From positions 310,001 to 374,000 of the forward strand of contig JAUXNJ010000047.1 of assembly GCA_030682795.1 (NCBI GenBank): a DNA stretch of 64,000 nucleotides, written 5' to 3'. Origin of the DNA: Sphingobacteriaceae bacterium. Its GTDB lineage: Bacteria; Bacteroidota; Bacteroidia; UBA7662. The notes beneath the pieces are model-generated. The model was given only the letters and a program-made list of their open reading frames with translations. It made no database searches and was not told the DNA's origin. The translations under genes and the position numbers were made by a program. Below, one piece after another: positions 1-64,000 of the stretch; the stretch's first letter is position 1; each line of letters begins with the position of its first letter.

Positions 1-297
1 CACCTCACCTTTTTGTACCCTGCTGCCTTCTTGTAAATTTAGGAAGGTAATGCGACCGGCTGCTTCTGACATCAAATTGACTTCTTCGCTGGCCGTGAGG
101 CTACCGCTTAGACTAATCACTTCGCTAAAAGCCTCGGGTTGTACCACTTGAATTTTAACAGTAGGCTTGGTTTGAGGCACCGAACTGGCAGCAGGCAGTT
201 CTTTGCTTTGCGACGGCTTGAACTTATTCCATGCCAGTAGACCGATCACTGCCGTGATGGCAATTAATATTAAAACTCGTAGGGATGATTTGCTCAT
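1..297 (-). CDS. Efflux RND periplasmic adaptor subunit (partial, N-terminus)
   Basis: This is the first 99 codons of a gene that runs off the left edge of the window. The protein opens with a positively charged end and one hydrophobic helix (about residues 7-24), so it is anchored in or exported across the inner membrane. Around residues 48-99 it has the pattern V-x-x-S-G-x-L-x-A-x-E-x-V-x-L-x-x-E-x-x-G-R-I, then E-G-S-x-V-x-K-G, typical of the barrel-sandwich hybrid of HlyD/MFP adaptors, which link an inner-membrane pump to an outer-membrane channel. Its ATG overlaps the upstream glycosyltransferase stop by one base (TAATG), so the two are probably translationally coupled. The pump and outer-membrane genes would lie outside the window. 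The substrate cannot be told. Confidence 0.85.
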   Translation of the reverse strand, partial: MSKSSLRVLILIAITAVIGLLAWNKFKPSQSKELPAASSVPQTKPTVKIQVVQPEAFSEVISLSGSLTASEEVNLMSEAAGRITFLNLQEGSRVQKGEV

Positions 298-1034
298 TAA
301 TGGTGGTTGTAGCCTTTTTTTCCGCGGAACATGCTCCATAATTTCAGCTTGATTACACCGAAGGCTGCTTCTTTAACAATTCCTTTCGACATTTTGCTTT
401 GACCGAGGGTACGATCAGTGAATATGATGGGCACTTCCGTGAGTTTAAAACCATAAAACCACGATTTAAATTTCATTTCTATCTGAAAAGCGTAACCAAC
501 GAATTGAATTTTATCTAACCGTATGGTTTTCAGCACAATTCTTTTGTAACATTTAAAGCCTGCCGTGGCATCATTGATGGGCATGCCAGTGATAAAACGC
601 ACATATTTGGAGGCGAAGTACGATAAAATCACACGCCCCATGGGCCAATTCACCACATTTACCCCGGTTACATAACGCGAGCCTACAGCCAAATCTGCGC
701 CGTTTACACAGGCCTCCCGTAACCGCAACAAATCCTCCGGATTGTGTGATGAGTCGGCATCCATTTCAAAAATGTACTCGTAATCACGCTCCAGCGCCCA
801 GCGGAAACCGGCAATATAGGCTGTGCCTAAACCTTGTTTGCCACTTCTGGCTAGCAAATGGAGATTTGGATATTCGATTTGCAGACGTCGTACAATGTCC
901 TGGGTACCATCAGGCGAATTGTCGTCCACAATCAACAAATCGAATGGATGTGCCAAAGAAAACACCTTCCTGATGATCATTTCAGCGTTTTCCTTTTCGT
1001 TGTAAGTTGGTATAATTACGAGAGAATCGTTCAA
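297..1034 (-). CDS. Polyprenol monophosphomannose synthase-like GT2 glycosyltransferase
   Basis: This 245-residue GT2 family enzyme has the GT-A nucleotide-sugar motifs VDDNSPDGT (residues 36-44) and MDADSSHNPED (91-101), followed by GSRYV. The architecture matches bacterial homologues of DPM1, which transfer mannose or a similar hexose from a nucleotide sugar to polyprenyl phosphate on the cytoplasmic face of the membrane. There is no C-terminal transmembrane pair, unlike the other GT2 enzyme at 20025-20993, so it is the short soluble or peripheral form. Donor and lipid acceptor are inferred from the family only. It is the upstream partner of the efflux adaptor gene, which it overlaps by one base. 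Confidence 0.85.
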   Translation of the reverse strand: MNDSLVIIPTYNEKENAEMIIRKVFSLAHPFDLLIVDDNSPDGTQDIVRRLQIEYPNLHLLARSGKQGLGTAYIAGFRWALERDYEYIFEMDADSSHNPEDLLRLREACVNGADLAVGSRYVTGVNVVNWPMGRVILSYFASKYVRFITGMPINDATAGFKCYKRIVLKTIRLDKIQFVGYAFQIEMKFKSWFYGFKLTEVPIIFTDRTLGQSKMSKGIVKEAAFGVIKLKLWSMFRGKKGYNHH

Positions 1035-1183
1035 AACTGATTTAAATTAAGCTGTGAAATTAACAAATTATGCCGCAAGTCGTTTGCTGTGCAGCTCATT
1101 AATTGAAGTTTAAACATTTTTTAATGTTCAGATGAAAATTGCGCTTTAATTCTGCAAACCATCGCGACAATTCATAAAAAACG

Positions 1184-1191
1184 TATTTTTG
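1184..1191 (+). promoter_or_regulatory. Bacteroidota -7 box upstream of ruvB
   Basis: The sequence TATTTTTG fits the Bacteroidota -7 consensus TAnnTTTG. It ends only four bases before the ruvB ATG at 1196, which would put the transcript start at or near the start codon. No TTG sits at the usual -33 distance, so the call rests on the -7 element alone. Confidence 0.4.
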
Positions 1192-1195
1192 AAGG

Positions 1196-2224
1196 ATGCG
1201 CAACAACCCATTAGACGGCAGTGAAGACCATTTGGAGGGTCCGGATAAAGACATTGAAAAATTCCTGAGACCCAGGACTTTCGATGATTTCACCGGGCAG
1301 CGGAAGGTGCTCGATAATTTGCTGATTTTTGTGCAAGCCGCGCGGATGCGACAAGAGCCGCTCGACCATGTACTGCTGCACGGACCTCCAGGTTTGGGTA
1401 AAACTACCTTGGCGCACATCATTGCCAATGAAATGGGAGCTGGCATCAAGGTTACCAGCGGTCCTGTGCTCGAAAAACCAGGAGATTTAGCGGGCTTGCT
1501 CACAGGCTTGGATGAAGGTGATTTGCTTTTTATTGACGAAATACATCGATTGAGTCCTGTTGTGGAAGAATACCTGTATTCGGCGATGGAGGACTACAAA
1601 ATCGATATCATGATTGATACGGGTCCAAATGCCCGCAGCGTGCAAATCGCCATTAGTCCATTTACCTTGGTAGGCGCCACCACCCGATCTGGCTTGTTAA
1701 CCGCTCCCTTAAGGGCACGTTTTGGTATTAATTCAAGACTTGAATACTATGATGCTAAATTACTGACTAGCATTGTTGTAAGATCAAGTGAAATACTGAA
1801 TGTGGCGATTGAAGAAACGGGTGCATTTGAAATTGCACGCCGCTCACGTGGCACGCCGCGTATTGCCAACGCTTTGTTGCGTCGTACCCGTGATTTTGCG
1901 CAGGTCAAAGGCAACGGCATCATTACCAGCGACATTGCTAAGATGGCTTTGGAAGCGTTAAATGTGGATCAGCATGGTTTGGATGAGATGGACAACAAGA
2001 TTTTGAGCACCATCATCGATAAATTTAAGGGCGGACCTGTTGGCTTAACCACCATTGCCACAGCGGTAAGTGAAGATGCGGGCACCATTGAAGAGGTGTA
2101 TGAACCCTTTTTGATTCAGGAAGGCTATTTAAAGCGCACGCCACGTGGTCGGGAAGTTACCGAAGCGGCTTACAAGCATTTAAACAAGAAATTTCCGGGA
2201 CAGGCGGGTACTTTGTTCGCTTAG
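1196..2224 (+). CDS. ruvB: Holliday junction branch migration DNA helicase RuvB
   Basis: The 342-residue product is the hexameric AAA+ motor that, with RuvA, drives branch migration of Holliday junctions during recombinational repair. Visible motifs are Walker A GPPGLGKT (63-70), Walker B FIDEIH (112-117), the VGATTRSG sensor segment, the arginine-finger region TAPLRARFG, and the C-terminal winged-helix domain ending near TPRGREVT. Length is normal for the family. It stands alone, with ruvA and ruvC not adjacent, and converges on dapB with a 21-base gap. The ATG at 1196 gives a typical variable N-terminal leader before the conserved LRPRTFDDF block. Confidence 0.97.
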
Positions 2225-2245
2225 ACAGGGCTGTGGCTTGGCGAT

Positions 2246-2956
2246 TTAGAGTCCAAGCACATCTCTCATGGTAAACACCCCTATTTTGCCATTTAACCAT
2301 TCGGCAGCCATTACTGCGCCGCTGGCAAAGCCATGCCGGTTGTGGGCTATATGCGAAAGCACAATCTCATCTTCTTTACTACTGAAGCGCACTTCGTGGG
2401 TACCTGGCACTTCATCGATGCGATGGGCGTAAATAGGCAAAGTTTGGCCTTCGGAGCCGTTTAGGGACCAGCCTTTATGCTTCAAATGCTCCAATAATCG
2501 CTCTGCAATGGTAATGGCCGTACCACTTGGTGCATCCTTTTTATGTATGTGGTGGGTTTCGTCGATTCGTACTTCGTAGCCTGGATGCTGTGCCATCACT
2601 GAGCCCATCCAACTGCTCAAAGCAAAAAACAGGTTAACTCCCAAGCTAAAATTGGTGGCCGTGAGCATGGCACCCTGCTTGGTCCTCGCCAATGCCACTA
2701 AGCTTTCGTACTGCTCGTACCAACCAGTAGTCCCAACCACAACAGGCACTCCCGCTTCTAAACAAAGCTGAATGTGATGCGCAGCGGCATCTGGGGCACT
2801 AAATTCAATGGCCACATCTGCTTGACGAAGGGCATCAATGGTGAGGTCGTTGCTGTTTTCAGCACCAATCACCAATACAATCTGATGGCCACGGGCTTCT
2901 GCCATTTGGCCAATCAATTGCCCCATTTTGCCGTATCCAAGAAGTGCTATTTTCAT
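2246..2956 (-). CDS. dapB: 4-hydroxy-tetrahydrodipicolinate reductase
   Basis: DapB reduces hydroxy-tetrahydrodipicolinate with NAD(P)H in the lysine/meso-diaminopimelate pathway, so it feeds peptidoglycan synthesis. The N-terminal Rossmann motif is MKIALLGYGKMG, and the catalytic/substrate region DETHHIHKKDAPSGTA carries the conserved His pair and Lys. I place the start at 2956 rather than at an upstream in-frame codon at 2992, because the ATG at 2956 begins exactly at the Rossmann strand and overlaps the preceding gene's TGA as ATGA. The product is 236 residues, slightly shorter than proteobacterial DapB but normal for Bacteroidota. It is the last gene of the parA-parB-DUF5683-dapB run. Confidence 0.95.
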   Translation of the reverse strand: MKIALLGYGKMGQLIGQMAEARGHQIVLVIGAENSNDLTIDALRQADVAIEFSAPDAAAHHIQLCLEAGVPVVVGTTGWYEQYESLVALARTKQGAMLTATNFSLGVNLFFALSSWMGSVMAQHPGYEVRIDETHHIHKKDAPSGTAITIAERLLEHLKHKGWSLNGSEGQTLPIYAHRIDEVPGTHEVRFSSKEDEIVLSHIAHNRHGFASGAVMAAEWLNGKIGVFTMRDVLGL

Positions 2957-3534
2957 AATTTCCAAGTCAAAGTAGCTACAGGAAATTGCCAATTTCCGGT
3001 AGCCAGGTTGTAGTGAGGACTGTCGCGAAGCAGCCGAACACTCAAGTCATCACTCACATTAAAGTGAAAAAGATGTGCATCCACACTGGCATCTACCAGA
3101 TTAAGGGCATACACCCCAAGTGTCAAAATCCAATTTAAATCGCGCGCTTGGCGGTATATGTCGCGGTTTCGCTGCAACTCCCTGGCTGTTTGCAAGCCAT
3201 CAAATTCATCAACCGTGGCAGGATCACCATCCGACCGCAGCCTGTAGGCATCACGATGGCGGATGTACAGCTTTTGATTTTGCAACGCAGAATAGACTGT
3301 AAAGCCTCCAAGACCATAAATAATGGGTATTTTCCAATATTTGCGATTGTAAGTTTGTCCCAAGCCCGGCAGCATGGCCGAATAACGCACCGCTTTTTTT
3401 ACCGAATGCTCATAGGCCTCGGGAACAACGATGGAAAAGGAATCCGACTCCCGAATATAAACCGAGTCGTTGGTTTGGGCCTTGGCTGAAACCAGCTGTA
3501 ACAATAAGCTTAAGCAGAGCAGCCAAGCACGCAT
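2953..3534 (-). CDS. DUF5683 domain protein, exported
   Basis: This is a Bacteroidota-specific protein of about 193 residues. A cleavable signal peptide covers about residues 1-20 and ends in AKAQ. The DUF5683 core begins at KKAVRYSAMLPGLGQTYNRKYWK and continues with a hydrophobic stretch (IIYGLGGFTVYSAL), a charged segment and a second hydrophobic stretch around ILTLGVYALNLVDASVDAHL. Its role is unknown; the localisation suggests the periplasm or envelope. It overlaps parB upstream (GTGATG can give a GTG start at 3537 or an ATG at 3534) and dapB downstream, so it is made with the chromosome-partition and DAP genes. Confidence 0.85.
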   Translation of the reverse strand: MRAWLLCLSLLLQLVSAKAQTNDSVYIRESDSFSIVVPEAYEHSVKKAVRYSAMLPGLGQTYNRKYWKIPIIYGLGGFTVYSALQNQKLYIRHRDAYRLRSDGDPATVDEFDGLQTARELQRNRDIYRQARDLNWILTLGVYALNLVDASVDAHLFHFNVSDDLSVRLLRDSPHYNLATGNWQFPVATLTWKL

Positions 3535-4415
3535 CACGACTCTAATAAGTCCAAAATTCGATTTAAATCGTCGGTGCTGGCAAAAGGAATAAGAATCTCG
3601 CCTTTTCCTTTGTCGTTGGCCTTGATTTGGATGCGGGCTTCAAACTTTTGCTGCAGACTGTCTTGTACCGCTTTGTAAGCCGAAGGAGTTCCCTCCTCTT
3701 TTTTCTTGCTGCCGCCTTTTGCAGGTGCATCGTCGCTGTTCATTTCACGTACCAAAGCCTCTACTTTGCGCACGCTCAAGCCTTCTGCCACCGTTTTGCG
3801 GTACACAAAAAGCTGCTGCTCGGTTTTTGTCAGGCCCAAAAGCGCCCGTGCATGCCCCATCCCTATGGCTGCATTGCGCAAGCCCAATTGAATTTCAGGG
3901 GGAAGTTTGAGCAAGCGTAAATAGTTGGCTACCGTAGCGCGGTCTTTACCCACGCGCTCTCCTAGTTCTTCTTGTTTGATCTGACACTCTTCCTGCAGGC
4001 GCTTAAAGCTAATGGCTACCTCAATGGCATTAAGATCTTGACGCTGAATGTTTTCAATCAAAGCCATCTCCAGCATGCCCTGCTGATTGGCTTCGAGCAC
4101 ATAGGCAGGTACTTCTTCGAGTCCTACCAACTTAGAAGCCCGCAAACGGCGCTCGCCTGATACCAATTGGTACTGGCCAGCGGTTAATTTCCGAACCGTT
4201 AGTGGTTGGATTACGCCATGGATTCGAATCGAATCGGCCAATTCCTTCAAGGCTACCTCTTCAAAATCGGTGCGGGGCTGAAAGGGATTGGCTTCAATTT
4301 GTGTAACCGGAATCATCCAATTGGTAGTGGCTTGCGTCACTACAGCTGCTGCTTCATCGGCCGACAATAAGGCACCCAGCCCTCTTCCCAGGGCATTTCT
4401 CTTCGTTGCGTTCAT
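3534..4415 (-). CDS. parB: ParB/RepB/Spo0J family chromosome partition protein
   Basis: ParB is the CTP-dependent clamp that loads at parS and partners ParA in chromosome segregation. The 293-residue protein has the N-terminal ParB nuclease-like domain (about 30-125) with the box II motif GERRLRAS and the following ENIQRQDLNAIE. Next comes a helix-turn-helix (GERVGKDRATVANYLRLLKLP) for parS recognition, then a charged linker (SKKKEEG) and a C-terminal dimerisation segment ending ILDLLES. The N-terminal residues KRNALGRGLGALL are the usual ParA-stimulating peptide. It lies 5 bases downstream of parA. I saw no obvious parS 16-mer in the window. Confidence 0.96.
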   Translation of the reverse strand: MNATKRNALGRGLGALLSADEAAAVVTQATTNWMIPVTQIEANPFQPRTDFEEVALKELADSIRIHGVIQPLTVRKLTAGQYQLVSGERRLRASKLVGLEEVPAYVLEANQQGMLEMALIENIQRQDLNAIEVAISFKRLQEECQIKQEELGERVGKDRATVANYLRLLKLPPEIQLGLRNAAIGMGHARALLGLTKTEQQLFVYRKTVAEGLSVRKVEALVREMNSDDAPAKGGSKKKEEGTPSAYKAVQDSLQQKFEARIQIKANDKGKGEILIPFASTDDLNRILDLLES

Positions 4416-4420
4416 CTCTA

Positions 4421-5221
4421 TTAATTCATGGTGCGTTCTTCTGCAGGAATACGGGTGAGGTTGTTTTTCTGCAGAATTTCACGGGCTAAGTTCAAATAAT
4501 TGGTGGCGCCTTTACTGCCGGCGTCGTGCATGATGGCCGACATGCCAAAGCTTGGCGCCTCGCTCAATTTGGTGTTGCGGTGAATGATGGTGTCGAAGGT
4601 CATATCCCCCAAATTTTGGCGCACATCCTCTACCACTTGGTTGGCGAGGCGTAGTCGGCCGTCGTACATGGTGAGCAGAATTCCCTCTATTTTCAGGTCC
4701 GCATTAAAGCGGGTTTGTACAATTTTGATGGTATTGAGCAATTTGCCAAGACCTTCGAGGGCAAAATATTCGCATTGAACTGGCACAATCACCGAATCGG
4801 CGGCATTCAAACTGTTTACGGTAATCAATCCGAGCGAGGGACTACAATCGATGATGATAAAATCGTACTGTTTCCGCACGGCTTCCAGCACGTTTTTCAG
4901 TATTTTTTCTCGGTTCGGACGGTTGATCATTTCAATTTCGGCACCAACCAAGTCGATGGTTGCTGGCAATAAATCGAGAAATGGCACTTCGGTTTGCAAA
5001 ACGTTGTGTGCTACGGGCACATCATTCACCATGCATTCGTAAATGCCCGTTTTGATGGCTTTAGGATCAAAACCGATGCCTGAAGTGGCATTGGCTTGAG
5101 GGTCTGCATCGATCAACAAGGTCTTAAATTCCAACACCGCCAGGCTGCTAGCGAGATTTATGGCTGTCGTGGTTTTTCCAACTCCCCCCTTCTGATTTGC
5201 AATCGCGATAACCTTGCTCAT
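4421..5221 (-). CDS. parA: ParA/Soj family chromosome partition ATPase
   Basis: This is a 266-residue deviant Walker ATPase that binds the nucleoid as an ATP dimer and moves ParB-parS complexes. The signature KGGVGKTTT (11-19) has the deviant lysine. DADPQANAT (39-47) and [18 protein letters not shown] are the Walker A'/B elements. Length and motif order match chromosomal Soj/ParA rather than the larger plasmid forms with an N-terminal HTH. It is the first gene of the operon that continues into parB, DUF5683 and dapB, and is divergent from the peptide-binding lipoprotein gene at 5311. Confidence 0.96.
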
Positions 5222-5262
5222 GTTGTAATTGTGCTAAATGCGTTAAATGGTGTAGATTCCTG

Positions 5263-5270
5263 TATTTTTG
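5263..5270 (+). promoter_or_regulatory. Bacteroidota -7 box for the substrate-binding lipoprotein gene
   Basis: TATTTTTG matches TAnnTTTG and lies 40 bases before the ATG at 5311, in the divergent region with parA. The -33 region has only a poor match (GTT). Confidence 0.35.
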
Positions 5271-5310
5271 ACAGCAGAATCAAGCCTCTAAGATAATACC
5301 ATAAGCAGGA

Positions 5311-6942
5311 ATGAGAAAGACCATCGCGTTCATTTTATCCACCATCTTCATAATACAAGCTTGTGAGGCTCCCAAGGGCCCATCTAACAAGCAAATTTTT
5401 CGCTATAACCAGGAAAGTGGCATCAGTTCGCTCGATCCAGCCTTTGCCCGAGACCAAGCCAGCGGCTGGGCCGTGAACATGCTGTTTAACGGCCTGGTGC
5501 AGCTCGATTCAAATTTGCAGGTAGTTCCCGCCATTGCCAAGCATTGGGAACTCTCCGAAGATGGTACAATATATCGATTTACACTTCGCACAGATGTTCG
5601 TTTTCATGAGAATAAATGTTTCAAAGAGAATAATTTCAAATATGTTACCGCAGGTGACTTTGTATACTCATTCAACCGATTGATACAGCCTAAACTCGCA
5701 TCACCGGGGGCTTGGATTTTCAGCGGCAAGCTGGCAGAAAATCCTTTTCAAGCTACTAACGACAGTATCTTTGAGATACATTTAAATGCAGCTTATCCTC
5801 CATTGCTGGGCATGTTGAGCATGGGTTATTGCAGTGTAGTACCCGCCGAAGCGATCAATTATTATGGCGCAGCCTTTCGCGAAAACCCCGTGGGTACTGG
5901 TCCCTTTAAACTCGCTTTTTGGGAAGAGAACGAAGCATTGGTACTTCACAAAAACGAGCACTACTTCGAAAAAGCAGGTGCAGATGCCCTCCCTTATTTA
6001 GATGCCGTGATGGTGCAGTTTTTACCCGACAAACAAAGCGCCTTTTTAGCCTTCCTGCAAGGTAAACTCGATTTTATTTCGGGTATCGATCCTGCCTTTA
6101 AAGACGAAGTGCTGCTGGCCGATGGCAGTTTGCAACCCAAGTACAAAGACCGCATTCAGTTGCAGCGTTCCGCTTATTTGAACACCGAATACTTGGGCTT
6201 CTTAACCAATGGCGATAAAAAAGCGGCACATCCGGCCTTGCTCGACAAGAGGGTTCGCCAGGCACTGAACTACGCCATCGACCGCAAGCAGATGATGTAT
6301 TTCTTGCGCAACAACGTGGGCATACCCGGCACAGCAGGTCTCATTCCCCCCGGTTTGCCAGGCTTCGACAGCACCGCCTTTGACCATTTTAGCTACCAGC
6401 CCGAAAAGGCCAAAGCACTTTTAAAAGAAGCTGGTTATGCGCCCGGAAGCATCCTAATCGCGCTGGAGACCAATCCAGCCTACCTCGACCTTTGCATCTT
6501 TATCCAGCGGCAGTTGCAAAGCATTGGGGTGCAACTCGATATCAACACCAGTCCCGGCCCCACCCTCCGCCAACTCATCAGCAAAGGTGAAGTGAGCATG
6601 TTTCGGGGCAGCTGGATTGCCGATTACCCAGATGCGGAAAACTACCTGGCCTTGGCCTATGGTCCAAACCGCGCCCCAGCTGGACCTAATTACACCCAGT
6701 TTCAAAATGCCAGCTTCGACCGTTTGTACGCGGCCGCGCTGCAACAACCCAACGACAGTCTGCGTGCCCTGCTCTACCAGCAAATGGACGCGCTGATTCG
6801 CGAAGAGGCACCCTTTATGGTCTTGTACTACGATCAGGTCTTGCGCCTTGTGAATCCCGCTGTTACTGGCCTCAGCACCAATGCCATGAATGTATTGGAT
6901 TTAAAGCGGGTAAAGCTCAATGCTTCTTCGCAAAAACCTTAA
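5311..6942 (+). CDS. ABC transporter substrate-binding lipoprotein (SBP_bac_5, oligopeptide type)
   Basis: The 543-residue protein belongs to the DppA/OppA cluster of solute-binding proteins. A signal peptide ends in the lipobox IIQAC, making Cys18 the lipidated residue. The mature part carries family hallmarks: SSLDPAFARD near the N-terminus, LSEDGTIYRFTLRTDVRFHENK, the GTGPFKL motif, the helical stretch DKRVRQALNYAIDR, and a C-terminal YPDAENYLALAYGPN segment. It probably binds peptides in the periplasm, attached to the inner membrane. No permease or ATPase genes follow; the next gene is a MATE exporter 45 bases on. Either the rest of the transporter is elsewhere or the protein acts without it. 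Confidence 0.9.
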   Translation: MRKTIAFILSTIFIIQACEAPKGPSNKQIFRYNQESGISSLDPAFARDQASGWAVNMLFNGLVQLDSNLQVVPAIAKHWELSEDGTIYRFTLRTDVRFHENKCFKENNFKYVTAGDFVYSFNRLIQPKLASPGAWIFSGKLAENPFQATNDSIFEIHLNAAYPPLLGMLSMGYCSVVPAEAINYYGAAFRENPVGTGPFKLAFWEENEALVLHKNEHYFEKAGADALPYLDAVMVQFLPDKQSAFLAFLQGKLDFISGIDPAFKDEVLLADGSLQPKYKDRIQLQRSAYLNTEYLGFLTNGDKKAAHPALLDKRVRQALNYAIDRKQMMYFLRNNVGIPGTAGLIPPGLPGFDSTAFDHFSYQPEKAKALLKEAGYAPGSILIALETNPAYLDLCIFIQRQLQSIGVQLDINTSPGPTLRQLISKGEVSMFRGSWIADYPDAENYLALAYGPNRAPAGPNYTQFQNASFDRLYAAALQQPNDSLRALLYQQMDALIREEAPFMVLYYDQVLRLVNPAVTGLSTNAMNVLDLKRVKLNASSQKP

Positions 6943-6971
6943 AATAAAAGCCAAAACAGCCTGAAAATCGG

Positions 6972-6979
6972 TAATTTTG
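6972..6979 (+). promoter_or_regulatory. Bacteroidota -7 box for the MATE gene
   Basis: TAATTTTG fits TAnnTTTG and ends 8 bases before the ATG at 6988. This suggests a very short untranslated leader. No TTG is found 19 bases upstream. Confidence 0.35.
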
Positions 6980-6987
6980 CAGGCTTT

Positions 6988-8328
6988 ATGAAAAAATCCG
7001 AGCTTTCTCGCACCTTAAAACTGGCCTGGCCAATCGTCATTGGTCAGTTGAGCCACATTGCCCTTGGCGTCATCGATTCGGTGATGGTGGGGCGCTTGGG
7101 TGCCGACGAGCTCGCTGCCGTTTCTGTTTCAGTGGGCCTGTTTTCTATTTTGATGGTATTTGGCATTGGCGTATCCTTTGCCATCTCCCCATTAACGGCC
7201 ATTGCCAACGGGGAAGGCGACCACCACAAGGCAGAGGCCATCCTCAAAAACGGCTTTTACATGGCCTTGGCGGTGGGCAGTGGCTTGGCCATCCTCATGA
7301 TTTTGCTGGCACCGGTGCTTCAGCTGCTCAACCAGCCCGAGGCAGTTACCCAGCTATCGATTCCATATCTGCGCATTTTAGGGCTTTCGATGCTGCCAGT
7401 GATGATTTACCAGGCCTTCAGGCAATTTAGCGAAGGTTTGGAGATTATGTATCCAGCTTTGATCATTGGCATTTTGATGATTCCGATCAATGCTTTTGGC
7501 AATTGGCTGCTCATTTTTGGAAATTGGGGCTTCCCGGCGATGGGATTGGAAGGCGCAGGATGGGCAACTACCCTGACGCGGGTATTGGCAGCAGCTACGA
7601 TGATGGTCTTTGTACTCAAAAACAGACGTTTTCGGGTGTATGAACCCATGAAATTGGGCTTAGATAGTTTACAGCGGACGGTGATGACCCGCATTTTAAA
7701 ACTGGGTATTCCTGGTGGCATTCAATACATTTTTGAAACATCTGCCTTTGCCTTTGCTGCAGTAATGATTGGTTGGTTGGGTAGCAAGCCATTGGCAGCA
7801 CATCAAATCGCCATTAATTTGGCCAGCATCAGCTTTATGGTGGCCATTGGTTTATCGTCGGCGAGCGCTATTCGCATTGGTCATGCCCAAGGCAAAAACG
7901 ATTTTGTGTTGGCGCGAAAGATTGGTAAGAGTTCTTTTTGGTTGTCGGGTGGCTTTATGGGGCTCTGTGGAATTGTGTTTATTCTAGGACGCTTTTATTT
8001 CCCTGCTTTATACATTAACGATCCAGAGGTAATTAATTTGGCGGCTCAATTGCTGTTGGTGGCTGCCGCCTTTCAAATTGTAGATGGCATACAGGCTGTG
8101 GGCGTGGGTTTGTTACGGGGCATGGAAGATGTAAAAAGGCCTACCTTGTATGTGATGATAGCTTATTGGGTGATTGCCTTGCCTTTGGGCGGCTTGCTGG
8201 CTTTTCAACTCAATTATGGGGTGATGGGTGTGTGGGTGGCTTTGGCTTTAGGCTTGATGGCATCGGCCATCATGTTGAGCTATCGATTCTTTAGGCTGGT
8301 GGGACAGAAAATCAAGGCGCACGCCTAA
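6988..8328 (+). CDS. MATE family multidrug/metabolite efflux transporter
   Basis: The 446-residue protein is an integral inner-membrane transporter with about twelve predicted hydrophobic helices in two homologous halves. The first half starts with LKLAWPIVIGQLSHIALGVIDSVMVGRLGADELAAVS, the characteristic opening of NorM/DinF-type MATE exporters. The second half starts near LKLGIPGGIQYIFETSAFAFAAVMIGWLGSKPLAAHQIAINLAS. MATE proteins expel organic cations or metabolites by Na+ or H+ antiport. The Na+-NQR operon elsewhere in the window makes sodium coupling plausible, but this is inference. The gene is followed by a repeat region rather than a clear terminator. Confidence 0.95.
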   Translation: MKKSELSRTLKLAWPIVIGQLSHIALGVIDSVMVGRLGADELAAVSVSVGLFSILMVFGIGVSFAISPLTAIANGEGDHHKAEAILKNGFYMALAVGSGLAILMILLAPVLQLLNQPEAVTQLSIPYLRILGLSMLPVMIYQAFRQFSEGLEIMYPALIIGILMIPINAFGNWLLIFGNWGFPAMGLEGAGWATTLTRVLAAATMMVFVLKNRRFRVYEPMKLGLDSLQRTVMTRILKLGIPGGIQYIFETSAFAFAAVMIGWLGSKPLAAHQIAINLASISFMVAIGLSSASAIRIGHAQGKNDFVLARKIGKSSFWLSGGFMGLCGIVFILGRFYFPALYINDPEVINLAAQLLLVAAAFQIVDGIQAVGVGLLRGMEDVKRPTLYVMIAYWVIALPLGGLLAFQLNYGVMGVWVALALGLMASAIMLSYRFFRLVGQKIKAHA

Positions 8329-8442
8329 ACTCCAGTTAAGCTAAAATTCATTTTAATTTCTCGCTGCGCCCTCAAAACGGTGTTTTGGGGCTGGAATCGG
8401 ATTGGCGTCCTACGGCCGCCATGCCTGAATGGGGAGGCTGTT

Positions 8443-8657
<215 letters not shown>

Positions 8658-8662
8658 GAGGG

Positions 8663-8692
8663 CAAAGGTAAGTAAAATGGCATTTTAGACAG
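8663..8692 (-). promoter_or_regulatory. Promoter of tRNA-Ser
   Basis: On the minus strand, TACCTTTG (8670-8663) matches the -7 consensus TAnnTTTG. A CTG, close to the TTG of the -33 box, lies exactly 19 bases upstream (8692-8690). The -7 box ends 5 bases before the mature tRNA 5' end. Confidence 0.6.
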
Positions 8693-8831
8693 CCTAAGCG
8701 ACATAAAAAATCGCAACTTTCTATTATGTCCTGATTATCAATTCAATGGAATCAAATTATTGCAGATTGTTCTCCATTTTATTTTGTATTGGGGCGAGAA
8801 ATGCTTAGATTCAAATTCTAAAATTTGTTAT

Positions 8832-10955
8832 ATGAAAAAGTTTTTACTGTTCGGTTTGGCATTCATCAGCCTACAGGTCCATGCTCAACTTGGTGCCGGT
8901 GGTCCTGATGCCTATGGTTACACTTGGAAAGATTCTAATGAGCCTGGTGGACCAACTTTTGCGTGGTTTAACATTACCACCATCGGCACGCAAGTCACAG
9001 GTTTAAGCGATGACAATGTGGTAGGACCTTTTGGCTTTGTGAGCGGCTTTAAATATTACTGGTACAATCCAGAGCAGGTTTGGATTGGGTCGAATGGCTA
9101 TTTGAGCTTTAATGGCGCCAACATTGCTTCCCCCTTCCCTATTATTCCCAGCACGGTGGCACCGCAAGATTTTATCGCCCCGTTTTTATCAGACCTTAAT
9201 TTTGCAGGAACCGCTAATCCAGGCAGCTGTTACTTTTACAGCTCTGGAGATACCATCTGCGTAAGCTGGCTCAATGTTCCTTTTTGGGTAAATGCCAATC
9301 CCTCTTACACCGGCTCAAATAGTTTTCAAGTGATTTTAAATAGAGCAGACAGCTCCATTACCTTTAATTATTTAGCTCAAAGCGGCTTAACACAATCGAA
9401 CGACATCACCATTGGTATAGAAAACATCACTGGCCAACTTGGATTGCAGCATAGTAAAAACGTTTACCCCGTGGCCAATTACTCCATTAAATTCTATCAT
9501 CCACAAACCACCACCTACCAAGCTAGGGATGGCGGAGTTAACTGGAATTTGAATGAAGGTAACGGGGCCGTATTTACCAAAACCAATAGCCCTAAAGTAC
9601 TCTCAAGTAGTATCAAAAACTTTGGAAACCAACCACTGTCCAACATCATCGTAAATAGCACCGTAACGCGCACTGGCTTTACTAGCCTGAACAACACAGG
9701 TGCGGTGGGATCATTGGCAGCAGGACAAGACTCAGTAATAGCGTTCACCAACACCTTAACGCCTCCAACACCCGGCATCTACAATATGAACACCGTTGTT
9801 TCTGGCATAACAGGGGATCTTGTTGCCGCAAACAATACGCTTCGTGCCAAGATCATTGCTGTTGATACTACAGCCTTAAGTATAGATTTAGACTATTCCG
9901 ACGGCCTACCTGACGGTGCCGGTTTGAGCTGGTCGGGTGGGTCAGGAGGCATCGGCTACTACATTACTCCGCCATATTATCCATGTAAAATTGATGCTTA
10001 CCGCATGTACATCACTGCAGATGCTACTATGTCGGGCTGCATCCTGAAAATTTTTGATGACAATGGCTTGAATGGCGGTCCCGGTACCCTACTCGATTCT
10101 ACCTTTGCTGTTTCGGGCACTTTTGCGCTGAATAGTTACAGCAACGTGGTATTAAGTACTCCTGTCACTATTTCTTCGGGTGGATTTTATGTGCTTTGGG
10201 AAATGCCAGGTGGGTCTTCGATTACCTTAGCACGCGACCTAACCTTACCCATATCTTACCGCGCTTTCGAGGTATTAGGAGGAAGTTGGGCAGGGTATCG
10301 TGCCCGTTCTACCGAGGATTTTCTTTTGGGTGTGCAAACCAGCGTCATCCTAGTAGAAGACATCGCTGCCTCGCAATTGATACAACCAACACCCAATACT
10401 ACCCTTACGAGTCCAACCGCCCCTATCCTAAAAATCAGAAATGAAGGGGTCTTGATAAATAGAGCCATCAGTCTCAAATACCGCTTCGGTAGCAATCCTG
10501 TGGTAACCGAAAACCTGTTTGCTAATATCCTGGGGCCAGGTGATTCGCTGACCTACACCTTCAATACACCTATTAGTGCAAGTACGACTACATCCGCAAA
10601 TTTGTGCATATGGGTAGAAATGAATGGCGACCTAATTCGCGGCAATGACACCATCTGTATTCCCATTACCTATCAGGTTAGCAATACTAGTATCAGTGAA
10701 GTCAATAGCTTTAACGCACGTATTTACCCAAATCCTGTTAAGGACATTATGACGCTAGACTTAGGAACGGCAGAAAATGTAATTCACATTACCATCAGCG
10801 ATGTTCAAGGCCGCAAGGTTAAAGAGCTCCAATACAACAATGAAGATGGTACATCGAGCTTGGTATTAAACACTGAAGGCTGGAGTCCTGGTGTATACCA
10901 CCTAAAGCTCACCGACGGCAAAGCGCAGCAGCTGCTGAGATTTGTAAAAATGTAA
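8832..10955 (+). CDS. Secreted protein with T9SS type A sorting domain
   Basis: The 707-residue protein begins with a signal peptide MKKFLLFGLAFISLQVHAQ. I choose the ATG at 8832; an in-frame TTG at 8760 would add an unlikely extension. The N-terminal third has the pattern WIGSNGYLSFNG and SDLNFAG. The middle contains CARDB-like beta domains (SSIKNFGNQPLSNIIV; AANNTLRAKI; RNDTICIPI). The last about 80 residues are a Por_Secre_tail-like type A signal, starting at ARIYPNPVKDIMTL and ending GVYHLKLTDGKAQQLLRFVKM. It is therefore exported across the inner membrane by Sec and across the outer membrane by the type IX system. The function of the passenger is unknown; no catalytic motif is evident. 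Confidence 0.9.
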   Translation: MKKFLLFGLAFISLQVHAQLGAGGPDAYGYTWKDSNEPGGPTFAWFNITTIGTQVTGLSDDNVVGPFGFVSGFKYYWYNPEQVWIGSNGYLSFNGANIASPFPIIPSTVAPQDFIAPFLSDLNFAGTANPGSCYFYSSGDTICVSWLNVPFWVNANPSYTGSNSFQVILNRADSSITFNYLAQSGLTQSNDITIGIENITGQLGLQHSKNVYPVANYSIKFYHPQTTTYQARDGGVNWNLNEGNGAVFTKTNSPKVLSSSIKNFGNQPLSNIIVNSTVTRTGFTSLNNTGAVGSLAAGQDSVIAFTNTLTPPTPGIYNMNTVVSGITGDLVAANNTLRAKIIAVDTTALSIDLDYSDGLPDGAGLSWSGGSGGIGYYITPPYYPCKIDAYRMYITADATMSGCILKIFDDNGLNGGPGTLLDSTFAVSGTFALNSYSNVVLSTPVTISSGGFYVLWEMPGGSSITLARDLTLPISYRAFEVLGGSWAGYRARSTEDFLLGVQTSVILVEDIAASQLIQPTPNTTLTSPTAPILKIRNEGVLINRAISLKYRFGSNPVVTENLFANILGPGDSLTYTFNTPISASTTTSANLCIWVEMNGDLIRGNDTICIPITYQVSNTSISEVNSFNARIYPNPVKDIMTLDLGTAENVIHITISDVQGRKVKELQYNNEDGTSSLVLNTEGWSPGVYHLKLTDGKAQQLLRFVKM

Positions 10956-10969
10956 ATTGCAGTGAATGC

Positions 10970-11004
10970 AAAAGGCCTGTCAAGTAGTTGACAGGCCTTT
11001 TTTT
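10970..11004. terminator. Bidirectional Rho-independent terminator
   Basis: A 13-bp perfect stem (AAAGGCCTGTCAA with TTGACAGGCCTTT, loop GTAG) is followed by seven T on the plus strand. It is preceded by A residues that give a short T run on the minus strand. It lies just after the T9SS cargo gene and just downstream of tRNA-Leu, so it can serve both. Confidence 0.85.
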
Positions 11005-11009
11005 GTATG

Positions 11010-11093
11010 TGCCCAGGACTGGACTCGAACCAGCACAGGAATACTCCCACTACCCCCTCAAAGTAGCGTGTCTACCAATTTCACCACCTGGGC
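11010..11093 (-). tRNA. tRNA-Leu (anticodon GAG)
   Basis: The acceptor stem GCCCAGG (11093-11087) pairs with CCTGGGC, followed by discriminator A; CCA is not encoded (CAT follows). The anticodon loop TTGAGGG in the stem CTACT/GGTAG gives GAG, reading CUU/CUC leucine codons. The long variable arm and the T arm CTGGTTCGAGTCCAG are typical of class II leucine tRNA. Confidence 0.95.
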
Positions 11094-11106
11094 TCAGATG
11101 AGAGTG

Positions 11107-11136
11107 CAAAGATAAGAGCATTCTTATTTGTAGCAA
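11107..11136 (-). promoter_or_regulatory. Promoter of tRNA-Leu (TTG-N19-TAnnTTTG)
   Basis: On the minus strand, TTG (11136-11134) is followed after exactly 19 bases by TATCTTTG (11114-11107). This is a perfect match to the Bacteroidota primary sigma factor consensus. Transcription should start about 6 bases later, just ahead of the mature tRNA 5' end at 11093. Confidence 0.75.
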
Positions 11137-11160
11137 GCTATGACCTCTTTTTTTAAATAA

Positions 11161-12135
11161 TTAATCGAGATCTGCTTCTTTGATTTTATCAACCGCCTCT
11201 CTTTGTCGTGCTTCTATCAATAATGACCGATTGATATAAATGGCAGCATTAAGCTCAAAGCCAACAAGTATGATTAAAGAATTCAAATTCATCCACAACA
11301 TCACCACGATTAATGTACCGATTGAACCGTATAACTTATTATAGGTACCAAAGTGATTGATGTAGTACGAAAAGGCTGTAGAAGTAACCACGAATAACAA
11401 AGTAGCCACAACAGAGCCAATTGAAAAGAATTTCCACCTTCTATTTACGGCAGGACCAAAATAATACAACAAGCTTACCCCTATGTAAATAAGCACCAAA
11501 ATGATTACCCATTCCATCACCCGAAATAATACGGCGATATAGCTGGCCTTGATCAGACCATACATTACCAGTACATCAATGGCCACACTGCCGCCTAAGA
11601 TGAGCACTACCGCCACTACCAAAACCGCCAGTTCAAGCAAGGTAAGCAGCAATGCCATCCCTCTTTGGTACAAAAAACTACGAGATTCAAAAATGTCATA
11701 GGATTTGTTGAACGACTCCATCAGGGCATTGAGTCCGTTAGTTGAAAAGTACAGCGCCATCAAGATACCAAACGACAATAAACCCGTTTGCTGCTTGCTT
11801 ACGATGTCGGAAATGGTTGTTTTTACGGCTTCAAAAGCACTATCTGGCATTACCTCGCTAAAAAAGTCTAGGATAATCACGTCCAAGTCGGCAATCGGAA
11901 TGTAAGGGATGAGCGTAAACAAAAACAAGGTCCCTGGAAAAAGCGCCAAGAAGAAACTGAAAGTAATGGCTGAGGCACGCATGGTAAGGTCGGGCTTGGT
12001 AATTTCCCTAAAAAAGAACACCAGTACGTCGTATAACGGCACTTGGTATTGCTTTCCCAACTTAATGCGCTTGAGCATAAGCATGAACAAGCGTACTGGG
12101 CGCCATTCGAGCAGTTTAGCGATCCACTTGTTCAT
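11161..12135 (-). CDS. YihY/virulence factor BrkB family membrane protein
   Basis: The 324-residue inner-membrane protein has about six hydrophobic helices. Family hallmarks are the segment RASAITFSFFLALFPGTLFLFTLIPYIP, the S-TNGLNALMESFNKSYD motif (about 128-143), the ALLLTLLELAVLVVAVVLILGG helix, and the closing YGSIGTLIVVMLWMNLNSLIILVGFELNAAI. The family was once misnamed ribonuclease BN; its true function is unsettled, with transport or envelope roles proposed. It overlaps the upstream thioesterase by 4 bases (ATGA) and is the last gene of the cytochrome-mltG-thioesterase-YihY run. Confidence 0.93.
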   Translation of the reverse strand: MNKWIAKLLEWRPVRLFMLMLKRIKLGKQYQVPLYDVLVFFFREITKPDLTMRASAITFSFFLALFPGTLFLFTLIPYIPIADLDVIILDFFSEVMPDSAFEAVKTTISDIVSKQQTGLLSFGILMALYFSTNGLNALMESFNKSYDIFESRSFLYQRGMALLLTLLELAVLVVAVVLILGGSVAIDVLVMYGLIKASYIAVLFRVMEWVIILVLIYIGVSLLYYFGPAVNRRWKFFSIGSVVATLLFVVTSTAFSYYINHFGTYNKLYGSIGTLIVVMLWMNLNSLIILVGFELNAAIYINRSLLIEARQREAVDKIKEADLD

Positions 12136-12539
12136 TTGAAGAAGCTTTGAAGAGCCACTAAAAAATCGGCCGGGGCCTTACACGGCTTATTGGTTTGTTT
12201 GTTCACAAACACCAAGGTGGTAAATCCTTCGTTTAAAAGCACGTTTTGCTCATTAAACACCTCGTATTTAAACTTAATGCGTACCGAAGGCAGCTCCAAG
12301 ACGGTAGTTTGAATTTGCAACAACTCATCGTAACGGGCTGGTTGCAGGAATTTCGATTGTAAATCCAGCACCGGCATCATGATGCCTGCTTCTTCAAACG
12401 CACGGTAAGAAAAGCCGAGGGCTCGCATGGCTTCTACCCTGCCAATCTCGTACAAACGCGCATAATTCCCGTAATACATATATTGCATTTGGTCGGTATC
12501 GGCATAACAAACGCGGTATGTAGTTGGGTGCGTATACAT
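12132..12539 (-). CDS. Acyl-CoA thioesterase, 4HBT/YbgC hot-dog family
   Basis: The 135-residue single hot-dog domain carries the family motif YADTDQMQYMYYGNYARLYEIGR near the N-terminus. The Asp (within ADTDQ) is the usual catalytic carboxylate of the 4-hydroxybenzoyl-CoA thioesterase/YbgC group. These enzymes hydrolyse acyl-CoA thioesters in the cytoplasm; chain-length preference cannot be told. The gene abuts mltG with no intervening base and overlaps the YihY gene by 4 bases, so the three are likely co-translated. YbgC in proteobacteria sits with the Tol-Pal envelope genes, and here too the neighbours are envelope genes. Confidence 0.9.
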   Translation of the reverse strand: MYTHPTTYRVCYADTDQMQYMYYGNYARLYEIGRVEAMRALGFSYRAFEEAGIMMPVLDLQSKFLQPARYDELLQIQTTVLELPSVRIKFKYEVFNEQNVLLNEGFTTLVFVNKQTNKPCKAPADFLVALQSFFK

Positions 12540-13628
12540 TTAACGGAGGATATTCCTTTGATTGAGCGCTTTTTGGTACTTCTGCGCATTGAGTTGGTGG
12601 TCGCGATAGTTTTTAGCGAAGCTATGAAAGCCCGAAAAATCCTCCCGCGCACAAAAATACAGATAATCGTTGGGACTGCTGTTTAAAACTGCATCAATGG
12701 TTGGAATAGAGGGTGTGCAAATAGGTCCCGGAGGTAAGCCTTCAGCATAATAGGTGTTGTAGGGAGATGCATGGTTGAGCATGGCACCCCGCACCCGTTT
12801 GATGCTGAAATCGCCAATGGCAAAACGCACGGTTGGGTCGGCTTGTAGCTTCATGCCAATATTCAGGCGGTTTAAGTATACCCTCGCAATGGTGCCTTTT
12901 TCCTCAAGCTGATTGGTTTCTTCTTCTACGATGGAGGCCAAAATCATCACTTCAGCAGGCGTTAAGCCCAATCTACGCGCTTTTTCTTTGCGTTCTGCAG
13001 TCCAAAACACTTCGTTTTCTTTGCGCATCTTTTCCAAAAACTCCAGTGCGCTGGTATTCCACCAAAACTCATAAGTATTGGGGATGATCATGGCCAATGA
13101 ATTTTCTTCGTTGAAACCGTACTTACGCATGAGCTTGCCGTCGGTAAATAGCTGCGCCAGTCGTGTAGAATCGGCTTCAAGGCGGCGGGCAACAGCTCCA
13201 AACAAATCGTATTTATCGCGAAACTTATTGATGACCAAACGCACAGGCTCTTGTCTACCCGAGGCCAACATCTTTACCAACTCAATATTATTCATGCCCT
13301 GCTCCATCTTATAGCGACCTGGCAACACTCGTTCGGGATAACCAGCCTTTTGCGCCACCCATTCAAAAGAAGGCACATCACGCAGAAAATTGCCTTGCTG
13401 GAGCAAAAAGAGCACATCTCGCCATTCACTTCCCGTTGGAATCTCCAAATAAACAAACTCACCTGGTAAGGTTGTACTCACATTGGTGCGGTAGGTACGT
13501 TCATACAAGTTGTAGGCTAGCAATAGGCCCGAAAATACGGTGACCCCGAGCAAGGCATATAATAAACGTTTGATTTTTGAAGTATTTGGTTGGGATGCTG
13601 CTGCTCGCCGCGGTTTTCGTTTGGCCAT
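12540..13628 (-). CDS. mltG: Endolytic murein transglycosylase MltG
   Basis: MltG (YceG family) cleaves nascent glycan strands in the periplasm, setting their length. The 362-residue protein has a basic N-terminus, one transmembrane helix (about 24-43, LLYALLGVTVFSGLLLAYNLY), a LysM-like region, and the catalytic block ILASIVEEETNQLEEKGTIARVYLNRL with its conserved Glu. Then come LQADPTVRFAIGD and SPYNTYYAEGLPPGPICTPS, all diagnostic. Length is usual. It lies 3 bases downstream of the cytochrome gene and directly abuts the thioesterase. Confidence 0.96.
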   Translation of the reverse strand: MAKRKPRRAAASQPNTSKIKRLLYALLGVTVFSGLLLAYNLYERTYRTNVSTTLPGEFVYLEIPTGSEWRDVLFLLQQGNFLRDVPSFEWVAQKAGYPERVLPGRYKMEQGMNNIELVKMLASGRQEPVRLVINKFRDKYDLFGAVARRLEADSTRLAQLFTDGKLMRKYGFNEENSLAMIIPNTYEFWWNTSALEFLEKMRKENEVFWTAERKEKARRLGLTPAEVMILASIVEEETNQLEEKGTIARVYLNRLNIGMKLQADPTVRFAIGDFSIKRVRGAMLNHASPYNTYYAEGLPPGPICTPSIPTIDAVLNSSPNDYLYFCAREDFSGFHSFAKNYRDHQLNAQKYQKALNQRNILR

Positions 13629-13631
13629 AAA

Positions 13632-15590
13632 TTAGGAAAGCGATTGAAGAATTTGTTGCGCTTGCAAATGTCCGGGATATTTTTTCAAAATCTGCTGCAA
13701 TTTAATTTTGGCTGCGGCATTTTGCCCTCTGTAAAGCATCAAGCCCACCATATTCATTTCGGCTGCCTGATTGTCGGGATCAAGCCGCAATGCCAAGCGA
13801 TACAAACGCTCTGCTTCTTTGTCTTCGCCCATTTGCAAATTGATGAAGCCCAAATTGGTCATGGCCGGCACATAGTCGGGTTGCTGTTTCAACAGCTGCT
13901 CTAACCTGCGCTTTGCCTCCAAAGGCCGATTCAACTGCATTTCTGAAATGGCTAACTTAAGCTGAAAATCGAGTTGCTCAGGCATACCTTCCACCGCTTT
14001 GCGGAAAAATTGATTGGCCTCAACCATTTGCTGCTTCTGTAATTGCATCTCGCCGATGCGGTAGGCCGACCAACCAGCGGTGGCTTCGGCAAGACCAGGA
14101 TGCTGTTTGATATGCCTTAACATATTATCAGCATCACCCCTTAAAAACAGCCAGTGCACCTTGGCCTCAAACCAAGCTTGCTGGTTGGGATGACCTTCCG
14201 CCTTGCGGAGGTAGAAGGCTGCAGAATCTAAATGACTGCGTTTGCCATCAAAACGCTCGTAATACTGCAGCCAAGCAGTAGCCATGGTGAGCGCCTCGGG
14301 ACGTTTTTCGTTGATGCTGGCGATGCCTGTGAAAATACTGCTGGCTTTTTTCTGGGATTGTTGATCAGGCTTGCGAATCCAGTGGTCGGTAATGGTCACG
14401 TGCGGAATATCGCTGGTGCCCGATTTTGGCATGTGGCAGCTCACACAGTTGTTTTGAGCACTGAGGCGCTGGCCCATGGGTAAACTGCAGGGATCAGATT
14501 CGGTATGACATTGTCCACAAGCATTGTTGTAATGTACCGATGGCGTGATTTCGATGCTTTTGTGCGGATTATGGCAGCTGATGCAGCTGAGTTGTTCGCC
14601 AGATTTTTTAAAGCAGTCGGACTGCATCATGCGGTCGGGGTGCGAAGCCATGGTGAAATTTGACTGATCTCCCTCGTACCGGGGCAAAAACACACTCACT
14701 ACATCCTCGAGCATCATGCCCGGCTTGAAATCAAAAAACGATTTGCCTGGCTTGAGCACCGCATTGCCTTGCATGTGACAACGTTGGCAGATGCTCATTT
14801 GCAGCGTAACAGGCAGCCGCTTGGGATTCACGATGCTGTAATCGGGACCTTTGGCGGTATCTACAATCTTACCAGCCAGCTTTTCTTGCACGTGCAATGC
14901 ACCAGGACCGTGGCAACGTTCGCAGTCGATACCCTCCTGCACCTTCAAATACTTATGTTCAGAACCCGGCACTTGGGTAGGGTAAGCGTTGTGACAAGTC
15001 ATGCACTCGGTTTGGATAGTGCGTGTAAAACGACTGTTATTGCCCCCTTCAAAGCCTGGCGGCAGGTCCCAGCGACCTTCCTGCGTATAATAGGTCATGG
15101 GCATTTGGTACACAAAACCGTTGATATTCATCAAATGGCTATTGGTGTGTTGTCCGCTGCCCACAATGTAACTTATTTGGGCGATGCGCTGGTGCACCGT
15201 GTCTTTGCCCTCGAGCCTAAACTCGCGCATGAACAAGGCACTGTCGCGGGTAAAAGCCTGGTAATATAAATTCAATTTTTCGTCGTACACCAGTTCATGT
15301 CCCGACCAATCGGCCTTCGAGCGGTGTAAATCGGCCAAGCCAAACGAGCGGCCCATACCTGTTTGCAAAAAGCTATCGTAAATATCGGCATGGCAGCTGC
15401 GGCAAACTTCTTTGCCGACATACTTCACCGAATCGTGCAAGTTTAAAAACTGTGCGCCAAAATCCCTATCTGCCTGAGCCTGACCCCCTGAGGGCTGGCA
15501 TTGTACCACCAACCACCACGAACCGAGCAGCACCCCCACCCAACTCGTCCATCTTAATAAGCGCCTGTGCTTTTGTTTAAATTCGTTCAT
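13632..15590 (-). CDS. Multiheme c-type cytochrome with C-terminal TPR repeats
   Basis: The 652-residue exported protein has an N-terminal hydrophobic segment (about 12-30) followed by VVQC. This could be a lipobox with unusual Gln at -1, or simply an anchor. Seven heme-binding CxxCH motifs are visible in order: CRSCH (63-67), CMTCH, CERCH, CQRCH, CISCH, CGQCH and CVSCH, spread over about residues 63-400. The last 200 residues form three to four TPR helical hairpins (for example AMTNLGFINLQMGEDKEAERLYRLALRLDPDN). The layout resembles NapC/Nrf/cytochrome c554-like multiheme proteins joined to TPRs. It should be an extracytoplasmic electron carrier or reductase; the substrate is unknown. Confidence 0.85.
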   Translation of the reverse strand: MNEFKQKHRRLLRWTSWVGVLLGSWWLVVQCQPSGGQAQADRDFGAQFLNLHDSVKYVGKEVCRSCHADIYDSFLQTGMGRSFGLADLHRSKADWSGHELVYDEKLNLYYQAFTRDSALFMREFRLEGKDTVHQRIAQISYIVGSGQHTNSHLMNINGFVYQMPMTYYTQEGRWDLPPGFEGGNNSRFTRTIQTECMTCHNAYPTQVPGSEHKYLKVQEGIDCERCHGPGALHVQEKLAGKIVDTAKGPDYSIVNPKRLPVTLQMSICQRCHMQGNAVLKPGKSFFDFKPGMMLEDVVSVFLPRYEGDQSNFTMASHPDRMMQSDCFKKSGEQLSCISCHNPHKSIEITPSVHYNNACGQCHTESDPCSLPMGQRLSAQNNCVSCHMPKSGTSDIPHVTITDHWIRKPDQQSQKKASSIFTGIASINEKRPEALTMATAWLQYYERFDGKRSHLDSAAFYLRKAEGHPNQQAWFEAKVHWLFLRGDADNMLRHIKQHPGLAEATAGWSAYRIGEMQLQKQQMVEANQFFRKAVEGMPEQLDFQLKLAISEMQLNRPLEAKRRLEQLLKQQPDYVPAMTNLGFINLQMGEDKEAERLYRLALRLDPDNQAAEMNMVGLMLYRGQNAAAKIKLQQILKKYPGHLQAQQILQSLS

Positions 15591-15646
15591 CTCAGCTTTC
15601 TGTCCGAAAAATACTACCTCTATTCAGCATTTCCATTCTTCTGACG

Positions 15647-15654
15647 TATTTTTG
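15647..15654 (+). promoter_or_regulatory. Bacteroidota -7 box for valS
   Basis: TATTTTTG, in the context ACGTATTTTTG shared with the ruvB promoter, lies 23 bases before the valS ATG. No clear TTG sits at -33. Confidence 0.4.
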
Positions 15655-15677
15655 CAGCTTGTTTACGCAAATTCATC

Positions 15678-18296
15678 ATGAGCATAGCTACTAAATATTC
15701 GCCCGAAGGTATAGAATCACAATGGTATCAACGTTGGATGGCCGCTGGTTGTTTCAAATCGCAGCCCGACAATCGTGAAGCCTACACCGTGGTTATTCCG
15801 CCGCCCAACGTAACGGGCGTATTGCACATGGGGCATATGCTCAACAACACCATTCAGGACGTGCTCATTCGCAAGGCCCGCATGCAAGGCAAAAACGCTT
15901 GTTGGGTGCCGGGTACCGACCATGCTTCTATTGCTACCGAAGCTAAAGTAGTGGCCATGTTGCGTGAGCGCGGCATCGACAAAAACGACATTGGTCGCGA
16001 AAAATTCCTCGAGTACGCCTGGGAATGGAAAGAAAAATACGGCGGCATCATCCTCGAGCAGCTCAAAAAACTGGGGGCTTCATTGGATTGGGACCGCACG
16101 GCCTTCACCATGGACCCACACATGAGCGCGGCGGTAATCGACGTATTCATCGACCTGTTCGAAAAAGGCTACATCTACCGCGGTATTCGCATGGTGAACT
16201 GGGACCCGCAAGGGCTCACCGCTTTGGCCGATGACGAGGTGATTTTTAAAGATGTGAACAGTAAAATGTACCACATCCGCTATCAAATCGAAGGCAGCGA
16301 AGAGTACGTAACCATCGCTACCGTAAGACCGGAGACCATCATGGCCGACAGCGCCATCTGCATTCACCCCGAGGACGAGCGTTTTGCGCATCTCAAAGGC
16401 AAGCGCGCCATCATCCCACTCATCAACCGCAGCATACCCATTATTGAAGATGCGTATGTGAGCATGGATTTTGGTACGGGCTGCTTAAAAGTCACACCGG
16501 CGCACGACCCAAACGACTACGAATTGGGGCAGAAGCACAATTTACCAGTGATTGACATCCTCAACGACAACGGTACCTTAAACGAAAAAGCGCAGATTTT
16601 GGTGGGCGAAGACCGCTTCATTGCCCGCAAAAAAATAGCCAAGTTGCTTGAAAAGAGCGGCAATCTGGTGAAAGCTGAGGACTACAAAAGCAATGTAGGC
16701 CACAGCGAACGTACCAATGCCGTGGTGGAACCCCGCTTGAGCATGCAGTGGTTTGTGAAGATGGACCAAATTACCAAGCCTGCTTTGGAATACGTGATGA
16801 ATGGCGACATCAAACTTGTGCCCGAAAAATTCATCAATACCTACAAGCATTGGATGGAAAATGTGCGCGATTGGTGTATTTCAAGGCAATTGTGGTGGGG
16901 ACAGCGCATTCCGGCTTGGTATGCCCCCGATGGCCAAATTTTGGTGGGTCGCACCGCCGAAGAAGCTGCCGCCAAGTCGCAAGGCAAATATGCTGCCGCC
17001 GATTTGCGACAGGATGAAGACGTGCTCGACACCTGGTTTTCTAGCTGGTTATGGCCGTTAACGGTTTTTGACCCTGAGATTGTGCGCAAAACGCCAGCCA
17101 CAGCCAATGCCGATTTAAACTACTACTACCCTACCGCGGTGCTCGTAACCGCGCCCGAGATTTTATTCTTTTGGGTAGCTAGAATGATTATTGCCGGACA
17201 TGAGTACATGGGGCAAATTCCGTTTAAAGATGTGTATTTGACGGGAATTGTACGCGACAAGCAAGGCCGCAAGATGTCGAAGTCGTTGGGCAACAGTCCC
17301 GATCCCCTCGACCTCATTGCTCAATACGGCGCCGATAGTGTTCGTTTAGGAATGTTGTTTAGCTCTCCCGCGGGCAACGACCTATTATTTGACATCAGTC
17401 AGATTGAGCAAGGCCGCAACTTCGCCAATAAAATCTGGAATGCCTTCCGCCTCATTAAAGGCTGGGAGGTTGTACCAGGCGATGCACAAAATCCTGCTGT
17501 AAAATGGTTTGGTGAACGTTTAAAGGCTGCCATCATTGAAATCGAAAAGGACTACAAAAGCTATCGCCTTTCTGAGATGATTCGTACGTTGTATAAGCTT
17601 ATTTGGGATGACTATTGCTCTTGGTACCTCGAAATGATCAAACCAGCTTACCAGCAGCCTATAGATCAAGCTACTTATGATGCCACCATTGGTTATTTCG
17701 ACCAGCTCATGGGCTTGTTGCACCCGTTGATGCCATTTATTACTGAAGAACTCTGGCACGAGATTGACGAAAAACGTGCGGATGACGAGTTTTTGTGCTT
17801 GGCTGCTTACCCTAGCGCCAGCAGCTTCGACGAAAAGTATCTGCAAGCCACCGAAAAAGTGCAGGAGCTTATTAGCGAAATTCGAAATATCCGCAATCAA
17901 AAGCAGGTACCAGTTAAAGATTTGGTGGAATTATTCATCACTTCTAAGGACCCGATTTACCAAGAATTCAATGGCATTATCTGCAAATTAGCAAATGTTG
18001 AAAAAATCAATTTTGTAGCAGATAAGCCTGCCGACTTGGTGGCCTTTTTGGTGCGTACCGACGAGTGTTTCTTAGATTTGAAGCTCGAAATTGATGTGGA
18101 AGCAGAAATAGAAAAGTTACAAAAGGACCTTTTTTACCAACTTGGCTTTCTAGCATCTGTAGAGAAAAAACTCAGCAACGAAAAATTCGTAGCGGGTGCG
18201 CCCGAACAGGTCTTGGCTAATGAACGTAAGAAACAGGCGGATGCTGAAAGTAAAATTACGCAGTTGAAAGAAGCGATAAACCGACTAACTCATTAG
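15678..18296 (+). CDS. valS: Valine--tRNA ligase
   Basis: This class I aminoacyl-tRNA synthetase charges tRNA-Val in the cytoplasm. In the 872-residue protein the HIGH motif appears as HMGH (50-53, in [13 protein letters not shown]) and the KMSKS loop is at about 532-536. The editing domain contains [20 protein letters not shown]. The anticodon-binding domain begins near residue 600 and the C-terminal tRNA-binding coiled coil runs over the last 70 residues ([23 protein letters not shown] onward). Length is normal, so the gene is intact although its last 4 bases overlap the convergent transposase gene. Confidence 0.98.
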
Positions 18297-18808
18297 GCGG
18301 CTTTTCGTTTCACTTTTCCGTGCTGAACTACATTGTTGCGTATATAATGCCGTATGCGCTCATGTTCCGCTGCATTTCTAATGATTCGATCATGATACCT
18401 TGTTTGCCACGCAAATTTTGGGATTTGTAACCTGGCGCCTTTAGTTACACCTACCTTAAATCCCCGAACAACCGAGGCAAGGTTCAGGGATTGAGGGCCA
18501 AATCTGTTTGTTACTTTTTCTTCTGAATTGTTCAGCTTTTTTGTGAAGATTAGGATGCCATGCACATGATCGGGCATCACCACAAACTCATCGATGACCA
18601 CATCAGGAAAATGCTGTGGTATCTCCTTCCAACAATCAACTGCACATTGTCCTGCATTGGATAAGGCCATTTGTTCACCCACAACCTTTCCAAAAAAAGG
18701 CACTCTGTTTTGGGTAACTATGGTAATGAAATAAGCAGCTGCATTGGAATAATCCCAAAAATCTGCCCTAATCTTTTTCCGCTGAGGAAGGATGGTGATT
18801 TTTTGCAT
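18293..18808 (-). CDS. REP-associated tyrosine transposase (RAYT, Y1_Tnp/HUH family)
   Basis: The 171-residue protein is related to IS200/IS605 TnpA single-strand transposases. The HUH metal-binding motif is MPDHVHGIL (His81, His83), and the probable nucleophile is Tyr138 in [12 protein letters not shown], the diagnostic C-terminal block of RAYTs. The N-terminal part has [22 protein letters not shown], also typical. Its stop overlaps the valS stop in a convergent 4-base overlap (TTAG), and a 20-bp perfect palindrome lies 56 bases upstream of its start. RAYTs are domesticated, usually single-copy, and mobilise REP palindromes rather than themselves. The gene looks intact. Confidence 0.93.
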
Positions 18809-18863
18809 ATCCTATGATTAATGTGAATATGAAAATAATCAATCTCTGCGAAAGATTCGGTAC

Positions 18864-18883
18864 GGACGCAAAATTTTGCGTCC
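18864..18883. repeat. Perfect 20-bp palindrome, REP-like
   Basis: GGACGCAAAATTTTGCGTCC is a perfect palindrome. It lies in the gap between the transposase start (18808) and the end of the GT4 gene (18899). CTCTG at about 18844 and CAGAG at about 18888 extend it imperfectly. Position beside a RAYT gene suggests it is the REP sequence that the enzyme recognises. It could also act as a terminator-like hairpin for the GT4 gene on the minus strand. Confidence 0.75.
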
Positions 18884-18898
18884 ACCACAGAGGCTAAA

Positions 18899-20032
18899 CT
18901 AACTAACTACCCCCACCAATTGCCTAGCAAAAACCTCCCAACTAAACTCCTGTTTTTTGATGGCCACCTCTGCAGACATGGCGGCGAAACGGTCGTTTTC
19001 GAGGAAATCGAGCAAACAATCGGCTATTTGGATCGGATTGCGGTCGCATACATAGCCCGATTTGCGGTCGGCTACCAACTCTGCCAGCCCTCCCACATTG
19101 GTTACCAACATAGGTGTATCGAACTGAAAGCCTACCTGGGTTACTCCGCTTTGGGTAGCATGGTGATAGGTTTGGGTAACCAACGACGCCGCCGAAAATA
19201 GGTATTTCACCTGCTCGTCGGGAATAAACTGGGTCATCATCACCAACCGATCGGCTAGATTGTGCTCACGCACCATGCGGTAATAACGGTCTGGATTTTC
19301 GTAGAACTCGCCCGCAATGATTAGTTTCACCGGAAAGCGCTTTAAACGCGCATCGGCAAATGACTGCAACAGTAAATCGAGTCCTTTGTAATGCCGAATG
19401 AAACCAAAAAAGAGGAAATAGGTGTATTTAGGATCCAGCTTCAGGACAGCCAAGGCCTCTTCCCTATCCACTTTCTCCCCATAATTGTCATAAAGCGGAT
19501 GCTTTAATAGCTGAGAAGGCCTCTCGAACCGAAAAGCTTTCAAATCTTCCATTACCGAAGCCGACATGGTTGAAACTCCGTCCATTTGCCTTAAAAAGAA
19601 GTTGGTAAGCGGCTTTGATAGGGGAAATTTTTCGTGCGGAACAATGTTGTCGGCAATGGCCAGTCGCTTGGCTTTGCTACCAAAACGTTTACTCAATCGG
19701 GCAATTTGTCCCAAGCAAGGTGCCATAAAAGGCATCCAATACCTGAAAATCAAAAAGTCGGGTTGCTGCTTCGCAATGTAACGTGCCGTTTTGATCCAGG
19801 AAAAAGGGTTTACCGAGTTAATCATCACCCGGATGCTCAATCCAGCAGGCGCCGCTTCTTCCGATAATTGACTATTGCCTGGAAACAAAAAGCTAGGGTA
19901 CTGCAAACTAAAGGTAACAATTTCTACCTCATATCCTAAAGTCTGATACTCTGAGGCCAAACGCTCGTTAAAGGTAGACATGCCACCACCTCGTAAAGGC
20001 CAGGCGGGACCCACAATAATAATTTTACTCAA
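18899..20032 (-). CDS. Glycosyltransferase family 4 (GT-B)
   Basis: The 377-residue GT-B enzyme has an N-terminal acceptor domain opening MSKIIIVGPAWPLRGGGMSTFNERLA with the glycine-rich loop. The C-terminal donor-binding domain includes YFLFFGFIRHYKGLDLLLQSF, KLIIAGEFYENPDRYY and VTQTYHHATQSGVTQVGFQFDTPMLVTNVGGLAELV, where the final Glu is the usual EX7E-region contact. It probably adds a sugar from a nucleotide donor to a surface glycan or lipid intermediate on the cytoplasmic side. It overlaps the upstream GT2 gene by 8 bases and is the last gene of the long minus-strand operon. Confidence 0.9.
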   Translation of the reverse strand: MSKIIIVGPAWPLRGGGMSTFNERLASEYQTLGYEVEIVTFSLQYPSFLFPGNSQLSEEAAPAGLSIRVMINSVNPFSWIKTARYIAKQQPDFLIFRYWMPFMAPCLGQIARLSKRFGSKAKRLAIADNIVPHEKFPLSKPLTNFFLRQMDGVSTMSASVMEDLKAFRFERPSQLLKHPLYDNYGEKVDREEALAVLKLDPKYTYFLFFGFIRHYKGLDLLLQSFADARLKRFPVKLIIAGEFYENPDRYYRMVREHNLADRLVMMTQFIPDEQVKYLFSAASLVTQTYHHATQSGVTQVGFQFDTPMLVTNVGGLAELVADRKSGYVCDRNPIQIADCLLDFLENDRFAAMSAEVAIKKQEFSWEVFARQLVGVVS

Positions 20033-20993
20033 GACCCGTCCTTTGCTTTATCAAATAGCGATTTCTATCGGCTGAACTCCGCGAAACCAATTCCGCTAAA
20101 AAGCCAGTCACAAACAGTTGAACCCCTACTATCACTAAAACCAAGGCTAAAAAGAATAATGGCTGACTCGTAATGTCACGGTGTGGAAGCTCGTTGGCTA
20201 TTTTAAACAGTTTATCGAAAATCACCACAACGGTTATCACACCTCCAGAAAAAAACGACAACGAACCCAGCAATCCAAAAAAGTGCATGGGTTTCTTGCC
20301 AAAGCGAGATACAAAATAGATGGAAAGCAAATCTAAGAAGCCATTTACAAAGCGCTCTAAGCCAAATTTAGTATGACCATACTTGCGAGCACGATGCTCT
20401 ACCACCTGCTCTTCAATCTTCTTAAATCCAGCCCAATTGGCAATAACCGGAATGTAGCGGTGCATTTCGCCGTACACCTCGATGCTTTTCACTACTTCGG
20501 CGCGGTACACCTTGAGGCCGCAATTAAAATCGTGCAAATTATTTACCCCTGAAACCTTACGTGTGGCCCAATTAAAGAGCTTGGTAGGGATGGTTTTGCT
20601 CAATGGATCGTAACGCTTCTTCTTCCAGCCAGAAATCAGGTCGAGGCCTTCTTCATGCAAGCGGCGATAGAGCACAGGCAACTCGTCAGGACTGTCCTGC
20701 AAATCGGCATCCATGGTAAATATGGTTTTACCCAAAGCCGCTTCGAAACCCACATTTAACGCTGCTGATTTGCCGTAATTACGCTGAAAACGAATGCCTT
20801 TTACACAAGGGTTGGCTTGATTTTGCGCTTCAATTACCGACCAAGAACCGTCGGTACTTCCATCGTCGATGAGCAGTACTTCGTAGCTGAAACCCTCCTT
20901 ATCCATTACACGAGCAATCCACTCGCACAATTCGGGCAAAGATTCTTCCTCATTTAAGAGGGGTATGACGATGGAAATATCCAGTTTTTGCAT
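20025..20993 (-). CDS. Membrane GT2 glycosyltransferase, GtrB/DPM-like
   Basis: The 322-residue enzyme has a cytoplasmic GT-A domain with LLIDDGSTDGSW (about 40-51) and FTMDADLQDSPDELP (about 92-106). Two C-terminal transmembrane helices follow (FFGLLGSLSFFSGGVITVVVIF and PLFFLALVLVIVGVQLFVTGFLAELV). This is the fold of GtrB and polyprenyl-phosphate glucosyl- or mannosyltransferases, which load a sugar on undecaprenyl phosphate for use on the periplasmic side. It overlaps the DUF4199 gene upstream by one base and the GT4 gene downstream by 8 bases. The combination suggests a lipid-linked glycan route, but the sugar is unknown. Confidence 0.92.
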   Translation of the reverse strand: MQKLDISIVIPLLNEEESLPELCEWIARVMDKEGFSYEVLLIDDGSTDGSWSVIEAQNQANPCVKGIRFQRNYGKSAALNVGFEAALGKTIFTMDADLQDSPDELPVLYRRLHEEGLDLISGWKKKRYDPLSKTIPTKLFNWATRKVSGVNNLHDFNCGLKVYRAEVVKSIEVYGEMHRYIPVIANWAGFKKIEEQVVEHRARKYGHTKFGLERFVNGFLDLLSIYFVSRFGKKPMHFFGLLGSLSFFSGGVITVVVIFDKLFKIANELPHRDITSQPLFFLALVLVIVGVQLFVTGFLAELVSRSSADRNRYLIKQRTGLE

Positions 20994-21541
20994 CAGGCTT
21001 CTTCTTCAAACAATGGGGCTTCTTTTTTAACAAAAGCAGCCACAATGAGTGCTACAAAGGTGCTAAAAATGGCCGTAATGAGCAAAGCGGTAAACGAGGC
21101 TCTTAAGTCTTGCTTAAACTGGCGCTCATCCATATTGGCCATGGCCTGATCGATGGTTTCTTCGGATGCTCCCATGCTTTCCATCATGCCGAGTGTCTTT
21201 TCCAAAGTCAATTCGCGAATGGTTTCTGGTAAGGTAGGATCAATGTAATTGTAGAGAATGGCATTAAACAGCACACCAATGATGCTCGAAATGACACCAA
21301 CCGCCAAGCCAGTAACCACGCCATGACCATAAGATAAACCACCGCCGTTGGCTGAACGCTGTTCTTTCATTGCCAGCACCATGAAGGTGACCAACAGCAC
21401 CAAGCTGATGGCTGAATTCCAAAAGGAAATCAGTAAACTCACATCAATGAGGTATAAAACCAAGATGTACGCCACATTCAAGCCCCCTAAGTACAATCCC
21501 CATTTCACCATGGGCTTTTGAAAAATTCCTTGCTGTTCCAT
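20993..21541 (-). CDS. DUF4199 membrane protein (copy 1)
   Basis: The 182-residue Bacteroidota protein has four hydrophobic helices: about 14-33, 38-57, 73-95 and 148-170. A charged loop near 100-145 contains SMGASEETIDQAMANMDERQFKQDL. The order of two helices, GGLSYGHGVVTGLAVGVISSIIGVLFNAILYNYIDP, a charged loop and a last helix is the DUF4199 pattern. No function is established. It lies next to membrane GT2 and GT4 genes, 4 bases downstream of a second DUF4199 gene, so it may help that envelope pathway. The C-terminus is acidic (PLFEEEA). Confidence 0.85.
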   Translation of the reverse strand: MEQQGIFQKPMVKWGLYLGGLNVAYILVLYLIDVSLLISFWNSAISLVLLVTFMVLAMKEQRSANGGGLSYGHGVVTGLAVGVISSIIGVLFNAILYNYIDPTLPETIRELTLEKTLGMMESMGASEETIDQAMANMDERQFKQDLRASFTALLITAIFSTFVALIVAAFVKKEAPLFEEEA

Positions 21542-21545
21542 AATT

Positions 21546-22064
21546 TTAATTTCGGTAATAGATGGATATCATAAAGCCTACTAATAGACTCCAAAGTAAG
21601 CGAAAAACAAAGGTAAATACCGCCAAATATGATTTACTCGCATTTCGAATGCTGTCTTGCAACATTTCTATTTGTCCAGCATTGTAATTCTTTTCGATGG
21701 TTGCCCGCCCCTGCTCTAAGGTGCGCAGCTGATCGTTGATGTGCAGCATCCACAATTTATCTGAAAACGAAATCCATACAAAAAGGGTCAACGAATACAA
21801 CAAGGCACTCACCAAACCCACCGCCAAAGCCACCATAAAGCCATGCGTAACATTCATACTGCCCTGGTTATAGATGTATTTGTAGTTGCGCATGGCCAAA
21901 ATCATTACCGCCACCGTCACCAAACCCAACAGCAGCCGAAACTGCCCCATAGGGTCAAACTTCAAGGAAAACAATATCAACGCCGCAAGCAACGATAAAC
22001 CGGCAGCATAGGATCCATAGCGGAACCCAACCGTTACCATGGCGTATCGAAACATTTCTCTCAT
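21546..22064 (-). CDS. DUF4199-like membrane protein (copy 2)
   Basis: The 172-residue protein shares the layout of its downstream neighbour. It has helices at about 15-33, 41-58 and 75-99, and a last one at 147-167. The loop between helices 3 and 4 is charged and contains LRTLEQGRATIEKNYNAGQIEMLQDSI. The segment GSMNVTHGFMVALAVGLVSALLY corresponds to the GGGLSYGHGVVTGLAVGVISSII segment of copy 1, which indicates an old tandem duplication. Function is unknown. It lies 56 bases downstream of the acidic orphan gene. Confidence 0.8.
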   Translation of the reverse strand: MREMFRYAMVTVGFRYGSYAAGLSLLAALILFSLKFDPMGQFRLLLGLVTVAVMILAMRNYKYIYNQGSMNVTHGFMVALAVGLVSALLYSLTLFVWISFSDKLWMLHINDQLRTLEQGRATIEKNYNAGQIEMLQDSIRNASKSYLAVFTFVFRLLWSLLVGFMISIYYRN

Positions 22065-22120
22065 GACCTTATATTAGTGAAACTCAAATTTAAGTTGTTC
22101 TGTTTAATATTCAGCTGTGT

Positions 22121-22930
22121 TCAAGCCACAGTTGAATTAATTAACAAAGACGCAGGAATGCCTGCAATTCCCTTATAAAAGAACAACATGGCCAAACAAA
22201 CAGGTAGATTTCGCTTTACCTTGCCCCCAGCACTGGCTGTAGCTAATAAATTGATTTGGGCTTTTTCGGGACTCTTAAAAAAGCAAAATAGCGGCGTAAA
22301 TAGCTCAGGAATAGCAGTTTCCTCTTCCATTGCCTCCGCCTTTGCTACCATTTCAACATAGGTAAGGTCAAGCCAATCTCGATTTGTAATCAACTCTTCA
22401 TACACTTCCAAATCGTCTTGAAACTCGAGCTCATCATCGGTCAGATAGCCTTCAATAAAATCATCAAGGGTGGCTTTCATTTCAGAATCGCGCACTTCTT
22501 GCAAATACATGAGCATGTGTAACATTTCGGTGCCGCGCTCAGCAACCTTGTCTTCGATGCGCTGCCATTCAGGCGATTCCATCCAATCTTCATCGCCGGC
22601 TTCCTCCTGCTGGCTCAACCATGCTACATAAAGCAGGTCAAACAGATATTCTTTATACTCAGACAAAGCCTTGTATTGCGCCACCAAGGCGTCTAAGGAT
22701 TTGATGTCGTTCATCAAATCGGCAGTTTGGGCTAAAAGTGCAGTAAATTCCGAATAAGCCGCTTGCACTTCTTGCTCGGCAGTTTCAGCTGCTTGCTTTT
22801 GCAGCGCGGCTTCTAAAAACTGTTGTACGTCTTCAGGCTTTTTACCTTTTATTTGGTCGATATGTGGTAGCTGTGCCAGTCTGATACCCGTAAAAAGGCC
22901 CGTGGCAGCATTCATTAAGTCGTTATGCAT
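22121..22930 (-). CDS. Acidic protein of unknown function
   Basis: I do not recognise this 269-residue protein. It has no signal peptide. Residues 30-70 and 75-105 look helical (KPEDVQQFLEAALQKQAAETAEQEVQAAYSEF). The middle is strongly acidic, with DEDWMESPEWQRIEDKV and LDDFIEGYLTDDELEFQDDLEVYEELI. The last 50 residues are more hydrophobic and basic (KVKRNLPVCLAMLFFYKGIAGIPASLLINS). It overlaps the dihydroorotase homologue by 8 bases, so the two are translated together. It may bind that protein or act in the same envelope pathway, but this is inferred from the overlap only. Confidence 0.75.
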   Translation of the reverse strand: MHNDLMNAATGLFTGIRLAQLPHIDQIKGKKPEDVQQFLEAALQKQAAETAEQEVQAAYSEFTALLAQTADLMNDIKSLDALVAQYKALSEYKEYLFDLLYVAWLSQQEEAGDEDWMESPEWQRIEDKVAERGTEMLHMLMYLQEVRDSEMKATLDDFIEGYLTDDELEFQDDLEVYEELITNRDWLDLTYVEMVAKAEAMEEETAIPELFTPLFCFFKSPEKAQINLLATASAGGKVKRNLPVCLAMLFFYKGIAGIPASLLINSTVA

Positions 22931-24191
22931 GGGAAATGTAATGATGATGGCCGCGCACTACCAAGCGAATAGGTGCTTTTAAGTTTTGACCGATGAAAGG
23001 ATTGTTGATGCCTTTGGTTCTGAGATTTGCTTTTTCAACCATGTAGGTTTCAGCTACATCAAAAACAACCAAATCGGCTGGCGCTCCTGCTTCGAAGCTC
23101 ACTGCTGGGAGCCCCAACAATTGAGCAGGTCGCTGGTTAAGAGCTGGCAAAACTGCCGCCAATTCTTTTGGCGAGCAAGCGCTGGCAACTACGGAAAAAG
23201 CCGTTTCTATGCCTGCAATGCCTGGTTTAGCCAAATCAAATTCTAGAAATTTATGTTCTACGTCTTCCGGCTGGTGGTCGGAACAAATAACGTCGATTAC
23301 GCCCTCGGCCACTGCTTTGAGCAGGGCAAGCCGATCGGTTTCGGTTCGTAAAGGCGGCATTACCTTGTAATTGGTATCGAAGCCTGGTAGGACCTCGTGG
23401 TTGAGTAGCAAATGATGCGCACTCACGCCACAACTCACTTGCATGCCCGCAGCTTTGGCTTCCCGAATGAGTTCTACGCTGCGCGCCGAGCTTATTTTGG
23501 AGAAGTGTAAGCGGCCTCCTGTATAACTTAACAGGGCCAAATCACGTGCAATCTGCATTTCTTCTGCCAAAGCGGGAATGCCTTTGAGCCCCAACTGAGT
23601 GCTCACTACGCCTTCGTGCACCTGTCCCGATTTGCTTAAATACGCATCATTGGGATAGCTCATCACCAAGGCGTTTACATGCTGTGCGTATTGCAAAGCC
23701 CGCATTTGAGCACTGGTATCTGCTACTGCTTTATCGCCATTTGAAAAGCAAATGGCTCCTGCCCGATGCATATCGAGCATTTCGGTGATGTCTTTACCCT
23801 CTAAATTTTCGGTGAGGGCTCCTGCCACCAATACTTGTATGGGCGCATTTGCAGCTTTGCTCAGCATCGCCTGCACTTCACCTTTGGTTTGGATGTAAGG
23901 AAAAGTATCGGGCTGCAACAAAACGCGCGTGAATCCTCCGCGGAAAGCCGCTTCACAACCACTGGCCAAATCTTCCTTGTACTCGAAGCCGGGGTCCCTA
24001 AAAAAAGCATACGTATCTACAAAACCGGCACTCACCCAAAGTTCCTTGCCGGTAATTTCGGTGGCCCCAGGAGCCGACAATTCCGCCCCAATACGCTGAA
24101 TTATACCTGCTTTTACTTCAATATCTACTACTTGCAAGTGATGAGCATTGGCTTCGTTGAAAAGCTTGGCCGATTTTATTAGCAGATGCAT
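22923..24191 (-). CDS. Dihydroorotase homologue lacking the zinc-binding site
   Basis: The 422-residue protein has the amidohydrolase fold and clear similarity to class I (PyrC multifunctional-complex type) dihydroorotases: LWVSAGFVD, EDLASGCEAAFRGGFTRV, the HHLLL segment, ICSDHQPE and a C-terminal IGQNLKAPIRLVVRG. The metal motif DxHxHxR is here D59-T-Y61-A-F63-F-R65, so both histidines are gone. The usual second-metal histidine is changed (LHFSKISSA for xYHxxHxST). It should therefore be catalytically dead, like the PyrC' proteins that scaffold aspartate transcarbamoylase in pseudomonads. It directly follows the BatA gene (no gap) and overlaps the acidic orphan by 8 bases. An automatic label of active dihydroorotase would be misleading. 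Confidence 0.85.
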   Translation of the reverse strand: MHLLIKSAKLFNEANAHHLQVVDIEVKAGIIQRIGAELSAPGATEITGKELWVSAGFVDTYAFFRDPGFEYKEDLASGCEAAFRGGFTRVLLQPDTFPYIQTKGEVQAMLSKAANAPIQVLVAGALTENLEGKDITEMLDMHRAGAICFSNGDKAVADTSAQMRALQYAQHVNALVMSYPNDAYLSKSGQVHEGVVSTQLGLKGIPALAEEMQIARDLALLSYTGGRLHFSKISSARSVELIREAKAAGMQVSCGVSAHHLLLNHEVLPGFDTNYKVMPPLRTETDRLALLKAVAEGVIDVICSDHQPEDVEHKFLEFDLAKPGIAGIETAFSVVASACSPKELAAVLPALNQRPAQLLGLPAVSFEAGAPADLVVFDVAETYMVEKANLRTKGINNPFIGQNLKAPIRLVVRGHHHYISHA

Positions 24192-26225
24192 CTAGCGAAT
24201 AAATTTAATGATGAGGGTTTCGAGCAGTAAAAATACCAAAACTAGCAGCAATAACCACTTCCAAAGTGTACTATCGCTGGCTGAAATTTGAAATTGACCC
24301 GCTAAATCGGCTTTTTTAAGCTCAAAAGCTTCCCAGCCTGCTTTTGCAGCAAAATCCAACAAATCCTCTGATGGCCAAAAAGCTAAGCGAGACTCAGAAG
24401 CATCGCCGTTCAAAGCAAGAGCCATGTCTGGTACAGCGCTTTGGTCCTCATACAATTGGTAATGCCCAGGAACAAGCTCTCCACTGCGAATATCCAAAAC
24501 CAATCGATTGCCTTGCTTGCGAACCTCTGGCAGATAATTGAGCTGATCCGACCGTAAAGCAATAGATCCATTCAAACTTCTTCCTGCCAAGGGCATAGAA
24601 ATACTGGCCTGACCGCTCAGTCGGTAAGCTAGTTGTCCTGAATACCCCCCCAACATGGCTGCTCTGTAAAGTGTAGGCACAAATAGGGCATGCTGCTGAA
24701 AATCAGACCATTCAGACTTCAATGCAGCTAACAAAATCAATACATGTCCCTGACCCAGGCTTCGGCGAATTAAAAAAGGAGCACCATTTGTCATGCGCAT
24801 CAGCACCCGGTCATCTGGCTTTAAAGCATAACTGAAGTATTGGTTAACGGCCGGCAAAGACAACTGCTCAGGCAAATAACTAAATGTTTGCTCGTACAAC
24901 AAGTCATTTACCTCCAGAGAAGTTACGTTTTGTTTTAATGACACCATAGGTCCCAATACGCCAGCACCCAAACCTTGTAAAAGCTCATTGAAGGCTGTTT
25001 GGTCTTTTGCATCTGCTGGTATGAGTATCAGGGAGGCACCTTCCTCAGTCATGCGCTTTAAGCTATTCATCAAACCCGAACCTATGGTTTCAACACCATC
25101 GAGTACAACAGCTTTGTAGGCAGGCAATGTATTATAATCTAGCCGCGCCAGCAGTTGCTGGTCCATACGTACAAAGTCATCTGCACTAAATAAGGCCTGT
25201 AGGTATGGTGATGTCTTTTTTTCCTGAATCAATAATAGCGGCAAAGCCTCTTGAACCTGGATTTGCATGTACCAAGCATCATCATATGGAAAAACCCGAT
25301 CATCGAGCGATAATACCGCTTTTTGAAGCCCAGTAGCGTCCGGACTGAAATCTATGGTATCGAGTATTCTACCGTTTGCTGGTACATCCACATTCGATAA
25401 GCCTTTTTGAACCTCATTTATCCGCAACAGTACACGTACATCTTTAGCAGCTGCTTCTCCTCCATTTCGAATGCTAAAAACCAATTTGGCCGGCTCATTT
25501 TTCCTTAAAATGGGCTGCGTTAACCAGCAACTATCAACGTACAAATTGGCTGTTGCATTGGCCTTTAATTGAAACAAGTAAATTTTACTTCCGCCATCAA
25601 GCGGTAGTGCCTCTAAATCACTGACCGATTTTTGGAAGTCTGTTAAAAAATAAACATGGGTGCTATAACGATCGGCAGTATTAAGCAGGAGTGCTCGTTG
25701 CCGCTCATAAACCAAACTCAGTTCATTGCTGCGATTGCTCAACGCCACCCCATCCACTAACTCAACAAATCGATCTTTAGAAACCCAACGTTGAGAAGCA
25801 GGCAAAAACTCTTGGGTAATTAACTGAAAGCGATCGTCGGGACGTGCCTGCCCAGCAATGGCACGGGCAGCTGCTTTGGCTTGCTCTAGAAGTATTCCTT
25901 CACCACCTTCGAGCGCCATGCTAGGACTGTTGTCTATAAAAACCGAGTGATGTACAACGCCCCCAGAATTGGTAGTGCCTGCAGCTGAGCCCCATTGTGG
26001 TTTTGCAAAGGCTAAAACCACCCCAGCAATCGCCGCCATGCGCAAAAAAAGTAGCAGTAAATGCTTTAATTGGCTTTTGCGCCGACTTTCCTCCTTCACT
26101 TCCCGCAAAAACTGGAGATTGCTAAAGTACACGCGCTTCACCGTTCTGAAGCTAAACAGGTGAACGACAATGGGTAAGGCTAGCAGAAGTAAGCCCCAAA
26201 GGGCTGCAGGATTGGCGAAACTCAT
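24192..26225 (-). CDS. BatA-domain membrane protein
   Basis: The 677-residue protein begins with the BatA/aerotolerance N-terminal region: a membrane helix, then VHLFSFRTVKRVYFSNLQFLREVKEESRRKSQLKHLLLLFLRMAAIAGVVLAFAKPQW. A vWA-like domain follows with SVFIDNSPSMALEGG (a DxSxS-type MIDAS start). The middle holds beta-sandwich and glutamine-amidotransferase-like segments, and a C-terminal helix (LWKWLLLLVLVFLLLETLII) anchors it. I start it at ATG 26225, where the membrane helix begins; the longer reading from 26285 adds an implausible leader. It heads the operon running to 18899. The family is common in Bacteroidota; its role is envelope-related but not well defined. Confidence 0.88.
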   Translation of the reverse strand: MSFANPAALWGLLLLALPIVVHLFSFRTVKRVYFSNLQFLREVKEESRRKSQLKHLLLLFLRMAAIAGVVLAFAKPQWGSAAGTTNSGGVVHHSVFIDNSPSMALEGGEGILLEQAKAAARAIAGQARPDDRFQLITQEFLPASQRWVSKDRFVELVDGVALSNRSNELSLVYERQRALLLNTADRYSTHVYFLTDFQKSVSDLEALPLDGGSKIYLFQLKANATANLYVDSCWLTQPILRKNEPAKLVFSIRNGGEAAAKDVRVLLRINEVQKGLSNVDVPANGRILDTIDFSPDATGLQKAVLSLDDRVFPYDDAWYMQIQVQEALPLLLIQEKKTSPYLQALFSADDFVRMDQQLLARLDYNTLPAYKAVVLDGVETIGSGLMNSLKRMTEEGASLILIPADAKDQTAFNELLQGLGAGVLGPMVSLKQNVTSLEVNDLLYEQTFSYLPEQLSLPAVNQYFSYALKPDDRVLMRMTNGAPFLIRRSLGQGHVLILLAALKSEWSDFQQHALFVPTLYRAAMLGGYSGQLAYRLSGQASISMPLAGRSLNGSIALRSDQLNYLPEVRKQGNRLVLDIRSGELVPGHYQLYEDQSAVPDMALALNGDASESRLAFWPSEDLLDFAAKAGWEAFELKKADLAGQFQISASDSTLWKWLLLLVLVFLLLETLIIKFIR

Positions 26226-26231
26226 CAAATC

Positions 26232-26239
26232 CAAAAATA
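26232..26239 (-). promoter_or_regulatory. Bacteroidota -7 box at the head of the BatA-to-GT4 operon
   Basis: On the minus strand TATTTTTG ends 6 bases before the ATG at 26225. A TTG lies 16 bases upstream (26258-26256), shorter than the ideal 19. If used, the mRNA would have almost no leader. Confidence 0.4.
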
Positions 26240-26327
26240 AGGCTAAATGCCGAAGCAATTGAAATTTTATGCATAATTCGACCAAAAGCTTAAAATATGT
26301 TATTTTAGGTTTCCTAAAACGAAAGGC

Positions 26328-26810
26328 ATGCGCAAAATAGACCAGCTTTTACATGAATATGGCGATAGCCATCAAGATGCAACCAATAAGATGGTGCACT
26401 GGGTATGTGTACCTTTGATAATGTTCAGTTTGATTGGGTTACTGTGGAACATTCCCGTTACAGGGGTCAAGTTTCTGCTTGGACAAGCCCAAAATCCATG
26501 GATCAATTGGGGTGTTTTATTCCTTCTTTTAGCCTCTCTGTATTATGTGAGATTGTCTTTTAGCTTATTTATAGGCATGCTACTCCTTTGTTGGGGCATG
26601 GCATTTGGCAATCTAAAGCTCCAGGAATTAGGGGCGAGTGCTCATGTTTTTATTTCGATTGGCATTTTTGTAGTGGCCTGGATTGGTCAATTCATCGGCC
26701 ATAAAATTGAAGGTAAAAAACCTTCTTTTTTAAAGGACTTGCAGTTTTTACTAGTAGGACCTGCTTGGCTCATGCATTTTATCTACAAAAAAATGGGAAT
26801 ACCGTATTGA
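26328..26810 (+). CDS. Mpo1-like (DUF962) membrane protein
   Basis: The 160-residue membrane protein matches the DUF962/Mpo1 family. It opens MRKIDQLLHEYGDSHQDATNKMVHWVCVPLIMFSL, with the conserved HxxxxxH and HWVCVP features, and has four hydrophobic helices. It ends with FIGHKIEGKKPSFLKDLQFLLVGPAWLMHFIYKK. Yeast Mpo1 is an Fe-dependent dioxygenase that alpha-oxidises 2-hydroxy fatty acids, and the conserved histidines are its metal ligands. A similar lipid role here is inferred from the family. Its TGA overlaps the M1 peptidase ATG by one base (TGATG). Confidence 0.9.
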   Translation: MRKIDQLLHEYGDSHQDATNKMVHWVCVPLIMFSLIGLLWNIPVTGVKFLLGQAQNPWINWGVLFLLLASLYYVRLSFSLFIGMLLLCWGMAFGNLKLQELGASAHVFISIGIFVVAWIGQFIGHKIEGKKPSFLKDLQFLLVGPAWLMHFIYKKMGIPY

Positions 26811-28660
26811 TGCTCCAGCTGCGCTCCTTGCTTCTTACTGCGCTTGTTGCTTTTTCCAGCTGCCAACAGCCTGTTAAGGATTATTATATGTTTGATCCGC
26901 ATTCGGCTGCCCGTCCCAACGACGCCGTTACCACACATTTAGAGTGGGAAGCTGAAGTTCGTTTCGAGAAAAAGCAAATCATTGCCACTGCGCATTGGGT
27001 CATCAGCCATAAACCGGGCGTTAAAGAAATTATTTTTGATACTGATGGGTTAAATATCGAACGGGTTTGGCTAGACGATGGAGACAGTACCAATTGGCGC
27101 TTGGGAAAGGAACAAGCTTATATTGGAAGTGCACTCGTTGTAAAAATTACTGACAATACCCAGATGGTGCACATACGTTATACAACGGGTGAAGAAGCCA
27201 AAGGATTGCAGTGGCTTGAGCCTGGTCAAACACACGACAAGTCAGCCCCTTTCCTATTTACGCAAGGTCAGGCCGTTTTAACAAGAAGTTGGTTACCTTG
27301 TCAAGACAGCCCAGGCATCCGATTCAGCTTTGCAGCTCGTGTACAGGTACCTGAGGGCCTCTTTGCTATCATGAGTGCAGTAAATCCACGCCAGCATGAG
27401 GACAATGGCATTTATCGCTTTAAAAACGACAAGGCCATTCCAGCTTACCTCTTTGCCTTAGCCGTTGGCAACATCAGCTTTAAACCTTATGATGGCAGAA
27501 GCGGCGTATATGCTGAACCAGGCATGTTGCAAAAAGCCTGGTGGGAATTTGCCGAGCTACCCGCAATGATTAGAGCTGCTGAGCAGGAATTCGGCCCCTA
27601 TCCTTGGGATCGATACGATGTGTTGGTGCTTCCTCCAAGTTTTCCTTTTGGAGGTATGGAAAACCCGATGATTATGTTTGCAACGCCCACCATCATTGCC
27701 GGAGATCGAAGTTTGACCAATCTCATTGCCCACGAGCTCTCGCACAGCTGGTCGGGCAACTTAATCACCAACGCTACTTGGAACGATTTCTGGATCAATG
27801 AAGGCTTTACTACCTACATCGAGAGGAGAATAATAGAGCTCATCCATGGTCCTGAATATGCCGAAATGTTGCAAGCACTCGGCAATCAAGATTTGGAGGT
27901 TGCGATTGCTGAAAGCAGTCACCAACCCGAACTAACCGCCCTCAAGTTGGCATTGGAAGGGAAAAATCCGGACGATGCGCTGAGCATAATTCCCTATCAA
28001 AAAGGCTTTGCGTTTTTAAAGATGATAGAGAAAGAAGTGGGTAGGAGTCGCATGGACAGCTTCATAAAGGCGAATTACGCTGCCCATGCTTTTTCGAGCA
28101 TGACTACGGAGGATTTTTTGGCTTTTTTACGTTCGAACCTACTCAACGATGAGCAATTTGAAAGACTTCAAATAAACAATTGGGTATATGCCGAGGGATT
28201 GCCAAGTAACTATCAACGACAGAGTTCCATTCGCTTTTCACTAGCGAATGAGGCAGTTGCCCTTTGGGAGGATGACAAGCCACTCCTTTCTCTTCCAACA
28301 GCTGGTTGGTCGACGTATGAGTGGATTTATTTTTTCAGGAAGATTGAACCCAAGGCGAGTGCCTCACAGCTAGAAGCATTAGACGAGGCTTTTGAATTCA
28401 GCAATAGTGGAAATGCAGAATTATTAACTGCTTGGTTTGTTCTGAGTATCAAAAAAAATCACGAAGCAGCTTACCCACAGATAGAAAAATTTCTGCAAAC
28501 TGTTGGACGAAGAAAGCTTCTTGTACCGGTATACCGTGAACTAATGGCACATAAGCATAGCGGCGCGATGGGCCTAAATTGGTACTCAAAATTTAGAGTT
28601 AATTACCACCAAGTAAGTCGAAATACACTAGATGTGTTGGTGGGATATCCGATAAAATAA
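26810..28660 (+). CDS. M1 family zinc metallopeptidase, lipoprotein
   Basis: The 616-residue protein starts at ATG 26810 with a lipoprotein signal peptide (LTALVAFSSC, probable lipidated Cys at about 18), so it is anchored in the envelope. The substrate-anchoring motif GGMEN is at 281-285. The zinc site HELSH is at 308-312, with Glu331 after the standard 18-residue spacer, giving the full HExxH-x18-E gluzincin site. The C-terminal domain resembles leukotriene-A4-hydrolase-type M1 enzymes (ARM-like helices). It is an aminopeptidase removing N-terminal residues from peptides. The in-frame start at 26765 would bury the lipobox and is rejected. Confidence 0.95.
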   Translation: MLQLRSLLLTALVAFSSCQQPVKDYYMFDPHSAARPNDAVTTHLEWEAEVRFEKKQIIATAHWVISHKPGVKEIIFDTDGLNIERVWLDDGDSTNWRLGKEQAYIGSALVVKITDNTQMVHIRYTTGEEAKGLQWLEPGQTHDKSAPFLFTQGQAVLTRSWLPCQDSPGIRFSFAARVQVPEGLFAIMSAVNPRQHEDNGIYRFKNDKAIPAYLFALAVGNISFKPYDGRSGVYAEPGMLQKAWWEFAELPAMIRAAEQEFGPYPWDRYDVLVLPPSFPFGGMENPMIMFATPTIIAGDRSLTNLIAHELSHSWSGNLITNATWNDFWINEGFTTYIERRIIELIHGPEYAEMLQALGNQDLEVAIAESSHQPELTALKLALEGKNPDDALSIIPYQKGFAFLKMIEKEVGRSRMDSFIKANYAAHAFSSMTTEDFLAFLRSNLLNDEQFERLQINNWVYAEGLPSNYQRQSSIRFSLANEAVALWEDDKPLLSLPTAGWSTYEWIYFFRKIEPKASASQLEALDEAFEFSNSGNAELLTAWFVLSIKKNHEAAYPQIEKFLQTVGRRKLLVPVYRELMAHKHSGAMGLNWYSKFRVNYHQVSRNTLDVLVGYPIK

Positions 28661-28686
28661 AAAAGGTGCCTCCCGGCACCTTTTTT
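28659..28686. terminator. Bidirectional Rho-independent terminator
   Basis: The stem GGTGCC/GGCACC with loop TCCC is flanked by six A on the left and six T on the right. It can end both the M1 peptidase transcript and the convergent SPOR operon. It begins inside the stop codon of the peptidase gene. Confidence 0.85.
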
Positions 28687-28814
28687 CGTCTGAAAACTAA
28701 ACTAAACCTATGAAAACTACTTCAGAGCATACACCCTGAAATACTTTGAGACAAACTTAGTGAAATTTCCAAAAAAGAAAAACTTTTTTCCCAAAAAAGG
28801 AAAAAACAAGAGGG

Positions 28815-30098
28815 TTAATCCTTCAGAATCCAAACGCCTGGGCTGATTTCATTTTGGGCCTTTGCTAAAAAATCTTCAGCTGATATAGTCGAACTGGGCG
28901 AAAATACAACCACTCTGTGAAGCTTACCCACCAAAATGCTCTTATTTTCAGCTATTTGAAAGCCTTTGCTTCTTAACTCTGCTTTGTACTTCTCAGCATT
29001 TTCGAGCGACTGAAATGACCCAACCACGATAAATGTGCTAGCTTGGCCTGAAACACTATCTGTTTTTTTTGTTTTTTTATCAACACCCTCTGCAGAAATC
29101 AGACCTTTGGCAAGGTTATTTTTTGAATTTGCTGATTTATTGTCGGAAGACGGCTGCGGTGCACTCAACACTTTAGCCGGAGCAGCCGCCGAAGCGCTGA
29201 CTTTAGTACTAGACTGTACGGGCGGTTTACTTTCCGCCGCTTTAGAAACAACAGGAATTTCTTGTTTGTTTAAAGGCTTGCCCTGTTTTTCAATTTTACG
29301 CTCATCTAGTTTTTGATTACCAAACACATTTCTTTTGAGGTGTATATCACTGTCCAATTTCATAATCGGAGCAATTTTAGACAATGAATCGATGTACATG
29401 GCAGCCGTTTCACTAGCCACTGCCCGTTCATACATGACGGAATCGGCTACCTGATTAATTCCCTCTAAAATATCCTCAATGTTGCTACTGCGCTCCCTAA
29501 TCAAAGGGGCTTGATAAAGTGTTTCGCGCTCAGGACTAAAAATGTTCATTCCTGCTTCTTGCCTCAAAAACAACTGTCCATCAGAGCTCAAATATTGAAA
29601 AGCAACCATGCTTAAAAGTAAAAAGCCTAAAAAGACAGCTGCAGCCTTTAAAATAGTATTTGACGGCGTCACCGATTTGACATTCGAGGGCGACAGCTCA
29701 CTCGGCAAAACTGTCCTGATTTTGTTAACGCTAAGCGGCATCAATCCATAATGCTGATTAGCCCCAATCAGATGCCCAGGCTCCGGCATGAGTTCATAAC
29801 AACCCACTTGCTTATAAAAAAGTCCTAACCCCGGTATTTCAAAACTCTCCCCCTTTTCGCTATTGGCAAGCAGTTTCGAAGCCAGGGTTTCGCTAGCTGT
29901 AAATGTTGAAGCAGTAGCCGACACAAAAGCCGGACTCCCTAAGCAAAAACTCCAGCCATAACGAGGCTGAACAATGGTTCGACCATCTGAACTAAGACTC
30001 GCGGCTTTGTAAGAAGGCTTAAACACACCAATTCCTTTTACAACAAGTTCCTTGTTGCAATAAAGAAGTGCCCGCTTAAGTTCCTGGATTTCGTTCAT
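28815..30098 (-). CDS. SPOR-domain protein with N-terminal HU-CCDC81 domains
   Basis: The 427-residue protein begins with two prokaryotic CCDC81-type HU-like domains: about 1-65 with LVVKGIGVFKPSYKAASL, and about 66-130 with FEIPGLGLFYKQVGCYEL. A single transmembrane helix follows (about 153-170, LKAAAVFLGFLLLSMVAFQYL). A long Pro/Ser/Lys-rich periplasmic linker leads to a C-terminal SPOR domain (about 350-427, STFIVVGSFQSLENAEKYKAELRSKGF). SPOR domains bind denuded glycan at division sites, so this is probably a cell-division or envelope-maintenance protein with a DNA-binding-like cytoplasmic part. It follows the barrel gene by 9 bases. Confidence 0.9.
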   Translation of the reverse strand: MNEIQELKRALLYCNKELVVKGIGVFKPSYKAASLSSDGRTIVQPRYGWSFCLGSPAFVSATASTFTASETLASKLLANSEKGESFEIPGLGLFYKQVGCYELMPEPGHLIGANQHYGLMPLSVNKIRTVLPSELSPSNVKSVTPSNTILKAAAVFLGFLLLSMVAFQYLSSDGQLFLRQEAGMNIFSPERETLYQAPLIRERSSNIEDILEGINQVADSVMYERAVASETAAMYIDSLSKIAPIMKLDSDIHLKRNVFGNQKLDERKIEKQGKPLNKQEIPVVSKAAESKPPVQSSTKVSASAAAPAKVLSAPQPSSDNKSANSKNNLAKGLISAEGVDKKTKKTDSVSGQASTFIVVGSFQSLENAEKYKAELRSKGFQIAENKSILVGKLHRVVVFSPSSTISAEDFLAKAQNEISPGVWILKD

Positions 30099-30107
30099 GC
30101 CTCGGTA

Positions 30108-31763
30108 TTAAAACCGGATGTTTAATCCGCCTAAGACATTAAAACCGTATGTTGGATAATTATACCATCTAAAATAGCGGGCGGAGGTCACGTTGTTCAG
30201 ATTTAGAAAAAAGCCAAACGTTTTATTGTAGTCATAATTCACTCCTAAATTCAAATCAAATACGCCGTTGAGTCTTTCAAGTTGTTGATTTTCTGTCAAA
30301 TAGGCCACCCCATTAAACATCACCGCTTCCGCCATGAACCTGAGTTTGGATTGTAAATTGTACGAGCCTCCAGCGCGAAAAGCCGCTGTAGGCTGCATAA
30401 AAGGTGCTTCAAGATTACTTAAGCTGAAGCTTTTTAAATCCATCTTTAAATGCGCAGCATATCTGTCGCCAAACTTGCGTAAAATTTCAGCCCTCAGATT
30501 TAATATATTAGTATTACTATCATATACAGGTATCAATCGACTGAAATCAAGACTGTCGTTCAAGAAAAACATGGCTTGTGATACCCGCTGAAAACTTCCC
30601 ATCACATTGTAGGACGTCATTTCGTCTAAACTGCCCTTCAAACCTGCGTAAAACTGTATACGATTATTCAAGTTCCTAATGTCTAAGTCTTGTCCAACAA
30701 AAGGATTGATGCGCACAATATCCTGATAACTTACGCGCTCGGTATTTCCAGTAACTCCCCCATAGGCAAGTAGGTAAACATCCTTCACTAAATAGGTAAA
30801 ATCAATGTGCGGGTAAATACGAAATTCTGAAATACCCCCACTGGCCTCCATTGCAAGATTTAAGCCTGCATTGAGGATAAATCTACTTTTTTGCAGGTTA
30901 TATCTAGGCTGGAAATACACCAAACTCCGCGTGTTGTTTAGTCCAGATAAAGTAGTGTAGTTCGTATGATCAAATGCGAAATCAAAAGTCACCTTATTCT
31001 CATCTAAACGCACCATTAAACCACCATCAAGTCTCAAATTATTTTCTTGCTGGTCGAAACGATCATTTAAACTGTAAAAAGAAAACTTTGCATTGTAAGC
31101 TACCTGATCGGCTTCCACCTGATGAGAAGCTATCCCTAAGGCTCCTCCAATGCGGTTAAATACTTGTCGAATTGAATCCTTAGGTATATCAATCGGTTGA
31201 TGAGCACCATAAAAATGCCGCACCTGACGATCATAATCAAAGTTTGAATGAATGAATAATTTATTCAAATATCGCTTTCCATGAACACCTAAATGATTAT
31301 CGCTAAAGTCTGCATGATTGAACTTCATTGTGTCCACCCGTAAATTTCCGGCTGCTGAAAAATGACGAGCTGTCAAACCATATTCAAATTTAGGATCGCG
31401 CTTGCTTGTGAGTCGCAAATCAGCCAGAGGCATTCGATAGTTACCAGCACCCAATCGCAGATGTCCCCCGCCAATCGCAGATGGCGGCTCTGCCAAGGCT
31501 CTTAGGGGACTGAGTGGTGCCAATTCTACCGAGGTGGGGGCCATGCGATTGATACCAGTATAGGTTAACAGTTTACGCTCAGTTTGTACTGTTGGCAGCT
31601 GCGGCACAGGACCTACTTTTAGTGCGTCTGCTAACACGGCTTCATACGTACGAACTACGCGGATAGGGTCTGTGGTAAAGCCTGAGCCCGTGCCGCGTTC
31701 CTGTGCTTGAACCGACATGGCGCTAGCCAGTATCAAAGCAATGGTTTTTGCAAGCTTAATCAT
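30108..31763 (-). CDS. Outer-membrane beta-barrel protein, TonB-receptor-like without plug
   Basis: The 551-residue protein has a signal peptide ending MSVQAQ and then about 80 residues of low-complexity, Pro-rich sequence. A long run of alternating aromatic/polar beta strands follows (GHLRLGAGNYRMPLADLRL, FEYGLTARHFSAAGN, HLGVHGKRYLNKLFIHSNFDYD and others). It ends in a strand with terminal Phe, TYGFNVLGGLNIRF, the usual outer-membrane insertion signal. There is no plug domain or TonB box, so it is a porin-like relative of TonB receptors. It overlaps the TPR gene by 8 bases and precedes the SPOR gene, so it likely works with them. Confidence 0.8.
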   Translation of the reverse strand: MIKLAKTIALILASAMSVQAQERGTGSGFTTDPIRVVRTYEAVLADALKVGPVPQLPTVQTERKLLTYTGINRMAPTSVELAPLSPLRALAEPPSAIGGGHLRLGAGNYRMPLADLRLTSKRDPKFEYGLTARHFSAAGNLRVDTMKFNHADFSDNHLGVHGKRYLNKLFIHSNFDYDRQVRHFYGAHQPIDIPKDSIRQVFNRIGGALGIASHQVEADQVAYNAKFSFYSLNDRFDQQENNLRLDGGLMVRLDENKVTFDFAFDHTNYTTLSGLNNTRSLVYFQPRYNLQKSRFILNAGLNLAMEASGGISEFRIYPHIDFTYLVKDVYLLAYGGVTGNTERVSYQDIVRINPFVGQDLDIRNLNNRIQFYAGLKGSLDEMTSYNVMGSFQRVSQAMFFLNDSLDFSRLIPVYDSNTNILNLRAEILRKFGDRYAAHLKMDLKSFSLSNLEAPFMQPTAAFRAGGSYNLQSKLRFMAEAVMFNGVAYLTENQQLERLNGVFDLNLGVNYDYNKTFGFFLNLNNVTSARYFRWYNYPTYGFNVLGGLNIRF

Positions 31764-34700
31764 TATTCGGCTCTCCTTTCATCGAATCATTGTTATTCGT
31801 TCCTTGTTTACGCTCCCCATCTTTGCCCATTCCGTTATCTCCATCTCCATTTGACGGGATGTTATTATTGAGCTGCTGGGTACTGGATCGCTTTTGTACC
31901 TGTCGCGCTTTGATTTCAGTTAAGCGCATTCGCGCCTGATTAGAAATTGCATCGACAGGCCTGTTTTCGATAATGCTCTGGAGCGTTGCTATGGCTTGAA
32001 AATCTTCATCTAAGGCCACATAAGTCTCCGCCAACAATAAAAAGGCCTTTCCTATCCACTCGTCGTAGTAAGGTATTTTATCTACAAGTTCAAAAATGGT
32101 ATTCTGACTAGGCACAAACTCCTTACGCTTGAATTGAATTTCGGCGATAAAAAATTTAGCAGCGGCCCCATACTCACTTTTGGTTTGTTCATAAAGTCCA
32201 GTAAAGGCAAGTAATGCATTCGACAACTCATCATTGATGAGAAGCAATCTGGCTAAAATGAGTTTAGCTTCCCAAATGGCCGTTTCATTACTATGCTCGT
32301 AAGCCACCACTTTATTGGCATAAGCACGTGCTTCGCTCCATTGGCTAAGCGCAAAATTGGAACGCATCAAACCTTGGTAAGCATCCAGTACATTCCAACG
32401 TGAATCACTGTTTTGTTCTAATTTGGAATAGAAAACGATAGCATTGTTATAGTCTTTACGCTCAAAATAGTACTTTGATAAGCGTGCAAAAGTGCGTTCA
32501 CTGTACATATTCCGCGGCTGATCGGCAACGAATGTTAAATCTTGAACCATCAAATCTTGTTTGTTGGTACGCGCATAACAATCGGCACGCAAAAACCTGG
32601 CATTCACTGCAAAGAAACCATCTGGAAACTTATTCAAATACCTTGTCAATTCAGGAATCGCCTTGTCACAGTCACTTTGATTATAAACCAATTCTACCGC
32701 TTGAAAGGTAATCGAATCTTGCTCTGTGAGTGTTACACGGGCCGAAGGAACCGTTGCGGCATATTGTAAATACGTCTCTACTTTATTGAGCTGTATGTAA
32801 ATATTCTTAATGCCAGCCAATGCATCACGGGCTTCCTGAGTTTTAGGATAGTTGCTAATTACTTGTTTATAAGCAGCAATGGCGGGTTCATACTGCTCAT
32901 TATTGTATAAAATTAAACCCTTTACCAATAAAGCATTTTTCACTAAAAAACTGTTGGGACGCTTCATAATTAAACTATCCAACTGTTTGAGCGCCTCTTC
33001 AAATTGGTCATTGATAAAATAGGTGTTGGCTAACTCCAACATGGCATTATCGAGATACAGCGAACCAGGATATTTGCGTATCAAGGTTTTTAAGGAAGCT
33101 ACTTTTTTGTCTTTGCTATTTGCAAGTCCCTGCAAAATGGCCTCCTGGTAATTAGCATAGTCCGCACCAGCGAGATTTCGAGACATCACCATTTGATAAT
33201 AGTTAATGGCTTGCGGATAGGCATTGATGGCGAAATGGGCATCTCCTAGTCTTAACAACAAATCTCCAAAAATTGATTGTACAAACTGATGTTGTTGTAT
33301 TTTGCTGTCACTCGCTTGAATTTCCTTGCTCGCATTTTCAAAGTGACTAATAGCGAGCAAGTAATCTTGCTGCTTGAAATAGCAATATCCCAAGGCGTAA
33401 TGCGCGGCAATCAACGAATTTTCTGGCTCTAAGCCATTGGTAACGGGAAAGGCTTGTATGAATTTCTGAAATTCCGTAACCGCCGACCTCAAACTTCCTA
33501 AGCGATACAGCGACTCCCCCTTCCAAAAATAGGCCATTGCACTGATGTTCTTGTCAAGCGACTGCGTGAGGGATTTGTCAAAATACCGTATGGCTTCTTG
33601 AAAAACACCTTGATTAAACAGCTCAACACCTCGGTAGTAAGCTACTTTTTGATAAGACCGATTGATGGTAAGGTTGCGGTTGTTGATGCCTTCTATAACA
33701 TCTACGGCCTCCTTGAAATTTTTGGTAGAAAGCAACAAATTACCTAAATGCTCCCTCGCCTCATCTCCATACTTTGAACGGGGATAATTGGTAACGAAAT
33801 CTTTTAACCATGTTAACGACTGCGGATGGATATTCAGTTCATATCCTAATTTGGCGTGATTAAAAGCCGCCGTTTCTTGAACCTCTAAATCAAAACTTAG
33901 GCGTGAAGCTGCATAAAAGCTCGTTAATGCCTGCTCCTTTTTATCCAACCTCAAATAACAATCGCCTAAAATAAAAGTCGCGCTCTGCCCTACGCTATCA
34001 TTTCGCGAGGCTGCTTTCGACAAGTTCGTCACCGCAGTTTTATAATCTTTGCCCACGTATGCCGCATAGCCTAACTGATAATAATCTTCGCTCACCAATT
34101 GCCCCCCCTGCTCCTGGTAGCGCTTCAAATACGGAATGGCTTTTACAAACTCTGACTTTTTAAAATACGCCTGAGCGATGAGATAATTGATATTGGCTAG
34201 CTGTTTGACCTCCTTATTCGCTGAGAGTGGCAGCGCATAAGCCAACAACTCATCGTACATACCCAGTTCAAATTGCAATTTACAGATGTAGTAAGGAATG
34301 ATTCTGCTATAATTCGCCGATTCTTTCAGCAAATTAAAGTAGGCTAGCGCGGCAGGACCATTACCCTCTTCATAGGTGATCACCCCCAGATAATAATTCG
34401 CAGGATAGTGATACTCATTTTTCAATCCACTGATTTGAAGGAATGCGCGTTTGGCATCTTTGAACATATCGCGGGTGAAATAACTGTATCCCAAATAGTA
34501 ATGAGCCGCCGCTGCTTGTTGAATTGGGAGCAAGGAAGCATCTAAAGACGCCAATACAGGTATAACCTCCTTGTATTTTTTTGAAATAAAATAAAACTGC
34601 CCCAGATAGAACTTAGCCTCATTTACTTCTAAGGCTTCCGGAAAATCTTCAATGAACGACAATAATTGAAAATCAGCATCCTTTTGGCGCAATTGAGCAG

Positions 34701-34953
34701 AACTCAAAGCCCGATAAAAGCGTGCCTCCCGATATAGGCGTTTCTCTTCCTCCATGTCCGAGGGAGGAAATACCTGGTCAATGATTTTTTCAAATTGCTT
34801 TTTTGCAGCTACATAACGCTCTTGCTCATACAACCGAATGGCCGTACGTAGGCTTTCTTCAGGTTGATTAAAAATCTGCGTAGGTTGTGCAGTGGCAAAT
34901 AAACCAGTCAGAATCCAAAAAGAGGTGATCGCGACTTTAATTAGGCTGTGCAT
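31756..34953 (-). CDS. Large exported TPR protein
   Basis: The 1065-residue protein has a signal peptide (MHSLIKVAITSFWILTGLFATAQ; start at ATG 34953, with the longer reading from 35022 rejected). It then consists almost wholly of tetratricopeptide repeats, some 20 or more hairpins by pattern, for example YYLGYSYFTRDMFKDAKRAFLQI and ALVKGLILYNNEQYEPAIAAYKQVISNYP. The last 45 residues are low-complexity Asn/Gly/Asp/Lys. Such periplasmic TPR scaffolds gather partner proteins; the overlap with the barrel gene suggests the barrel as partner. Similar TPR/barrel pairs occur in other Bacteroidota as I recall them, without a settled function. Confidence 0.88.
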   Translation of the reverse strand: MHSLIKVAITSFWILTGLFATAQPTQIFNQPEESLRTAIRLYEQERYVAAKKQFEKIIDQVFPPSDMEEEKRLYREARFYRALSSAQLRQKDADFQLLSFIEDFPEALEVNEAKFYLGQFYFISKKYKEVIPVLASLDASLLPIQQAAAAHYYLGYSYFTRDMFKDAKRAFLQISGLKNEYHYPANYYLGVITYEEGNGPAALAYFNLLKESANYSRIIPYYICKLQFELGMYDELLAYALPLSANKEVKQLANINYLIAQAYFKKSEFVKAIPYLKRYQEQGGQLVSEDYYQLGYAAYVGKDYKTAVTNLSKAASRNDSVGQSATFILGDCYLRLDKKEQALTSFYAASRLSFDLEVQETAAFNHAKLGYELNIHPQSLTWLKDFVTNYPRSKYGDEAREHLGNLLLSTKNFKEAVDVIEGINNRNLTINRSYQKVAYYRGVELFNQGVFQEAIRYFDKSLTQSLDKNISAMAYFWKGESLYRLGSLRSAVTEFQKFIQAFPVTNGLEPENSLIAAHYALGYCYFKQQDYLLAISHFENASKEIQASDSKIQQHQFVQSIFGDLLLRLGDAHFAINAYPQAINYYQMVMSRNLAGADYANYQEAILQGLANSKDKKVASLKTLIRKYPGSLYLDNAMLELANTYFINDQFEEALKQLDSLIMKRPNSFLVKNALLVKGLILYNNEQYEPAIAAYKQVISNYPKTQEARDALAGIKNIYIQLNKVETYLQYAATVPSARVTLTEQDSITFQAVELVYNQSDCDKAIPELTRYLNKFPDGFFAVNARFLRADCYARTNKQDLMVQDLTFVADQPRNMYSERTFARLSKYYFERKDYNNAIVFYSKLEQNSDSRWNVLDAYQGLMRSNFALSQWSEARAYANKVVAYEHSNETAIWEAKLILARLLLINDELSNALLAFTGLYEQTKSEYGAAAKFFIAEIQFKRKEFVPSQNTIFELVDKIPYYDEWIGKAFLLLAETYVALDEDFQAIATLQSIIENRPVDAISNQARMRLTEIKARQVQKRSSTQQLNNNIPSNGDGDNGMGKDGERKQGTNNNDSMKGEPNND

Positions 34954-35135
34954 GCTTGAAGTTTGTAAACCTGTATAAAACGTCGTTAACAAGTAAAATT
35001 GCTTTCGACTACAGTTAAACAAAATTAGGCATATGAAAACCTAAAACCCTGTTTAGAGCGCTGTTTGGGAGAGAGAATTTACTAACAGTGTGGATAACAT
35101 CAGTCCATTTTTATGGACGAATGTTGACATATTGT

Positions 35136-37451
35136 TTAAAACGACAAGGTCATGCCAAAACTAGGCAGGATGGGCAATTGGTTCACCCTTGTAAACCTCA
35201 CGCGATCAAAATAAAATATGTTATCACGATTGTAAAAATTACTGATGCTGAAATTAAAATCTAATTCCGAACGATCACTAATGGCCATAGTGTGCTTAAT
35301 TGACACATCTAAACGGTGATATGTGGGCAAGCGGCCCTGATTAAAATCACCGTAAATGATACCCAAATTCCCATTTTGTGATAAATAATCAGTATTTATT
35401 CCTCCACCGAAGTTAACATCGGGAAAGAAGCCTTGGGTTTGCGTGAAAGGAAATCCAGAGCCAAGATTCCACCGACCACTAAATTCCCAATTCAAATGCT
35501 TTCCGAAAATATAAGTACTCACCAAGTTCACATTGTGACGTCGGTCGAAGCTTGGATTGTAGGTACGAATACCATCAAAACGATCCACATAAGTCCAAGA
35601 ATAAGTACCCCAAACATAAAAACGCTTTCGGTCGTATTTCAAACGAAAATCAAAGCCATAGGCCTTGCCGCGCTCAATTATAAAATCCTTTTTAAGAAAG
35701 TCAGGCTTGTCTTCAAATGCCAAAATATCCTCATAAATCTTGTCCCTATTGAGATTTGTCAATTGATTAAAATCCTTGATATAAGTCTCAAAATTAAATT
35801 CCAAGTACTTCCCAAAATCGAGCTCCACACCAGCGATGGCATGTCGGGCTTTTTGAAGTTTGGAAGTTACCGGTGCACCATCAAAAGTGCGCGGGAGATT
35901 ATCTGGGCCAGATAAAAAGCCGTAAAAAAGGTTTACGATGTCCCTATCGGATTGAGCACTGATAAGGTTTTGAGAATACAAACCTCCTGCAAACTTTAAC
36001 CGAACCTTTTTTGTAAGGTTATACTTGGCACCTAGCCGCGGTTCTAGCGACATTTCGCCCAAGGAAGAATAATAATGTGCCCGGAAGCCCGGCTCAAAAA
36101 CCAACTTATCTGTCAAGTACTTATACTTAACAAAACCAGCCAGTTCGGTTGTATTTGCATCTTGATTTAGAATAATACCACTTGGATTGGTAAATTGAAA
36201 ATTGGTACCGAAACCTACTACGTCGAAACCAAAAATCACTTCATCTTTTGCCAAAAACTGAGTGATTGTTAAATTGCCATTGAAACCTGCAATCCCACTC
36301 ACCCGAGGTGCACCATCTGCCTCTACTTGCGTAGCTTGGTAATCGGAATAGGCCATTGTACCACTGATTAAGCTGGTAGAGCCGCTAGGAATAATTACAA
36401 AATTGGCCCCTGCTCCTACCGAGTTCCAGCCAATATCAGCTACTTGACGAAAGTTTACCCGGTCATTAAAATTAAAACCAAACAAACTCAATTTGCTCCC
36501 ATTATCGGCCTTAAATGTGACTTTACCATAAATGTCATTGAAACTGAATGGCAAGCCGTTGCTATCGGCATAACTATACAAAATGGGTGAAGTACGATTG
36601 AGATAAGAAGATTTACCAGCAAGGATAAATGAAGGGGCTTGCTTTTCGGGATTTTTTGACTTAGACAACGGTCCTTCTAAAATAATACGACCTAAAAAGG
36701 GACTTGCCCCCACCTTACCACTTAAGCGCTTTTGATTGCCATCTCGTGTTGTGACATCCATTACAGCAGAGATACGACCGCCGTGATTTGAATTGTAACC
36801 ACCTGTATGCACTTCGGCATTTTTAATGATATCTGTTTCAAATACTGAAAACAAGCCGATGGAGTGAAATGGATTATACAAAATCATCCCATCGAGCATC
36901 ACTTTATTTTGTACTGGTGAGCCTCCACGGATGTACAGCTGGCCGCCTTGGTCGCCTGTGAATACAACGCCTGGCAAAATCTGTAAATACTGAGCAATAT
37001 CAGCTTCACCACCAACACTCACAATTTGGGAGATCTGTTTGGCGGTCACAGTTTCTACCGATACTTTTACCGCGGTTAACTGTTCTTGTTTCTCAGCGCT
37101 TACTTCAATGGCATTGAGCTGAATCGACGATTTGTTGATGTATAACTTTTGATTTACGATGCCGCCCGCTTTCACTGTAATTGGGGCTTGCGCAGTGTCA
37201 TAGCCCAAATAAGTACTCATCAAGGTGTAAGTTCCAACCGGAACCCTTGTTATGGAGAAAAAGCCGTTTACATCGGTGCTGGCCCCATAAGTTGTACCCT
37301 TGAGGTAAACATTTGTAAACAAAATCGGCTCACCTGTTCCTTTGTCATAAACAAAACCACGAACTGTTCCTGAATTATCCTGGGCTTGAGAAAAAGTTGC
37401 TGCAAAAACAAATAAAACTACAAAGAGCAACTTCTCGACTACTTCCTTCAT
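35136..37451 (-). CDS. TonB-dependent receptor with carboxypeptidase-like regulatory domain
   Basis: The 771-residue protein has a signal peptide (ends TFSQAQ), then a CarboxypepD_reg beta-sandwich (about 25-110: GTVRGFVYDKGTGEPILFTNVYLKGTTYGASTDVNGFF). A plug domain follows (about 140-230, with VVFTGDQGGQLYIRGGSPVQNKVMLDGMILYNP), then a 22-strand-type barrel ending in the aromatic strand FGMTLSF. It is an outer-membrane active transporter energised by TonB. The carboxypeptidase-like domain is typical of Bacteroidota. No SusD partner gene is present, so glycan import is not implied; the ligand is unknown. Confidence 0.93.
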   Translation of the reverse strand: MKEVVEKLLFVVLFVFAATFSQAQDNSGTVRGFVYDKGTGEPILFTNVYLKGTTYGASTDVNGFFSITRVPVGTYTLMSTYLGYDTAQAPITVKAGGIVNQKLYINKSSIQLNAIEVSAEKQEQLTAVKVSVETVTAKQISQIVSVGGEADIAQYLQILPGVVFTGDQGGQLYIRGGSPVQNKVMLDGMILYNPFHSIGLFSVFETDIIKNAEVHTGGYNSNHGGRISAVMDVTTRDGNQKRLSGKVGASPFLGRIILEGPLSKSKNPEKQAPSFILAGKSSYLNRTSPILYSYADSNGLPFSFNDIYGKVTFKADNGSKLSLFGFNFNDRVNFRQVADIGWNSVGAGANFVIIPSGSTSLISGTMAYSDYQATQVEADGAPRVSGIAGFNGNLTITQFLAKDEVIFGFDVVGFGTNFQFTNPSGIILNQDANTTELAGFVKYKYLTDKLVFEPGFRAHYYSSLGEMSLEPRLGAKYNLTKKVRLKFAGGLYSQNLISAQSDRDIVNLFYGFLSGPDNLPRTFDGAPVTSKLQKARHAIAGVELDFGKYLEFNFETYIKDFNQLTNLNRDKIYEDILAFEDKPDFLKKDFIIERGKAYGFDFRLKYDRKRFYVWGTYSWTYVDRFDGIRTYNPSFDRRHNVNLVSTYIFGKHLNWEFSGRWNLGSGFPFTQTQGFFPDVNFGGGINTDYLSQNGNLGIIYGDFNQGRLPTYHRLDVSIKHTMAISDRSELDFNFSISNFYNRDNIFYFDRVRFTRVNQLPILPSFGMTLSF

Positions 37452-37558
37452 GTAAAAAAATTAGAACGTCGAATTTAGGCTTATCTTCATCAAAAGCCAA
37501 CAAAAACATTCATTTTCCTTTTGAAAGATTGAAATTTTAATAAAATCAGACAAAGTTG

Positions 37559-38173
37559 TTACAAAATCGACAAGTCGCCTTTGCCTTCTCTCAAAATTTC
37601 AATTTCATCTCCGGTGCAATCTAGCACTGTGGAGGCTTCATTATCGCCAAACCCACCATCTACCAATAAATCAATTTGATCTTCATAACGTTCATAAATC
37701 AAATCAGGGTCGGTAGTATATTCAATCACCTCGTCGTCATCGTGTATTGAGGAAGAGATGATGGGGTTGCCTAAAGCTTCCACAATAGCCCGTGCAATGG
37801 CATTATCAGGCACTCGAATACCAATGGTTTTCTTTTTACTGTGGAAGAGCTTAGGGACTTGGTTATTGGCCTTAAGGATGAAGGTGTACGGCCCTGGCAA
37901 TGCCCGCTTCATCATGCGAAAAATATCATTACTAATTTGGAGCGTATAATCAGATAAATTGCTCAAATCATGACAAATAATCGAATAATTCGCCGATTCA
38001 CTTATTTTTTTCAGGCGGCTGATTTTTTCAACGGCCTTTGAATTGTACATATCAGCTCCAAAGGCATACACCGTATCTGTTGGATAGATAATCACCCCTC
38101 CTTTTTTCAAACAATCTACCACCTGGTCTAATTGCTTGGCATTCACATTTTCCTCGTACAATCGGATACGCAT
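37559..38173 (-). CDS. Sua5/YciO/YrdC/YwlC family protein (threonylcarbamoyl-AMP synthase-like)
   Basis: The 204-residue single-domain protein has the YrdC fold: KKGGVIIYPTDTVYAFGADMYN at the N-terminus (the KxxR/PTDTxYG nucleotide-binding area), KRALPGPYTFILKAN, and GIRVPDNAIARAIVEALGNPIISSS. TsaC/Sua5 makes threonylcarbamoyl-AMP for the t6A37 tRNA modification. YciO is a close paralogue of less certain activity, and the YAFGAD and SSSIHDDDE variants here look more like the YciO group. I prefer ATG 38173 over TTG 38179. The gene is downstream of sucC but separated from it by a terminator-like hairpin. Confidence 0.85.
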   Translation of the reverse strand: MRIRLYEENVNAKQLDQVVDCLKKGGVIIYPTDTVYAFGADMYNSKAVEKISRLKKISESANYSIICHDLSNLSDYTLQISNDIFRMMKRALPGPYTFILKANNQVPKLFHSKKKTIGIRVPDNAIARAIVEALGNPIISSSIHDDDEVIEYTTDPDLIYERYEDQIDLLVDGGFGDNEASTVLDCTGDEIEILREGKGDLSIL

Positions 38174-38184
38174 CTTCAAAAATA

Positions 38185-38214
38185 CGAAAAGCAGGGCGTT
38201 AACCCTGCTTTTCG
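38185..38214 (-). terminator. Terminator-like hairpin after sucC
   Basis: A 12-bp perfect stem (CGAAAAGCAGGG with CCCTGCTTTTCG) closes a loop of six bases between the sucC stop and the Sua5-type gene. Its T-rich flanks make it a likely Rho-independent terminator for sucC, though the U-run lies within the stem. Confidence 0.6.
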
Positions 38215-38233
38215 ATATATAATGTGTTGTAAA

Positions 38234-39427
38234 TTAATTACCCATCACCGATTTAACCAAATCAGCAGCTTCTTTCAATTCCACGGCAGCCATTAATTTG
38301 AGGCCCGATGAATCTAAAATCGCCTTGGCTTCTTCGGCATTGGTACCTTGCAAGCGCACAATAATCGGCACCTTGATGTCGCCAATTTGCTTGTAGGCAT
38401 CCACAATGCCATTCGCCACGCGGTCGCAACGAACGATACCACCGAAAATATTCACCAGGATGGCTTTCACATTCGGGTCTTTGAGGATAATGTTAAAGGC
38501 ATTCGCTACCCGCTCAGCATTGGCGGTGCCACCTACGTCTAAAAAGTTAGCAGGCTCACCACCTGCGAGCTTGATGATGTCCATGGTAGCCATGGCCAAA
38601 CCTGCACCATTCACCATGCAACCCACGTTACCGTCGAGCTTTACATAGTTTAGGTTAAATTCTCCAGCTTCCACTTCGGTAGCATCTTCTTCAAGGGTAT
38701 CGCGCATGGCCGCAATATCACCATGACGATATAAGGCGTTTTCATCGATATTTACCTTTGCATCTACAGCAATGATCTTATCGTCTGAAGTTTTAAGTAC
38801 CGGGTTAATCTCGAACATATCGGCATCAGTAGCCTCATAAGCTTTCACCAGGGCGGTAACAAACTTCACCATCTCTTTGAAAGCATTACCCGACAAACCC
38901 AAATTAAAGGCGATTTTACGAGCCTGAAAGCCTTGCAATCCCACACGTGGATCAATGGTTTCTTTGAAAATGAGGTGGGGAGTATGCTCAGCAACCTCCT
39001 CAATGTCCATTCCACCCTCGGTAGAATACATCACAATGGTGCGGGCATTGGCTCGGTCGAGCAATACCGACATGTAGAACTCTTTCGTTTCAGAGGCACC
39101 AGGATAATATACATCTTGGGCGATGAGCACTTTATGCACTTTTTTACCCTCAGCAGTGGTTTGAGGCGTAATCAGTTGCATGCCAATAATATCAGAAGCC
39201 TTGGCTTTTACATCGTCGAGTGATTTGGCCAACTTAACACCACCACCCTTACCCCTGCCACCGGCATGAATTTGAGCTTTTACAACCCACCAGCCTGTGC
39301 CGGTTTGCTCTTGTAGTTTTTTGGCAGCTTCAACAGCCTCTTCTGGCGTATGTGCAACAATGCCTTCTTGAATGGCTACGCCATAACGCTTCAGCAACTC
39401 TTTACCTTGGTATTCGTGAATATTCAT
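38234..39427 (-). CDS. sucC: Succinyl-CoA synthetase (ADP-forming) beta subunit
   Basis: The 397-residue subunit has the N-terminal ATP-grasp domain opening MNIHEYQGKELLKRYGV, with QIHAGGRGKGGGVKLAKS and FEINPVLKT. The C-terminal CoA-ligase domain includes GNVGCMVNGAGLAMATMDIIKLAGGEPANFLDVGG and VNIFGGIVRCDRVANGI. With SucD it interconverts succinyl-CoA and succinate with substrate-level phosphorylation in the TCA cycle. sucD is not adjacent in this window. The gene has its own strong promoter (39450-39480) and a downstream hairpin, so it is probably monocistronic. Confidence 0.97.
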   Translation of the reverse strand: MNIHEYQGKELLKRYGVAIQEGIVAHTPEEAVEAAKKLQEQTGTGWWVVKAQIHAGGRGKGGGVKLAKSLDDVKAKASDIIGMQLITPQTTAEGKKVHKVLIAQDVYYPGASETKEFYMSVLLDRANARTIVMYSTEGGMDIEEVAEHTPHLIFKETIDPRVGLQGFQARKIAFNLGLSGNAFKEMVKFVTALVKAYEATDADMFEINPVLKTSDDKIIAVDAKVNIDENALYRHGDIAAMRDTLEEDATEVEAGEFNLNYVKLDGNVGCMVNGAGLAMATMDIIKLAGGEPANFLDVGGTANAERVANAFNIILKDPNVKAILVNIFGGIVRCDRVANGIVDAYKQIGDIKVPIIVRLQGTNAEEAKAILDSSGLKLMAAVELKEAADLVKSVMGN

Positions 39428-39449
39428 GCAGTCTTTGTATTAAGCTGGC

Positions 39450-39480
39450 CAAAAATAGGGCGAAATAGCGTGATTGCAAA
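39450..39480 (-). promoter_or_regulatory. Promoter of sucC (TTTG-N19-TAnnTTTG)
   Basis: On the minus strand, TTTG (39480-39477) is followed after exactly 19 bases by TATTTTTG (39457-39450). It is the best protein-gene promoter in the window and fits the Bacteroidota consensus fully. Transcription should start about 17 bases before the ATG at 39427. Confidence 0.75.
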
Positions 39481-39534
39481 GCTATTTATCTGCATTTATC
39501 GCTGCGACTTCAGGAAATGGCTTACTCCAAAGGC

Positions 39535-42348
39535 TTAACGAATTAATAGAAAATCGGTGGATTTCACACTTATTTCGCCAAACAGTGGCTGATAGCGAAT
39601 CACACACACGTAATTTCCTGAGGGTGATGGTTGCGAGCCTTGCCAACCATTCCACCCCATACCTAAGTCTTTCGCCATAAAAATCAACTCCCCCCAGCGA
39701 TTATAAATGGCCCAATCCAGTAATTCAGCGTTATATATATAGGGCAGATAATAATCGTTGATACCATCATTATTCGGACTAAAAGCTGTGGGCACTAAAA
39801 CCACGGAGCTATCGAAAGCAGTAATAGACATAACAGCGGAATCAGAACAGTTGGTCAGTGTATCTTTAACCACCAATTTGATCTCAAAGCGACCACGCCT
39901 TTCGAAAACATACTGCCAAATGGAATCAGCATGCATTAAACTTCCGTTTAAATACCACTGAAAATGCTGGCCACCACGGCCTAAACGTTCAAAATCAACA
40001 CTTAGAGGTATATTTCCAGCGTTGCTACTCGCGCTAATATCAACCAATAGCTCGGCTTTATACACATACAAGGCGTCTAGCCAAAGGGTATCTGGGTTAC
40101 AAGGTGCAGCAGGTATCACCGCTAACTGGTAAAGCCCAGTTTCAGATACTGTTAAAACTGAATCGGTGGCCGAAGAAATCAGCACCCCGTCCTTATACCA
40201 ATAATACGCCAAGGCAACACCTGTACTCCACAAGGTAGCTGTTTGATTGTCACACAATAATAAACGATCAAATTGCAGCTGAGCTGGGTAATCGGCTGGA
40301 TATAGTTCAAAAAAAGAAGTGTCAAAAGTACAGTTTGATGTTTGGTACCAGAGCGCATAGCCCCCTACTTGATTCAAATCAAGAGAATCTTCAAGACTAA
40401 TATCTACGATGCTACCATCAGGCGAGCGCAAATAAACGCGCCCGCTACCCACAGCACTTGCATGGAGAAGCAATACTTCGCTGCCCGGACATAAAATGCT
40501 ATCACTGAGCTGAAAAACCACCGCTATTTCAGGCTCCACAAAAATCGCTAAGCTAGCCGTGGTGTCTGGTTCACCACATGGTGTGGAGGCAACTGCATAA
40601 TAGACCCCTGTATTTTGCACAACCAAGCTATCCGAAGTAGCTCCCGCAATGGCACCTCCTTGGTTAAACCACTGGCGGTTAGTACCAGCCAGCATTTGAT
40701 TTCTAAGCACCAAGGTATCTCCTTGGCAAATGGTATCGCGCGTGGGAGGTAGCAACAGTATATTCGACAAGCTTGGCCCCACCTCTAAGTATATGGAATC
40801 GACTCGTTTAATACAGTTATGCTCTATCATTTCCAATTTGTACCAGCCTGAATGAACAGCGGTAAAGCCTTGAATTCTAACGGTGTCTTGTAGCAATACC
40901 GAACCATTAGGCAAAGTCCATTTGGCTGTGGCATTGTGCGTGTATATTGCTTTGATTTCAACTGTATCTCCTTCGCATATGAGGGTATCTGCCTGAATTT
41001 CAAAAAGCGGATCTCCCCGATAATCTCCAAAATAAAGAAAACGCATTCCTTGGGTAGGATTTCCATGTCGAATGCCTAAAGAAAAGCCCACTGGAGCGCT
41101 TATACGAACGGGCATTCCCGCTCCGATGATATTACTATTCAATTCAAAAATGGCCCACCAAAATGAAATATTGGTGCCTGGAAGTGGATTAAACTGCACA
41201 CCAGGTATTATAAAGCCAGGTGGGCCCCCGTTAACTCGAATGGAATCCTGATAAGCCACAGGTACAACGAAATTAAAAATAAGCGGATCATTGTTTACCC
41301 GCACATATTCATAAACAGAATCGAGCATACAACCTAAGCCTGGTACAACCGACATGCCTACACTACAGCCTATGCCGCTGTATTGTACCAAGGCAACTGG
41401 TTTGTTGGCAAACACTGTTTGTACAGCAACATTCGATAAAAAGCTACGGTATTCGCCCGCATTCAAAGTAATGGTAGACTGGGCACTGCCTTCAAAAGCA
41501 ATCCTTGTTCGATCATAAACAGCCACTACCGTTATAACATCGGCACCCTGCATATTTCCCTTGAGGATAGGATACTGTGATTTTAAGCTTGTTACAGGCA
41601 AAATCTGATCCCCAGTCAAATCTCCGCAAGTCCCTATTCTCACTTGTTCATCCTTAATGGTGATTGCAATGCGCTTGCTAGAGGTAATTTTAACAGCATT
41701 GGGCTTATTCTGTCGGCGCCAATCAATGGATCTTATCGAATAAGTCTGACCCGCATTTAACGTTACAGTTACTGGTATGTTAGCGGAAATCCCAAACAGA
41801 TTGACGGGCGACTCAATGGTAATTACGGTCGCGTTTTCCACGGCCACCATGTCGATACTCGCATAAGGCACGAAGCTTAGACTACTATCACTGTGCAATT
41901 GATCTTGGAAAGCAGTATAAAATACATTCCCTAATGCAGGGTCGCCTTTCAAATTAAACAGTTCCTGATTACACCTACAATCGATGCTTCCTACTTCATA
42001 ATATGCTTGTATTTTACGGCTTGCTCGAATGCGCACCCCTCTGTTCTGAGGGATATTTGGCAATTGATTCACCAAATTGACTGAAAACGCACTCACATTG
42101 ATAAAACCTGAAGAAGCAGGCAAGAGTTGTAAAGTACTAGGTAAGATGGCTGTGTTGGCAGGTACGTCCAAAATCACGTTTACCGTATCAGAACTGGGAT
42201 TAATAAAATGAAAGCGGTAAGGAAAATCTGGTTGAACAGTGGTATGTTGTACATGCGGTACTGCAAACCAAAAAAGCGTATCCGACTGCGCAGTAACGGT
42301 GTGCAGATTCAAAAGTAACGAAAGGCAGAAAAAACAAACAAATCTCAT
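39535..42348 (-). CDS. T9SS type B secreted protein with IgGFc-binding-like N-terminus (copy 1)
   Basis: The 937-residue exported protein starts with a signal peptide ending TVTAQ. Residues about 22-400 resemble the IgGFc_binding N-terminal domain: SDTLFWFAVPHV, VPANTAILPST, a CRC region and KRIAITIKDEQVRIGTCGDLTGDQILPV. Several Ig-like beta repeats follow (CEGDTVEIKAIYTHN, CQGDTLVLRNQM, CPGSEVLLLHAS, CDNQTATLW), then a PKD domain around 770-850. It ends in a gliding-associated C-terminal domain (VLVPTAFSPNNDGINDYY to DFLLIR), the type B T9SS signal. It is a surface or released adhesin-like protein. It is a close paralogue, of identical length, of the gene upstream. Confidence 0.88.
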   Translation of the reverse strand: MRFVCFFCLSLLLNLHTVTAQSDTLFWFAVPHVQHTTVQPDFPYRFHFINPSSDTVNVILDVPANTAILPSTLQLLPASSGFINVSAFSVNLVNQLPNIPQNRGVRIRASRKIQAYYEVGSIDCRCNQELFNLKGDPALGNVFYTAFQDQLHSDSSLSFVPYASIDMVAVENATVITIESPVNLFGISANIPVTVTLNAGQTYSIRSIDWRRQNKPNAVKITSSKRIAITIKDEQVRIGTCGDLTGDQILPVTSLKSQYPILKGNMQGADVITVVAVYDRTRIAFEGSAQSTITLNAGEYRSFLSNVAVQTVFANKPVALVQYSGIGCSVGMSVVPGLGCMLDSVYEYVRVNNDPLIFNFVVPVAYQDSIRVNGGPPGFIIPGVQFNPLPGTNISFWWAIFELNSNIIGAGMPVRISAPVGFSLGIRHGNPTQGMRFLYFGDYRGDPLFEIQADTLICEGDTVEIKAIYTHNATAKWTLPNGSVLLQDTVRIQGFTAVHSGWYKLEMIEHNCIKRVDSIYLEVGPSLSNILLLPPTRDTICQGDTLVLRNQMLAGTNRQWFNQGGAIAGATSDSLVVQNTGVYYAVASTPCGEPDTTASLAIFVEPEIAVVFQLSDSILCPGSEVLLLHASAVGSGRVYLRSPDGSIVDISLEDSLDLNQVGGYALWYQTSNCTFDTSFFELYPADYPAQLQFDRLLLCDNQTATLWSTGVALAYYWYKDGVLISSATDSVLTVSETGLYQLAVIPAAPCNPDTLWLDALYVYKAELLVDISASSNAGNIPLSVDFERLGRGGQHFQWYLNGSLMHADSIWQYVFERRGRFEIKLVVKDTLTNCSDSAVMSITAFDSSVVLVPTAFSPNNDGINDYYLPYIYNAELLDWAIYNRWGELIFMAKDLGMGWNGWQGSQPSPSGNYVCVIRYQPLFGEISVKSTDFLLIR

Positions 42349-42483
42349 ATTGTACCTGTTCGAAATTCTAATTTACACAAGACATGCTCAAGGTACAATC
42401 AAGATCCTGACTAAAAGTCACTTGTTTGTCAGACTACGCGAAATCCTCATCATGATCAAACATAAAAGAGCTGATGCACAGTG

Positions 42484-45297
42484 TCACCTGATCAACTTGA
42501 GCACTCCCGACTTTACTCCACGCTCACCTATACTGGGCAGGTAGTAAAATATATATGCATATACTCCAGATTCGGCAGGCGTATTATTGATATACCCATC
42601 CCAACCTTCTTCCCAATTGCTCGTCTCAAACAGCAACTGCCCCCAACGATTGTAAATAGCTAAAAATCCTTCTTCAAATCCTTCTCCATACACCCTAAAA
42701 CGATCATTAACTGCATCGCCATTTGGTGTAAAAGTATTTGGAATAAAAATGAGTAAGGTATCTACAACTTCGATGGTTGTGGTGGTACTGTCTTTACAGC
42801 CAAAAAGACTGTCTAAAGCCAAAAGTTTTATAGTATAAATGCCTGTTGACTCAAATAAATAGCTCAAATTCAATTGGTTTCCAACCAAGGAATCACCTTT
42901 AAACCATTCATAACTCGTTGCACCAATCGAACTATTAGAAAAATCAACTTGTAACGGCCTGACTCCTTTTCGCCTGTTCGCCTGCAAGGATGCCTCAATA
43001 TCGTGGTTCAAAATTAACCTCGACAGCCTGAAAGTTGTGTCTACACAAGGGTTTTGAAGCCGTACTTCAACCTCAAATACACCTCTTTCGGTACTCGTAA
43101 ATACGCTGTCTATCGCGTTTGGCATCACAACGCCATTCAAATACCATTGATATCCTTGTGCTAGTTGTGGCACAAACAAAGTAACAGGATCACCTTTGCA
43201 TAGTATGCTGTCAGGCACGAGCGAAATATTACCAAAATTCAATACACCTCCAACTATAGTAAAGTTCACAACGCTTGAGCTACAATTGCCAACAATATGC
43301 ACAATACTATAGTTTCCACTTGCAAAAAGAAATAAAACTGAATCAGTCAAATTATTACTTACACCTCTGGAATCAATCAAATGATAAGAACCAATTGGAG
43401 TATAATTTCTAATCAGCAATCGCACACTATCATCGTCACAAATGGAGGTCCCGGATAGCTGAATATCTGGCGTTTGCGCTGATAAAACAACTATACGAAT
43501 GAGTGTACTGGAGTCCCTAACATTACAACTGTCCGTCCATCTAACGTAATAACTTCCCGCATTAAATAGCGAAACGCTATTTCCCGTAATTGTAAGACTA
43601 TTCCCAGCCCCATCAATTAAATCAACTCGCTGTAATGCACCTGAACGTGAAAGGAGCAATTGAACAGTATCCCCCGCGCAAATCGTATCATTACCCAACA
43701 AAGTAACATTTACCTGACCAGGTGCAATCAGACTTAAGTAAACACTATCTAAAAGTGGACCACAAGCACTCGAATCACTTACTACATACCAACCAGTATC
43801 CGACTGACTAAAGGACGAGATCTGTAATTGACTTGTTAACTGTTGACTACCATTCGGACGTCTCCATAACACGCTCATGGTAATGTTTGTCCTGAGAACT
43901 ACACTATCTCCTAAACAAAATCTTCCATCCGGCTTATTGCTAAGAATCTCCAATGGATCATATTGACTAAAGTTTGAGTAAAAAGCATATCTCGTCCCTT
44001 CTGTATGAAATCCGTGCAATACTCCTAACACAAAAGGTTGCGTAAGATTTGAAACTCTACCAACCTGTAGGGCAGGCAATTGTGCTGTTGTTACCAAGAT
44101 ATCGGCATAAAAATAAGCATTTGCGCTTCCTGGAACTGGGAGCCAACTCACGGCACCAAATAGTCCAACAGCACCATTAAACCTAAAGCCCCCTTGGCCT
44201 CCAGCAGGGACAATAATTTGCAAGCGATAGGCACGATTATTCCTTCGGGGGACCTGAAACTCTGTACCAGTGATACAAGTTAATCCAGGCAAAATGGCAT
44301 TTCCAAGTTCACAAGTAAAGCCACTGAAATGACTTACCAAGAATGGCTCTGCTGAGGATATGTATGTTGCAGCGCCTGCAGAGGTAGTAGAAATGGGAAC
44401 ACCTGCAGTCGTTATTCCAACGCTAACGCCATTCACAAGTACAGGCACACCACTTACAGAAGGTATTATGATGATAACATCTGGAATGGTTAGAGCACCT
44501 CTAATTACTGCATATTCCTTCGAATAACTACTAACTGGTATAAGCTGATCGCCGGTCAAATCAGCGCAAAAACCACTTTGAGGTCTCACTAAATCGTCCT
44601 TTATAGTTATTGCTACTGGCTTATTAGATGTGACCCTGCTACCCGAAGGTCGCTGGCCTGCTAAATGGGTAGCTGCTGTCGCAGAATAGGATTGCCCCCT
44701 ATTGAGCACTATTTGGAATGATACTCCTGCTGGCCTGCCAACCAAAGCTGTAGTAGGCAAAATTTGAACAAGCGTAGAATCAGCAGTTGCTACAATATCA
44801 AAACTCGCTACCGGCTGTGGCGAATACAAATTGTCATTTGGCCATGACTGCTGGAAAGGCACATAAAACAATTGGCCCAATCCAGACTTTCCTTTTAAAG
44901 TAAAGATCTCCGGATTACACTCACAAAAGCCACTCACTACTTCATATGTAACCTGTACAGCTTGACTAGAGGATATTTTTATTCCTCGATTCAAAACTAC
45001 ATTAGGTATATCATGAATAATTTGCGCATTAAATGATGTCATGTTCACGAAAGAAACCCCTCCAGCAGCTACAATAGTCACGATAGGAATAAACGCTGGA
45101 TTGGCAGGCATTTCAACTGTTACAGTTGCTGGGCTTGTGTTAGGATTGGAAACTATAAATTGAATCGGTATGTGAAAATTTTGGGTTGTATTTACCCAAG
45201 TGTGGGGGGCCGCAAACCAAAATACAGTGTCAATCTGCGCTAGGGCAGAATGAAACCAGCAAAAAAAGCAACATAAAAGCAAAAAATGTTTACGCAT
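42484..45297 (-). CDS. T9SS type B secreted protein with IgGFc-binding-like N-terminus (copy 2)
   Basis: The 937-residue protein (ATG 45297; the TTG reading from 45324 runs through a terminator hairpin and is rejected) has a signal peptide ending SALAQ. It has the same order as copy 1: IgGFc-binding-like domain (IDTVFWFAAPHTWVNTTQNF, KPVAITIKDDLVRPQSGFCADLTGDQLIPV), Ig-like repeats (CLGDSVVLRTN, CAGDTVQLLLSRSG, CDDDSVRLL, CKGDPVTLFVPQL), PKD domain and type B tail (IFIPNTFTPNGDAVNDRFRVYG to VLKLIR). The pair arose by tandem duplication and has diverged widely, except in the framework. It is probably a surface adhesin or glycoprotein. The ligand is unknown. Confidence 0.88.
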   Translation of the reverse strand: MRKHFLLLCCFFCWFHSALAQIDTVFWFAAPHTWVNTTQNFHIPIQFIVSNPNTSPATVTVEMPANPAFIPIVTIVAAGGVSFVNMTSFNAQIIHDIPNVVLNRGIKISSSQAVQVTYEVVSGFCECNPEIFTLKGKSGLGQLFYVPFQQSWPNDNLYSPQPVASFDIVATADSTLVQILPTTALVGRPAGVSFQIVLNRGQSYSATAATHLAGQRPSGSRVTSNKPVAITIKDDLVRPQSGFCADLTGDQLIPVSSYSKEYAVIRGALTIPDVIIIIPSVSGVPVLVNGVSVGITTAGVPISTTSAGAATYISSAEPFLVSHFSGFTCELGNAILPGLTCITGTEFQVPRRNNRAYRLQIIVPAGGQGGFRFNGAVGLFGAVSWLPVPGSANAYFYADILVTTAQLPALQVGRVSNLTQPFVLGVLHGFHTEGTRYAFYSNFSQYDPLEILSNKPDGRFCLGDSVVLRTNITMSVLWRRPNGSQQLTSQLQISSFSQSDTGWYVVSDSSACGPLLDSVYLSLIAPGQVNVTLLGNDTICAGDTVQLLLSRSGALQRVDLIDGAGNSLTITGNSVSLFNAGSYYVRWTDSCNVRDSSTLIRIVVLSAQTPDIQLSGTSICDDDSVRLLIRNYTPIGSYHLIDSRGVSNNLTDSVLFLFASGNYSIVHIVGNCSSSVVNFTIVGGVLNFGNISLVPDSILCKGDPVTLFVPQLAQGYQWYLNGVVMPNAIDSVFTSTERGVFEVEVRLQNPCVDTTFRLSRLILNHDIEASLQANRRKGVRPLQVDFSNSSIGATSYEWFKGDSLVGNQLNLSYLFESTGIYTIKLLALDSLFGCKDSTTTTIEVVDTLLIFIPNTFTPNGDAVNDRFRVYGEGFEEGFLAIYNRWGQLLFETSNWEEGWDGYINNTPAESGVYAYIFYYLPSIGERGVKSGVLKLIR

Positions 45298-45321
45298 AAA
45301 AAAAGTCGCCCGAAGGCGACT
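45298..45321 (-). terminator. Rho-independent terminator of the nqr operon
   Basis: On the minus strand, the stem AGTCGCC/GGCGACT with loop TTCG is followed by seven T, and the next three bases are the ATG of the T9SS-B gene at 45297. It lies 18 bases beyond the nqrF stop. Confidence 0.85.
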
Positions 45322-45339
45322 CAATATACACTAAAAACA

Positions 45340-46659
45340 TTAACCTCCAAAATCATCGAAGCTCACGTGCTCTTCTGGAATACCCCAGTCGTCGCACATT
45401 TTAACAACGGCCGCGTTCATCATTGGCGGTCCGCAGAAATAGAACTCAATTTCTTCTGGATCGCTATGCTTAGATAGATAATTATCGATGAAGGCCTGGT
45501 GTACAAATCCTAAAAATCCATCACCTTCACGGTCTTCTACCCCTGTAACCACTTTCCAATTGTCTTCTGGCATCGGCTCAGAAAGCACTACATGGAAACG
45601 GAAATTCGGAAACTCCTTTTCAATAGCCCGGAACTCATCGATATAGAAAAGTTCACGCTTTGAACGGCCACCATACCAGAAACTCACTTTACGATCGGTA
45701 CGCAACGTATGGAAAAGGTGATAAATGTGGCTTCTCAATGGCGCCATACCAGCACCACCACCTATGTACACCATTTCGTTTTGCGTTGGGCGGATGAAAA
45801 ACTCACCGTACGGACCCGAAATCGTTACTTTATCGCCTGGCTTTTGTGCAAACACAAATGACGAGCAAATACCAGGATTCACTTGCATCCAACGGTTGTT
45901 GGCACGGTCCCATGGTGGGGTTGCAATACGAATGTTCAACATGATGATGTTGCCTTCGGCAGGGTGGTTAGCCATGGAGTAGGCACGGAAGATTGGTTCA
46001 GGATTTTTCATCTTGAGGTCCCACAAATTGAATTTGTCCCAATCTTCTTTGAACTTGTCTTTGCCAGCCGGATCGTTTGGATGCGGGGCAATGTCCATGG
46101 TGCTGAAATCAACATCACAAGCAGGCACATCCACTTGAATATAACCACCTGATTCGAAATCGAGGTGTTCGCCCTCAGGCAAACGTACCACAAACTCCTT
46201 GATGAAGGTAGCCACGTTGTAGTTAGACACCACTTCACACTCCCACTTCTTAATGCCAAATACCTCTTCAGGTACATGCACCACCATGTCGTTTTTAACT
46301 TTTACCTGACAAGCCAAGCGCCAGTTATCGGCTTGCTCCTTGCGCGACAAATGACCTTTTTCGGTAGGGAGCACATCGCCACCACCGTCGATCACCTGGC
46401 ACTTACACATGGCACAAGTTCCGCCACCACCACAAGCTGATGGCAGAAATAACTTGCGCTCGCTTAAAGTGGTTAACAAAGTGCTTCCTGGCTTGGTAAT
46501 GATGGGATTGGCTTCATCGCCATTCACCACAATTTTGATATCCCCGGAAGGCACTAATTTCTTCTGAGCGAACATCAGTACAAACACTAACGTGAGGATC
46601 ACGAATAAAAACGCTCCTACGCTCAAACCTATAATCGTAAATGTATCGAGAATCAACAT
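45340..46659 (-). CDS. nqrF: Na+-translocating NADH:quinone reductase subunit F
   Basis: NqrF is the electron entry subunit, taking hydride from NADH. The 439-residue protein has an N-terminal transmembrane helix (about 8-30). A [2Fe-2S] ferredoxin domain follows, with Cys76, Cys82, Cys85 and Cys117 (ACGGGGTCAMCKC and RLACQV). Then come an FAD-binding domain (FRAYSMANHPAE) and an NADH-binding domain (YIGGGAGMAPLRSH, ending YFCGPPMMNAAVVKMCDDWGIPEEHVSFDDFGG). It is the last gene of nqrABCDEF, 9 bases after nqrE, and is closed by a terminator. Confidence 0.97.
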   Translation of the reverse strand: MLILDTFTIIGLSVGAFLFVILTLVFVLMFAQKKLVPSGDIKIVVNGDEANPIITKPGSTLLTTLSERKLFLPSACGGGGTCAMCKCQVIDGGGDVLPTEKGHLSRKEQADNWRLACQVKVKNDMVVHVPEEVFGIKKWECEVVSNYNVATFIKEFVVRLPEGEHLDFESGGYIQVDVPACDVDFSTMDIAPHPNDPAGKDKFKEDWDKFNLWDLKMKNPEPIFRAYSMANHPAEGNIIMLNIRIATPPWDRANNRWMQVNPGICSSFVFAQKPGDKVTISGPYGEFFIRPTQNEMVYIGGGAGMAPLRSHIYHLFHTLRTDRKVSFWYGGRSKRELFYIDEFRAIEKEFPNFRFHVVLSEPMPEDNWKVVTGVEDREGDGFLGFVHQAFIDNYLSKHSDPEEIEFYFCGPPMMNAAVVKMCDDWGIPEEHVSFDDFGG

Positions 46660-46668
46660 ACTGCTCTA

Positions 46669-47295
46669 TTAAAGATTAATACCCAAAAAGCTCATGAAGG
46701 CAATGCCCATCAAACCGGTAATGATGAACGTAATACCTAAACCACGCAATGGCTTCGGTACGTCAGAATAACGGATTTTCATACGAATGGCAGCAATGGC
46801 TACAATGGCAATCAACCAACCCACGCCTGAACCCAAACCAAATACAGTAGCCTCAGACAATGTGTAGTCACGTTCTTGCATAAACAACGAACCACCCAAA
46901 ATCGAACAGTTTACCGCAATCAACGGCAAGAAAATACCTAATGAGCCGTACAAGGTTGGAGATACTTTTTCAATGATCATTTCAACCAATTGCACCATAG
47001 AGGCAATGGTGGCAATGAACATGATGAAAGCCAAGAAGCTCAAATCTACTTCGGCAAAAGCTGGCGACAACCAAGTCAAACCACCCTCTTTCAATACACC
47101 ATTCAACAACAACCAATTGATAGGTACAGTAATGCCAAGTACGAAAATAACGGCTGCACCCAAACCGATGGCTGTTTTTACGTTTTTGGAAACGGCCAAG
47201 TACGAACACATACCTAAGAAGTAGGCGAAAATCATATTGTCGACAAAAATCGACTTAACGAAAATGCTGATTAAATCAACTGCTAAAAACATCAT
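46669..47295 (-). CDS. nqrE: Na+-translocating NADH:quinone reductase subunit E
   Basis: This 208-residue membrane subunit has six helices and is homologous to NqrD and RnfA. Marker segments are [21 protein letters not shown], with the conserved Cys of the NqrD/E iron site, and [43 protein letters not shown]. With NqrD it holds the intramembrane Fe-S centre that gates Na+ movement. It starts 2 bases after nqrD. Confidence 0.97.
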
Positions 47296-47297
47296 GC

Positions 47298-47960
47298 TTA
47301 GGCCTCCTCAAATTTTTGATTGATCGAACGTTGAATCCAAATGATAATGGCAATTACAAATAAGGCTCCCGCAGGAATAAGCATCAAGCCATTATTTACA
47401 TAGCCCATCTGATAAACAGCATCGGGAATCACTTGGAAACCGAACAATTTGCCTGAACCAAACAACTCGCGTGCAAAAGCCACAGCCAAAATAATCCAAC
47501 CATAGCCGGCTGCATTACCCAAGGCATCTAAAACTGAAGGCCCTGGCTTGTTGCCCATCGCAAACGCTTCCAATCGACCCATGATGATACAGTTGGTGAT
47601 GATCAAACCTACGAATACCGACAACTGCTTGCTTACATCGTAAACAAAGGCCTGCAAAATCTGGTCAACCAAAATTACTAAAACCGAAATAACAGTCAAT
47701 TGCACAATGATTCGGATACGTGAAGGAATGGCATTGCGAAGCAACGACACCGTTAAATTCGCAAAAACCAATACCGCCAATACCGAAATGGCCATTACCG
47801 CGGTCGGTTTCATCTGTGTAGTTACCGCCAAAGCTGAACAAATACCCAGTACTTGAATGGTAATTGGATTGTTGTCGCTCAATGGATCCACCATTAAAGC
47901 GCGATCCTTTTTCGAAAGAAGCGGCTTGGCTTCTTTTACTTTCGTCTCTACTGCACTCAT
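47298..47960 (-). CDS. nqrD: Na+-translocating NADH:quinone reductase subunit D
   Basis: The 220-residue membrane subunit is homologous to NqrE and RnfE. It carries [32 protein letters not shown], with the conserved Cys in the helix, and [41 protein letters not shown], whose NCIIMGR motif is diagnostic. Together with NqrE it forms the pseudo-symmetric pair around the iron-sulfur centre. It overlaps nqrC by 4 bases (ATGA). Confidence 0.97.
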
Positions 47961-48658
47961 GACTGAGATTTATTAAGATAAGCTAAATAAAACTGAATGT
48001 CTTCCATCAACATATTCGATACCCCGTTGGAAGTGATGGTACCACCTGAAATGGCATCTACTTTGTGCATTTCACCTTCGGGCTTGGCACCTTTGGTTAC
48101 TTGTACGCTCACAAACTCATTGTTTTCGTTAAAAATGCGTTTGTTTTGAAATTGAGATTCAAATGCAGCGGTGTTGATTTCTGCACCCAAACCTGGCGTT
48201 TCGCCTTTGTGGTCGAAAACTACTTCTTTGATGGTTTTACCATCTTCATCCAAGGCCACATAACCCCAAATCGGTCCCCACAAACCTACCCCTGCCAATT
48301 GCAAGATATAAGTCTTCTTACCATTCTCCTCAAAAACATACAACGGATAGTTCAATTTATGAGAAGCATCTTTGGCTTTGATGCGCTTGTCCATGGCCAA
48401 ATCAATATCAAAAGCCTTGATACCTTCTACAACGCTACCATTTTCGTCGATTACCAACGAAGTGATAAGTTCGTCGAACCGCTTATAGTCGTTCTCCCCT
48501 GTTTTACCTACTACGGTAAGGATGTTTTGTTGCTTTTCCTTTTTACGGTTAGCATCTTGCATGGGCTTCAGAAAAGTAGCTGCACCTGCCAAAAGCACGG
48601 CTGCTACCAAGGTCATAATCACCGCAAAGGTGAGTACATAATTATTTGAACTACGCAC
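47957..48658 (-). CDS. nqrC: Na+-translocating NADH:quinone reductase subunit C
   Basis: The 233-residue subunit has one N-terminal helix (about 7-29) and a periplasmic FMN-binding domain. The flavinylation motif is DAISGGTITSNGVSN (201-215) with Thr207 as the expected covalent FMN attachment site. The Gly in SGGT replaces the Ala seen in the Vibrio SGAT, a tolerated change. Electron transfer from NqrB-FMN to riboflavin passes through it. It overlaps nqrB by 8 bases and nqrD by 4. Confidence 0.95.
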   Translation of the reverse strand: MRSSNNYVLTFAVIMTLVAAVLLAGAATFLKPMQDANRKKEKQQNILTVVGKTGENDYKRFDELITSLVIDENGSVVEGIKAFDIDLAMDKRIKAKDASHKLNYPLYVFEENGKKTYILQLAGVGLWGPIWGYVALDEDGKTIKEVVFDHKGETPGLGAEINTAAFESQFQNKRIFNENNEFVSVQVTKGAKPEGEMHKVDAISGGTITSNGVSNMLMEDIQFYLAYLNKSQS

Positions 48659-49787
48659 GGGCTAATCTCCTTTTGATGTTTGCTTGAACTACAAAATAAT
48701 CGATCAAAGGCGCCATCACATTGCCAAACAAAATGGCCAACATGATGCCTTCGGGATAGGCTGGATTGAATACTCGGATCATTACCGCCATCAAACCAAT
48801 TAAAAATCCATAATACCATTTGCCACGCTCTGTTTGCGCAGCCGTTACCGGGTCGGTAGCCATAAATACAGCACCAAACACCAAACCACCCATTAAAAAG
48901 TGGTAGTAGAAAGGCACTTGCATGAATTCGTTTAAAGCCAACCCGTTAAATACCAAGCCCATAAAGGCAGCACCCATGAATACCGACAACATGATCTTCC
49001 AGCTGCCAATGCCGGTGAGAATCAAAAAGGCTGCACCGATGAGGATGGCAATCTTGCTCGTTTCTCCTACTGAGCCTGGTATAAAGCCCATCAACATATC
49101 GCTAACACTGTAACCAGGTGACCCTGCGATAGAATTGGCCAAGGCCGTTGCACCACTGTAGGCATCTGCTTTATCGGCAATCCACACCGTGTCGCCAGAC
49201 ATAAAAGTAGGATAGGCAAAGAACAAAAACACCCGTGCCGTTAAAGCTACGTTTAAGATGTTCATACCTGTACCACCAAATACCTCTTTGGCAAAAATTA
49301 CCGCAAAAGCTGTAGCTACAGCCACCATCCACAATGGAATGGCTGGCGGCATTACCAAGGGTATGAGCAAGCCCGATACCAAGAAGCCTTCGTTGATGGC
49401 ATGGCCCTTTTTAGAAGCAATGAAGAACTCAATGCCTAATCCCACACCATAAGAAACCACCACCAAAGGCAATACTTGAATGGCGCCAAAAATCAGTTTA
49501 TCGATCAAGCCTTCACCGTAACCCAAAAACTCACCATTGCTGATGAAATGCTGGTGACCTACGTTGTACATCCCAAATAGCAAGGCAGGAACCATGGCAA
49601 TCACCACAAAAAACATGGTGCGCTTTAAATCGATGCCCGCTTTGATGTGCGTACCGCCGTGTGTTACATGGTCGGGAGTGAATAAAAAGGTTGAAAAACC
49701 ATCAAAAACCGTGTGGAATTTCTCGTATTTCCCACCCTTTTCGAATTGCGGTCTAAACTCTAATATTTTTTCCTTCAGAAACTTCAT
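48651..49787 (-). CDS. nqrB: Na+-translocating NADH:quinone reductase subunit B
   Basis: NqrB is the large membrane subunit with the Na+ channel, covalent FMN, riboflavin and the quinone site. The 378-residue protein has about ten helices. The flavinylation motif SGATALANS places Thr214 as the FMN-bearing residue. Other landmarks are GIDLKRTMFFVVIAMVPALLFGMYNVGHQ and HFLMGGLVFGAVFMATDPVTAAQT. It lies 14 bases downstream of nqrA. The flavin transferase ApbE needed to load FMN is not in the window. Confidence 0.97.
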   Translation of the reverse strand: MKFLKEKILEFRPQFEKGGKYEKFHTVFDGFSTFLFTPDHVTHGGTHIKAGIDLKRTMFFVVIAMVPALLFGMYNVGHQHFISNGEFLGYGEGLIDKLIFGAIQVLPLVVVSYGVGLGIEFFIASKKGHAINEGFLVSGLLIPLVMPPAIPLWMVAVATAFAVIFAKEVFGGTGMNILNVALTARVFLFFAYPTFMSGDTVWIADKADAYSGATALANSIAGSPGYSVSDMLMGFIPGSVGETSKIAILIGAAFLILTGIGSWKIMLSVFMGAAFMGLVFNGLALNEFMQVPFYYHFLMGGLVFGAVFMATDPVTAAQTERGKWYYGFLIGLMAVMIRVFNPAYPEGIMLAILFGNVMAPLIDYFVVQANIKRRLARA

Positions 49788-49801
49788 ATTCCGATTTTAA
49801 A

Positions 49802-51154
49802 TTATTGTTCTTCTTGATACATGAGGTCCAAACCTTCGCGGATGATTTTCTGCACCGGAATTTTGGAGGTACACACAAATTCACATAAAGCCATGTCTTC
49901 TTCAGCGATCTCGTAAATGCCGAGCTCTTCCATCTCTTCAATGTCCTTGTATATGATAGACTTCAGCAAAAAAGTCGGCAGGATGTCCATCGGTAAAACT
50001 TCCTCATACTGACCCGTTACCACAAAGGCACGCTCTTCACCATGCATATTTGTATTGGCCTTGTAAGTGCGGTTTTTGAACCAACCACTGAGGAAACTCT
50101 TGGAGATATCAGGACGCGGGTAGCTTGGTACCAACCAACCCAAAAACTCTAAATCATCGCCTTCAGGAATGGCCGTGATTTGCTGATCGTAAAAGCCGAG
50201 GAAGCCATCGGCACTGGACTGGGTGCCTGTGAGCACGTTGCCAGTAATGATACGCACCTTGCCTGGCTTGAGGTTGCCGTTTACCACACTCGACAACTGC
50301 GCGCCGACAATGGTCTTATAATATTGTGGCTTCTCAAATTCGCTACCCGTAGCAGCTATTACGCGAGCCATATCGAGTTTGCCCGTCAAAAACAAACGAC
50401 CGATGATCACCACATCACATGGATGGATGTGCCAAACGCGCTCGCCTTTTTTGATGGCATCGAGGTGGTGAATTTGTACACCAACGTTGCCGGCTGGGTG
50501 CTGGCCTTCGATTTTGTTAATAGTGACGTTTTTGGCTTGGGTTAACACCTCTGACTTCGATTTGCTGCTGTGCAAATTGAGGTGGATGTTTACGCCAGTC
50601 ATTTTTTTGATGGCATCGATACCTGCTTGAAAAGCGGCTGCCTCTCCTGCGATGGCAAAATCAACCGAAGGCGCTAAAGGAGCCGTGTCAAAACCTGAGA
50701 TGAAAACCGACTTCGGTAATTCGTCGGGATTGGCCAAAACATTGTAAGGACGTTGACGTAAGAATGCCCAAGCACCTGAAGCCAATAACTTGGCTTTGAT
50801 GTCTTCGGCCGACAATTGGTTGGGATTGGTAGCACCGAAATCTACATATTCGGTTTTGCCATCGGCTAAAATGACAATGGCCTCCAACACACGCTTATCG
50901 CCCCGGCGTACTTCCACCACTTCGCCACTAACTGGAGAGGTGATTTGTAAGTCGGGATGCGCCTTGTCGTACATCAGTGGGGAACCTGCCTTCACTTCCG
51001 TGCCGACTTCTACCACTACTTTAAATTTGGTGTGCCGAAACTCCTGCGGCTTGATGGCAAAGGTTTTGGGCATAGATGCCGCCACAACCTGTTGTTGTGC
51101 CTCGCCAACGAGTTTGATGTCGTAGCCCTTTTTGAGCTTAATGGTTTTGGACAT
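49802..51154 (-). CDS. nqrA: Na+-translocating NADH:quinone reductase subunit A
   Basis: The 450-residue cytoplasmic subunit has the family opening MSKTIKLKKGYDIKLVGEAQ, a barrel-sandwich segment (GTEVKAGSPLMYDKAHPDLQITSPVSGEVVEVRRGDKR), and the conserved LRQRPYNVLANPDELPKSVFISGFDTAPLAPSVDF. Also present are GNVGVQIHHLDAIKKGERVWHIHPCDVVIIGRLFLTG and a C-terminal ENxxMGx-type region (ITAIPEGDDLEFLGW). I use ATG 51154, 15 bases inside the longer reading. It contributes to the ubiquinone/menaquinone-binding side of the complex. It is the first gene of the operon, with a -7 box at 51229-51236. Confidence 0.96.
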   Translation of the reverse strand: MSKTIKLKKGYDIKLVGEAQQQVVAASMPKTFAIKPQEFRHTKFKVVVEVGTEVKAGSPLMYDKAHPDLQITSPVSGEVVEVRRGDKRVLEAIVILADGKTEYVDFGATNPNQLSAEDIKAKLLASGAWAFLRQRPYNVLANPDELPKSVFISGFDTAPLAPSVDFAIAGEAAAFQAGIDAIKKMTGVNIHLNLHSSKSKSEVLTQAKNVTINKIEGQHPAGNVGVQIHHLDAIKKGERVWHIHPCDVVIIGRLFLTGKLDMARVIAATGSEFEKPQYYKTIVGAQLSSVVNGNLKPGKVRIITGNVLTGTQSSADGFLGFYDQQITAIPEGDDLEFLGWLVPSYPRPDISKSFLSGWFKNRTYKANTNMHGEERAFVVTGQYEEVLPMDILPTFLLKSIIYKDIEEMEELGIYEIAEEDMALCEFVCTSKIPVQKIIREGLDLMYQEEQ

Positions 51155-51228
51155 ACTGCTTCCTAGCAAATTTTAAAACGCCGTTATACTCGTAAAAAGA
51201 AAGAAAACCCGTTTAGATTTTCGAACAG

Positions 51229-51236
51229 CAAAATTA
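51229..51236 (-). promoter_or_regulatory. Bacteroidota -7 box for the nqr operon
   Basis: On the minus strand TAATTTTG matches TAnnTTTG. It would give a 5' leader of about 70 bases before the nqrA ATG. No TTG is found at exactly 19 bases upstream. Confidence 0.4.
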
Positions 51237-51333
51237 GAAAAATGTTTGAAAAGAAGGGAGATAAAGTAAGAAAATCGAAAGAGCATTTTAAGGCATAAAA
51301 CCTTTGGCCGAAAAGCGGTTACTTTGCAGCTTC

Positions 51334-53271
51334 ATGATTACTGTACAAGGACTCCATTTTGGTTTTGGTGGGCAAGAGCTCTACCATGACGTATCTTTTG
51401 ATATTCATCCCGGTGAACGCATTGGCCTGATTGGTCGCAATGGCACCGGCAAATCTTCCATCCTGCGTTTATTGCATGGTGATTATCAGGGTGGTTCGGC
51501 CATTCAAAAAATGCGCGGCCTCAAAACCGCCTTCTTCAACCAAGATTTATTATCGTACCAAAGCGACGAAGGCATCCTTTGGGTAGCCTCTCAAGCCTTC
51601 GCTGATTTGCTAGTGAAACGCGAGCAATACGAAGCCATTACATTGGGTTTGGCCGAAAAACACGACCAAGAAACCCTTGAATTGCATGCTCAATTGTACG
51701 AAGAGCTGGAACTGGCCGATGCATTTCACATTGAAGTGAAGGTGGAAAAGACGCTTCGTGGCCTCGGCTTCAGCAATGCCGACATGCAAAAGCCCTTTTC
51801 GCAATTCAGCGGTGGCTGGCGCATGCGGGTAATGCTGGCCAAGTGCCTGCTTGAGGCACCCGATTTGCTGATGCTCGACGAACCAACCAACCACCTCGAC
51901 TTACCAGCCATCCAGTGGCTCGAGACCTATTTAAAAGGTTACGATGGCTGCGTGTTGATTGTTTCGCACGACCGCCGCTTCCTCAATCAGATTTGCTTGC
52001 GCATCATGGAGGTTGAAAACAAGTCGATTCGCAGCTACAAAGGCAATTACGAAAGCTTTGAAGAGCAAAAAGCCTTGCGCTTGGAGCTCGAAATGCAGAC
52101 CTACAAAAACCAGCAAAAGCAATTAGACCAAGAAATGCGCTTCATTGAGCGCTTCCGCTCCAAAGCCTCCAAAGCCAAAGCAGTACAGTCGCGGGTTAAA
52201 CTCATCGAAAAGCGCGAATTGGTAACTTTGAGTGAAACCGACAACCGCCGCATCAATATGAATTTACGTATTGCGCGGCAGCCAGGCAAAATCATTGCCG
52301 AGTTGGAAAACGTGAGCAAGGCCTATCCCGGCATCCAAATCTTGCAAAACGCATCGGCTATGATTGAGCGCGGTGATAAAATCGCGTTGATTGGTCCCAA
52401 TGGTAAAGGTAAGTCCACCCTGCTGCGCATGATCCACGGCTCGGAAGCCATGGAAGGCGAAGTGAAACACGGCTATGCGGTAAGCATGTCGTTTTACGCC
52501 CAGCACCAGCTTGAGTCGCTGCGCCTCACCAACACCATTTTAGAAGAAGCTCAGCGCCTCTCCCACAACCGTACCGAGCAGGAGCTTCGAAACACCCTTG
52601 GGGCCTTCCTTTTTAGCAATGAAGAAGTGGAGAAGAAGGTAAAAGTGCTTTCGGGTGGTGAAAAAGCCCGGGTAGCCTTGGCGGGCATCATGTTGTCGGA
52701 AGCCAACTTTTTGCTTTTTGACGAGCCAACCAACCACCTCGACATGGAGGCGGTGGATATGCTCATTGAATCGTTGCAGCAATACGAAGGCAGTTTTATT
52801 GTGGTATCGCACGATCGCTATTTCCTGGAAGAAGTGGCCAACAAGCTGTGGTACATTCAGGATGGCGAAATAAAGGTGTATCCTGGTGATTACCGGGCCT
52901 TTGTTGAGCAATATGGGGAAGAGTTTTTCTTCCAAAAGGACAGCAGCATTACTGAAACCCCGGCCAAAAAAGCGGAAGCAGCTGCCAGCAAAGGCGGTGG
53001 CAAGGCTGAGTATGAGCGCCAAAAAGAGCTCCGTAAGCAACTCAACAAGCTGCAAAATCAGTTACAGAAGCTCGAGGCCGAAATCGAAAAATCGGAATCC
53101 CGCAAGGCTGAGCTCCAGAAAAAAATTGCACAGGAAGAAATTTTTAACGATTTTGACACGTTACAGGCTTGTCAGATTGAAATCGGCACCCTTGAAAAAA
53201 GCCTCAAAGGACTGCACGAGCAATGGGAAAAGCTCTACATCGACATAGAAAAAACAGAAGCCACGGCATGA
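51334..53271 (+). CDS. ABC-F family ATP-binding protein
   Basis: The 645-residue protein (ATG 51334) has two ABC ATPase domains and no membrane helices. Domain 1 has GRNGTGKS (34-41), FSGGWRMR and LLMLDEPTNHLD. The P-site tRNA-interaction linker lies between the domains (about 240-320, rich in Lys/Gln/Arg). Domain 2 has GPNGKGKST, LSGGEKARV and LLFDEPTNHLD. A C-terminal coiled coil spans about 565-640. The layout resembles Uup/YdiF-type ABC-F factors, which act on ribosomes stalled or poorly translating; an antibiotic-resistance role is possible but not indicated. It overlaps the T9SS plug gene by 4 bases (ATGA). Confidence 0.95.
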   Translation: MITVQGLHFGFGGQELYHDVSFDIHPGERIGLIGRNGTGKSSILRLLHGDYQGGSAIQKMRGLKTAFFNQDLLSYQSDEGILWVASQAFADLLVKREQYEAITLGLAEKHDQETLELHAQLYEELELADAFHIEVKVEKTLRGLGFSNADMQKPFSQFSGGWRMRVMLAKCLLEAPDLLMLDEPTNHLDLPAIQWLETYLKGYDGCVLIVSHDRRFLNQICLRIMEVENKSIRSYKGNYESFEEQKALRLELEMQTYKNQQKQLDQEMRFIERFRSKASKAKAVQSRVKLIEKRELVTLSETDNRRINMNLRIARQPGKIIAELENVSKAYPGIQILQNASAMIERGDKIALIGPNGKGKSTLLRMIHGSEAMEGEVKHGYAVSMSFYAQHQLESLRLTNTILEEAQRLSHNRTEQELRNTLGAFLFSNEEVEKKVKVLSGGEKARVALAGIMLSEANFLLFDEPTNHLDMEAVDMLIESLQQYEGSFIVVSHDRYFLEEVANKLWYIQDGEIKVYPGDYRAFVEQYGEEFFFQKDSSITETPAKKAEAAASKGGGKAEYERQKELRKQLNKLQNQLQKLEAEIEKSESRKAELQKKIAQEEIFNDFDTLQACQIEIGTLEKSLKGLHEQWEKLYIDIEKTEATA

Positions 53272-54554
53272 AAAAATTGACCCTCCTGCTCCTTTGCGCA
53301 TTGACTTACACATTACAGGCTCAAGATTTCGACAACGTAATTTTTGAGGATGTTACCTATGTAGACAATATCAAAACCGTGCAAATGGTAGTCGAGGGAA
53401 AGCCATTTTCTAACGCCATCTACAACATGGATGTGCCTGCAGAACGGCTCTTACTCAGCTTCGACGATTTAAATGGGGGATTTGCCAATTATGTGTATAC
53501 CATTATTCATTGCAATGCCGACTGGACGCCGACCAACCTCTTCCAAAACCAATACCTAGGAGGCTTTTTCGAAGATCAGTTTTCGAAGCAAATGCAATCG
53601 TTCAACACCCTCACTAAATACACCCATTACGAGCTGCTGATCCCCAACGAAAACATGCAGATGAAGCTGTCGGGCAATTATGTAGTACATGTATACAAGG
53701 ATTTCAATAAGTCAGAGCCCATATTAACCCGCCGTTTTTTTGTGCTGAAGAACACCATGGCGGTAATTCCGTACTTGCGGCGTCCGAGTAGGCCCGATGC
53801 CATCCAAACCTCGCACGAAATCGATTTTGACATCAACACCAGCGGCACCACGATTTTCAATCCGTTTGAAGAGATTAAAGTAGTAATTCGGCAGAATAAC
53901 CGTTGGGATAACCAGGTAGTTGGCTTGTTGCCGCTTTTTATCCGCGACAACGTTCTTACTTACGATTATGCCGACCGCAACATCATAAAAGCAGGCAATG
54001 AATTCCGAAAAGTGGACCTGCGTAACATTCGCTTTCGAGGTGAGCGTGTAGCCCGATTGGAAATTGAAGGCGATGACATATATGCTTGGGTGAGTCCAGA
54101 AGATGGGCGAGCACACATGCGCTACTTGGCTTATCAAGACCTCAACGGCCGCTACCTCATTCAAACCCGCGAAGGACGCGAGGCCAAAACCGATGGCGAC
54201 TACCTCATCACCACCTTCACCCTTTATAACCAGGGGCCATTGGCGGGTGGCGAGGTGCATATTTTAGGGCAGCTCACCGACTGGCAAATTACCGAAGGCA
54301 CCAAGCTTAGATACGATTACGAATTAGGCGCCTACCAAATCACCCTGTTGCTCAAACAAGGCTTTTACGACTATATGTATGTGTTTAAGCGCGATGGCGC
54401 CAAGCTGGTAGACGACACTTGGTTTGAAGGCAGTTACGAAGACACCGAAAATGACTACGAGATATTTGTGTACCACCGCCCTCCTACCAGCATGCAATTC
54501 GACCGGTTGGTGGCTTACACGAAGATCAATTCGATGAATCGGTTTGGGCGGTAA
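53268..54554 (+). CDS. Type IX secretion system plug protein (DUF5103)
   Basis: The 428-residue exported protein has a signal peptide (MKKLTLLLLCALTYTLQAQ). The DUF5103/T9SS_plug domain follows: FDNVIFEDVTYVDNIKTVQM, the LSFDDLNGGFANYVYTIIHCNADWTPTNLFQNQYLGGF block, and the C-terminal half with GEVHILGQLTDWQ and GFYDYMYVF. In Flavobacterium the protein caps the SprA translocon pore when PorV is not bound, as I recall the published structure. I place the start at ATG 53268, overlapping the ABC-F stop as ATGA; the longer reading lies inside the ABC-F gene. It fits with the T9SS cargo genes in this window. Confidence 0.9.
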   Translation: MKKLTLLLLCALTYTLQAQDFDNVIFEDVTYVDNIKTVQMVVEGKPFSNAIYNMDVPAERLLLSFDDLNGGFANYVYTIIHCNADWTPTNLFQNQYLGGFFEDQFSKQMQSFNTLTKYTHYELLIPNENMQMKLSGNYVVHVYKDFNKSEPILTRRFFVLKNTMAVIPYLRRPSRPDAIQTSHEIDFDINTSGTTIFNPFEEIKVVIRQNNRWDNQVVGLLPLFIRDNVLTYDYADRNIIKAGNEFRKVDLRNIRFRGERVARLEIEGDDIYAWVSPEDGRAHMRYLAYQDLNGRYLIQTREGREAKTDGDYLITTFTLYNQGPLAGGEVHILGQLTDWQITEGTKLRYDYELGAYQITLLLKQGFYDYMYVFKRDGAKLVDDTWFEGSYEDTENDYEIFVYHRPPTSMQFDRLVAYTKINSMNRFGR

Positions 54555-54568
54555 GTTTTTTAGTTATT

Positions 54569-54849
54569 TCAGTCTGAAGGTTCGTTTTGAAACTTCACAA
54601 ATCCAAAAACTTCTATAGTATTGCCAGTCAATCTAAAAACGACTATGTAACCCTTAAATATCAGATCTCGAACTGTTTCATCTTCGAAATAAACGATTTT
54701 CTATGGCTTAAGGGCCTTTTAGGGATTGCCTTAATTTTCGCTAACAGCTCTACTTTAAATTTCCGTGCCCTAGCTGGGCTATCTTTTGAGATATACGCTA
54801 CTTGACTTTCAAGACGATAAAGGAAAGATTCACTAAAAAGTATTTTCAT
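54569..54849 (-). pseudogene. RelE/ParE-family toxin, single frameshift
   Basis: The open frame from ATG 54849 gives 62 residues of a ParE/RelE-like toxin (MKILFSESFLYRLESQVAYI, then SPARARKFKVELLAKI and PLSHRKSF) and stops at 54661. Reading on in the next frame from about 54677 gives YFEDETVRDLIFKGYIVVF, then RLTGNTIEVFGFVKFQNEPSD and a stop at 54569, which is the standard C-terminus of the family. Restoring one T in the run after codon TCG joins the two halves into a 93-residue full-length toxin. So the gene is inactivated by a 1-base deletion, or the assembly has an error there. Its 5' end overlaps the antitoxin gene by 17 bases. Confidence 0.85.
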
Positions 54850-55078
54850 GCTTTATGATGATATACTCTAAACGCTGTTCGACCTCATCAAGCTCAATCA
54901 ACTTTGCCTTGCCTTTTACTAAATCATCCAACTCAACAGCCAAATGCTCTTGATTCATTTTAAAATCCATATCCATGGGTTCAGAAATGACTTCCACTTC
55001 ATCCTTTTCAAATTTGCTCAGCAGTGAGAGTAGCTCCTCGTAAACACCTTCTTTCACTTTTAATTTTACAGTTTGCAT
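54833..55078 (-). CDS. Antitoxin of the RelE/ParE-type pair
   Basis: The 81-residue small acidic protein MQTVKLKVKEGVYEELLSLL (continuing KFEKDEVEVI) starts with a beta strand-helix pair and has an acidic C-terminal half ending EQRLEYIIIKHENTF. It overlaps the toxin start by 17 bases, the usual antitoxin-first order. I do not recognise a named family; the N-terminus resembles small Bacteroidota antitoxins that precede RelE/ParE toxins. It is intact, so the cell keeps an antitoxin even though its toxin reads as broken. Confidence 0.75.
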   Translation of the reverse strand: MQTVKLKVKEGVYEELLSLLSKFEKDEVEVISEPMDMDFKMNQEHLAVELDDLVKGKAKLIELDEVEQRLEYIIIKHENTF

Positions 55079-55376
55079 ATCTGACTAGATTATATATGCT
55101 AAGTTAAGGAGAAATGCCATTTACACCTAATAATGGTTTCAAATTGAGAGCTTTAGAGATTGAAACCAGCTCAAAAACAATAGACGAGACATTCTCTTAC
55201 CTATATCAACTTGGAGCTATGATAAACCCAATCAAGAAAACTGCAATTCTTTGCTCCAATAGTGTAACACTTTCCCATGGCCAATGACCTAGGTTTGTAG
55301 TAGCTCATTTTATGCAGCATATCCCTCTAAATCACGAACGGCCGTGCAACTACCAACATTCCCTAATAACAAAGCC
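55079..55376. other. Intergenic region without a recognised feature
   Basis: These 298 bases separate the antitoxin gene from the divergent hydrolase gene. I see no good ORF, tRNA, hairpin with a T run or full promoter match. The part near 55140-55300 is A/T-richer than the flanking genes and may be remnant sequence. Confidence 0.5.
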
Positions 55377-56240
55377 ATGCAAACGCAAAACCAAGGTCAA
55401 AACCTCAGCATCCCCGTCAACAACTTTCATGTATCGTACGACGATTTAGGCGAAGGCATCATTCCCATCATTTTCCTGCACGGCTACCCTTTCAACAAAA
55501 GTATGTGGCAGGCGCAACTCGAATTCCTGAGTCCGCATTACCGCATCATCCTGTGCGATATTCGGGGCTTTGGCGCTTCTACCGACGAAGGTACAAGCCT
55601 CAGCATCGACCTCTTTGCCGACGATTTAAAGGACTTTATGGATGCCTTGCTAATTGAGAAGGCTGTGATATGTGGTTTGTCTATGGGCGGATTTATTGCC
55701 CTCAATGCTATGAAACGCTTTCCAGAGCGCTTCGAAGCCCTTATTTTGTGCGACACCATGTGTATTGCCGATACCGCCGAAGTAAAAGTCGCGCGCTATA
55801 CCACCATCAAAGATATTGAAGCCGGAGGCCTTGAGGTTTTTAATGAAAAGTTTATCAAAAGTGTATTTCACGAGGATACTTTGGCCAATCAAAAGAAAGT
55901 GGTAGCCAACTTAAGGAGCATGGTGTTTGCCAATACGCAAAACATCATCACCAAAGGGCTGGTGGCACTGGCTGAGCGTTCCGAAACCTGCGACAATTTG
56001 GCCAACATTACCCTGCCCACACTTCTCATTTGCGGCCGTGCCGACGAAGTAACACCGCTGGCCGAATCCGAATTTATGGCTGCCCACATCCCTGGTGCTG
56101 TGTTGCAAATCATTGATAATGCCGGGCATGTTTCTAACCTCGAACAACCCGCGGCCTTTAACCAACACCTGCTAAATTTCCTCAAAACGCTCACCAACCT
56201 CGATTTTGAGAAGATTAACGGGGAAAAGCGGATGAATTGA
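55377..56240 (+). CDS. Alpha/beta-fold hydrolase
   Basis: The 287-residue protein (ATG 55377; a GTG at 55344 is possible but adds a poor leader) has the alpha/beta hydrolase fold. The oxyanion region is FLHGYPFNKSMW (about 33-44). The nucleophile elbow is CGLSMGG with Ser102. The acid lies in LLICGRADEVTP and the catalytic His is His251 in DNAGHVSNLEQP. The sequence resembles the 3-oxoadipate enol-lactonase/esterase-like branch. It is probably a cytoplasmic esterase or lactonase; the substrate is not predictable. No neighbours suggest a pathway. Confidence 0.9.
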   Translation: MQTQNQGQNLSIPVNNFHVSYDDLGEGIIPIIFLHGYPFNKSMWQAQLEFLSPHYRIILCDIRGFGASTDEGTSLSIDLFADDLKDFMDALLIEKAVICGLSMGGFIALNAMKRFPERFEALILCDTMCIADTAEVKVARYTTIKDIEAGGLEVFNEKFIKSVFHEDTLANQKKVVANLRSMVFANTQNIITKGLVALAERSETCDNLANITLPTLLICGRADEVTPLAESEFMAAHIPGAVLQIIDNAGHVSNLEQPAAFNQHLLNFLKTLTNLDFEKINGEKRMN

Positions 56241-56390
56241 AGATCTTCAAAGTCAAAATTCTCGATTGTTGCCCTATTCTTTTCCGATATTCAAATTTTA
56301 GAAAATTTGAACCTAACAAAGTTTAATTGAAGCTGTTAGATAAAACGACTATAGGGTATTTTTGACAATTAAGGAAGGAGTAACAACACG

Positions 56391-56939
56391 CTAAGGACCT
56401 TTTTTTTCAACATTTGAAAATTCAAAATAATTGCTTTTCATGTACTGTACTAACTGCTCTCTCAATTCCTTTAATATAGTTTCATCCTTAATGTCGAAGC
56501 CATACAATAAAAGATAGTTCTCTGGATACTCAGCTGCCATCAAACCCAAACCCCTGCTATTACTGAAGATGCGCATGAGGTAAATACTTCCATGTTGAAA
56601 ATCATATCTAATTTGGAAAGATGTTGACGTATAACCATTGGGACGAACAACAACAGGCTTAAAATCAGGGTATTTTTTCGATAACAATTCAAATAAATAC
56701 GTTCCGCTACCCAGCAACATGGTCGTCATTAAAGTATTTATTTCCGGCAATGTAGCTGCTTCAATTTTTCCGTTTTTAAAATTATTGAAGCTCATTAACA
56801 AGCCTTTTTCCTTTTCACGAGCACATAAAAGATGATCATAATTGGATGGCATCTTCTTCAAATATTTGTCTTTTACTTGAGCAAATCCGCATTGCGTAAG
56901 TAATACAAAAATGATACAGATCCTTAATAAAAATGGCAT
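56391..56939 (-). CDS. Exported protein of unknown function
   Basis: I do not recognise this 182-residue protein. It has a signal peptide, MPFLLRICIIFVLLTQCGFAQ. The mature part is soluble-looking, with KMPSNYDHLLCAREKEKGLLM, a Thr/Leu-rich helix (LPEINTLMTTMLLGSGTYLFELL) and beta segments (FQIRYDFQHGSIYLMRIFS, LGLMAAEYPENYLLLYGFDI). There is one internal Cys and no lipobox with Cys in the right place. It stands alone between a hydrolase and phoH on opposite strands. Confidence 0.75.
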   Translation of the reverse strand: MPFLLRICIIFVLLTQCGFAQVKDKYLKKMPSNYDHLLCAREKEKGLLMSFNNFKNGKIEAATLPEINTLMTTMLLGSGTYLFELLSKKYPDFKPVVVRPNGYTSTSFQIRYDFQHGSIYLMRIFSNSRGLGLMAAEYPENYLLLYGFDIKDETILKELREQLVQYMKSNYFEFSNVEKKGP

Positions 56940-57003
56940 GTAGATGATTTAACAACAGAGAAAAAATCTCAGTCGAAGCAAAAAAACGAACTCAAACCAA
57001 AAA

Positions 57004-58350
57004 TCACAACAACTCGTTCGCCAAGTTCGCCAAATCCGAACGCTCGCCTTTTTCGAGGGTGATGTGCGCAAATAAACTTTGGCCCTTGAGGCGCTCGATG
57101 AGGTAGCTCAAGCCATTCGACTGGGCATCGAGGTACGGGGTGTCGATTTGGTTGATATCGCCGGTGAAAATGATTTTGGTGCCCTCGCCTGCCCGGGTAA
57201 TGATGGTTTTAACCTCGTGCGGCGTTAGGTTTTGGGCTTCGTCTACAATAAAACAAATGCCCGAAAAGCTGCGACCGCGTATGTAAGCCAAAGGTGTTAT
57301 GGTGAGCTTTTCTTGCTGCACCAATTCGTTGATTTTCTGGTAGTCCTTATCGCCCTCGTTAAACTGATTTTGGATGAATTTGAGGTTGTCCCACAGCGGC
57401 TCCATGTACGGATTGAGCTTCGACTTGATGTCGCCGGGCAAATAGCCGATGTCTTTGTTGCTCAGTGGCACAATGGGTCGGGCCAAATACAGCTGTTTAT
57501 AATAACGGCGCTGTTCGAGGGCACCAGCGAGGGCCAATAACGTTTTTCCGGTACCGGCCACCCCTTGCAGGGTTACCAGGCGGATGTTTTCCGACATCAC
57601 CGCATGTAGTGCAAAAGCCTGCTCGGCATTCCGCGGCTTGATGCCATAGGCCAAACGCTTCTCCACCTTCTCCAAACGCCCTTCAAAGGCATTGTAGCAA
57701 GCCATCACCGAATCCTTGCCGTTACGCAAAATGTAATAGTGATTAGGCACGGCATCTACCAAACCTACATCCTCGGGCAAGCAATAGCCATCTTGGTAAA
57801 AACGGTCGATGATGTCGGAACTGATGCCCGTTACCACGGTTTTGCCAGTATAAAAGCCGTCGGTGGTTTTTACCTTGCCGTAGCGGTAATCTTCGGCGGC
57901 TAAATCGAGGGCTTTGGCTTTCAAACGCAGGTTCACGTCCTTGGTTACCATGATCACCTTGCGGTCGGGATAGGCCTCACGCAGGTACATGGCCCCATTG
58001 AGAATTCGGTGGTCGGCTTTGCGCTCACCAAACACCTTTTGTGCGTCGATGGTAGCGCTTTCATTCATTTCTACGTGAAAACGCCCCCCTTCCTGGTTGC
58101 CGAGCGGAATCCATTCTTGCAGACTGTGGTCGGCCGATAGTTTATCGAGAAAGCGAATAAACTCGCGGGCCTCGAAATTCAGGCTGTCGTTGCCCTTTTT
58201 AAACTGGTCCAACTCTTCCAACACCGTGATTGGAATGGCCACATCGTGCTCGTGAAAGTTATTGATGGCGTTATGATCGTGGAGAATAACAGAAGTATCG
58301 AGTACAAAAATCTTCTTCTCTTTTGCGGTAGCAGTAGTTTTCTTGGCCAT
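57004..58350 (-). CDS. PIN-domain/PhoH family ATPase (PhoH2 type)
   Basis: The 448-residue protein (ATG 58350) joins an N-terminal PIN ribonuclease domain to a PhoH ATPase. The PIN domain covers about 12-150, with FVLDTSVILHDHNAINNF, ITVLEELDQFKKG and an acidic cluster near VTKDVNLRLKA. The PhoH ATPase (about 220-448) has Walker A LQGVAGTGKTLLAL, PIVPLSNKDIGYLPGD and Walker B FIVDEAQNLTPHEVKTIITRAGEGTKIIFTGD. PhoH2 proteins act as ATP-driven RNA-cleaving or RNA-unwinding enzymes. It is read separately from the upstream PgpH gene after an 86-base gap. Confidence 0.95.
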   Translation of the reverse strand: MAKKTTATAKEKKIFVLDTSVILHDHNAINNFHEHDVAIPITVLEELDQFKKGNDSLNFEAREFIRFLDKLSADHSLQEWIPLGNQEGGRFHVEMNESATIDAQKVFGERKADHRILNGAMYLREAYPDRKVIMVTKDVNLRLKAKALDLAAEDYRYGKVKTTDGFYTGKTVVTGISSDIIDRFYQDGYCLPEDVGLVDAVPNHYYILRNGKDSVMACYNAFEGRLEKVEKRLAYGIKPRNAEQAFALHAVMSENIRLVTLQGVAGTGKTLLALAGALEQRRYYKQLYLARPIVPLSNKDIGYLPGDIKSKLNPYMEPLWDNLKFIQNQFNEGDKDYQKINELVQQEKLTITPLAYIRGRSFSGICFIVDEAQNLTPHEVKTIITRAGEGTKIIFTGDINQIDTPYLDAQSNGLSYLIERLKGQSLFAHITLEKGERSDLANLANELL

Positions 58351-58436
58351 TTGGTAGATGAAAGTTAACAACCTAAAATAGCCCAAATAAGTCGGTAAAA
58401 ACAAGCACGACTTTTACACCGCCTTGTGCAAAACTT

Positions 58437-60503
58437 TTATTGTTTTTGCCCAGGATACTCCACCCTAACGTGGTAAATGCTGTTGAGCATTTTTTTGAAC
58501 AGCTTTTTAATGCGAGAGATGTCTTTTAAAGTAATATCCGCATTGATAAACTGCTCTTTTTGCAATTGTTTTTCGATGATGGCATCTACCAATTCCCCGA
58601 TGCTTTGGGCAGTGGGCTCTTTCAAACTGCGGGAAGCGGCCTCTACCGAGTCGGCCATCATCAGTACCGCCGTTTCTTTGGAGAAGGGCTTGGGGCCAGG
58701 ATATCGGAATTTTTGCTCATCAACCTCTTGTTCAGGGAAATTACGAAGGTAGGACTGGTAAAAGTATTCTACCCGCTGGTCGCCATGATGGGTACGTATA
58801 AAATCGATGAGTACGTTGGGCAGCTTGTAGCTTTTGGCCAGGCTGATACCATCTAGCACATGCCCAATAATGATTTGGGCACTTTCCTCAAAGGGCAGGT
58901 CATCGTGCGGATTGATGGCTGCGTTCTGGTTTTCAATGAAGTAGATGGGATTGGTGAGCTTGCCAATGTCGTGATACAAAGCCCCCACCCGCGTAAGCAG
59001 CGCATTGCCTCCCACCTCAAAAATAGCGGCTTCGGCCAAATTAGCCACCTGTAGGGTGTGCTGAAAAGTGCCTGGGGCTTCGTAAGACAAGCGGCGAAGC
59101 AATGGACTGTTGGTGTCGCTCAGCTCCATCAAGCTCACGTCCGACACAAATCCAAACACCTTTTCGTAGCCAAAAAGCATGGGCGAAGCGATGAGGGTAA
59201 GCAAGGCGTTTACCGCAAAATAGCCATAATACAGGGGTATCAATTCGCTCAAATCACCTTTGCTAACCAAGGTATAAGCTGTATAGCCGAGCGCATACAC
59301 CAAAAACACAATGCCCGAGCTCAAATAAAACTGGGAGCGTTTGCGAATGCTGATCAAACTAAAAATGGCTGCCATGCCGGCAGTAAGCTGCAGCACCATA
59401 AATTCGGATGGATAGCCCGAGAAAAAGGCTGTGAGCAAGGTGGCCACTAACAGCAACATGATGGCCAGCCAGGCATCGAACAAAGCCCTGGTAATCATGG
59501 GCAAGATGGCCAAAGGAATCAAATAAACCGAGGGAATGCTTTGGGCGCTCGCAAAGCTGAACACGGCGATGGTAAGGGTGAGGTTGAGCATCAATACCAT
59601 CAGTCGATTCAGATCTTCAAATAGCAACTTCCTAAAAAAGTACAAATAGTAAATAAACATGCTCAAAATCAAACTTACCAACAGCAACTGACCTATCCAC
59701 GCCAACCATTTTTGTCGGCCTGAAAAGCTGGTGCCCCCATACTCCCGCTCTAGGGAGCTAACCTTAGCAAAAACCTCATCCTTCACCAAGCTGCCCTTGG
59801 CAATGATCAGCTCACCGGCCAGCACCATGCCTTCAGTTGACACAATTTTGCGGAGTAATTCGGCTTTTACCTTTTCGGTGAAAGTTTCATCATATACCAA
59901 ATTGGGTCTGATTTTTTGGGTCCCGAATACCAACAAGCTGTCGCGAAGCGAGGCTGAAAGCCCAAGTGCATTCACTGTGACCTTAAAATTGTCGTATGCC
60001 TGTTGAATTACCAATACCTCTGACAAACGCTTAAGTACCCGTTTATTACCCTCATCCAGCAAGTAAAAACTACCTTGCTCGTTCAGTGGGGCCGACTGAA
60101 CCACCCCAATGGCATAGCCTGCTTGGAGCTCATTTTGCAAACGCATTAAGTCTGCCCTGCTAAGTACAGCCGAAAAATCACGTTCTAATGCCTTTTGTAA
60201 ATCTACTGGCAGCTGTTGATCAAGTTGATAATATGGCAAATGCGACTTCAAAGCCTCACTCCGCTCCTGTTCAATTTGAGAGGCAGCCTTGTATACAGGA
60301 AAATCGAAAGGAGCAATTAAATCTTTATAGCCCCAAGGCTTATTCAGCTCATATTGATAGCGAAAATTAATTTTATGCGGCAGCAGCAGCGTAATCACCA
60401 TGGCCGTACTCACCAATAATACAATCCTTAGGATTGATTTTCCCTGCAGTCGAAAAAACGCATTTACGCTATGTAGCAGGGTTTGGAGGGATATTGGCTT
60501 CAT
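58437..60503 (-). CDS. 7TM-HD family phosphohydrolase (PgpH-like, c-di-AMP phosphodiesterase type)
   Basis: The 688-residue membrane protein has an N-terminal helix (about 25-45). A large extracytoplasmic 7TMR-HDED domain follows (to about 265, containing IAPFDFPVYKAASQIEQERSEAL). Next come about seven to eight helices (270-450) and a cytoplasmic HD domain (about 475-665) with HTLQVANLAEAAI and the metal HD in GALYHDIGKLTNP. A further IIGHVLDGISLAKSYKLPNVLIDFIRTHHGDQRVEYF gives the HDxxP/HH features. PgpH in Listeria degrades cyclic di-AMP; the same role here is family-based inference. It is divergent from the thiolase gene. Confidence 0.93.
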   Translation of the reverse strand: MKPISLQTLLHSVNAFFRLQGKSILRIVLLVSTAMVITLLLPHKINFRYQYELNKPWGYKDLIAPFDFPVYKAASQIEQERSEALKSHLPYYQLDQQLPVDLQKALERDFSAVLSRADLMRLQNELQAGYAIGVVQSAPLNEQGSFYLLDEGNKRVLKRLSEVLVIQQAYDNFKVTVNALGLSASLRDSLLVFGTQKIRPNLVYDETFTEKVKAELLRKIVSTEGMVLAGELIIAKGSLVKDEVFAKVSSLEREYGGTSFSGRQKWLAWIGQLLLVSLILSMFIYYLYFFRKLLFEDLNRLMVLMLNLTLTIAVFSFASAQSIPSVYLIPLAILPMITRALFDAWLAIMLLLVATLLTAFFSGYPSEFMVLQLTAGMAAIFSLISIRKRSQFYLSSGIVFLVYALGYTAYTLVSKGDLSELIPLYYGYFAVNALLTLIASPMLFGYEKVFGFVSDVSLMELSDTNSPLLRRLSYEAPGTFQHTLQVANLAEAAIFEVGGNALLTRVGALYHDIGKLTNPIYFIENQNAAINPHDDLPFEESAQIIIGHVLDGISLAKSYKLPNVLIDFIRTHHGDQRVEYFYQSYLRNFPEQEVDEQKFRYPGPKPFSKETAVLMMADSVEAASRSLKEPTAQSIGELVDAIIEKQLQKEQFINADITLKDISRIKKLFKKMLNSIYHVRVEYPGQKQ

Positions 60504-60531
60504 AAACGGAACAAATGGGGCAAATAAACGC

Positions 60532-60539
60532 TAACTTTG
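60532..60539 (+). promoter_or_regulatory. Bacteroidota -7 box for the thiolase gene
   Basis: TAACTTTG matches TAnnTTTG and lies 39 bases ahead of the ATG at 60579, in the gap shared with the divergent PgpH-like gene. No TTG is seen at -33. Confidence 0.4.
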
Positions 60540-60578
60540 CGCTGCAAGTTAATCTGATTTGATCAAAATTTAACCTTT

Positions 60579-61757
60579 ATGAAAGAAGTGTATATCGTAG
60601 CGGCGGCGCGCACGCCCATCGGAAGTTTCAACGGCAGCCTTGCTGCGGTAGCTGCCACACAACTCGGCGCTATTGCCATTAAGAAGGCTATGGAAAACAT
60701 CAAACTTGATCCTACCCAGGTAGATGAGTTGTTTATGGGCAATGTAATTGCGGCTAATCTCGGGCAAGCACCTGCCACCCAGGCCGGTATTTTTGCAGGC
60801 ATCAGCAATACCACTCCTTTTACTACGGTTAATAAAGTTTGCGCCAGCGGCATGAAAGCCATCATGTTAGGTGCGCAAAGCATTCAGCTTGGTCAAAACG
60901 AAATAGTGATTGCCGGCGGCATGGAAAGCATGAGCAATGTGCCTTATTACCTCGACAAAGCCCGCAATGGCATGCGTTTGGGTCACGGCCAAATCACCGA
61001 TGGCATATTGAAGGACGGCCTAACCGACGTTTACAACAATTACCACATGGGCAATGCAGCCGAGCTATGTGCTTCAGAAATGAAAATTTCGCGCGAAGAA
61101 CAGGATGCCTATGCCATCTCTTCTTACACCCGCGCAGCAGCTGCTTGGGCAGCCGGCAAATTTGATGCGGAAATTGCCCCTGTTGAAATCCCTGTGAAAG
61201 GTAAAGACCCGGTAGTGGTGCGGGAAGATGAAGATTTCCGCAAAGTGAGCTTCGATAAATTGCCTGGTTTACGCCCGGTATTCGATAAAAACGGCACCGT
61301 AACGGCTGCGAACGCCTCTAACCTCAACGATGGCGCTTCGGCGGTAATTTTGATGAGCAAAGAAAAGTGCGAAGCCCTCGGCTTGAAACCTTTGGCAAAA
61401 ATCATAGGTTATGCCGATGCACAGCAGGCCCCAGAATGGTTTACCACTGCTCCGGCCAAAGCCATTCCTTTGGCCATGGCTCGTGCCGGTGTGAAGCCAG
61501 AGGACGTAGATTTTTATGAAATCAACGAGGCCTTTTCGGTGGTATGTATCGCCAACAACCAATTGCTGAAACTTGATCCAGCCAAAGTAAATGTTTATGG
61601 CGGGGGTGTGTCAATTGGCCACCCCATTGGTAGCTCTGGCGCTCGCATTGTAGCTACACTCTGCCACGTTTTGCACCAAGAAGGTGGAAAAATTGGTGTG
61701 GCAGGCATCTGTAATGGTGGCGGTGGTGCCAGTGCCATTGTTATTGAGAAACTCTAA
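60579..61757 (+). CDS. Acetyl-CoA C-acetyltransferase (thiolase)
   Basis: The 392-residue biosynthetic/degradative thiolase has the acyl-accepting Cys88 in VNKVCASGMKA. NEAFSVV and GHP with His348 follow, then the second active-site Cys378 in GICNGGGGASA, the full catalytic set. Length and motif spacing fit the homotetrameric type II acetoacetyl-CoA thiolases. It joins two acetyl-CoA or cleaves acetoacetyl-CoA. No other acyl-CoA gene lies next to it; the thioesterase at 12132 is remote. It ends at a strong terminator. Confidence 0.95.
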   Translation: MKEVYIVAAARTPIGSFNGSLAAVAATQLGAIAIKKAMENIKLDPTQVDELFMGNVIAANLGQAPATQAGIFAGISNTTPFTTVNKVCASGMKAIMLGAQSIQLGQNEIVIAGGMESMSNVPYYLDKARNGMRLGHGQITDGILKDGLTDVYNNYHMGNAAELCASEMKISREEQDAYAISSYTRAAAAWAAGKFDAEIAPVEIPVKGKDPVVVREDEDFRKVSFDKLPGLRPVFDKNGTVTAANASNLNDGASAVILMSKEKCEALGLKPLAKIIGYADAQQAPEWFTTAPAKAIPLAMARAGVKPEDVDFYEINEAFSVVCIANNQLLKLDPAKVNVYGGGVSIGHPIGSSGARIVATLCHVLHQEGGKIGVAGICNGGGGASAIVIEKL

Positions 61758-61774
61758 GCAGTCCGTTTTTATCT

Positions 61775-61811
61775 AAAAAAGCCTTCGCCCGTTAAAGGAG
61801 AAGGCTTTTTT
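61775..61811. terminator. Bidirectional Rho-independent terminator
   Basis: AAAAAAGCCTTC pairs with GAAGGCTTTTTT around a loop of about 13 bases. It follows the thiolase stop and can also end the convergent lipoprotein gene. Confidence 0.8.
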
Positions 61812-61834
61812 GATGGGCACCTGCTGAAATGTAA

Positions 61835-62209
61835 TTACAAGGTCACATTGAGATTGCCACTTACATAATTGATGTGACATTTATCAGCCGCAATGCCATA
61901 ACTTTGGTTTACCACCAAAGAATCGTTGATAAATCCTTTGAAAACAAAGTTTTCGGTACGGCCTTCAATCACCGATTGAAAACTATCATCTAAAATAGGA
62001 TAAACACCCGCCATACCTCCAACATTCTCTTGACTGATGCGAATGGTATCACCTGTAGCAGTCCGCAAGGTATAATACGAGGTTAATGCAGGACCCGTTA
62101 CAGTAACCGTCACAGTGCGGAACTCCATGGTGCAAGCCACGGGGTCTTCTTTACAAGCTACTACGGTTCCCAAAAGCAGGGCTACAAGGAAGATTTTTTT
62201 GATGTTCAT
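61835..62209 (-). CDS. Small lipoprotein of unknown function
   Basis: The 124-residue protein has a lipoprotein signal, MNIKKIFLVALLLGTVVAC, so Cys19 is the likely lipidated residue. A compact beta-rich domain follows, with CTMEFRTVTVTVTGPALTSYYTLR, SQENVGGMAGVYPILDDS and a C-terminal YVSGNLNVTL. Two further Cys could form a disulfide. I do not recognise the family. It lies alone between two unrelated transcription units. Confidence 0.8.
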   Translation of the reverse strand: MNIKKIFLVALLLGTVVACKEDPVACTMEFRTVTVTVTGPALTSYYTLRTATGDTIRISQENVGGMAGVYPILDDSFQSVIEGRTENFVFKGFINDSLVVNQSYGIAADKCHINYVSGNLNVTL

Positions 62210-62426
62210 TTGTTTCGATTTAACGAGCTAAAAACGTGTACTTAAGGATCATATTACATGGCAAAACTAATTATTTACTACCAACTTCCATCCACTTTTG
62301 GGTAGTGATATTACCTGCTCCGTTTTGTATTTTAAATGCTTAAGAAAAGCCCCCTCATTTTGCCCTGTAGCAGGCTCTGTTTCGATTAGGCTATATAAAA
62401 CCCATAACATGTAACAGCACTCGATT
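62210..62426. other. Intergenic region without a recognised feature
   Basis: The gap between the lipoprotein start and the histidine kinase stop is A/T-rich. It contains no convincing ORF, RNA gene or terminator that I can see. Confidence 0.5.
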
Positions 62427-64000
62427 TTAAACTTTGGGACTTGTTAAAGGGAATTTGATGGTAAACGTAGTCCCCTTGCCGACTTCACTCTCCACAGAAA
62501 TGCTGCCTCCCATGGCCTCAATGTGGTTTTTGGTTATGAATAAGCCGAGCCCTTTGGAGTCCTTGTGACCATGGAAGGTCTTGTACATGCCAAAAAGCTT
62601 GGCGCCATGCCGCGCCAAATCAATGCCTAAGCCGTTGTCTTCAAAACGCAATTGGATGGCTTGATCCAGCTTTTCCAAGCTGATTTTTACATAAGAAGAA
62701 CGGTCTTCCGACCTAAATTTAATAGCATTGGTGAGCATGTTCAATACAATGCTGTCCATATAAGCCGGAACAGCATCTACAAACACCTCCTCGGTCGACT
62801 CAAAATCTATCTCCACGCCGGCATTTTTGGCCAATAAAGAGATGCTACTGATGGCTGTTTCAATGGTGCCATTGAGCTGAACACGCACAATCTTCTCCTT
62901 GGCAGTCAAATTAATGTCAAGCACTTGGTTGAGGTGCGCAATGGTTTGGGTGAGATTTTCCGCCGCTGATTTGATCATGCTGATGTATTCTTGCTCCAGC
63001 AATTCCGACTGCTCCAGCTCCAACAAGCTAAAAATGCCCATCATGTTAGCCGTATGAGACCTCAGATTATGTGATACAATGTGGGTAAAATTCCGCAAGC
63101 GTTTGTTTTGCTCTTCTTCGTTTTGTAGGAGACTTTCGATTCGCTTAAGGTGATTCACCGATTCGGTGATGTCGGTTGAGAAGCCTAACAAGCCCGCAAC
63201 CTTAGTTTTGTCGTTTTTCTTATAGAAGGGCGACTTAATATCAAGTAAATAAAGGGTATTGCCCGCCTGATCAACCGTATCAAGTTGCTCGGAGGTTTGT
63301 TCTCCAGCAAAAACACGTTGATCAATAAGCCGTAGCTTCTGAGCTGTTTCAGGCGGAAATAGTTCGGTATCCTGCATACCAATTACATCCTCTAAACTCA
63401 GTTGAAAGAGCTCTAAAACGAGCTCATTGGCATAGGTATATTTCGAATCCAAATCCTTCATGTAAACATAAATAGGTACATGGTCGAGCGCATTACGTAA
63501 AATTTCCAGCTCTTCGAAAGCTGCATTCAACTTTTGTTGAGAAGAGATTCGTTCGGTAATGTCTTGCCCTTGAGCGATGGTTTCTAACAAAGCCTTCCCT
63601 TCCTGATCATAAATATTGGCTGAATTCCACAAGGCGGTGCGGATAGCGCCATCTTTGCGCTTCACCTGTATCTCTACTGAATCCCAGTTATCCCCTCCTG
63701 AAGCAGCTTTTACCTTGGCAAGAGAGTCATTAATTTCTTGCGGCGGAAACAAAAAAGAAAGGTTTTGACCAAGAACCTCCTCTGATTGATAGCCGGTTAA
63801 TCGCTCAAAGGCGTGGTTAAAACGGGTGATATTGAAAGCTGCATCCCAAGTAATGATGGGCGCATTGGCGTAATTGAGTAGATTAGCCAAGTAGCTGCTG
63901 GTTTTGCGCAATCGCTCCTCCACCTCCTTGCGTTCGGTGATGATCTCGGTATACAAAACAATGCCCCCAATGCTACCATCCAGCTCGTACCATGGGCGGC
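62427..64000 (-). CDS. PAS-domain sensor histidine kinase (partial, 5' end outside window)
   Basis: The frame stays open to the right edge, where the reading WYELDGSIGGIVLYTEIITERK is the end of a further PAS domain. The part inside the window holds two more PAS domains: one with PIITWDAAFNITRFNHAFERLTGY and a second with YVYMKDLDSKYTYANELVLELF. A dimerisation/phosphoacceptor helix follows with His in FTHIVSHNLRSHTANMMG, then a HATPase_c domain (NMLTNAIKFRSE, FEDNGLGIDL, KGLGLFITKNHIEAMGG). It lacks visible transmembrane segments and a receiver domain here. The signal and the response regulator are unknown. Confidence 0.93.
   Translation of the reverse strand, partial: RPWYELDGSIGGIVLYTEIITERKEVEERLRKTSSYLANLLNYANAPIITWDAAFNITRFNHAFERLTGYQSEEVLGQNLSFLFPPQEINDSLAKVKAASGGDNWDSVEIQVKRKDGAIRTALWNSANIYDQEGKALLETIAQGQDITERISSQQKLNAAFEELEILRNALDHVPIYVYMKDLDSKYTYANELVLELFQLSLEDVIGMQDTELFPPETAQKLRLIDQRVFAGEQTSEQLDTVDQAGNTLYLLDIKSPFYKKNDKTKVAGLLGFSTDITESVNHLKRIESLLQNEEEQNKRLRNFTHIVSHNLRSHTANMMGIFSLLELEQSELLEQEYISMIKSAAENLTQTIAHLNQVLDINLTAKEKIVRVQLNGTIETAISSISLLAKNAGVEIDFESTEEVFVDAVPAYMDSIVLNMLTNAIKFRSEDRSSYVKISLEKLDQAIQLRFEDNGLGIDLARHGAKLFGMYKTFHGHKDSKGLGLFITKNHIEAMGGSISVESEVGKGTTFTIKFPLTSPKV

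Follow-up and report, generated by a model that had tools for sequence, protein, structure and literature searches.

A dihydroorotase homologue without a metal site is kept beside BatA across the Bacteroidia, probably as a non-catalytic partner of aspartate transcarbamoylase

The window analysed here, a stretch of 64,000 nucleotides (positions 310001-374000 of contig C26 in a Bacteroidia genome of 3.1 Mb), holds a gene whose product looks like a dihydroorotase (DHOase), lacks most of the residues that bind metal in that enzyme, and lies among envelope-type genes. This raises the question of what a DHOase homologue is kept for once its metal site is gone, and whether its neighbours or its ancestry point to its function. 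The open reading frame is real and begins with ATG (Table 1). The class I DHOase model TIGR00857 (pyrC_multi) matches the whole protein with 327.8 bits, above its cut-off of 279, so automatic annotation would call it a dihydroorotase. The best match of known structure by sequence is Aquifex DHO (3d6n), and the AlphaFold model (mean pLDDT 89.7) has 3d6n_A as its best structural match, with a TM-score of 0.88; on both counts the fold is that of a full-length, homologous class I DHOase. We propose, with a probability of about 0.7, that this pseudo-DHOase is a pseudoenzyme that goes back to an ancestral PyrB-PyrC pair, in which it was the DHOase subunit, and that it is kept as a non-catalytic partner of PyrB, the aspartate transcarbamoylase (ATCase).

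Table 1. Positions of the features discussed, in the window unless another contig is named
Feature	Position	Strand	Remark
Pseudo-dihydroorotase (PyrC'-like), 422 aa	22923..24191	-	ligands lost at residues 61, 63, 152, 179, 232; D305 kept
BatA-domain membrane protein, 697 aa	24192..26285	-	upstream neighbour; ORF call begins at TTG (putative start)
Acidic all-helical protein, 269 aa	22121..22930	-	probably outside the ATCase system
Overlap of pseudo-DHOase end and acidic protein start, 8 nt	22923..22930	-	
DUF4199 paralogue	21546-22064	-	between acidic protein and glycosyltransferases
DUF4199 paralogue	20993-21541	-	between acidic protein and glycosyltransferases
REP-associated (Y1-type) transposase-like protein, 171 aa	18293-18808	-	convergent with valS, touching its end
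PRK09236-type DHOase	L002:1396-2748		contig C41 of the same genome
PRK09236-type DHOase	L003:1486-2829		contig C5 of the same genome

The metal residues of Aquifex DHO are H61, H63 and D153 at the alpha site and H180 and H232 at the beta site, with D305 nearby (PMC3880350). Aligned to these, the six positions of the pseudo-DHOase read Y, F, G, Y, K and D, that is, five of the six ligands are gone (Y61, F63, G152, Y179 and K232) and D305 is the only one kept. The original prediction, made from the letters of the window, had read the DxHxHxR motif as D59-T-Y61-A-F63-F-R65 and the region of the second-metal histidine as LHFSKISSA, and both readings are correct; the histidine of LHF is conserved and is not a ligand, the true ligand position lying three residues downstream, where the pseudo-DHOase has a lysine. 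Aquifex DHO can do without its beta-site histidines and requires one alpha-site zinc (PMC3880350); because the alpha site is gone, we infer that the pseudo-DHOase has no DHOase activity. Aquifex DHO, its closest solved relative in both sequence and fold and part of a class A1 ATCase/DHOase, has its ligands intact and works as an enzyme when ATCase is bound (PMC3880350), whereas the pseudo-DHOase has one of the six left. The same holds for its relatives: neither the protein nor its orthologues have the H61-x-H63 pair with the remaining ligands that mark an active class I DHOase, and when the ligand columns were compared, none of 110 Bacteroidia orthologues had a working set. Nearly all of them retain one to three of the six ligands, D305 is retained in 108, and H-x-H is present in a single orthologue (L017), in which the other four ligands are missing.

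The host genome encodes two further DHOases, both of the PRK09236 type and both above the NF006688 cut-off, so that the second, intact pyrC for which the original prediction had suggested a search does exist, in the form of presumably active enzymes separate from the pseudo-DHOase. These proteins belong to the same superfamily, differ from the pseudo-DHOase in being only 24-26% identical to it and in forming a separate clade, and carry a Q-x-H motif with the other ligands kept. One of them (L003) is closest to 2gwn and retains the lysine segment VKIFMGSSTGN as in that structure; the other (L002) has VSDDGLYF there, nearer to the Aquifex-type Asp, and this second copy may have a different metal site or role. 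The pattern recurs in most Bacteroidia genomes, with one close match to the pseudo-DHOase and one PRK09236-like protein.

The origin of the pseudo-DHOase can be traced in other classes of the phylum, from which we took 20 genomes for comparison (L077-L096). The orthologue is mostly the sole DHOase match there at E <= 1e-20, and in 18 of the 20 all six ligands are intact, indicating an active type. It lies directly 3' of pyrB in seven of these genomes, with pyrR preceding in six of the seven (L079, L081, L084, L089, L093 and L095), and the PyrB of those six loci is 61-64% identical to that of the host. The sister-class pyrR-pyrB-pyrC operons thus hold direct orthologues of both proteins, and they differ from the arrangement in the host in that their PyrC has all six metal residues and follows pyrB. 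In the host genome and in 18 of 19 other Bacteroidia checked, pyrR and pyrB are still together. The DHOase tree unites the Bacteroidia pseudo-DHOases in a single clade (support 100/100) beside the sister-class active enzymes; judged from these sequences, the ligand loss is class-wide and ancient. The comparison shows an ancestral pyrR-pyrB-pyrC linkage, from which pyrR-pyrB would have stayed in place as pyrC moved beside BatA and, presumably, lost catalysis. The pseudo-DHOase would accordingly have arisen within Bacteroidota from an active ancestor of this kind, apart from Pseudomonas, as read from a tree that holds no Pseudomonas sequence. Inactive DHOases of two further families, f75 and f94, are placed elsewhere in the tree (some on long branches and with exact positions unsure), so that the phylum has seen no fewer than three inactivations of DHOase. 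The pyrB gene of f75 and its inactivated DHOase gene overlap by 1 nt (L256, L257), an adjacency like that in Pseudomonas.

The ATCase side of the proposed pair is also in place. PyrB of the host scores 405.7 bits with NF002032, keeps the active-site residues S80 and K84 (E. coli numbering), and is about equally close to the Aquifex and Bacillus ATCases (193 and 207 bits). Because most of its trimer salt-bridge residues are retained (E. coli numbering), PyrB may form trimers alone. The genome has no match to PF02748, so that the PyrI regulatory chain typical of class B ATCases is missing from it. The pyrR-pyrB locus (L073) contains no pyrC-like gene, and pyrB and the pseudo-DHOase gene lie on different contigs (C35 and C26) instead of side by side as in Pseudomonas; such adjacency is a trait of gene order and lies outside the definition of a class A2 complex. 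As for composition, the genome has a PyrB that carries the active-site residues of an ATCase, lacks PyrI, and encodes a DHOase homologue that is catalytically dead as judged by ligand loss and a separate, presumably active DHOase. These are the features of the class A2 ATCase of Pseudomonas, a dodecamer of PyrB and an inactive PyrC' or pDHO (PMC7053772), from which our case differs in that the gene is unlinked from pyrB and placed after BatA, and in that the complex is a predicted one. Fungal CAD-like proteins (URA2) also keep an inactive DHOase domain beside ATCase (PMC7053772, PMC6022934); that domain is part of a fused eukaryotic protein, and we liken the two by published descriptions only.

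To see whether the pseudo-DHOase follows PyrB, we counted both by hand in 296 Bacteroidia genomes, with cut-offs of E 1e-40 for the pseudo-DHOase and 1e-100 for type-1 PyrB. Both are present in 243 genomes, the pseudo-DHOase only in 6, type-1 PyrB only in 11, and neither in 36 (Fisher odds ratio 133, p 2.6e-30, in a test that ignores phylogeny); phylogenetically, this perhaps corresponds to about four changes of PyrB type and a few losses, not to 36 independent events. PyrI was found in 15 genomes, none of which has the pseudo-DHOase. Lineages that lost it have a long-branch PyrB (f45, f52), a PyrB that groups with that of Bacillus (f23), a PyrI-type PyrB, or no PyrB at all (f41, G044, G186, G217). 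For five of the 11 genomes with PyrB only, all of genus g33, the explanation is a highly diverged copy, which adjoins BatA in the four g33 genomes checked, as does the copy in G268. In G239, BatA stands at the contig end, just where the pseudo-DHOase would come next, and in G010, G245 and G299 BatA is missing as well, leaving G006 and G292, where no copy was found, as unexplained exceptions. Among the six genomes with the pseudo-DHOase only, PyrB is partial in G048 and split in G074 and G166, and in G076 an active-type DHOase (L207) adjoins a PyrB that has diverged (both are missing from G186, a member of that genus); G036 is a real exception, with a very diverged copy and no PyrB detected. 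The hyper-diverged copies of g33 (L210, L211, L212, L214, L218) and G036 (L209) are down to 22-31% identity and still adjoin BatA. PyrB of g33 is likewise more diverged (60-63% against about 75%).

We suggest the following course of events. From an ancestral PyrB-PyrC pair, a class A1-type ATCase/DHOase, the DHOase reaction in Bacteroidia would have been taken over by another subfamily, the PRK09236 type, and the old PyrC would have lost its metal site and been kept since it goes on serving PyrB as a partner without catalytic function. By analogy with the Aquifex ATCase/DHOase, where DHOase dimers link the trimers of ATCase, and with the inactive DHOase of P. aeruginosa, we consider it most likely that the pseudo-DHOase is a structural subunit bound to PyrB. 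The ATCase of P. aeruginosa is inactive without its pseudo-DHOase (PMC7053772), and the Bacteroidia PyrB may depend on its partner in a similar way. DHOase dimers would probably bridge PyrB trimers into a dodecamer, and this bridging may stabilise or regulate ATCase. Two loops, 186-204 and 304-326, are conserved and yet partly of low confidence in the monomer AlphaFold model, as expected for loops ordered by a partner; loops of Aquifex DHO are disordered in the free protein and become ordered once ATCase binds (PMC3880350). The original prediction had offered two options, a PyrC'-type scaffold or a new role, and comparative genomics strongly supports the first, through the lack of PyrI in the host, the kinship of its PyrB to that of the pyrR-pyrB-pyrC operons, the co-occurrence with this one PyrB subtype, and the mutual exclusion with PyrI. 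An ATCase/pseudo-DHOase (class A2-like) holoenzyme, reached independently of Pseudomonas and encoded by two unlinked genes, is thus the best reading of the comparisons.

What counts against this partnership is that the gene is unlinked to pyrB throughout the class and stands stably beside BatA. In the window, the stop codon of BatA (TAG) is followed at once by the ATG of the pseudo-DHOase, with zero gap; among 80 named Bacteroidia loci, BatA directly precedes in 68, including those of the hyper-diverged g33 and G036 copies, with a median gap of 6 nt, and PyrB is nearby in none, which bears out the earlier statement that the gene does not sit among pyrimidine genes. An alternative is that the protein was recruited to an envelope module and works with BatA (in some families also with the acidic protein, DUF4199 and glycosyltransferases), its tie to PyrB being shared ancestry only. 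The identity matrices of pseudo-DHOase and BatA do correlate, and a mirror-tree comparison of pseudo-DHOase, PyrB and BatA in 16 genomes (15 with BatA), with rank correlations of 0.91, 0.94 and 0.93, did not prefer PyrB over BatA. Presence, however, is not tied to BatA: 13 genomes have the pseudo-DHOase without BatA and 27 have the reverse, giving an odds ratio of 13 against 133 for PyrB, and BatA is kept where the pseudo-DHOase is missing in the PyrI genomes G149, G174, G237 and G269 and in the PyrB-less f41 and G186. We consider recruitment of this kind unlikely. It is less likely still that the protein has two roles, as a partner of PyrB that also contacts the BatA-operon machinery and links an envelope process to the assembly of ATCase or to pyrimidine status. 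The counts show a statistical association with PyrB as well as with BatA, the linkage to BatA is stable class-wide, and a dual role, if true, would account for a gene that departed from pyrB and yet remained by BatA across the class; the separability from BatA indicates that a second role would not be essential everywhere. The original prediction had placed the gene inside an envelope operon, which fits the neighbours (BatA, the acidic protein, DUF4199 and glycosyltransferases) and describes them only, not the function; under the PyrB-partner reading, the operon context probably misleads.

The pattern of conservation bears on the two remaining alternatives. In the pseudo-DHOase, conservation is 90% or higher at 72 sites, and the ligand columns other than D305 are variable, with Q, R, H, K or Y at 61, N, S, R, H or F at 63, and N, T, K or S at 232. 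We regard it as very improbable that the protein has remained an enzyme, working with a rearranged metal site or catalysing some other reaction: D305, H306, R65 and several old active-site loops are conserved, and the beta-site histidines are dispensable in Aquifex DHO (PMC3880350), but the former ligand columns at 61, 63 and 232 vary freely among orthologues and the 72 most conserved sites include no alternative cluster of His, Cys or Asp. Compared with the nearest relative (87% identical), dN is 0.079 against a dS of 1.65-2.37, or a dN/dS of about 0.03-0.05, and with orthologues across the Bacteroidia the protein is indeed, as first described, diverged but preserved. Local decay in this one genome, for which orthologues with intact histidines had been named as the sign, is rejected, since the orthologues lack these histidines too and are under strong purifying selection. 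A gene on its way out altogether, as the extreme divergence of the g33 and G036 copies might suggest, has next to no probability, being largely refuted by this purifying selection, by full-length reading frames class-wide and by the 72 conserved sites.

In a search of the open-access literature we found no earlier report of a pseudo-DHOase from Bacteroidota. The kind of system, a class A2 ATCase, is known; what is apparently new is the lineage, the seemingly independent origin, the separation of the gene from pyrB and its spread through the class. In most of the class Bacteroidia, a curated model gives the name dihydroorotase to a gene whose product is very probably not one, and pathway models that count it as such would be misled, the real DHOase being the PRK09236-type protein. 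If the partnership with PyrB is true, the Bacteroidia use an ATCase architecture of the pseudomonad type, reached independently, and the at least two further inactivations in the phylum (f75 and f94) amount to a replicated natural experiment that bears on why ATCases retain dead DHOase subunits after another enzyme took over the reaction.

Several observations concern the surroundings of the gene. A scan for promoters and terminators gave signals no more often than chance. The acidic protein, DUF4199 and glycosyltransferase genes come after the pseudo-DHOase only in some families, and the acidic neighbour, which belongs to no Pfam family, was rejected as a fixed partner on these grounds. Its AlphaFold model has a pLDDT of 90.3, and nearly all of its top 25 PDB matches are ADP-ribosylglycohydrolases (ARH3 family), although weak ones (best E 0.23, TM 0.51); from this model it is possibly a degenerate ARH fold. 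The two adjacent DUF4199 paralogues occur in the same order in several relatives. The transposase-like protein near valS, recognised by eye, is also present in one relative (L034).
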